DNA of 64,000 bases from Lytechinus variegatus (taxonomy: Eukaryota > Echinodermata > Echinoidea > Temnopleuroida > Toxopneustidae), in the NCBI RefSeq assembly GCF_018143015.1, contig NC_054747.1, positions 34,732,733-34,796,732 of the forward strand, written 5' to 3'. The notes beneath the pieces were generated by a model, which was not told the origin of the DNA, ran no database searches, and saw only the letters and a list, made by a program, of their open reading frames with translations. Shown piece after piece: positions 1-64,000 of this stretch. The position numbers and the translations under genes are program-made. Each line of letters starts with the position of its first letter. The first letter of the stretch is position 1.

Positions 1-728
1 CACCCACAATCAGAGTCCACTTAAACATCATCGTGACCATATTGACGAGTAATTTTGGTGTAATTTCAATCTCAGATGATCCAATATAATTCCGAATGTG
101 CAAATGCGATGTAAAACCGGAGAATTGAAGGATTATGTGCAGAGCGCTTCATATCAAAACCTCGATAGCCTGTCCCATTTCTATATTATGTGGCGCGCAA
201 ACATGGACAATTTGTTTCGCTTTTCAGCGGGGAATCCCCATCGCGTCCATTCGCGATGTCATACGACCTCACAAATGACCTGCCTTGTGTCAAACGCACT
301 CCGTGCAGGGGAAAATATTTATTTGATAAAGCAAGCGAGCCGTCTGCCCAGATTTTGATAAATATCAAATTAAGCTGTGTTGATGAATAGGCCTATACTG
401 CTACAAAAATACTTGTTATTATGCAGGGCTGGACTTTGTACGAAACGATGCGCACGTGTATATTTCTATTAGTCTATTCGTTCTACATTGTCTGTTTAGG
501 AAATTCCTTTCACAATTGCATACACACATATAGACAGAGTGACATAAATTATTAGTACCGGTAGGAGGAAGACCACATATGCAGTAGGATATTTTATCTT
601 GAAATAGAATATGTACATTGCAAATTCAGCGAATGATTCATTATTCAATAATTCAAGTATTAATTGGTATGTGATTCCTCAGCCCAAAATACAGAACAGA
701 TCTGAATTAACTAAGGCTGGTGGTGGAA
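1..728. other. Gene-free AT-rich sequence
   Basis: I see no exon with credible splice sites and no recognisable repeat in this stretch. Short open frames here lack any family resemblance. The end of the stretch abuts the G-rich terminus of the foldback element that begins at 729. Confidence 0.5.
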
Positions 729-1266
729 CCCGGGGGGGGGGCACTTACATTTACGATCGCGAGTGGAAACCATGCGCGACCAAAAAAACACGTTAAAAGG
801 ATGTCTTTTTCAAGATAGGGCACGTTACGTACGTAACGTGATAAGGGTGTCAAAAACCCAAAAATAATGAAAAAAAAGTATTTGTTTCGCTAGGAAAGCT
901 ACGTGTTTGGGGTCAAATTTGCGGAGATGATAAAACAAAATCAAAATGTTTTATAAAGGATGTTCTTTTTGTCCCAACACTACGTGTTTAGAATCCGAAT
1001 TGCGCGAGGTAATTTGGGGCCGTATACTAAACCAAATGGTGTGTGAAGGTAAAACCGACGACCTACAGACCCGTGACATAACAAGAAAATATCGCTGTAC
1101 TTGTTCGGGGGTTCATTTCAGGGAATACTTGCCAAGAGTATCGTTTTGTTTCCAATACGTGTTAAGGGTAGGGTTTCACACGCCAATACTTAAGGGTGCA
1201 TTTTCAGAATATGGGAAATACGTGTTTAGGGTGCATTTCGATGGTCGTGCATGGTATCCACCCGTT

Positions 1267-1274
1267 AATGGAAG
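1267..1274. repeat. Left 8-bp target-site duplication (AATGGAAG)
   Basis: Identical to 7748-7755 on the far side of the 6.47-kb element. Joining the two flanks at this octamer restores the right terminus of the foldback element, which supports insertion into it. Confidence 0.7.
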
Positions 1275-1699
1275 CAGGCGCGGATCCAGGATTTCGTAGG
1301 GAGGGGGGCCCAAATTCGACCTGATTTTGGCGCCCCTGTGTACTTTTCGGAAAAATGGCGGCCCCTCCCTCCCCCAGGCAATCATAAGTGCGTTAAATGC
1401 ATGTTAAATTATCTTATTTCATAGGCACATGAATCAGGGGCAGATCCAGCCTTCGCCAATAAAGGGCCCAGAATTTTTGTTTAGCCATAATTTCCCCGAT
1501 CGGCCGCTCGAAGATGTTTTTTTTTTCGTTTGTTTATTTGAAGGGTTCTTTAAGTTCTTTTTTAAGTCAATATAAATGTTTTAAAAAATCAACATAAATG
1601 TATAATATCATAATCCTTATTTTATAATGCCTGCGCAAAGTTTGAAAATTTTTTTTTTAAATTTTGTATTTTTTCCTAAAAATTGTAAATTCTGAAAAA

Positions 1700-4600
1700 A
1701 AAGCAATAATTACTGCGAACGCAAAGCGCTAGTAGAAATTTTTGATACACGTTTTGAACCGATCGAAAGGTTAAAGGCCTACCAGTCCTGTTAAAGATTG
1801 CATACAGTTAGCTATGAAGACGTTATATATTTCAACAATCAAATAATGCGAGCGCGAAGCGCGATCTTAAAAATTTTGACATTTTCTCCATAAAGAATGG
1901 AAAATTTTAAATTATTTTGTAATCATGAACACGATAGCTATACAGTATAACTAAACAATTGATGCGAGCGCGAAGTGCAAGCGGAAAAAATTAGAATTAG
2001 ACCTAAAACGGGACACTCTATTCATGTTTCCTAAATCATGAAAAAGATGAGTAACAGGGGATCTTCCTACATTAATAATGCGAGCGCAAAGCGCGAGCAG
2101 AAAATGTTTGTATACGTTTTGAACTGATCAAAAAGTTCCTTTTAAGGACTGCTTGCATTTAGCCATGAAGACATTAGATATTTCATCAATCAAATAATGT
2201 GAGCGCGAAGCGCGAGCTAAAATTTTTTGACATTTCTACATAAAGAATGGAAAACTTTGATACAATATACTTAATTACAGAAAAAAAAAAAATTCGAATC
2301 TGTACTGATTCCCAATATTTATCACACACAAATCCATTATTCTATAAACTAAAGACTCTAACAGTATTTGACATAAATACACTTCAAAGTTTACTACTTA
2401 TGTTTAAGTACGTTATAACATGCTCCCACCTACTTTCATTCCACAATTTTTATTACCTGAATACATCTATTCATTCATACTCTGCCTGTAACTCTTCAAA
2501 ATTCCATTTAATCAACCCCAAACTGCTTATTGCGCAGAGATCCATATGACACCATGATCCAGATTTGTGGAACTCTCTACCAGCAGAGTCTGTAAAACAA
2601 ACTTCGTCTCTTCATTCATTTAAGACAAACGTTAAATCTATGTTATTTTTAGAATATTTGAAGTAAAATTTTTGTGTCGTATCCTTTTTATCGTGAATTT
2701 ATTCCTCCTTCGATTTAGTTATTACCAATATCTTCATCATGACTACCATCATCTCCATGGCCTTCATCATCATCATCATATCACCGTCACCCTCAGCTTT
2801 ATCATCTTCATTTTTATGCTATAATATTGCATGAATTCATGTTTCGTATTTAAAAATAAATGCCAATTCTGCTTTATAAATGTATTAATTCAATTAGTAT
2901 AAGTTTGGGATTGTCGTTTTTTCAAGCAATTTGCTTATGATGACAATCCTTCTGCAAATTGTGAATATCATATAGTTTATCATTTTTGTCTAGAATTATT
3001 TTTTCAGTACTCTATTTATGATTGATGCCAAAAATGCTAACATATTATGTTTATTATGTTGTGAAAAATGTATTATACGAATGTTATGGATGCAGAAGAA
3101 AATAATAAATCAAGTCAAATTCTAGATTTAGACCTAGAACGGGACACTCTATTCATGTTTCCTAAATCATGAAAAAAAATGAGTAAGAGGGGATCTTCCT
3201 ACATTAATAATGCGAGCGCAAAGCACGAGCAGAAAATGTTTGTATACGTTTGGAACTGATCGAAAAGTGCCTTTTAAGGACTGCTTGCATTTAGCCATGA
3301 AGACATTACATATTTCATCAATCAAATAATGCGAGCGCGAAGAGCGAGCTGAAAATTTTGACATTTCTACATAAAGAATGAATAACTTTAATCAGTTTTT
3401 GTAATCATGAACAAGATAGCTATATAACTAAACAATTGATGCGAGCGGAACTATTCTAGATTTAGACCTAGAACGGGACACTATTCATGTTTCCTAAATC
3501 ATGAAAAAGATGAGTAAGAGGGATCTTCCTACATTAATAATGCGAGCGCAAAGCACGAGCAGAAAATGTTTGTATACGTTTAGAACTGATCGAAAAGTGC
3601 CTTTTAGGGACTGCTTGCATTTAGCCATGAAGACATTAGATATTTCATCGATAAAAAAATGCGAGCGCGAAGCGCGAGCTGAAAATTTTTGACATTTCTA
3701 CATAAAGAATGGAAAACTTTAATCAGTTTTTTTAATCATGAACAAGATAGCTATATAAATAAACAATTGATGCGAGCGGAAAATTTTAGTTTTAGACCTA
3801 GAACGGGACACTATTCATTTCAAGACATTAGATATTTCATCAATCAAATAATGCGAGCGCGAAGCGCGAGCTGAAAATTTTTGACATTTCTACATAAAGA
3901 ATGGAAAACTTTAATCAGTTTTTGTAATCATGAACAAGATAGCTATATAACCAAACAATTGATGCGAGCGCGAAGTGCGTGCGGAAAATTTTAGTTTTAG
4001 ACCTAAAACGGGACACTATTCATTTCAAGACATTAGATATTTCATTCATCAATCAAATAATGCGAGCGCGAAGCGCGAACTGAAAATTTTGGCATTTCTA
4101 CATGTAAATAAAGAATGGATAACTTTAATCAGTTTTGTAATCATGATCAAGATAGCTTTATAACTTAACAATTGATGCGAGCAGAAAAATTCTAGATTGA
4201 GACCTAGAACGGGACACTATTCATGTTTCCTAAATCATGAAAAAGATGAGCAAGAGGGGATCTTCCTACATTAATAATGCAAGCGCAAAGCGCGATTAGA
4301 AAATGTTTGTATACGTTTTGAACTGATCGAAAAGTGCCTTTAAAGTGCTGCTTGCATTTAGCCATGAAGACTTTACATATTTCACAATCAATTTATGCGA
4401 GCGCGAAACGCGAGCGTAAACAAAACCGAGATTTCAACCTTGTACGGGATACTCTATTCATGTTTTGTAAATCATGAAAGGGATGAGAAAGGGGATCTTC
4501 TTACATTAATAATACGAGCACAAAGGGCGAGCAGATTTTTTTTTATATTGTGATCTGAAACTGGATAACTGAATGAAAATGCCCGGGCGTGTTTCAGATT

Positions 4601-4930
4601 AAGACCTAGAATCTAGGCATTCTAAACAATCTTTTATCATGAAAATAAAAGCGAGCGCGAAACGCGAGCTTAAAATATTTGATATTCCGATCTGATATTT
4701 CAAACACTTTGTAGGAAACTTGTAAGGTGGATATAAATCGCATTTGATAAAGAGCTGATATGTTTCATTATTACTTTAATTTTGAGACATAGGACCTTGA
4801 CATCCTTAGGACATGTTATCATATGAATATGATGACTATATATCTTCCTATTCATCTTGCTAAGCGCGAGATCAAACAAAAGTGACAATTTAATTATTAA
4901 ATTGATATCTTAGTATAATGCATAATGAGG
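1700..4930. repeat. Satellite array with GCGAGCGCGAAGCGC cores
   Basis: Units of a composite repeat of roughly 350 bp recur, each with up to three near-palindromic cores of the type GCGAGCGCGAAGCGCGAGC. The cores are separated by conserved AT-rich spacers, for example ones containing GACCTAGAACGGGACACT, GGATCTTCCTACATTAATAA and GCATTTAGCCATGAAGAC. Copies are best between 3100 and 4450 and decay at both ends. A LINE fragment interrupts the array at about 2290-3110. Open frames in this region are repeat artefacts. Confidence 0.8.
2290..3110 (+). mobile_element. 3' end of a CR1/L2-type LINE (reverse transcriptase C-terminus)
   Basis: One reading frame from about 2296 to 2666 matches the C-terminal region of non-LTR retrotransposon ORF2. 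It starts with a TNPLFYKLKTL segment and continues, in the same frame, through an in-frame stop (TGA, 2547-2549) to DPDLWNSLP and then SSLHSFKTNVKSMLF, ending at TAA 2664-2666. The WNSLP motif followed by a FK...K helix is the usual end of these polymerases. About 440 bp of AT-rich 3' sequence with CAT-type repeats follows. The copy is 5'-truncated and dead. It sits inside the GCGAGC satellite and replaces part of one unit. Family assignment beyond the LINE class is a guess. Confidence 0.7.
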
Positions 4931-4959
4931 GCGCGGAATCTGATGATATTATGGCCTGA

Positions 4960-5135
4960 ACACTGCACCCCTAAATTTCAAATTGAACCCCTAGGGATGC
5001 AATTTTGAACCCACATGGTGCAAAAATGAACCCCAACCGCAGGATTCAATTTTTGAACCCCAAATCAGGGGTCAATTTTGAACCCATAGGGTGCTGATTT
5101 TGCATCAACCTTTCGGGGTTAAATTTTCTGAACCT
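4960..5135. repeat. Degenerate short tandem repeat (TTGAACCCC-type)
   Basis: A word close to TTTGAACCCCTAGGG recurs about six times at 25-35 bp spacing. It is non-coding. Confidence 0.6.
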
Positions 5136-5211
5136 TTTTTTCTTAGTGTGTGCAAGTAAACTTCAAAATTTCTGTAAATAATATCTATCAATATATCCAT
5201 CAGTGTTGTAG

Positions 5212-5345
5212 TCAAGGCTGAAACCTCCAAGGCCAAGGCTTTAATACCCAAGACCAAGGCTTCAATCCCCAAGGCCAAGGCCAAGGCATGGAAACCCAAG
5301 GCCTAAAAACCTCAAGGCCAAGGCATTTCAAACTTTCAATATATG
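5212..5345. repeat. CCAAGGC minisatellite
   Basis: The word CCAAGGC or AAGGCCAAGGC repeats more than ten times. Long open frames through it on both strands are explained by the repeat. Confidence 0.7.
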
Positions 5346-5369
5346 GGACAATGAGCCAACAACAAGGCG

Positions 5370-6815
5370 GCAGTTCGAATATCAGTTTCGCGCCCCTACA
5401 TGTAGGTCGATCATCAATTTGGCCCCCCCCCGTTCGAACATCGATCGGCCCCAGTTCGAACATCATTTTGGCATCCCTTCGAACTCGATTTGCCTTCCCT
5501 AGTTCCAATATAATTTCGCCCCCCCCCTAGCTCGAGTATCAATTTGGCGCCCCCTAGTTTGAACATCAATTCGGCGCCCCCTAGTTTGAGTATCAATTTG
5601 GCGCCCCCTACCGCGAATATCGATTCGGCCCCCCTCCCAAGTTCGAGTATCAATTTGGTGCCCCCACTTCGAACATTATTTCGGCGCCCTCCTAGTTCGA
5701 ATATCAGTTCGGCGCCCCTACATGTAGGTCAATCATCATTTTGCCCCCCCCCCCCCCCCTGTTCGAACATCAATTCGGCCCCCAGTTCGAACATCATTTT
5801 GGCATACCTTCGAACTCAATTTGCCTTCCCTAGTTAGAATATCATTTCGCCCCCCTAGTTCGAGTATCAATTTTGCGCCCCCCCCCCTAGTTTGAACATC
5901 AATTCGGCGCCCCCTAGTTTGAGTATCAATTTGGCGCCCCCTACCTCGAACCTCGATTCGGCCTCCCTCCCTTGTTCGAGTATCATTTCGGCGCCCTCCT
6001 AGTTCGAATATCAATTCGGCGCCCCTACATGTAGGTCCAACATTAATTTGGCGCCCCTACATGTAGGTCGATCATCAATTCGCCCCCCCGTTCGAACATA
6101 AATTCGGCCCCCAGTTGGAACATCATTTTGGCATCCCTTCGAACTCAATTTGCCTTCCCTAGTTCGAATCGCCCCCCCCCCCCCTAGCTCGAGTATCAAT
6201 TTTGCGCCCCCCTAGTTCGAACATAATTTTAACATCCCTTCGAACATCATTTCGGCGCCCTCCAAGATCGAATATCAATTCGGCGCCCTACATGTAGGTC
6301 CAACATCAATTTGGCGCCCCTACATGTAGGTCGATCATCAATTCGGCGCCCCTACATGTAGGTCGATCACCAATTCGGCCCCCCCCCCCGTTCGAACATA
6401 AATTCGGCCCCCAGTTCGAACATCATTTTGGCATCCCTTCGAACTCAATTTGCCTTCCCTAGTTCGAATATCATTCCCCCTAGCTCGAGTATCAATTTTG
6501 CACCCCCTAGTTTGAACATCGATTCGGCCCCCCCCCCCCAGAGCTCGAACATCGATTCGGCCCCCTCCCAGTTCGAACATCATTTCGGCGCCCTAGCTCG
6601 AGTATCAATTTGGCCCCCCTAGTTCGAATACCATTTCGCCCCCCTCGCTCGAGTATCAATTTGGCGCCCCCTAGTTCCAACATCAATTTGGCGACCCTAC
6701 GTCGACCATCAATTCGCCCCCCCCCCCCCCTTCAAACATCAATTCTGCCCCCAGTTTGAACAGCATTTTGACATTCCTTCGAACATCATTTCAGCGCCCT
6801 TTTGGTTCGAACATC
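5370..6815. repeat. TTCGAA satellite with higher-order structure
   Basis: Roughly 50 degenerate units of 25-28 bp, close to TAGTTCGAATATCAATTCGG plus a C-rich tail, run head to tail. A larger module recurs around 5390, 5720, 6030-6070 and 6290-6360, a period of about 320 bp. It contains CCTACATGTAGGTCGATC followed by TTTTGGCATCCCTTCGAACT. This shows amplification of multi-unit blocks on top of the basic repeat. Several long frames here are artefacts of the 27-bp period. Confidence 0.8.
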
Positions 6816-6816
6816 A

Positions 6817-7693
6817 TTTTCTTTCCTCCTCTTCCTCTTTTTTCTTCTCGTCCTTCTCCTCTTCCTCTCCCCTTTCTTCTCTTCTTTCCCCCTTTCTCTC
6901 TCTTTTTTTCTTCTCTTTCTTCCATCTTCCTCTTTCTTCTCCTTTTCCCCTCTTCCTCTCTCTTTTCCCCCCTCTTCCTCTTTTTTTCCCCTCCCTCCCT
7001 TTTCTTCTCTTCCTTCCCCCTCTTCCTTTTTTTCTCTTTCTTTCCCCTCTTCTTTCCCCCTTTTTTCCTTTTCTTTCCCCTCTTCCTTTCCCCTTTTCTC
7101 CCCCTTCTCTCTCTTTTTTCCTCTTCTTTCTTCCCCCTCTTCCTCTCTTTCCTTTTTTCTCCTTTTCCCCTCTTCCTCTCTCCCCCCTCTTCCTCTTTTT
7201 TCTTCTCCCTCCCACTCCTTTTTCTTCTCTTCCTTCCCCCTTTTCCTCTTTTTTCTCTTTCTTTCCCCTCTTTTCTCCTCTTCTTTCTTTCCCCTCTCTT
7301 TTTTTCTTCTCTTCTTTCCTCTCTCTCCCTCCCCTTTCTTTCTTCTCTTCCTCCTTTTCTTTTCTCTTTTTCTTCTCTTCCTTTCCCCTCTTCCCCTCTT
7401 TCTCTTTTTTTCTCCTTTTCTTCCTCTCTTTTTCCTTCTCTTTCTTTCCCTTTTCCTCTCTCTTTTCCTTCCCTTCCTTCCCCCTCTTCCTTTTCTCCTT
7501 TTTCCCCCCTTTTCTCTCTCTTTTTTCCCTCTTCTTTTCCTCCTCTCCCCTCTCTCTTTTCCCTTTTTCTTTTCCCCCCTTTTCCTCTCTTTTCCCCCTT
7601 TTCCTCTCTTTTTTCTTCCCTTCTTCCTTTCTTCTTTTTTCTTTTCTTTCCCCTCTTCCCCTCTTTTTCTCTTCTTTCCCTCTCTCTTTTTTT
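6817..7693. repeat. 877-bp nearly pure pyrimidine tract
   Basis: Only three purines (6850 G, 6924 A, 7214 A) interrupt 877 bases of C and T on the plus strand. The run is a mix of CTTCC, CCCCTTTT and TCTCTT words without one fixed period. It ends 40 bp from the right terminus of the hAT-like element. It can form triplex (H-) DNA in principle. Frames of about 300 residues on both strands are compositional only. Confidence 0.85.
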
Positions 7694-7747
7694 AGCCGAA
7701 GGGGGGGGCCAAGGCCCCCTCGGCCCCCCCCCATGGATCCGCGCCTG

Positions 7748-7755
7748 AATGGAAG
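7748..7755. repeat. Right 8-bp target-site duplication (AATGGAAG)
   Basis: Matches 1267-1274 exactly and directly follows the terminal CTG of the right inverted repeat. Confidence 0.7.
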
Positions 7756-7789
7756 TGCCCCCCCCCCTCGGGGGGGAGTGGAATGATTA

Positions 7790-8441
7790 AGTGAGGCCGG
7801 TAGGTAAATTTAGTGTGAAAAAGTATTACAAATTGGGAGCTACACAATTTTTCATTGTGTCGTACCACTTATTGACAAATACTCATACTCGATGCAATCT
7901 GTGTAAAATCATAAGAAATAGTGGCTCAGTGGTTTAGCGTCCTCCTCTTGAACAAGAGTTAATTGGTTCAATCCTTAGCCATGGCATACCAAAGACCTTA
8001 TATGATTTCTTGCCTGACGCTCGACAGCACATGGAGAAGAGTCATAACAATCATGACAATATGTTACAGTTATGCAGGGGCGCTGGTAATTCATTTCGTA
8101 GGTACGTTATTGTTGATACAGGTAAAATTATTTATTCTTAAGGCTAAAGGCATTATTATTGAGTGTGATTTGATTCAATCTTTAGAAGAAATACAAAGTT
8201 ACTGTTATTATGAACATAATATTTGTCTGTCATGATAAATCAAATTGTGACTTCGCGTTATCATTGGATCTCTCATTTTTGCGAACAAAAATTGGCACGA
8301 TGTTGATTTTGTGTAAGCATGCAAAGGCTATTGAATGCATAACCTATTAAATTAAACCTGTTAAGTGCCTAAATATGATTTTTAATGGGTTTTTTTTTTA
8401 ATCGAAATCGATTCGTTGTAGGTAATATAGACTTTACTTAT
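7790..8441. other. AT-rich sequence with a SINE-like head at 7921-7985
   Basis: At 7921-7985 a tRNA-like stretch has a box A-like TGGCTCAGTGGTTTAGCG and a box B-like GGTTCAATCC, as in tRNA-derived SINEs on the plus strand. The remainder shows no gene. Confidence 0.45.
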
Positions 8442-8610
8442 CAGGGGTCGCGGAAACAGGGAAGGGGGTAGGCTTGGTGGAATTCCGCCCCCCCCCCCCT
8501 CCCACATTGGTTTCCCAAACCGTATATAAAACAAAAAAAATAACATCTGAGTGTGATTTTTTCAATGGTCAGCCCCCTCCCCCACTTTCAAAACCGTTCC
8601 GCGGTTCCTG
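8442..8610. mobile_element. Small TIR element (CAGGGGTCGCGGAA type)
   Basis: The left end CAGGGGTCGCGGAAACAGG is matched by the reverse complement of the right end, CAGGAACCGCGGAACGG. C-rich runs lie inside. A related right half recurs at about 29645-29749. The flanking octamers do not match, so the target duplication has decayed or the ends are misplaced. Confidence 0.5.
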
Positions 8611-10177
8611 TTCTATAAGTCAAGTCCCGTAACTTGCTGACGGATCCCACATACACACTCTTTACTCCTCCATTTATTTCATAAGCAAGGCGGTGTGCAA
8701 CAGGAAGGAATCGTCACCTGATAATTATAGACGGTATACTCTCTGACAAAGGATTAGTATTATTTTGCTATTAATCCAGTTTGGGGGATAACAGTTATCA
8801 ATTTCGATAAGAAATTACAAACTACACGACAATACAGAGAGATACATCAAATAACAACCCAAGGTGTTATTCATAACTGATATAACTGATATAATTTATT
8901 ATTATTATTATTTGAAATAAACAAATGGAAAACTATGACCTGGTAACGAAAGAGCCTTTGAAGAATATTGCTTGCAAATGAGATTCCAAGTACAGTATAA
9001 TAATTTTGTAACAAATTTTCCAGGAAAAATAAGCACATGAAATAATAATGTCCGAAAAAGAATAATTTTACAATTCTACAATAAATTGAGGTCACTCAAA
9101 TAATACACCACCTTAATCCCATTGTATTAAGTCTGATTCGCCGTCAAAATGTATGTTTGTGTTTATTTGAAAAATCGTATTAAAGCCCTAAAATTTGAGT
9201 TCAACACAATTGCATTATAGTTCAGTATGAACAGAAGTAAGAAACATAACATCATCAAAAATATATTATTATTTTCCTTTTATGAATGGATATTTTAACA
9301 TTATTCATAATTTTGCCGTAATGTCTATGTGGTATTTTACTGGTAATATAATTTGGGGGAGGGGAATGATTATGTAAATACTCATGTCCTATAACGTACT
9401 CCACTAACTAAATACAAAACCAAATATTCGAATTTACGATTTAGTACTATATGATTGCTCTCTGATCCATTATACATGTTATATGTGTTTTCCTTTGCAA
9501 TACATTTAAAAATTCATAAAAATATTAAAAAACTATGTGATAAGCCTTTTTTCAATGCATTACAATTGAATTTCTTTGCATATAATATACAGTTAAACAA
9601 AATAAAGACTTATATTTCAAAATCTTTTGTGAGTAATGAGTTAATTACTCCGGCATGCATTTCTGGCTCACAATGAAGTGTAGGCGTATATTAGCCCCAC
9701 TCCCTTGACTTATATTACATCAATTCAAACACATGAAAATGGTTGACATTAATATACAAATGAACAATTCTGCAAGCATTAAAAAGAGCTATGAAATAAA
9801 TATGAATATATTATATAGGGTATTTTACAGTATATATTTTTACTACATTGTACATGAAATAATTGTTGACAATTGTTCGCAAAACATTGATTGGAATTAG
9901 CATCTAGAATACTTCAAACCGAACTTTATGGACTGCTTGTTGTCAATTTACTCATCAAGTGGAGATCACTTTAATCCTACAGTGACCGAAATAATGTCCA
10001 AATACCATAATCTCCAATAAAACGAGGAGAAAAAATTATCAATAAGGTATTAACTTCATTGCAATAAAATTAGATTCTTTGGTATATTTTCTTTGGCATT
10101 GATGTAGAAGTAGGAATAGATATTTGGACGAAGATTTTAGTCTCAGGTTAATGTACAAGAATATACGACTCGATGTG
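8611..10177. other. AT-rich sequence, possible 3' UTR of the receptor gene
   Basis: No exon or clear repeat is visible. It lies directly downstream of the minus-strand stop at 10296, so part of it may be transcribed as 3' UTR. Several TTTATT words, the reverse complement of AATAAA, occur between about 8890 and 9160, but none can be chosen with confidence. Confidence 0.4.
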
Positions 10178-10181
10178 TTAA

Positions 10182-10240
10182 CCCACCGACTACTAAATTT
10201 CTAACCCCTAAAAGTACACCCTGCTCCAGTAGTCAAGCGG
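10182..10240. mobile_element. 59-bp TTAA-bounded micro-element
   Basis: TTAA at 10178-10181 and 10241-10244 bounds 59 bp that begin CCCACCGACTAC and end GTAGTCAAGCGG, giving an imperfect inverted repeat. It shares CCTGCTCCAGTA and a TAAGTACAC-like core with two elements at 43770-43918. TTAA boundaries suggest piggyBac-type mobilisation. Confidence 0.45.
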
Positions 10241-10295
10241 TTAACATTCTATTCATCTGTCTCTATCAGGAAAAAAAATATTGTCGGGGCCATCA

Positions 10296-13200
10296 TCATC
10301 TCTCGATCACGTCCACGCATGCGTAGTAGCTATCCATGTTATTTCCAAGTGCAAAGTAGTCCTGAAATAGTGTTTATGATTGAAAAAAGATATGTAATAT
10401 TTCATGAAGTTCTTAAAATGATTTTATTGTAGATATGTGATCCTGAAACCTGGAAAGTGATTATATTCAAGTAAATTCAAGTAAACATATATTTTCTTCC
10501 AACTGACATTCTGTATTGATACTATTTAGTGATGATACAAATTACCTGTCAACATAATGAAAATGAAGTAGTTAAAACGAAATTAGTTATGGTTGTTTTA
10601 AAAAATTCTTTAACTTGTTTAATTTAAATGGGCCACACGTTGGTATTAACAACATTGTCCATATAGTATTTATTTTATTCTTAATATTTTACTTTGCTTT
10701 GGTACGTGAGCAAACTTTAAAAATGATAATATGAAAAAAAAATGTTAATATAATTTTTCTACATTTAGAAAATGCTCTGATCTTAACAGTTAAATATACA
10801 GATGTGCTTGTTATTTTGATTAATAACATTACTGCTAACATTTTGAGGGAGGAAAGGGTAATATACAGGTGTGTTTGTTATTTTGATTACTGATATTTCT
10901 GTTAACATTTTTTTTGAGGAAGGAAAAGGGTAACACATATCTTACCGCTTCTTCCTCTACTTTATCGCCTAATTGGGTTTTGATCTGTTCAAATGTCAAT
11001 CTTTCACTCTCTTTCTCCTTCCAACAACTCTTCATCAGACCAGATCTGAAAATTTAAAGTTGACAACAAAGAAATAAATTGAAACGGTAATTAAAAGGCA
11101 CATTCTCGTCAATGTTATAAATAGAATTTGACACCATTAGGATATCAATAAATTTCCTGCTAAATTTCTTTTTTTTTTATTATTGAAACATATAGCAGAA
11201 AAAATATAGAAAGAGATAAATATCTACTTAATACATTTTGAAATGTGGAAGACCTCCATCTTATAATGATAATAATGATACACTGCAAAACTCCGGTGTT
11301 GATTTAACACCAGCCCGGAATTATGACCCCACGAGAAAGGTATTGACACAACACCAGTTTGGAATAAAACCGATGTTGTTTTAATACTAATAGGTGTTTT
11401 ATAAACACCAATCTGGTGTTAAACCAAAACGATACTGGTTGTTTTTAACACTTCTCTGGTGTGGTCATAGAGACGTAGATTCCGGACTATAGTGTTCAAT
11501 CAACACCAGAGTTTTTGCAGGGTAATAGTAATCATCATCATCATATTATTATTATCAATAATAATAATAACATGATAAACAGTATTCATAATGATAGTTA
11601 TTGTAATAATAGTATTAATAATGGTAATAACAATAATGATCATAAATACTTACGTCATTTCATCACATCGCTCTGGTACACGTAACCTGTATCCACTGGC
11701 CAACATTTCTCCTAGATTTTCTTTTCCAAGCTCTGAGTATGGGCGTCTTCCTGTATGTCAGAGTCAACAGCAATTAATTACTTTCAAAATTATTACTGAT
11801 GATCATGATAATATTGATATTTTTGTTGAGGTAATAACAGATTTTCATAGAAATTATAAAGGACTCCAATGATAAGTATTGTGAAAATAGCTATAATATT
11901 TATGACGGTAATGGAAACAAGGATATATGTAATAAGAATGATAATAGTAATATAATAATAATAATAATCATGATTATACTGATAATACTACTATACTACT
12001 AATATTTCTAATAATCATACTACTACTACTACTACTACTACTACTGCTACTACTACTACTCCTACTACTACTACTAATAATAGTAATCATAATCATAACA
12101 ATGATGAAGATGATGATGATGATGATAATGATGATGACAATAATAAGGATAATGATAATCAAAAAAGATAATGGTAATTACCATACGTCATAATTTCCCA
12201 CACCAATACTCCATACGCCCATACGTCATCGTTGGTTGAGCAAAGACCGTTTGATAATCTTTCTAAAGACATCCATCTTTCATAGATACTATCTTTAGTC
12301 ACTTTGGCCTAAAAAAAATGAAATACAAGTTCAGTTCAATCAAATTCATTTTTTTTCCTTTCAACAAAACAAAGTAAAGTGGACGTATATAATTAAAATG
12401 ACAATTGCAAATGAAACTTAAAATATACAAACAGTATAAAGTTATGAAGTTTATTTTTTAATGGGTGAGTTAAACAGATCAATACCGTTTAAATGTCTCT
12501 CTTAAAATACCTATTTGTAATAGATTCTATCTTTAGTCACATTGGCCCAAAAATGAAATCATGCGCGGATATTTTGTGAAATTTTGGGTCAGGGGGACTA
12601 GCCCCCAAACATCCTGAGATGCCGTCCATGAATGTAATAAAACATTTATTGGAGATTTAAAAAAGAAATAATAATAATGTGTGGGTTGGCCAATGACTTT
12701 TTTCTTTTTCTTTTAGAGATTGTCCAAATAGGAAAACTTATATAAAACAGTAAAAATTATTTTCCAACATTCCGGTTGTCTTATAGAACATAAGACAGAA
12801 TAAAAACAACCATTTGCTGAGGATTAAAACTCATTTATAAAAAATATATACATATTTAACGGGGTGCTCCCCTGCACATTGTACGATACCATAGAACATT
12901 TCCTCGGTACGATTCGAACTGTGAAACGCCCCTGCGCAAGGTAAGTCAAGTCTTAAAAATATACTTACCAAGTCGGATAAAGCTGTCAATCCAAAGTCAG
13001 CTACTTTACAGCGTTTATCTTGAGATAATAAGATATTGTGAGCACAAAGATTTCCATGGATAACCTGACAAATTTTGAAGAAAAAATAAGGTAGAGAATA
13101 AGAGCATTAATCTTCATGTTGAATGCATTTCAACTTATTTTTCTGAGCCCATATTGTTATTTTATTATTATCTTTGTGCATGCTTCTAGAAACTAAAGTT

Positions 13201-14179
13201 CTGATTTACTTTTCTTCTCCATCGTCTCCTCTGTGATTTAGTTTTTTTTTCAATTAGAATCACATCCCTCGTCTTAACTTTTCTACCATAATTCCTTTAT
13301 CTCTCTTTTGAGATGTCTAAGGGTAATGACATCAAATTGTAAAAGAAAATGTATCTTCTCTCTTTCTTTTTCAAATAAAATATTACCACAAGATCTTACT
13401 TTCCTCCAGTTCCCCTTACCCCTTTCCCTCTTCTTCTAGATTTCACACTGTTAAAGGGAATATCATCACCATCCCATGATTTTCCCATCAATCATCACCA
13501 CCACTACCACAATCATCATCATCTTCATCATCTTTGACATCTCGACCCATCACCACCGCAATCACATCGTCATCATCAATATCATCATCTTCATTCTTCT
13601 GTATCTTCAACGTTATCATTATTGCAATCATCAACATCCTTCCCTCCTCCTCTTCATCATCATCATCATCATCATTTTGTTTACCTTTCCTATTTGCTAG
13701 CAAGATATTCTATATCATTGGCCACATCGAATGCAAAAACTCTCTACTAATTTCATCATCATTGCCATAATCAGCATCACCACCATCACAACCATTCTCT
13801 TCCTCCCCCCCCCCCCCCCCCTCCTCCTCCTCATCATCATTATCATTGTCATCATCACCGTCATCGTCATTTTGTTTTCTTTACCTGTTTGCTAGCAAGA
13901 TATTCCATACCATTAGCCACATCGAATGCAAACATATATTGTTGTTTGAGTGTTATCTGATGATCATCTTCCAATGTTTCTTCTATGTTAGCGTAGATTG
14001 ATGTTCTCGTTATTCCCCCATTGGTGCGTAGATAGGTAAAGAGGGACCCATTCGGGACGTACTCAGTTAGGATATAGGAAGGTTCTGGGTCAATACACAT
14101 ATTTTGACAAATTAATCATTAATAGTGTGACATTGCAATACATTTGACTGACTGAACTATAAAAACAAAAATAAGAAGC

Positions 14180-14213
<34 letters not shown>

Positions 14214-17200
14214 TTATTCTTCTTCATTTCAAACAAATTTACAAAGTAAGTAGGAACAAATCAGAATATGAATAACAGAAATGAAAATGATCTATGGTAC
14301 ATCCCAGTTTACTATATACGAATTTCGAATTTCTTTGACAGTTTGAAAGAAATATCAAATGAAATAAATATTTAATCGGCAACGTTCAATATGTTCAATT
14401 AATACTAGAAACTTAACACTTCTGTCCAAATTTAAACCTTTTTGTTTATACCTATGCGAAACCTAATCTGTTTATTTATCAATCTCTGTTGTAAAGCAAT
14501 TTATTTCGGTGTCCTGTGCCTTTATCCCAAGTCCATATCTGTAAGATGTGATGATTGTTTTTTATCTTTGTATTTACGTAAATATCTCCTCGTCTTAAAA
14601 AAATGGGGGTGATTGATCAAATCAACCTAAACTATTAAAAGTCAACAACGCCTTCATCTAGGAGGCTTGTGTCTTTCCAAACAAAGTTTAAAAATGAACA
14701 CCCACGCATGCGTCATTATTTGACCAATCAATCCGCTCTTTTACACTTACAAAGAGACGGTGCCTTAAGACAAAACTATTTTTAATGAATAATTATGATA
14801 TAAATTGCTTGATATATATTTGAATTGCAACTCCCTGTATGTTATGACCTGGTATTATCATCTGTTTTCTCAGAAACACTGCAGATGCATCTCAACTTAG
14901 CTAGACATTCGAGAAAAATATATAAAATTTGTTCATTGCACAAAACTTTTGTTTGAGCATTGCTCCAAAGGTAATTCCAATCATGCTCTTAAATATTTGA
15001 GCTTCACTCAACAACGAGTTTATATAAAACGGTGCTGTTAACAATTTTCACAAACCTGTTTCCAAGCAGCATCCGTAAACTTGGACAACATTTTCATGAG
15101 TTTTTAATCTCCATATTGACGTAAGATGATCAAGGACGTCATCTCTGGTCAGCGAATCTAAGACAAAGAAGAGAACATAATTCCATTATATACTTTACAT
15201 GTTGTTTTAGAAAAGGAGGTGTAAATGGCATTCTAATCTATTTCGCGGAAGGTAAAGTCGTTCCATTAAATTTTACTTTTATGTATATAAAATAATGTGT
15301 TTAATCTTGAATGGATGTACATGGCAATTTAAATAAGAACGAGGAAACAGAAATCTGTCCATAATACTTTATTTAGGTCTGTTTTAGTATTTGCTTCATA
15401 TAGTTTTTTGGGAAATGAAAGGGATTAATTTTTTTTACCTGGTAATTCTCTTGCAGCTACTGGAATCACGTGACCATCATTGACCGTCAGACCACGTGTC
15501 TCTCCCTTCCACACGTGACCAAACTGACCATCCCCGATCGATCGCAGACTCACGCTGATACCAATGTTTTCCCGCGGAATTTCTATCCTGCTTTTTTTCA
15601 GTGCAATGGCTGAAACGAAAAAAGGTAAGGGACGCAAAGTGTCAAAAGAAAATTAGATTATTATGTTGCGAAGTAATATTGATTGGAAGATGTTTGGTGT
15701 AATTGTGAGAGAATTTCCATATCCATTTATGCTCTATATTATACTGTTTTTTTTTACGAAGTAAGAATGCCCTTCTGTAAAATTGTATTTGATTTGTATT
15801 GTTTTATATTACTTTGTTTTATGTTTTGAATGGAAATGAAATAAAAGAATTGAAAATAAAAGAATTGAATTGGGAGTGTTATTATAAAATATACTAATTT
15901 CCTTGGAAACGTTTCATGAAAGGACATGTCGGATGTTTAATCCGACAAACTATACTTTATCTGACAGTTGCCATAGAAACGTTACTTATTATCCAATCAA
16001 AATTAACGAAAAGTTGTCAGATCTTACAAGTTGTCGGACAAAAACGTTGATGAAATGCTTCTCTGATTAGAGCAGCCTCAAAGTATTCTTGATACTGCAG
16101 ACATTCTATAAATTATTCTCAACTGTTTCAACATGAACCTAAAATAAATGAAGATAAACTGAAAAAGTGAGATTCGCTTACTTCTCGTTCGAAGCATAGG
16201 TTGTTTATCTGCCCCGTTGGGTTGTGAAACTCCGTTACCATTGGTTTTACTGGAGAGAAAAAAAAGAGCCAAGTGACCATAATAAAATGATACTGAGAGG
16301 ATCAGAAATCTGAGAACTTCAGTGATTTAAAAAAAGATTGATTCGGTACAAACCATGTTCCAAATTACTGGTCACTCATACGCATAATACCAGGGCTGGT
16401 TTGGTTAATAGATGCGAAGTTTCGTAGCACCGGCTCCAAATGTATTCTAAATAATGTGACTGAGTACAAACATAGCTTCGCATCTTTTTGTTGTTGTTGT
16501 TGTTGTTTATAAAACATGTATCAATTTCAGTATGTTCATCATAAATATATAGATTTAAAGAACAACATGGATTTTTTTTTAGGGGAGGGGTCTCCTCCTA
16601 ATAAATAACATGAGATTTTCTGGCATGTTAAGTAACTTACCGCATAAACGATGACTTTTGCAAATCCATGTGGGCTAAAATTAGGAAAGAAATGCACAAA
16701 GCAAGATAAATACATTAGGGACATGATAAAAATATTCAATACAGAAAACGCAGTTTGAAAGTATAAACATATCTGGATACACAATAAAAGAGTTCTTCTT
16801 CTATGAATCTTCTTATTCATCTACCGCTTCTTCCTCCTCTTCTTCTTAAATTTCATTATGATTATCGTTGTAATCATCACCAATCATCAGCAACATCATC
16901 ATTATGATTATCATCATCAGCAGCAGCATCATCATCATCATCACCATCTTCATCATCATCACCAACATCATAACCACCATCTTCATCATCATCACAACCA
17001 TCATCATCACCATCTTCATCATCATCACAACCATCATCACCACCATCTTCGTCATCATCACCATCATCATCACCACCATCTTCGTCATCATCATTGTCGC
17101 CATCTCTTACATTAGCATCGCCCTTATTCGACCACTTTCCTTTCCCTTTTTATAATAAATTATGTCTTCTCTTCTTTAGTTATTTAATTTCATTATCACC

Positions 17201-17265
17201 ATCATCGTTATCATCATCGTCATCATCATCATCGTCATCAACATCATCACCATAACAATCATCAG

Positions 17266-17296
<31 letters not shown>

Positions 17297-19122
17297 ATCA
17301 TCATCATTATCATCACCATAACCCTCATCAACATCATCATCATCACCATCATCATCATCACCTTCATCCCCGTCATCATCATCATCATCATCACCGTCAT
17401 CATCATTATCATCACAATCACGATTACCATCGGCCATCCTTACGATCATCTTCATTTCGATCACCGTCGCTCTTCACCACCATGAACACAATTACCGTCT
17501 TCAGCAAAGTAACGTCACAATAAACCTATACTTCTTTCTCTTCTCAATCAAAAAAAATCCGTACCTTGAATGGCTAGATCTCTCTGTAAACGACGCCGCC
17601 TGAGAACGAACATGATATTCAATCCTACTGAGATAGCCACAACCAGAAGGAGAATAATGAGAAGAGCTAAAGCCCATCCAGGCAGCAGACGAGGGCAGCT
17701 TGAACATGGATCTAAAATATGGGACAGGGGCGGTGAATATATTAAATATATTTTAATTTAAAAAGAAAGAAGTGTGAACAATGGAGCCAAGTTGGTACTT
17801 AGCTAGCCTATAATCTGCCAAAGAGAGGAGGATGACGGTTCGAGTCACATTGTTGAAGCTATGTTCTGTTGTAAAAAGTTTGGTAACATTTTTTTTAATC
17901 AATTTGGTAAAAATTGAACATTTTTACGGTGCATAATAAATATTAAAGTGCCCCTCCAAGTTGCCCCCTGTTTGACATAACTGACCCTGAATATCTTAGG
18001 CAGCTATCTTTTCGAGGCAGGGGTGTCGCTCTAGAAAGTTTGATTACAAAAAAAAAATACGTTTTAAACCTAAATGGCAAATTTTTGACTAACTATACTT
18101 ACATATTTTACGGGTCAGTCATGTCAGTAGTCTATTAAAACGGATAAGAATGAGAACTTTACCCACTATTTTTTAATTTTGTTCAGATTGATCGTTTCGC
18201 TCACTCACGCAATAACAATAATCTATACGAATATGAAGTTTCAACACGTATTGCAATATTTTCATACCAATTTTTAAGAAATTGGAAGGAGCAGAGGGGC
18301 AAGCAAGTTTTGTAGGTTAAACTTCACGCCCACAACAAGGTATGTTACATGTTTGTTAATTGTTATGATTATCGCTTCATCAACCTCAATCAGAAACATT
18401 TATATTCAGTAGAAGCCAATAAGAATATAAGAAATTTCAGATGAAAGAAATCATATATGTTCACCTTTTGTTGGAGGGGGTAATGTTCTCCAAGGAGGGG
18501 ATGGGGGTACGTATGTTGGTAAATTCGGCTCCATTTTAGTCCTTTAATACGTGTAAAACACACGAATGGTCCACCAGCGTTAACTGATCGTGCACAAAAC
18601 AAAGTCCACTTGGGGTTGAGAGATCTCCCTGTGCATACATAAAGGAAAGAAAGAAATATAAGAGCTTTGTAATGATCTAAACTGCTGTCATTAATAGAAT
18701 TTACCGAGTCCGAAATATGGCAAAGATAAATTGCATTTATCATAATCATCTAGATTACAGGCATCTGCATAGACACCTTTTTATACATACACATAAAGTT
18801 TATTTGTATTTTGTGTGATATTTGTTTACGATTCTCATTTGAATTTATTTTTTTTCTAAACATGCTTATTGAGAGACAACTAACATTTAGTGAATATGAT
18901 GAACATGTCATGAGTATATACAAGAGGCAAATGTGGAGCTAAGGAAAGATTTTAAAATACATAAGTATAGACTTACACCGTATATGGTTGAGTGCATCTT
19001 TCAGAGTGAAAGCCGGCGTTCAGCATACAATGCATTATGTTCTGAGACAAACAATTGTCAATGCAGACAATACTTTGAATAAGAGTGGAACTGTCGAACA
19101 TCTCAATACACAACCATGCATA
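10296..19122 (-). CDS. Receptor tyrosine-kinase-like protein, predicted pseudokinase (5' end unresolved)
   Basis: Thirteen exons join in phase, 5' to 3' on the minus strand: 19122-18977, 18541-18465, 17711-17565, 16674-16641, 16249-16182, 15609-15439, 15157-15056, 14084-13885, 13064-12969, 12308-12182, 11750-11654, 11045-10946 and 10361-10296 (stop). All have GT/AG borders. The first exon encodes a cysteine-rich module (C-x16-C-x3-C-x7-C-x9-C), possibly PAN/apple- or WSC-like. The second is a proline-rich stalk and is less certain. Exon 17711-17565 holds the membrane helix (WALALLIILLLVVAISVGL) followed by RRRR. The kinase domain runs from SIGDGQFGHVWKG through NGSLFTYL, VADFGLTA, DDVWAYGVLVWEIMTYG and GRRPY to LMKSCW. 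The C-tail has three tyrosines and ends CVDVIER. Three catalytic positions are altered: the VAxK lysine is Arg (VAAR), the helix-C glutamate is absent, and HRD is HGN (HGNLCAHN); DFG is kept. A single-pass membrane receptor with scaffold-like signalling is inferred. Upstream ectodomain exons were not found; a 39-bp candidate lies at 19208-19170. Confidence 0.75.
10796..10932. repeat. Tandem duplication of about 68 bp in a receptor intron
   Basis: 10796-10861 and 10863-10932 are two similar copies, each containing TTGTTATTTTGATTA and ending GAAAAGGGTAA or GAAAGGGTAA. The second copy ends 13 bp from the donor of the penultimate exon (10946). Confidence 0.65.
11281..11522. mobile_element. 242-bp TIR element (CACTGCAAAA family)
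   Basis: The left end CACTGCAAAACTCCGGTGTT is matched by the reverse complement of the right end, CCCTGCAAAAACTCTGGTGT. TA dinucleotides flank both sides (11279-11280 and 11523-11524), as for Tc1/mariner-type insertions. The interior repeats the word GGTGTT in both orientations. It lies in a receptor intron. A relative is at 21435-21659. Confidence 0.6.
11530..12175. repeat. ATA/ACT/ATC trinucleotide-rich intron sequence around a receptor exon
   Basis: Imperfect AAT repeats occur at 11530-11640, with CTA and ATG repeats at 11950-12170. They flank exon 11654-11750. Open frames of repeated Ile, Ser or Met are artefacts. Confidence 0.7.
12486..12562 (-). pseudogene. Decayed partial copy of the receptor exon 12182-12308 and its acceptor
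   Basis: The stretch aligns with the 5' half of the exon and its upstream intron border, sharing ATCTTTAGTCAC followed by TTGGCC and ending with AAATGAAAT. Read in the exon frame the copy hits a stop within about 12 codons, and the AG acceptor is lost. It sits about 190 bp upstream of the functional exon in the sense direction. Confidence 0.6.
12565..12965. other. Receptor intron sequence without a recognised feature
   Basis: This is intron between exons 13064-12969 and 12308-12182. A short C-rich patch near 12590 (GGGGGACTAGCCCCC) may be the end of an old element. Nothing else is seen. Confidence 0.4.
13450..13872. repeat. CAT-type microsatellite with a duplicated exon end inside
   Basis: Imperfect CAT/ATC repeats cover most of the interval, with a C run at about 13807-13820. 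The partial exon copy at 13663-13740 is embedded in it. Confidence 0.75.
13663..13740 (-). pseudogene. Decayed copy of the 3' end of receptor exon 13885-14084
   Basis: Sense-strand reading gives FAFDVANGMEYLASK in the real exon and FAFDVANDIEYLASK followed by a stop in the copy. The nucleotide match is close over about 75 bp and extends into the intron and the adjoining CAT repeat. The donor of the copy is changed from CAGGTAAAG to TAGGAAAGGTAAA. Spacing between the copies is about 195 bp, so this is a tandem duplication of exon tail, donor and microsatellite. Confidence 0.7.
14105..15050. other. Receptor intron with a (TGAT)n repeat at 14178-14210
   Basis: This is intron between exons 15157-15056 and 14084-13885. 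It has a run of about eight TGAT units and otherwise AT-rich sequence. No further feature is supported. Confidence 0.5.
15610..16181. other. Receptor intron, nothing recognised
   Basis: AT-rich intron between exons 16249-16182 and 15609-15439. A patch near 15880-16060 rich in GTCGGA/TCCGAC words could be an old foldback element, but its ends cannot be set. Confidence 0.35.
16858..17465. repeat. CAT/CAC trinucleotide microsatellite in a receptor intron
   Basis: About 600 bp of imperfect CAT, CAC and CGT triplets, broken by a 70-bp unique stretch at about 17105-17190. Histidine-, isoleucine-, methionine- and aspartate-rich frames on both strands are artefacts. Confidence 0.85.
17712..18464. 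other. Receptor intron upstream of the transmembrane exon
   Basis: No repeat family or exon is recognised between 18465 and 17711 apart from the donor and acceptor signals of the adjoining exons. Confidence 0.4.
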
Positions 19123-21434
19123 CTAAGGCAAAAGACTATAACTATATTACTTCTTGATATACTTCTCACCTGTATCGGTGTATATATATGCCTACTTCTG
19201 TCTCTCGTCTATTGAGATATCAACTCAGATTATCCATATTCCTCCAATGTGTTAGAATGACTGTTCTCCCATTTCGCTTTCCGGAGGACATTTATCACAG
19301 CTGACTTGTAAACCAATCCATATATCGATTAAAAACAATAGCCCCTTCAGCACAGGTGATGCGCAATGGAGGAACCTACAGGAAATACGAATAATAGAAA
19401 GATATGACGTAGTTTATAGATTCCCAATAAATTCGTCAATTCTTCTATATCACCGCCTGACTGAACGTATCTTAATCACTGCTATGCTACATGCTATATG
19501 TCTACAATAAGTATTGACCAACTTGAGATGTAGACTTAGTGTCCGCAATATGTCTATTTATTTTCTGGAAGGATTGGTAAATACCCCAGATCTCAAGCCT
19601 CGATCTGATAACGTATTTTGTTGACAAAATGAGTAAAAAGGAATCAACGGGGGTTCGGGGATAAAAATGGGAGAGGCTTGGACCAGTTCTTGTCTTGTTA
19701 TTGTTGTGAAACGGTTTCTCTTTTCTTCCCATATCTCCTTGAAGAAAGAGTTGCATAAAAAAGGCACAAGTCCCTACTTCGCTCATTAGTTTTCATTGGT
19801 TGAAAACAAATCGGGTTGCATTTGACTTTATGAATTTCGTTTTATCATGTTTATCGCAACTCATTCTGAAACTGGTCCCAATGTTCTTTCTCTCTCTTTT
19901 TTTTTTCATTTTTACATTGTTTATCAATTTAAAAACCATAATTCATGGCTTTTATAATTTTAGCTGGTACAAAAAATAACATATTTTCTGCTTTGGACTT
20001 GTATAAGGCCCTATAATTGATGGTGGTGATAATCTTTATACATATAAACATGTCTTGCTTAATAAAGCGCGTAAATATTGTAATAGCATTGCCTCATTAT
20101 GTTTGTAAAGGTAGATTATTAACATAATCTTATTTTCATCCTCTCTCCCGCCTTCGCCTCCTCCTCCCCTCCGGAGGTATCTTCCCCCTCCATCTCCTGC
20201 TCCCTTCTCCTCAATTCTCCTCCTCCCCAGAGGCCTATACCTTCCCCCTCTTACGTTAACCTACCACTGTTTGTCTAGGGCTGCACCTTCTCTAGCAAAA
20301 TGATGTCATGAAATTATGGTGATGATCTTGATTAATGATAAATCTGCACTGGCTTCATATCCGTGGCGTACAGATGGGGGGGGTGGCGCCCCCCCCCCCC
20401 CCCAATTTTTCACGACCAATAAAAGAAGGAAAGAGAGAAGGGTGAAATTTGATATTTTTCTGAATATTATACTACAATTGAAAACATAATTTGTTTTTGT
20501 AATAACATTTTCGACAATTTTGCTTGCTCGATTGCTTCAATCGCTAGCAAATTTTATAAAATTTTCCCGATACACCATATCGCGGCCCCTCAAAATTGCA
20601 TTACACCCTCATTACTCCACTGCTTCATATTACCTTGAAGAGCCGATGAATTCTTCGATTTCTAACGAGAATGAGTTCGGAGTGTGTGCCTATACGCTCA
20701 ATAGTCCATGCCGAATATAATGAACTTTCGGAATAACGAACCCGGAATAAACTTATTATATATAAGTTGGAGGTTGCGAGAGTGTGGGAAGGGGTGTAGA
20801 TATGTTGATAAATGGGGGACGGGGTAGATAGAAAGGGGGAGAGAGAGAGAGAAGGGGGAGGAGGGGAAACTGGTAAACAGGCAGAGAAGGGGGGGAGGAG
20901 GAGAGATGACAGGATGGGGAGAAAAGAGAGGGTGGGGCGTTAATGATATGAATTAGAAGACCTAATTTCCATTCACTCAACCCTTTATTCCATTTCCATT
21001 CAAAACATAATACAAAGAAATATAAAGTAATACAAATCAAATACAATTTTACAGACGAGCATTCTTACAGTATAATATTTCATGAAATCCCCTTGTCAAT
21101 AGGGAAAACCCCGATAGTAACTGATTTTTCTTAGAGTGAATGTCTTGTGTTTTCAACATTTTCCCGGTATTGTGCACCAGTATAGTTATGGATTTACTTC
21201 TGCTTATATAACGTTCTTAAACAGATCTTGAATATTAAATGACGTATAGTCCGTTCAAAGTCTAGGCCCAGACATTAAAAGATTACTGCACCCCCGCCCC
21301 CATGGGCGCATTTTCCAATGGTTCGCCGCTAAACATTGACCGTTCTAATTGGACTTTGGGCTATTAGCCAACAAGTATTTTAGCATGTATACTTGAAATT
21401 TTTCCCTCGACCTGCAGGAGATTTGAAACTCACA
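19123..21434. other. Unresolved sequence 5' of the receptor exons
   Basis: A possible 39-bp minus-strand exon (19208-19170, ending CAG before GTGAGA) would join in phase to the cysteine-rich exon but is too short to trust. A minus-strand acceptor at about 19371 opens frames containing CDKCPPESE, but no good donor follows. C-rich and G-rich runs occur near 20160-20240 and 20385-20402, and a purine-rich patch near 20820-20935. The receptor's remaining ectodomain exons may lie here or at greater distance. Confidence 0.3.
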
Positions 21435-21659
21435 CACTGCAAAAACGCCGGTGTTAAGTAAACACCAGCCTGGTATCGGTCCAGAACAGATAGGTGTTAA
21501 AATAACACCATGGAACCGATATTGATTAAACACTAATTGGTATTGCTTATATTAATGCCAAATTGGTGTTAGCCTTACGTCAAACCGGTGTTGTTTCAAC
21601 ACCTCTCTGGTGTGGACAGAAAGCAGGCTGGTGTTAAACTTAACGTCATTTTTGCAGTG
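21435..21659. mobile_element. 225-bp TIR element (CACTGCAAAA family)
   Basis: Both ends carry CACTGCAAAAA, with GGTGTTAA-like words in both orientations inside. It is related to the element at 11281-11522. The target duplication is not clear. Confidence 0.55.
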
Positions 21660-22644
21660 CAAGGACCATGCAACTTTTTATATTGATCTCCAGTATTGAC
21701 AGAACTTAGGAGAAAGAAATACGTTGCTCTGGGAAACGGGGGATCTGGGGTTCTTTAATACCCCCTCCCCCCCAAAAAAAAAGATAATAATGACAATAAA
21801 TACAAATTTTGGGTGGTGTCGAATTTGTTATATAAAGCATACGCGGTAAATCATGTTGGTATGCCAAAAAGTAGGAATTTGCCCCAAATCGCCTTTATTT
21901 TGCAACAAATACCCTAGTTTTTTGTAGGGGGAGCTAGGGCTTTTATTTTTTTAACCGACACCCCCTCTTTAAAGCTCGTTCCCAGACCCCTGAATATATG
22001 CCATTTTTAATTCAATATCTTTTGTTCTATATTATAATTTCATTTCGTTCTAGCCCTATTTGATATTTGTAAATATTTTCAGCCTCATGGCTCAGTAGAT
22101 CATGTGGATTAAAAAAATAAATGCAATATATATATATATAAATATATTTATAAAATGATACATACTATAAGCACTACTTTGAAAGAGATAGGGAAGGAGA
22201 ATTCCCCCATCCAAAAAAAAGGGGGGCAGTGGAGTGGGTCTCAACAATGCGAACTGTCCGGAATGATGAAATTAAAAATCGATTTCATTTTCTTTATGAC
22301 AAAGAAATAAATGTTTAATCAATAGGGCCTGTAGTATAACTAAGTACATATATGTAAGCAAAGGCGGAAATCTCTCCCCAAAGGTAGGGGGACCAGGGGT
22401 TGGAAAATTTGACAAGCAAAAAAAAAACGGTTATCACACAAAAAGTAAGGTCATCTTGTCCAAAATGTAAGTTTTATTTCGAATTTGAATGACGTATTAA
22501 TTTTCTTTCCATCAAAAAATACCCAAAATAATATGGGGACATTTGATATTGTGTCCCCCTACTATTTTTAGTAGGGGTTACGTCCCCTTGTCTCCCTGGG
22601 ATTTCAGCCCATGCATGTAAGTCCTGAAAAAAAATAGGTGCCCC
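21660..22644. other. Intergenic AT-rich sequence with an old TIR-element relic
   Basis: Around 22360-22610, words such as GGCGGAAATC, GTCCCCCTACT and GTAGGGGTTACGTCCCC resemble the neighbouring hAT-like element family and probably mark a decayed copy. Short TA repeats occur near 22125. No gene is seen. Confidence 0.35.
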
Positions 22645-22790
22645 CATTGGCAGCGGAAGAGAAAAGTTTTTACGGGTGACCACTAAATTTTTTGGACAAG
22701 CAAAGAAAAAAAGGGGAAAAATGACAAAAAAAGGTTATCAACAAAAAATTTAGGGGGGATCGTCCCCCACCCCCGCTTCCGCCGCCTATG
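22645..22790. mobile_element. 146-bp hAT-like MITE with perfect 8-bp duplication
   Basis: The left end CATTGGCAGCGGAAG matches the reverse complement of the right end, CATAGGCGGCGGAAGC. The same octamer GGTGCCCC lies at 22637-22644 and 22791-22798. The family also inserted at 32931-33077. It lies about 380 bp upstream of the CFAP68 start codon. Confidence 0.7.
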
Positions 22791-23166
22791 GGTGCCCCCA
22801 AAAATATTTTTTCAAGTTTCTTGTGATCATCAGTGCACAGCGGCCTTCCGTGTCGTTTCTGCTCTAGCGCCATCTTTTGGGCAAACAAGGCGTCAGCTGT
22901 ACGTAGCCATAACAACTGAACCCGGAAGTGCCATTCCCGTATACACACGTGTATATTTGTGTGAAGATCGCGAAGGTAAACAACTTTGTCGAGCGACCAA
23001 GCATCAGTTTACATCTCGCCTTGTTTGCAATAAAGGAAACCTCAATAACAAAACTTAGTCTAGTATTTTTGTTACACTAAATCCTGAATAAAGCGATAGT
23101 GACGTTGTTCGTTAGCCGTCTCAATATCATCTCATTTTCCAGTGTAAATTTACAAATTATTGAGAC

Positions 23167-24800
23167 ATGGCTTCCGAAGACGAAGTGGCTTTTCGCTCGA
23201 TGGTCCGCGCCTCGGGTCTCGGGGAGGTATGGACCCACACCACCGATCTGGAGAAGTTCCAGCAGTATGGATGGAGGACAACCAACAAAGAGGATTGTTA
23301 TACTCCTGATACACTGATAGGAAACTGGAATGAAGAGAGATTTGATATCAAGAGAATACGAGTACCAAAGAGCTTGCCATCACAGGTGAGAATACATGTA
23401 CATTATTTTCCACCTGAATTGCTGAAACTGAATTCTAATAGCTAAGCCTGGGGCCCTAGTAATAAGTTAAAGTGAAACTCAAGTCAGACAAAGTCAAAGA
23501 CAAAGCCTATTAAACTTAAAATAAATAGGGCTGAATTTATCTAAATCGGCCTGATTGCCTGGCAAGTAGTTTATTCTTACTAGAAAAATATAGCTTAAAA
23601 AAGAATGCTAAGAAGTCTCTTTCATAGAAAAGCACAGTAGAAACTCTATAAAATGATAAGTACAAATTAATCGAGACATTAAAATCATTTTTCATTTCTA
23701 GATTCAGTTCGATTATATTTGTGATTCTTTGTTACCACCAACATCTAACAACTGCCATTGATTTGGAATGCTTATCATTTCATGTAATTGTTCAGATATG
23801 GGTTTGGTTATTGCTCACCTGTTTTTTTTTCTTTAATTAATGCAATTTGTGTAAGATTTATACCCATTTATATTTTAAAATTGTTTCTCTTTGCAGTATG
23901 ACCATTATTTTGATACAACCCAGAAGGCATCTTACGTCAGTGACCCAAAACCAGTCCCCAAAAATATCCTCCATTTACCAGGTAAGAACACTCATATTTT
24001 GCATAAAATAATGGCATCTTTATCATATTCTGATTCCTATATACTGTAGTTCCCACAGCACAACATGCTAGCCAATTACATTACCAGAGAAAGCTAGAGG
24101 ATTTAATTTTGATTATTTCAATATTTGTCATTTCAATTTTCATCAGTCATCTGACACTGATGCTGGTTACAATGAGAAATATCCCTTTGCACGCTGAAGT
24201 GATGTTGCAATATTACACATTCCTACTATTAAATTCAACATTGTTATATGATTAGTTTTCTCTTCAAGTTAGATAAGCTAATAATAGGCAATATAGTTTT
24301 TGGACAACATCTATATAATAATATGTATCAATGGTATAATATGCAGATCTTGAATTAAAGAATATAAAAAAAATTGTTCAGAATTAATTCAGCATGCAGA
24401 AAGTTAAAGAAAATTAATGATAATGCAATTGGTGATAGTTCTTTATGACCTGGAAAATTTAGAATTGAATCAACAGATAAAGAAAATCATCAGTCACTTA
24501 AGATTGGAGAATATACTCATTGTTTTTCATAAATCACCCTGACGTCCACTTTGCCAATGCTGTAGACATACTTTAATTTTCTTTTCTTCATTTCTTGGGA
24601 ATTTCACCTTTTATTTTCCTTCACTGATATTTTCTTTTCATACAGCTCGAGAACCTAGAGCCTTCCCCGCCTCTCAGCCAGAATTAGACCCACCGATGGT
24701 AAAGGAGCGATATAATTCATTTGAGACCACATCAAGAGCGTCGTACGTCGACCCCAAAATAAGGAGAAATCCTGTTCGTCAAACGGAAGCTAGCCAATGA
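23167..24800 (+). CDS. CFAP68: Cilia- and flagella-associated protein 68 (C11orf1-like)
   Basis: Three exons, 23167-23385, 23897-23981 and 24646-24800 (stop TGA), with GT/AG borders and matching phases, encode 152 residues, close to the roughly 150 of vertebrate CFAP68/C11orf1. I recognise the family from the N-terminal part (GEVWTHTTDLEKFQQYGWR, then CYTPDTLIGNWNEERFD), the KASYVSDPKP segment in exon 2 and RASYVDPKIRRNP near the C-terminus. Vertebrate CFAP68 is known as a microtubule inner protein of ciliary doublets, so a structural axonemal role is expected. There is no signal peptide or membrane segment. The start is the first ATG after an AT-rich leader, in GACATGG context. It is divergent from the receptor gene and convergent with glycerol kinase. 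Confidence 0.85.
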
Positions 24801-27508
24801 GAATGCATGTTTTTCTAGATACTGAAGATAATTTTGAATGTTCTGAACTTATTAATAATTTGATTGGAAACTGTGTGAATCAAATGTTCAACTGGGCAGA
24901 TAAGAAATGAACTAATTTGCAGAACGCAGCTATGATAAGCATCAAGGCCAGATGGACCATCAGTTCGAATAAGATTTTCTATACACACGAAGCATCAGCC
25001 TGCATGTAATCACCCAAGTCATATGAACTTTCCAGACCAGTCTTATCAAGATTTACAATTCATCCAATCAATCTTAACTCTATGGAAATTCAACAGTATT
25101 ATAATTTTATTTTTAAACAAAGGAGAACACACCAAATTTTCAAGAAATCAATCAATTTATAAATCAACTGGAATTTTTTGAACAAACAAGCAATTTATAT
25201 GTTGACTTTGCTTGCTTTCCAAATTTGCGATTGATCGGATCAATTGCAACTCTTTGTAAGACGGGCCTGTGTTTCGTGCAAAAGTTTAGTCAGTTATTTT
25301 TTCACTGACAGTTTTTACAAGCTACTGAAATCCTTGCATCTGATTGGCTGATAGCAAAATCCATGGAAAGCTCCCAGATTATGCCAAGTTGCAAACATGT
25401 GTGATTTACTTCTAAAAATCAGATTTATATGAATACAAACATATTTCATGGTCCCAAGAAATTAATTTTTTGCAGAGTAAACTGTATGATTTGATGACGG
25501 ATTGCACAAATAGTTATTATAATCTGAATCAATATTGTTCACTGCCTTTTATAAGTTAAACCCTAGCTTTCCTTGTAACTTAAGGGAGACTATTACAATG
25601 AATTGTTACTGTGCTATTTTTATCATAAACACCATAAATCGTGTAAGACTATTCTAACCGTGCATTAAGAGGTATTTTTGCATGCATTTTCTTTGAACAA
25701 AATATGTTTCATTGTTTAATTATATTTCATCTGCATGTATACGTTTTGAACAAACTCTGTGATCAAAGTTGTAGTAATCTATCATCTTTTCCAAATCATG
25801 CCATATAAAAAATGATGGATTTGTAATTTTTAAGGTTTGTGGTTCAGCATTTTTTTTAGCTATTTATAAGTAATGACCATACATGTAAATGGTCATCATC
25901 ACATACATGTTGGAGTGCCTTGAGCACCTAGCAAGGTGGATATGTGCACTATACAAATCATGTATTATTATTATTATCATTAATAATCAATATCAGATAG
26001 AAAGTAATCTAAGTATATTTTCTGTTACTCTTAAATGTGAAATCAGAGAGCCACATATTATTTTGTTTACTAGTAGCCTATATTGTATGAAATATCTACG
26101 GCCACATTTGAATGTGTATGTTTGATGATAAAGATATCATCCTGATACACATTACTCAATATTGTGCATACATTGTACGCTGTACTTGTTTTAAATGCGA
26201 AAGCTAAAAATATACTTTCTTAATTTACATCTGATTTTAATGAAATTTATAGTTAGTGTTACGCCTGGTTTATTTTTCTTTTTATTCAAAAGTACTTTTT
26301 GTTGTGGATTTCATGCAATATGAATTTCATATTCACTGAAGTGTAGGTACAGTAAAGAATATTTAATCCAAGAAAATCATGTAGAGTAATTTTCTATCTT
26401 TCTTATGCAAAAACTTTCCATTTCTTTCAATTATCCAGTATATTTACCAGCCCAAGAATAAAGTCACTGTAAAAGATAAAATAATAATAATAATAATATA
26501 GGTATTTATATTGCGCACATATCCACCTTGTTAAATATTAACATGGTTCGAGTGCAAAATCAAATGTACATGCATGTCATCTTTGTAACCAAAACAATGT
26601 TCATTATATAGTGTTAGACATTTCAGACATTAATATTTTGTAAGGAACCCTTTCCAGTTGTGACGACTCTTTAGACATTTGATTTATATTGCATATCTGT
26701 ACTTCACTTCCGCGTCGGTTCATAAAAAACAGTTCATCTTCAAAATGAATTATTTTATAATAGTTTAAGAATATATTCAAAATCTTGCTTGGATCAAAAG
26801 CTATTTTCCTTTAATAGATAACAGCAAATCAAGCAATGTTACTAAAAGCTAAAGTATAAGGTTTAGGCCAGAATTGATTCGCCCTTTTCTAAAAAGTAAC
26901 TTCCTGTTTAAGTGGTGTTGAAATTTGTTTGTTCCTTTTCTTGTGGAAAATTCTGTGCCACCTTTTTATACGAAATCCTGGATCTGTAGTCCACCCCTAC
27001 ATGTAAAAAAGAAAGAAAAAAAGCAGAAGTTTCTTTGAAACCTTTGCAAAAAACACAAGGAATGATATTCATTACAATCGGAGTATCGTATCTATTTCTA
27101 ACTGCCGAGATCATGATGTTAAAATCACCTTGATATATTGTAATCAATACATATTTTTTAATTTGACGTGTGCATGTAAACATTATGTATGTGTTAATGT
27201 ATGGGTATACCTAGTGTCTCAATGTGATACATGTATCTAGATGCTTATGCTTATATATTGTGTATGATTTATATGAATTGTATTCAAAGTAATGGATTTA
27301 TCATTGAACAAGGCACATCATGAACATGCAATTGATCAATAAACTCTGTATTTTGAAATACCAAAACTCATTGTACATTTTTTTTCTTGAAGTACACATA
27401 TGTACATGGAATTCATTTTGTGAAACTGCAGTATATCTGAAAATATATTTAATATCATAGTGTCATATGTCACATTCCTGTGCCGCCTCTCCATCTCTCT
27501 CTCCTCCT
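24801..27508. other. CFAP68 3' UTR and intergenic sequence
   Basis: AT-rich, no exons. Plus-strand AATAAA words at 26457-26462 and 27338-27343 are candidate polyadenylation signals for CFAP68. Fragments of the tRNA-derived SINE 3' end lie at 25903-25985 (plus) and 26478-26545 (minus), recognisable by the AGCAAGGTGGATATGTGC-like word and AAT repeats. Confidence 0.45.
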
Positions 27509-27656
27509 GGGGTCCATTGCAGAAAGAGTTGCGTTTAACCGCAAGTCAAAAAAATCAATCCCAAGTCCAAAATGTGCGCTGTTGATTGGTTGAAAATTCA
27601 AGTTGCGCATGATTTTTAGAGTTGCGTTTGATTACAACTCTTTCTGCAACGGGCCC
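27509..27656. mobile_element. 148-bp foldback MITE
   Basis: GGGTCCATTGCAGAAAGAGT at the left is matched by the reverse complement of the right end, GGGCCCGTTGCAGAAAGAGT, with GCGTTT words also inverted. The interior is only about 70 bp, so the whole unit can fold into a hairpin. Confidence 0.6.
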
Positions 27657-28279
27657 TTGGTCACCTTTCTCCACTTCTCCCATTGACTCACTCTCTGTAC
27701 ACCATTCTCAACAAACACGTGATAACAAACAAGGGGATTTCTTTTCCTCAGAAAAAGATTCCTTCTTTATTTTATATAGATGTATTGTCCATAAACATTT
27801 ATCTACTCCCACATTTCTACATAAGATGCTCCACAGCATTCGTATCTCATTCCCTCCCCACCCCCCCCCCCCAAACAAAAACATGCTACAGCATACAAGT
27901 TACAACAACATTACTAAATACATATTATTGTCAACACTATAGATTCAATGCTACCACAATTTGATCTGTACAATATATTTCTCATTAGTATTCCACTGAA
28001 TAAGTTCGAATACATCTACCTGAATGATTTTGTAGAGGCAGAAACATTTTTGTGTTATAATTTGCATGATTTTCAGGGCTACATGTATGCATCGGAAATT
28101 ATTCAACCCAGCTGGGTGATTTCAGGTGTTTATCTGTTTTTTAGTGTTGGTTGTTGAGTTGATTTTTACACCAGCACAGTACCAAGATCAAAATAAACCT
28201 GGTCTCGGCCTCTTACAGGACAAGTCTCGTTTGGTGTAGCGCTATCAATAGTGTAATTACATCATTTTTATCAACTCTG

Positions 28280-28555
28280 ATTAGGTGTTAGAATTTTGGA
28301 AGGCAATCTGAATTGTGCTAACACCAGCAATAACACCACCAAACTTGATTAGAAGTTGGAGCTCTTGAATTCAATCTGAATCGTGCTTCTAACACCAACA
28401 CAAACACCGTCTTGATAAGGTGTTGAAGTTTTGGAAGGTGATCTAAATTGTGCTTCTAACACCAACACAAACACCAAACTTGATAAGGTGTTGGAGGTCT
28501 AAATGACAATCTACATTGTGCTTCCAACACCAACAATAACACTATACACCAGCAC
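28280..28555. repeat. Tandem repeat, about 4 copies of 66-71 bp
   Basis: Each unit carries AAGGTGTTGRAG, then TGAATTGTGCTTCTAACACC and an ACACCAAACTTGAT-like end. The same GGTGTT/AACACC vocabulary occurs in the CACTGCAAAA elements, so the array may have grown from one. Confidence 0.7.
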
Positions 28556-28559
28556 TTAC

Positions 28560-31500
28560 ACTGGATATGAAATTACCTACAGTGTAAAGATTATGACAAA
28601 ATGAACCATCACAAACTATTCCTATATAATATTGATCATCTGTAAATATCTAAAACCCTGTGTGGTCCAATTTCAAATCTCATATCTGCCCACTGAATAG
28701 AGGAAGACACTTCATGTATCTAGTATTGCTTTTTCAAATGAGTGTAAACTGTAATTGAAGAGCACAATTATGATGTCATGTATCATGAGTGTAGAAGCAC
28801 AACATTTTTCTTATTAAATAAAGGATTTATATTCCAATTGTTCTCTTACATGTATTTCACAATAGTTTGAGTACACAGAGGCCACAAGCTCATTCATTTT
28901 CACACCTCCAATGGAACACAAACTATCAAGAAGGTTGGACTATTTTTTTTACACTTCGTTTTGAAAAGCATAATCCATAATATTAGAGGGGGATATTGGT
29001 TCCAACATGAAATATATACCATATGAATCTGAAGATATTTGTCAACAAATAAACTTTGAGGGAACATTCATGACTACTGACAAAGTCACCATACTAATGA
29101 CATTCAAAGCCCAAAATTGCTTGAACTGCATTGTACATTTTTTCTGTTTAAAAACAAACCCCAATACTAGTGAAATTGTAAAATAAAAGGTTCCAATATC
29201 TGATCACTTTTAAAGACAATAGAGACACATGCATAACACATTTGATGCATTATAAGAATTTCATTTCTCATATTTACATATATTCTCATATGTAATTATG
29301 AGGTGATTTGAATATTTTGAGAATACCATTTGGTGATCAATACATTGAATTAAGCACTGACCTCTGAATTGATTATTTCTAGATAGAGGGCACAATATAG
29401 ATGCCTACTTACTAAATTTCAATAGAACAAAATGAAGTAAAACCTATTAAAAGTTTAAATCTTTAATGAAACACATCACTTCAAGAGACTTTACATATTT
29501 GTGCGTCATGACAACATCATCTGTACATTACAAATAAGTAGTAGTATGATGTAATATATATATATCACATCAAACACACACTCATCTCTGAAAGAGCCTT
29601 ATAATTATTAATACACACATACATGTATGCCATCAATATCCCCCACTTTTTTCCAGAACCGTGTACAAAAACGTAAAAATGACCATATCATTGTGATTTT
29701 TTGCATGGTCAGTGCCCCCCCCCTTTGAAAACTGTTCCGCGGCCCCTGCCAGAGTATCATTCATGCTTTAAATGATGACCTCCTAATTGGTCGACACAGT
29801 TATCATAGACAAATTGATAAAAAGTTGAGAAAATATGTATTGCCGTAATGTACTCTTGCCAAGCGTAATATACGTAAAGGCACAATATACCAATCCTTTG
29901 AGATATACATTTGATCAATAATCTGAAAAAATTTGAAATCATCCAGTTATTGACTAATTAATTACAAAATCTGTTATTGTAAATATGTCTATGTCTCGTG
30001 TGAATGAGCAATATCTCTATTTTCTATTTACCACATATTTCATGTAAAATGAGGAAAAAATTGAATTCATCATATTCACAGATTTTCTGAGATGCTAACC
30101 CTGCCAATCATGTAAATACCAATTGAAAATAACATTCATATTCAAATATGACACATTTCATGTTTCAATCTCTAGAATACAAAAATCACACTTCACGACT
30201 ATTGAAGAATACATGTATTATAATATTTTTCAATTTAGCACCAAACAAGTCTACATGGTAGAAATCACACATCAAATTTGAAACACAAAAAAAACTATCA
30301 TATATATTTCAATCATATATATCTCAATACAGGTGTATATTTCACATTGTCTATCAAATTTCTTAAACTGGGTATCTTGGAGCTGAGATCTTGTTAAAGG
30401 AAAAATCATCCCGACATCAAGTTTATTTAGATTTAAGGCGAAAACACAAGAAAACACTTCAGTGACAGTTTCGCAAAAGAAGCTTTTTAACATGGGTCTT
30501 ATGGGTATTTGATTGTTTTGTGACACATGCGAGCAGCTGAAACAAATGAAGCCAGATTATAACTAATAGTGGGCTATCTAAGCTGTGACATATACCGCCC
30601 TTTGACAAAGTAACAAAATCGTAATTTGAATGATTATTCCAGTGAAATATAAGGCCCTGGACTAACATTTAGCATGCAAGAAACTAAACTCGAACATGAA
30701 TGCTAATCACAGCCAAAAATACAATCACAATCATTATTACAATGATGATTCAAGATTTACGTGTGAAAATGCCCCAAGTCATTTTGGTCTGAATTCACAA
30801 AGGCTTTTTTAGACCATGGCTGGTAAAAGTGATTTCACTTAATTCAATGCGTATATGCTGGATATGGTCCAATAATGAATGCACCCTTTTGCCACACAGT
30901 GCTAAATTGATGTCTGTCACAGGTGAAGATCTAGCAGGATTAGACACAATAGATTTGATAGGCTATTGTGCATAAACAATATGACCCTTGAAATGGTATT
31001 GTGTTCAACCTGGCTAGATCTGGTCCACTGGTCTGTTACTAAGCTTATGTTACTATATTAATGAGCCAACATGGTTAAGATAGACAGTGAACTCATTCAA
31101 GTCATTAATTCAAAACAGTTGGTGCATTAATGCTGCACCCTTAATTGATAGCATTGCTAAGCATATAGTGATAAAAGCACACTTTCATTTTTAGGTGCTT
31201 TCTCCATTACTGCACTGAATTAGGCAAAATAAGGTTTAAATTGACCATGGATTTAAGATCACCTTTCTGAATTCAGGCATATGTTATTATTTCACTGAAA
31301 TAAACACTCACTATACATTCATACATGTAGGTAAGTCAATTAGAGGCAAGGAAACTTATGGTTAAACATGGCATGATTTAGAGCATTATTGACACAGATG
31401 AAAATGAGTTAAAGAAATTTCTTTATGCAGTATGCAAGAAAGAGTATAGCGGCTGATGATGTCACAATGGTGGTGACTGTCTGGATGTTGATGATAGAGG

Positions 31501-32930
31501 GCAGGCAACATGTTGAACCTGTGTGAAAGAGATGAATGAAGAGAAGATAGAAGATATGAAAAGTCAATGAGAAAACAGATGAGATATGGAAAGAGTTGTT
31601 TATGCAACAAAAAGATGTTTTAAGGAGACTATTAAGTACAAGTTTACAAGTTTATGATTATATTATAAGCATGCAAGTCAGTGTTAAAGTAATAAAGATG
31701 CAACAAGCACAAATTTTTCACAAAAAAATATATAAATTTTGGAAATTCTTAGGCCAGTTTCCTTTTGAATTTCCATATGGTATATTTTAATAATCGCTTC
31801 TCAACTGTATTATGCCATTTAGTTCCCACAAATTAGTTTGGGTTTTCTTTTTTAAAGAAAGGGGCATGAAAATATGTACCATACACATTATTGCTACAAC
31901 TGATAGAAGAAATGAATATATAGTTATGTTAGTAAACTTTATAAGAAAACAAACATTTAAAAGGTATACTATAAATATTCAACTACTGAATTTTATTCTT
32001 AAAAAGAGAACTACAAGTATTGACAAATCATTAAAATACAGTAATTGATAAAATGCAAGTATTGGCAATACAATTCAAACATTCAGTAATGACATCATTT
32101 CTTTGCAAATTACTATGGCAATATCTGGATAAATTGATATGTATTGCAAAACACCTCCAGATGACAAACAATCATTAATAAAGACAATTTTAATTCGAGA
32201 AGAGCTTGACATTGGAATGATACTCCATTGAAAAACTGTCACAACAGTCCTTGGTTTTGGTCCCTCTTTCATGCACTTCAAATAATAGTTGTATGATTCT
32301 ATACTATACTTATTTGATGGATTTTGAAACCACCACAATCATTAGCTGCATGATTGTAAAAGCAGGAAAATAATGATTTGATGAATTAAAAAAAATTGAG
32401 CTAGTGTACTCAAGTGACGCCTCTAGAATAAACCACAGAATCAATCCTGTGTCAATGATTATACTAAAAGGGGATAACCCATATTTTGGTCTCAAAGACG
32501 ACAAAAGGAATTTAAATAGGAGTAAATCTCAGAACCAACCCCAGCGCTGAGGAAATTAGAGTAAAATTTAAAGTAAATTTAATGAACAAGTGTCATAAAT
32601 TATGAATTAACCCATCATATAGGTTCAACACCCTGCATAATACACAAAATACTTATGAATAAAAAGTGAAATAATAAACTGGAATACATCTTATTGATAG
32701 GTAATCGTTATAACCTAACACATCATTTGCTTCTTAGACAATAGTAGCTCCTCTGCCATTTTCTCTGGATATATGGTTAGGATTGTGACAGTTTTTTTTC
32801 TTCAGAAATCAGGTTACATTACTGAGGAAGGCTGCCGTCAGTAGCTGAAAATTTTGAGGTAACTCTACAAGATTCTTGTTTGGTGTTGGGATCAAAAGCT
32901 GATTAATTTGCTATTTTCAACCCACACAGA
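28560..32930. other. AT-rich sequence, probably glycerol kinase 3' UTR plus intergenic DNA
   Basis: No exon can be supported on either strand. A right-half copy of the CCGCGGAA element family lies at about 29645-29749. The stretch follows the minus-strand glycerol kinase stop codon, so part may be its 3' UTR. Confidence 0.4.
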
Positions 32931-33077
32931 CATAGGCGGCGGAAGCAGGGGGGACATGTCCCCCCTAAATTTGAGGAGGGGGGGGACGGTTCCCCCCTAA
33001 AATTTGTTGTTGATGTTGATCTTGTCAAAAAATTGTTGGTTGTCCCCTCCTAAATTTTTTGGCTTCCGCCGTCAATG
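32931..33077. mobile_element. 147-bp hAT-like MITE with perfect 8-bp duplication
   Basis: Ends CATAGGCGGCGGAAGC and, inverted, CATTGACGGCGGAAGC agree at 14 of 16 positions. The octamer CACACAGA is present at 32923-32930 and 33078-33085. G-rich and C-rich runs (GGGGGGACATGTCCCCCC) give a strong internal palindrome. It is of the same family as 22645-22790. Confidence 0.75.
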
Positions 33078-33085
33078 CACACAGA

Positions 33086-33341
33086 TGAACTTTCAAGATT
33101 GTATAGGGTCAGGGTTGTGGTAGAGTGTTTAGAGGTAGGGTTTTTTTTCTGTAAGAAATGTGTGGGATTTCCACAGGGGCATTTGTTGCAGGAGCAAATG
33201 TCACGGCACCCATCATAACCTATGAATACAAGACATTAACATTAAAAATATATCAAAATTGATTATATAAGTCTTACATGCAATGAACTGATTATGTAAT
33301 AAAGTTGATTGTCCAAGTATAAGTGGGCAAGAGGTAGATGA
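33086..33341 (-). other. Start of glycerol kinase 3' UTR
   Basis: This lies directly downstream of the stop codon on the minus strand. It includes a C-rich stretch at about 33170-33225 with a GACATTTGCTCCTGCAAC word resembling dispersed repeats. No polyadenylation signal could be fixed. Confidence 0.35.
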
Positions 33342-57182
<23,841 letters not shown>

Positions 57183-58553
57183 TTTGTTCAAGTTTTATCA
57201 GACGAAATCGTGCAGCCGTGACAAGTCAAGAGACACACCTCCAAAACGCCTTCTTTCGATATTGCGATAGAAAATATTGCTCAATCGATATAAAAGAGGG
57301 AGGGCTCGGGATCGGGAGAGGGAAAAAATGTTTCCACATCTCGATTTTGCTAAAATCAAATTAGATGTGCTTTGGGCCGCAAGTCATTGTTTTACATTTT
57401 GAGGCGGGGAGAGCTAGGGTATCGGGGGGAGGGAGGGGGTAATACAATATTTTGCACCCCAATTAAATTCATTTATTTCATTTTTTAGTGATTTCAAATT
57501 GATTTAATTCCCATTAAATCATATATTCTTTATTTATCCTTTTCTTTTTTCTCGAGCTACCTTCTTGTCATCATCATCTTCCTCCATTTTTTTATCATGA
57601 TTATTGTGAATATTTTCTTCTTCATTATAATTATGATCCTTATCTCATATTTTCTCCATCATATGATAATTATGATTCTCCTCTCAATATCTTCCTTCTC
57701 ATCATGATCATAATATTTTTCATTATGATCATTACTATTTACAGCAGCATATTGTTGCCAGGGGAAACATCATGGAACCCCATTTCATTTACAGCACAGT
57801 GAATTTTCCCCATTTGCCATATCATCAACGTAAGTTTCATTATCAGATGTTTGAAATCTTAGGGCGGTATTAATTAATTCTGAAACTTGGATATAACGGT
57901 CCTGACTAAACAAGAATTCGATGTAAAGCTAGTTTACTCCTTACTCTGTATTCAAGAAAAAGGTAAGATCCCAATGAAATCATTTAAAAACTCATTCTAT
58001 AATGATATTGCCATTATCTCTACATATTCTAACAAGAAGATTTTTATCACTCATATTTGGAAAATAAATTGGAAACTGAACATCAATAACAATATTCTAT
58101 AGAACATGGTCTAAATTAGGTAACTGAATCAATGCGTTTATATATACAAATATCACCCTAAGACTAAAGAGAGACCAACAGAAAGAACACCAAGTCGTTA
58201 AAATTCTTTATACATTACAAAATATGTTTATTACTATTTGCATAGTATCTATAACTTCATTTCATTCACTTGTAACAATGAATACATATGCATTCACAAT
58301 TATATGCAGCAGTAGATTAAAAGGACACACTGGAAACTAAAACTTAAATATTAGCAAAATGAATCGATATCTTAGAATGACAAAGTACATAAATTTCAAT
58401 ATAAGACAGCAAACAAACACAGAATCAATTGTTTACATTTACTGTTGATGAAAAGGACAGTCGAGGTACCCACCCCCCCCCCCCCCTCCCCCCCAAAAAA
58501 CGGGGAGAGACCCCCCCCCCCCTCCTTTAACTTACAGATCAAACATTTTTTTC
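57183..58553. other. Glycerol kinase 5' UTR/promoter region and intergenic DNA
   Basis: The minus-strand 5' UTR starts directly upstream of the ATG at 57182. No TATA box can be assigned. Further on the sequence is AT-rich, with G-rich patches near 57400-57440 and C runs near 58470-58522. No gene is seen. Confidence 0.4.
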
Positions 58554-58557
58554 TTAA

Positions 58558-59054
58558 AGGGGAAGTTCACCCTGAAGAAAACTTTGTTGTAAAAATAGCA
58601 GAAAAAATAGTAAAAAATATTGGTGAAGGTTTGAGGAAAATCCGTTAAAGAATAAGAAAGTTATTAGAGTTCAAAGTTTTGGATTTGTGACGTCATAAAC
58701 GAGCAGCTGCCCCATGTGTTATGTAATATAAAATGCATGAATTTCAAATTTTATATGGTTGCTGATGACTTAATTTTGTTTCTATTCATGATCGGGTGTG
58801 AAATGATTTGTCTATTGATATACAAAAGGTACATTAAAAACCATTTTCAATTTTCTGAGAAAATGACATTTCATTGATTTTTTACCATTCGCTATGTAGG
58901 AATGCTGCTCGCATATGACGTCACAAATCAAATGATTGAAATTCTAATAACTTTTTAATTATTTGATGATTTTTTCTCAAACCTTCGGCAATATTTTTTA
59001 TATTATTTTTTCTGCTATTTTTACAATAAAATTTTTGTCAGGGTGAACTCCCCT
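58558..59054. mobile_element. 497-bp TTAA-bounded element
   Basis: TTAA lies at 58554-58557 and 59055-59058. The ends AGGGGAAGTTCACCCTGA and, inverted, AGGGGAGTTCACCCTGA differ by one base. Longer inverted similarity (TTTGTGACGTCA against TGACGTCACAAA) runs inside. piggyBac-type mobilisation is inferred from the TTAA. Confidence 0.7.
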
Positions 59055-59092
59055 TTAAAAGATATACTGTAACCTGTAATAGGGTTCCCACA

Positions 59093-59378
59093 GTCATGTA
59101 AAATCCTTGAAAGAACTTGTCATGGAAAGTCATGGGATTGCCTCTTGGCTATGGCAGCTTTCCAGTTTGTTGTGTCTTGCAACTCTCATACTCCGTGATC
59201 ATACTCTATTATAATTGGTGTTCATGATTTCCATTTTTCCCAGTTTTGTGACATCCCAACTTCTACACAACTCCCGGGACGTCAAGGGAAGTCATGGAAA
59301 GCAACAATGTAGTCGTGGAAAGCAACAATGTAGTCATGGAAAAGTCATGGAATTCTGTTTTCAATTTCTGTGGGAACC
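59093..59378. mobile_element. TIR element (GGTTCCCACAG)
   Basis: The 11-bp ends GGTTCCCACAG and CTGTGGGAACC are perfect inverted repeats. The interior has tandem GTCATGGAAA and GCAACAATGTAGTC words. The flanks do not show a clear duplication. Confidence 0.55.
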
Positions 59379-59379
59379 A

Positions 59380-60240
59380 TGATGTATTAAGGACTCAATA
59401 GTGTAGAAAATACAAAGCACAGATCATGGGAGCTACATGTACATAAAAAAGTGAATAATGATTTAAAGGTATTGTGAAGAGCTAAAACCTTGTGGTGCAA
59501 AGATTTCAATGATATCTAAGTAGAGTTCATATACGCCAATCCCATTACGGCAAAAATTTGAGGCACTTTCAAGTCTATCATTTTCTGAGAAGCGAAATAG
59601 GGTCATTACCATTTTCAGAACCACTTTTTTGTCTAAAGTTTCCTGGAAAACGTCGCCCCCCCCCCCCCCTCCTCTTATTTACTTCATAATTAATCATGAA
59701 AAATAATCATGTCCAAGCAGCTTTTGAAAGGACAATTTTGTGCTGGATTAATAAACATTATGTTTCAAACTCAGTTGAAAAAACATGTAATTACACGATC
59801 TTGTGCCTCCAACTGTGTTTGTACACAAATGTTGCAGTGCTGGCACGATTGGATGTGGTCCTAGCCAGTCATATACAACTCATAGGATGTCTTTTAAGAG
59901 CATGATGTCACAGAGACAAAATAATCAATAGCAAATAACAATCCCTTCTTGCATAGACGATAGAGAATATAAAATACACACACACACACATTTGCTTTAT
60001 AGGAAATACACTACATATATAACATCAAGGTGGTTTACATGTATCAGCCAATATATGATATAAATCTACACTATACACATTCAAACCCCATGCATGAATA
60101 ATAAAAAAAACAAGACAAATAATATGCGACACTATAATTGGAGCCACATCCAACTTCAAATTTTGGCCAATTTGACAACAAGCTGAAAGAAATCAGCCGA
60201 GTTCTAGACAAACCACATCAAAATGATAAAATAAATAAAT
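59380..60240. other. Intergenic or 3' UTR sequence, no feature seen
   Basis: AT-rich with a C run at about 59655 and a CA repeat at 59980-59990. Confidence 0.4.
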
Positions 60241-60243
60241 AAT

Positions 60244-60524
60244 AATATAGGATTTGTATAGCGCACGTATCCACCTTGCTAGGTACTCAAGGCACTCCTA
60301 TATTACCCCGGCTTAGCTACTCTACCAATTCTGGTGCATGCAGCATTTTAAGGAATTTCTTCCTGCCGGTATCCATTTACCTAACCTGGGTCGAGTGCAG
60401 CACAGAGTGGATAAATTTCTTGCTGAAGGAAAACACGCTATGGCTAGGATTCGAACCAACAACCCTCTCTCTGAAAGGCGAGAGTCAGAACCGATCAACT
60501 AGACCAAGACGCACCCACACATAG
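60244..60524 (-). mobile_element. tRNA-derived SINE
   Basis: The minus strand has GGTTGTTGGTTCGAATCCTA (box B region), AGCAAGAAATTTATCCACTC and GCACTCGACCCAGGTTAGGT. It ends with the AGCAAGGTGGATACGTGCGC type tail and ATT repeats. Confidence 0.75.
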
Positions 60525-60732
60525 CCAGCCAGAAGATAATAAAAAAATCACAACAAACCTACATTGTTCAATATGATGATAAACAGATATACCACAAGGC
60601 TTGTATTCCATTCAGTTATCAAGAAACGTAATACATTACTGAGTATTTTGACTGGCTGAAAAACAATTACCCGCCTTGATCTTACTTAATCAAACACTTG
60701 GCATTTTAATTTTGTCGATATACAACATTTCA

Positions 60733-60950
60733 TCACCTTCCAGCACAAAGGCTGTTAGGAGGCGCACTGCGCGTCGCCTTCCCGCGAAAGGGCCGTTAGC
60801 GCGGACTGCGCATCGCCTTCCCGCACAAAGGCTGTTAGGATGCAATGTTCACTGCACGATATAATAGCCCTTTTGCGAGAAGGCGATGAGCAGTGCGCGC
60901 TAACGGCCTTTGTACAGGAAGGCGACGCAAACGGCCTTTGTGCAACGATT
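60733..60950. mobile_element. Foldback element of CGCCTTCCCGC modules
   Basis: Modules CGCCTTCCCGCACAAAGGCT and AAAGGCCGTTAGCGC type words occur three times on the left half and inverted (AACGGCCTTTGTGCA, GAAGGCGACGC) on the right half, around an AT-rich centre at about 60840-60870. It is GC-rich against AT-rich surroundings. Confidence 0.5.
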
Positions 60951-61029
60951 TATACTCAGTGTACAAAAGGCAGAAATGAAAGAATAAGATATTGAAATAC
61001 ATTACAGGTAGAAATTCAAGGTGATTCAT

Positions 61030-62200
61030 AATATCAAGGTTTTCTTCTCTTCATCCCTTTCCTTGTTTTAAATAGTGACAATTTCATCGTACCTAATCTA
61101 GAATTGATACCATCGGATCCACTTACACATTTCACACTTTAGAGGTTACATGTACACTGTCAATGAAAACTTTATAAAACAAAATCCTAATTAAAGCATC
61201 ATCTAGGAAGGTCATCATTTCTACAGGACAGCATGAACGCTCTTTAGGAGAGTACTCCTTCAAGGTTCAAGGTCGCAAATTATTGCCAGATAAAATGGGG
61301 GAAATGCAAATTTCATAGTTTAGCCTCAGGAAACACACAAGAAGGCATGATAGGTTGGTTGGTAGAATTTCGGTCTTATAATTCAGTGACCCATGGTTCA
61401 ATTCCCAATTGGTTTACTTAATTGTGCCATTTCAAAGGCATCTTGAATGTTCTTGAATCTTTAATTTGTCTGATATTTATGTTTATGGCATTGATGCTTC
61501 GCAAAAGTATGCATCACAATGTTCATCCAGCAATAAATATACATACATGTAGGCCCATATTTTGAAGTAAAAACTTGACTCTGTGCTAAAAAATCATGGA
61601 AGCCAAACGTTGCAAGTCTTGTTTATACTGAATGCTTCTCATGTTAACTGTGCTATTCACTAATTATTTAAGGGTGGAGACAACTGTCATACTTATCCTT
61701 CCCAGGCGGTAAATAATGTTTTAGACTCAAATAAACCTGATACATTGAACCTCTACTGTAAGAGATTTATGTAACAACTGGCCTTTCATAGTTAAACCAC
61801 AACTTAAAACCAGAGTTTAAATTAAACCTGACTTCAGAATACAGGCCATAAAATCTAATCGGATCATCATCACTCATATATTTATACTTGGGCCAAGTTC
61901 AAAATTGATCTGCTAGATGAATTTTAAGCTTTTGCGAAAATGAAATAAGACTGACAGGCAGACAAGCTCACAGATTACTAGTATCATACTATTGGCAACC
62001 TCCAAATGTGGGCATAAGCGTTTTAAGTAAGAGAGAGAGAAAAAAACATTCACAGACAGGGCGCATAAGATTTTTGACAGGATCAAGGTACATAAAAAAG
62101 AGACATCCATCAATAGGCAAGATGAATCTGCATAGTAAAGTTTAATCTCAAAAAAGGCTTTACATGGACGGCAACTAACAATCACACAATATTACCGTGT
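61030..62200. other. Intergenic or 3' UTR sequence
   Basis: No exon is seen. A tRNA-like head (GGTTGGTTGGTAGAATTTCG, then CATGGTTCAATTCCCAAT) at about 61350-61415 may be a SINE relic on the plus strand. Confidence 0.35.
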
Positions 62201-62202
62201 TT

Positions 62203-62632
62203 ACACTTAATCGGCTCGCGATTCTGAACCGCGAGCCGATGCAGCATCGGATTTTGCATAGCGTGTAAACGCGAACAACTTGCATCAGCTCGCGGTTAAG
62301 TACCGGCAATTTGCACCACCAAAGTAGTAGGTTCTGAACCGCGAGCCGATGCAGAATTGGCTTTTTTACTACGTGTAAACAGAAAGCCGATTCTGCATCG
62401 GCAATTTGTGCGCATTTCATTTACTTTACCATTGTGATGTAATTGTAAGCACACTGATCCAGCGTTGTCTTTATTATGACGTATATTGTTGGTGTGCGTA
62501 TCATTTCATGTTTTTGCATCGGCTCGCGGTTCTGAACCGTAAGCTGTAACAACATGTAAACGCAAACCAAAAGCCGATTCCTGCATCGGTTTTTGGTTCT
62601 GAACCAAATGCCAATTTAGTGTAAACCTGGTA
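62203..62632. mobile_element. 430-bp foldback element with palindromic GCGAGCCGAT modules
   Basis: The ends TACCGTGTTTACACTTAAT and, inverted, TACCAGGTTTACACTAAAT are inverted repeats. Inside, ATCGGCTCGCGGTTCTGAAC and its reverse complement alternate at least six times. GTGTAAAC words also recur within, so the element looks built from repeated copies of its own ends. Confidence 0.6.
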
Positions 62633-62639
62633 TATATTC

Positions 62640-62910
62640 ACCAAACTACAAGTACAAAGGAATGCATGAAAATAATAAACGGATATAAGTAACCGAGATA
62701 TGCATATAATGCAGTGAATATTTGAGATGATATGTAATACAACTTGTGTATATAAAGTTTAAAATGAATACTCATATGCAATACTAAAAGTAGTATCCCA
62801 TGATAATACAATTGTGGTGTCTCTAGTACTTCATAACAAGTCAAACCAGACCTGGACTGGACTACACATACAGTGTGCATGATAAAGGTATTCAAAGTTT
62901 AGTGTAATCT
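62640..62910 (-). other. 3' UTR of the last gene (start)
   Basis: Directly downstream of the TAA at 62911-62913 on the minus strand. No polyadenylation signal is fixed. Confidence 0.35.
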
Positions 62911-63919
62911 TTAAAACATTCCAGCATTTTCGACTTGTCTCTCCGTGGTTATACCAAAGTTCGTCTCGGGGTACGGAATCTCATCCGATTTCTTTTTCTT
63001 GAAAATCTTCCCGATCCCACCGGACATCCTCCTTCCTCCACCAAACATCTTATCCCTCTCCTTTTCTTCTCTCTCCGTCTCCTTCTGTTTCCTCCTCTCC
63101 TTCTCTCTCTCCTTCTTCCTCGCTTTCTTCTCCTGCTCTCTCTCTGCTTTCCTCTCCATCTTCCTCATCAGCTTGCGGTCGACGTGGAGATCGTCCGAGA
63201 GCTTGACGCTGTCATCAGCGTTCGGGAAGACCGGGAACTCGGGCGACAAGCCTCTGGAGTCTCCTTCGTTGCCATGGGGATTTGTGTTGAGAGGAGGAGG
63301 ACTCTCGGTGGCGGCTTCTCCAACCTCAACATAAATGTTTTCCTCAATTCCGACTGACCTATCGAATGTAGAGTCGAAGCTGAGTGGAAGGGAGTCTTCT
63401 GCCAAACTTAAGGGTCTTGGCTCGCTTTGCTCAGCCTCATCTGAATAAATATATATATATATACAAATGATATTTTTTAACATATAACTATAGAGAAAGG
63501 GAATAAGGAGAAGGTGAAATAGATGGAGAAAGAAAAGAAAGGGATGAAGAGTTGGAAGAGGAAGAAAGAGAAGTAGAGGATGAAGAATAAGAGGGTAAAG
63601 GGGAAGGGGAAGAGAAGGAGAAAGAGAAGAAGAGAAACGAGAGCAAGGAGCAGAAAGTGGAGGAAGGAGATAGAACATCTGAATAAGATGTACTGTACAT
63701 GTTCTGTATGAAGACAGAGTGAAATACGAAGATAACACTCATTCATTGAACTATTAGAAAAAAAACAGACATGGATGCCATAAAAAACACAGAAGAAAAA
63801 ATTCCATACAGAGTATGTTACCTTCTGAAAGGACTTCTTCTTTGTTGACTTGTACTGGGGGTGGTGATACATCTCCTATCACTGCCTGACTGACCAACAC
63901 TACACCAGGATTATCAGGG
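62911..63919 (-). CDS. Unrecognised protein, last two exons (gene continues past the window edge)
   Basis: Two minus-strand exons, 63919-63822 and 63440-62911 (stop TAA), join in phase across GT/AG borders. They give about 208 C-terminal residues. Together they hold an acidic, serine/proline-rich, probably disordered half (with PLSFDSTFDRSVGIEENIYV and SPEFPVFPNADDSVKLSDDL) and a run of about 50 charged residues (MERKAEREQEKKARKKEREK) likely to form a single helix or coiled coil. A glycine/basic patch (GGGRRMSGGIGKIFKKKK) and the end ITTERQVENAGMF follow. Even codon phase and a reading frame uninterrupted through varied sequence support coding. I do not recognise the family. The basic patch could bind membrane lipids or nucleic acid, which is only a guess. 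Confidence 0.65.
63452..63821. other. Intron of the last gene, with a purine-rich stretch
   Basis: 63490-63670 is GA-rich (GAAGAGAAGGAG type), giving long Ser/Leu/Phe frames on the minus strand that are artefacts. A TA repeat abuts the acceptor at 63441. Confidence 0.6.
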
Positions 63920-64000
63920 CTAATTGACAAAGAAAAGAAGACACATTCCTTATGAATTATTCAGGAATGCTGAATTAAGAAATTAATTTATTCAGCAGAT

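Follow-up and report, generated by a model that had tools for sequence, protein, structure and literature searches.

The 6473-bp block at positions 1275-7747 of the window (a stretch of 64,000 nucleotides of Lytechinus variegatus DNA) is, with a probability of about 0.92, a single hAT-like element, composite and non-autonomous, that moved by transposition in one piece. Its outer element has 14-bp ends flanked by 8-bp duplications and encloses a nested element (left end at 1435) carrying a GCGAGC array, and the assembled unit, with a TTCGAA array and a pyrimidine tract at its right, occupies many loci. An internally deleted form has also spread, and array length varies between single copies. 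Features are listed in Table 1.

Table 1. Features of the block and its host repeat, in window coordinates
Feature	Position	Strand	Basis or remark
Host repeat, left part (inverted-repeat element holding the block)	732..1266	+	Right end = 7756-7767
Target-site duplication, left copy AATGGAAG	1267..1274	+	Perfect; paralogous empty sites hold a single copy
Left terminal inverted repeat CAGGCGCGGATCCA	1275..1288	+	End matching; 1,817 exact genome copies, reversed control 0
Outer left arm	1275..1434	+	Alignment with C1 copies and close relatives
Inner element, left target-site copy ACATGAAT	1427..1434	+	Insert-less outer sequence; L021, L025
Inner element, left terminus CAGGGGCAGATCCA	1435..1448	+	Third window terminus, two mismatches
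GCGAGC array, first part	1784..2289	+	Self-alignment of 1784-2258 with 3266-3720, 87%
LINE-like fragment inside GCGAGC array	2290..3117	+	Array/LINE junction; painting in C1 copies
GCGAGC array, second part	3118..4680	+	TRF units; motif positions
Internal-deletion junction	4953..4978	+	About 0.9-2.9 kb of the 8 long copies missing in window
Segment with GAACCCC repeats and CAAGGC minisatellite (5213-5281)	4964..5365	+	TRF; long-copy comparison
TTCGAA higher-order array	5366..6816	+	TRF periods
Pyrimidine tract, 877 bp	6817..7693	+	TRF; measured against C1 copies
Right terminal inverted repeat CAGGCGCGGATCCA	7734..7747	-	End matching
Target-site duplication, right copy AATGGAAG	7748..7755	+	Perfect match to left copy

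Ends and target site of the block

The perfect inverted ends and perfect 8-bp duplication described in the first-pass annotation were recovered: the two ends are identical at 14/14 bases, and pairing stops at base 15. Within the window the 8-mer AATGGAAG is confined to the two positions abutting the block, and by itself it is not a rare 8-mer (4.3 expected). When the window was scanned for CAG...CTG ends with an exact 8-bp duplication, 11 pairs came up, among which the block pair matched at 10/10 end bases and the runner-up at 7. The best end match in 100 block shuffles was 8/10, and chance pairing of the block ends was rejected on this comparison.

Positions 732-751 pair with 7748-7767 at 95%, showing that the target of the block is itself an inverted-repeat element; when the flanks are joined without the block, the inverted match is 82% over 51 bp. 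The empty AATGGAAG site, a check proposed in the first-pass annotation, was found at 1,687 places in the genome (≤2 mismatches, 0 exact; control 0). These block-less sites are paralogous copies of the host repeat, each with a single target-site copy. Aligned to the joined flanks, L067 crosses the joint (85% over 565 bp) and L068 matches in pieces (84-87%).

Whole copies at other loci

Eight of 20 sampled C1 regions contain a whole copy (6.2-8.9 kb) whose parts are arranged essentially as in the window, and the eight perfect 8-bp duplications differ from one another; no whole copy was in view in the remaining 12. The copies were chosen by a script that allowed ≤2 mismatches in the duplications and ≤3 in the ends, and this preselection keeps the perfect duplications from being a fully blind test. 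A further pair, in L020 (313 bp, duplication with 2 mismatches), was left out of the count. Four relatives of the deletion form described below were sampled by their LINE and deletion junctions, independently of their ends. Three of them show both ends (6491, 6569 and 6435 bp), with two perfect duplications and one with a single mismatch, and for the fourth (C9) the piece analysed does not include a right end. Across the window and these 11 copies the duplication is perfect in 11/12 cases and has 1 mismatch in one, and the 8-mers are 12 different ones. The outer left arm is 95.0-99.4% identical in seven of the eight C1 copies (those with ≥70% aligned), and the first 199-200 bp of the element are 99.5-100% identical in three close relatives.

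The search for further copies with both termini, as asked for earlier, thus succeeded in 8/20 C1 regions and in 3/4 deletion-form relatives. Same-order copies with their own duplications, together with the block-less paralogous site, bear out the suggestion that the block moved as a whole carrying its satellites.

A second element nested in the first

The GCGAGC array sits in a second element nested within the outer one. The right end of this inner element, GGATCCGCCTATG, is present in long copies and was lost from the window copy with the internal deletion. Outer sequence lacking the inner element occurs at 18 places (control 0), which might in principle include excisions; the insert-less point reads CATGAAG in 10/18 of them and CATAAAG in 6/18. 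L021 and L025 likewise show the outer arm lacking the nested part, and at the one guessed place tried in L021 a matching right end of the outer element was absent. The 18 empty inner sites and the whole copies with outer duplications identify a composite, nested unit. The earlier description as one transposon therefore holds for the moving unit, but not for its structure, which includes a second element. Long copies have further termini in their middle.

The composite may have arisen, although we regard this as doubtful, by the joining of two adjacent elements whose outer ends were then used together, as in Ac macrotransposons, an origin compatible with the movement of the block as one element. 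An internal left terminus in long copies, L009, L010, L014 and L016 (left context GCGGGAGC, GCGGGATC or GTGGGAGC) speaks for such joining. Yet the sequence just past that terminus also occurs in L021, which lacks the terminus, so the terminus may be a local duplication; moreover, none of the 20 regions showed the second half as a separate copy flanked by a duplication of its own.

Satellite arrays and the internally deleted form

TRF recovered both satellites claimed for the block: at 3117-4224 it reports GCGAGC units of 330 and 192 bp, and at 5372-6519 TTCGAA repeats with periods of 329 and 295 bp. The LINE-like fragment within the GCGAGC array (about 2290-3117) contains many stops; read in one frame it gives DPDLWNSLPAESVKQTSSLHSFKTNVKSMLF, which we take to be the tail of a CR1/L2-type reverse transcriptase, and the LINE label is putative. 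The array/LINE junction is present, at 94-100%, in all 40 places scored of 495 candidates, the window included, and the fragment was painted, whole or partial, in 7/8 C1 copies and not in L013. The pyrimidine tract has the claimed 877 bp and measures 527-986 bp in the eight C1 copies.

The window block is an internal-deletion form, one of 18 detected members. Its deletion junction was found at 18 loci including the window (17 exact, 1 with a mismatch; control 0), and the undeleted junction at 340 loci (control 0). We make no claim of a clearly younger age for the deletion form. Relatives differ in the length of array that separates two fixed junctions, often by steps of about 330 bp. In 17 of the 18 deletion-form members, the spacing of two fixed junctions is 2708-2713 bp in five and 3050-3053 bp in three, with further values of 3691, 3717 and 4026 bp; 6/17 spacings (2165, 2768, 2775, 3529, 4109 and 7229 bp) fall off these steps. 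Whole copies and varying junction spacing together indicate that the satellites travelled with the transposon and changed in length. Unequal exchange or replication slippage could have altered the arrays.

It is very improbable that a small MITE inserted and its cargo then grew into satellites independently at each locus. Array length does vary among copies, and three 1.0-1.1-kb relatives hold 7-10 GCGAGC motifs, but the LINE and deletion junctions are common to copies at different loci, and at their pyrimidine end three close relatives (right-end pieces, 187-321 bp) differ from the window by 0 substitutions and 4-21 gap positions. The common junctions and the substitution-free pyrimidine end argue that the arrays predate these insertions. 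What survives of the earlier proposal that MITE cargo expanded after insertion is length variation in copies with fixed junctions and, in the three short relatives, their motifs; the form differs from that claimed.

A genome search for TTCGAA gave 228 matches at 40 scored of 771 candidates. The clusters listed among them are of element size and reach at most about 2.3 kb, and no long free TTCGAA arrays, such as make up classical satellite DNA, were found in this set; a link to the birth of satellite DNA, as first suggested, is not borne out by these clusters.

hAT features and transposase search

hAT elements are defined by an 8-bp target-site duplication, short inverted ends that often start with CAG, and mobilisation by a hAT transposase with a dimerisation domain. 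The block has the 8-bp duplication and 14-bp CAG-type ends. At 6473 bp it far exceeds the size of a MITE (about 400 bp), and with pairing that ends after 14 bp it lacks the long, tandem-repeat-bearing inverted ends of foldback elements.

In agreement with the first-pass annotation, no transposase frame stood out by eye in the list of window open frames of ≥110 aa, and a six-frame reading of the middle part and the 20 regions gave no recognised transposase frame in the composites. By eye, L014 holds a putative DDE-type transposase and L024 a putative retroelement polyprotein. A tRNA search of the window found none. A search with PF05699 gave 63 hits (150 of 187 candidates scored); no matching terminus within 2 mismatches was found in the 1.5-kb flanks of 30 of these hits, and two weak 3-mismatch end matches lie near fetched hits. 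A hAT transposase supplied in trans would recognise the two outer ends and cut and paste everything between them.

Spread mainly by segmental duplication or extrachromosomal circles, without a transposase, would accord with the failure to find a partner transposase in those flanks (30/63 hits), but every checked copy stops at the termini, flanked by an 8-bp duplication of its own, making this route less probable still than independent MITE growth. Least likely of all is a chance flanking of unrelated satellites by two separate short elements: internal termini exist (a third in the window, others midway in long copies), but the outer ends share one 8-bp duplication here and in 11 checked copies (10 perfect), and the empty site lacks the entire block. 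Two short elements with their own duplications, named beforehand as the refuting outcome, did not appear; what was found instead are complete copies, each with an 8-bp duplication of its own.

Comparison with known systems and significance

Ds elements have 11-bp ends in common but very different sizes (PMC3260210). The block resembles non-autonomous hAT elements of this type (maize Ac/Ds) in its short inverted ends, lack of a transposase and variable interior, but differs in that its interior is largely satellite arrays and no partner transposase was found near the 30 PF05699 hits checked. In maize Ac macrotransposons, a large unit between outer Ac ends is able to leave its site, where a modified 8-bp duplication stays behind, and rearrangements of 10.3 and 28 kb with enhancer copies are described (PMC9910405); the sea urchin unit, by contrast, is a nested, satellite-carrying composite at hundreds of places. 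The foldback element Tetris of Drosophila virilis, a DNA transposon that is apparently non-autonomous, has internal tandem repeats, which lie in its inverted ends and occur also as longer, kb-size satellite-like arrays (PMC4079207), whereas the block has 14-bp ends and internal repeats, and longer free arrays were not seen at the 40 scored of 771 TTCGAA candidates. Tandem repeats from or on DNA transposons are also known as MITE-borne satellites (Xenopus miDNA4 and Xstir; bivalve, ant, moth), with MITEs of about 400 bp and no hAT case named in the portion of the table seen (PMC9659126). Unlike these, the unit here is 6-9 kb long and combines two satellites with a LINE-like fragment and a pyrimidine tract.

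Several types of element with ends of this sort contain GCGAGC units. It is conceivable, if rather unlikely, that the arrays are not passive and that these units act as spread-out binding sites for transposase or host proteins. Array growth would then raise mobility and the transposon would select for satellites, and the element family would seed and breed satellites at hundreds of sites.

Hundreds of copies at separate sites, with two satellites between fixed junctions of single origin, offer a natural experiment on the changes in length and sequence that tandem arrays undergo once moved, in which shared junctions and empty sites give part of the order of events. They add weight to the view that satellites are distributed by cut-and-paste transposons, and show that a satellite carrier can be a 6-9-kb composite and not only a small MITE.

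The block and its target site

The first-pass annotation had described positions 1275-7747 as one hAT-like transposon, and its inverted ends, 8-bp duplication and contents are all present in the window sequence as noted, including a pyrimidine tract of 877 bp (6817-7693). When CAG...CTG pairs bearing an exact 8-bp duplication were scored, the block's pair matched at 10/10 end bases, against 8/10 for the best pair in 100 block shuffles. The enclosed fragment is putatively LINE-derived, a label based on one reading frame.

The target of the block is itself a repeat, whose left end at 732 pairs with the sequence immediately right of the block. A search of the genome with the block-free joined sequence, containing a single AATGGAAG, returned 1,687 matches when as many as 2 mismatches were allowed (none exact, 33 differing at a single base; reversed control, 0), and two of these loci (L067 and L068) align to the joined flanks at ~84-87% across the joint. 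The empty site, suggested earlier as a check on the single element, was thus found, at up to 2 mismatches, in other copies of the repeat, so the insertion added one copy of AATGGAAG along with the 6,473 bp of the block. The target (732-1266 and 7756-7767) is a high-copy inverted-repeat element that starts with a G run, then CACTT; the 1,687 matches are to its right end region.

Elsewhere in the window, a dispersed repeat has at least five copies (36179-36348, 39130-39270, 40902-41073, 44507-44661 and 60346-60468) with ~79-89% pairwise identity. Its sequence resembles a tRNA-derived SINE, but a tRNA search of the window gave no hit. A second pyrimidine-rich array (37700-38242; 86-bp unit, ~6 copies, 91%) also lies outside the block.

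Whole copies elsewhere in the genome

A search of the genome (870 Mb, 33 contigs) located 1,817 occurrences of the 14-mer end (reversed control, 0); the window itself lies on contig C8. Twenty regions of contig C1 were sampled from the first 100 of these places, 13 with at least two listed ends and 7 with a single end. A script that tolerated up to 3 mismatches in the ends and up to 2 in the duplications was applied to them. Whole copies with both termini, whose existence the first-pass annotation had left to an assembly search, were found in eight regions (L011, L012, L013, L015, L017, L018, L019 and L028). They measure 6,242-8,941 bp, and their 8-bp duplications are all perfect and each different; the end mismatches are two in one L015 end and one in one L028 end. 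A 313-bp pair in L020, with 2 mismatches in its duplication, passed the script and was left out of the count as a ninth. No whole copy was detected in the other 12 regions, where parts are in some cases truncated by the region edge (e.g., L009, L010, L016, L023) and where L026 and L027 hold a further related type.

Painted with the window's parts, the eight copies show a nearly constant order: outer arm, nested left end, GCGAGC array, LINE fragment, GCGAGC array, middle part, TTCGAA array, pyrimidine tract and right end. The LINE fragment is missing from L013 and partial in L019, additional unmatched stretches occur in L017 (0.6 kb) and L019 (2.4 kb), the segment preceding TTCGAA is present only in inverted form in L017, and the outer arm is longer in L018.

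A nested element carrying the GCGAGC array

The outer arm of the long copies terminates in CATGAAT, or CATAAAT for L019, and a terminus comes next. Far downstream these copies have a degenerate right terminus, GGATCCGCCTATG in the majority, and beyond it CATGAAGAAGAGG or a closely similar sequence. The outer arm of L021 and L025 lacks the nested part and continues directly into the sequence normally found beyond the degenerate right terminus. This uninterrupted outer sequence occurs at 18 places at up to 3 mismatches (control, 0), the joint reading CATGAAG in 10, CATAAAG in 6 and otherwise in 2. Given these uninterrupted forms, the GCGAGC part (nested left end at 1435 in the window) was most likely inserted separately into the outer element, with a ~7-8-base duplication altered since. 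Some of the 18 places may be excisions.

The ends of the nested element resemble those of 1.0-1.1-kb elements in L014, L022 and L024.

Related elements with this kind of end in sampled C1 regions
Feature	Region	Coordinates	GCGAGC motifs	5-bp duplication
Short related element	L014	451-1544	10	GAAAA
Short related element	L022	481-1546	9	GTCCT
Short related element	L024	18-1043	7	CACTT
Related element	L021	3447-8675		AAGAC

A second internal left terminus occurs in the long copies in a near-constant context. One of the 18 uninterrupted places, in L014, lies near such a terminus, which can therefore exist without the nested element. The middle parts of L012 and L028 both lack the stretch containing the internal left terminus, with a joint seemingly common to both, and that of L012 also has a short inverted copy of adjoining sequence. 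Open frames at 3236-4979 of L014 resemble, by eye, a DDE-type transposase from another superfamily.

A deletion-form subfamily and its arrays

Relative to the eight long copies, the window copy lacks ~0.9-2.9 kb of the middle, the deletion joint (4953-4978) falling within a common ACTG. The joint sequence is present at 18 loci including the window (17 exact, one with a mismatch; reversed control, 0), and the undeleted joint at 340 places at up to 3 mismatches (control, 0). Four deletion-form relatives, on contigs C12, C2, C17 and C9, were sampled through small pieces at the expected ends, and both ends were recovered in three: C12 (6,491 bp, CCTGCATT on both sides), C2 (6,569 bp, GCTGGTTG on both sides) and C17 (6,435 bp, flanked by CCGGTGCC and CCGTTGCC). 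The C9 relative has the left end, its right end lying beyond the fetched piece.

The first 199-200 bp of the C2, C17 and C9 relatives are 99.5-100% identical to the window; the lower value for C12 (93.8% over 389 bp) is due to a divergent patch. The C12, C2 and C17 relatives depart from the window at their right ends by gaps alone. Over 4500-4950, identity to the window is 95.1-98.0% among the eight long copies. Over the 121-bp LINE junction, deletion-form members reach 96-100% among the matches listed, and some undeleted copies 98-99%. The identities at the ends and over 4500-4950 hint that the deletion form may have spread late, although the LINE-junction values of the two forms overlap.

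The spacing from the LINE junction to the deletion junction was obtained for all but one of the 18 members, the exception being that on C16, which was not among the LINE-junction matches listed: 2165, 2708, 2711, 2712, 2713, 2713, 2768, 2775, 3050, 3052, 3053, 3529, 3691, 3717, 4026, 4109 and 7229 bp. Relative to the commonest spacing, 11 of these values fall on steps of ~330 bp, the length of one unit, and six do not. In the nine whole copies that were compared, counts per copy range from 9 to 42 for the TTCGAA motif and from 15 to 31 for GCGAGC, with pyrimidine tracts 527-986 bp long.

Joint movement of array and LINE fragment

Satellites carried by DNA transposons are already known (PMC9659126), Tetris being a further example (PMC4079207), and in maize outer Ac ends are known to move large units (PMC9910405). 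The titles and abstract openings listed yielded no account of the family described here; subscription papers and repeat databases lay outside this search. No free TTCGAA satellite was seen, with clusters of up to ~2.3 kb among the matches listed (40 of 771 candidates scored). Nor was a transposase partner found: no end matching within 2 mismatches lies beside the 30 hAT dimerisation family hits (of 63) fetched with 1.5-kb flanks, where two weak 3-mismatch matches were seen.

The array/LINE junction was found at all 40 places scored, including the window (495 candidates), with 94-100% identity. Since a junction made once recurs at many sites, with differing duplications where the ends were checked, its distribution indicates that the array and the LINE fragment travelled together.
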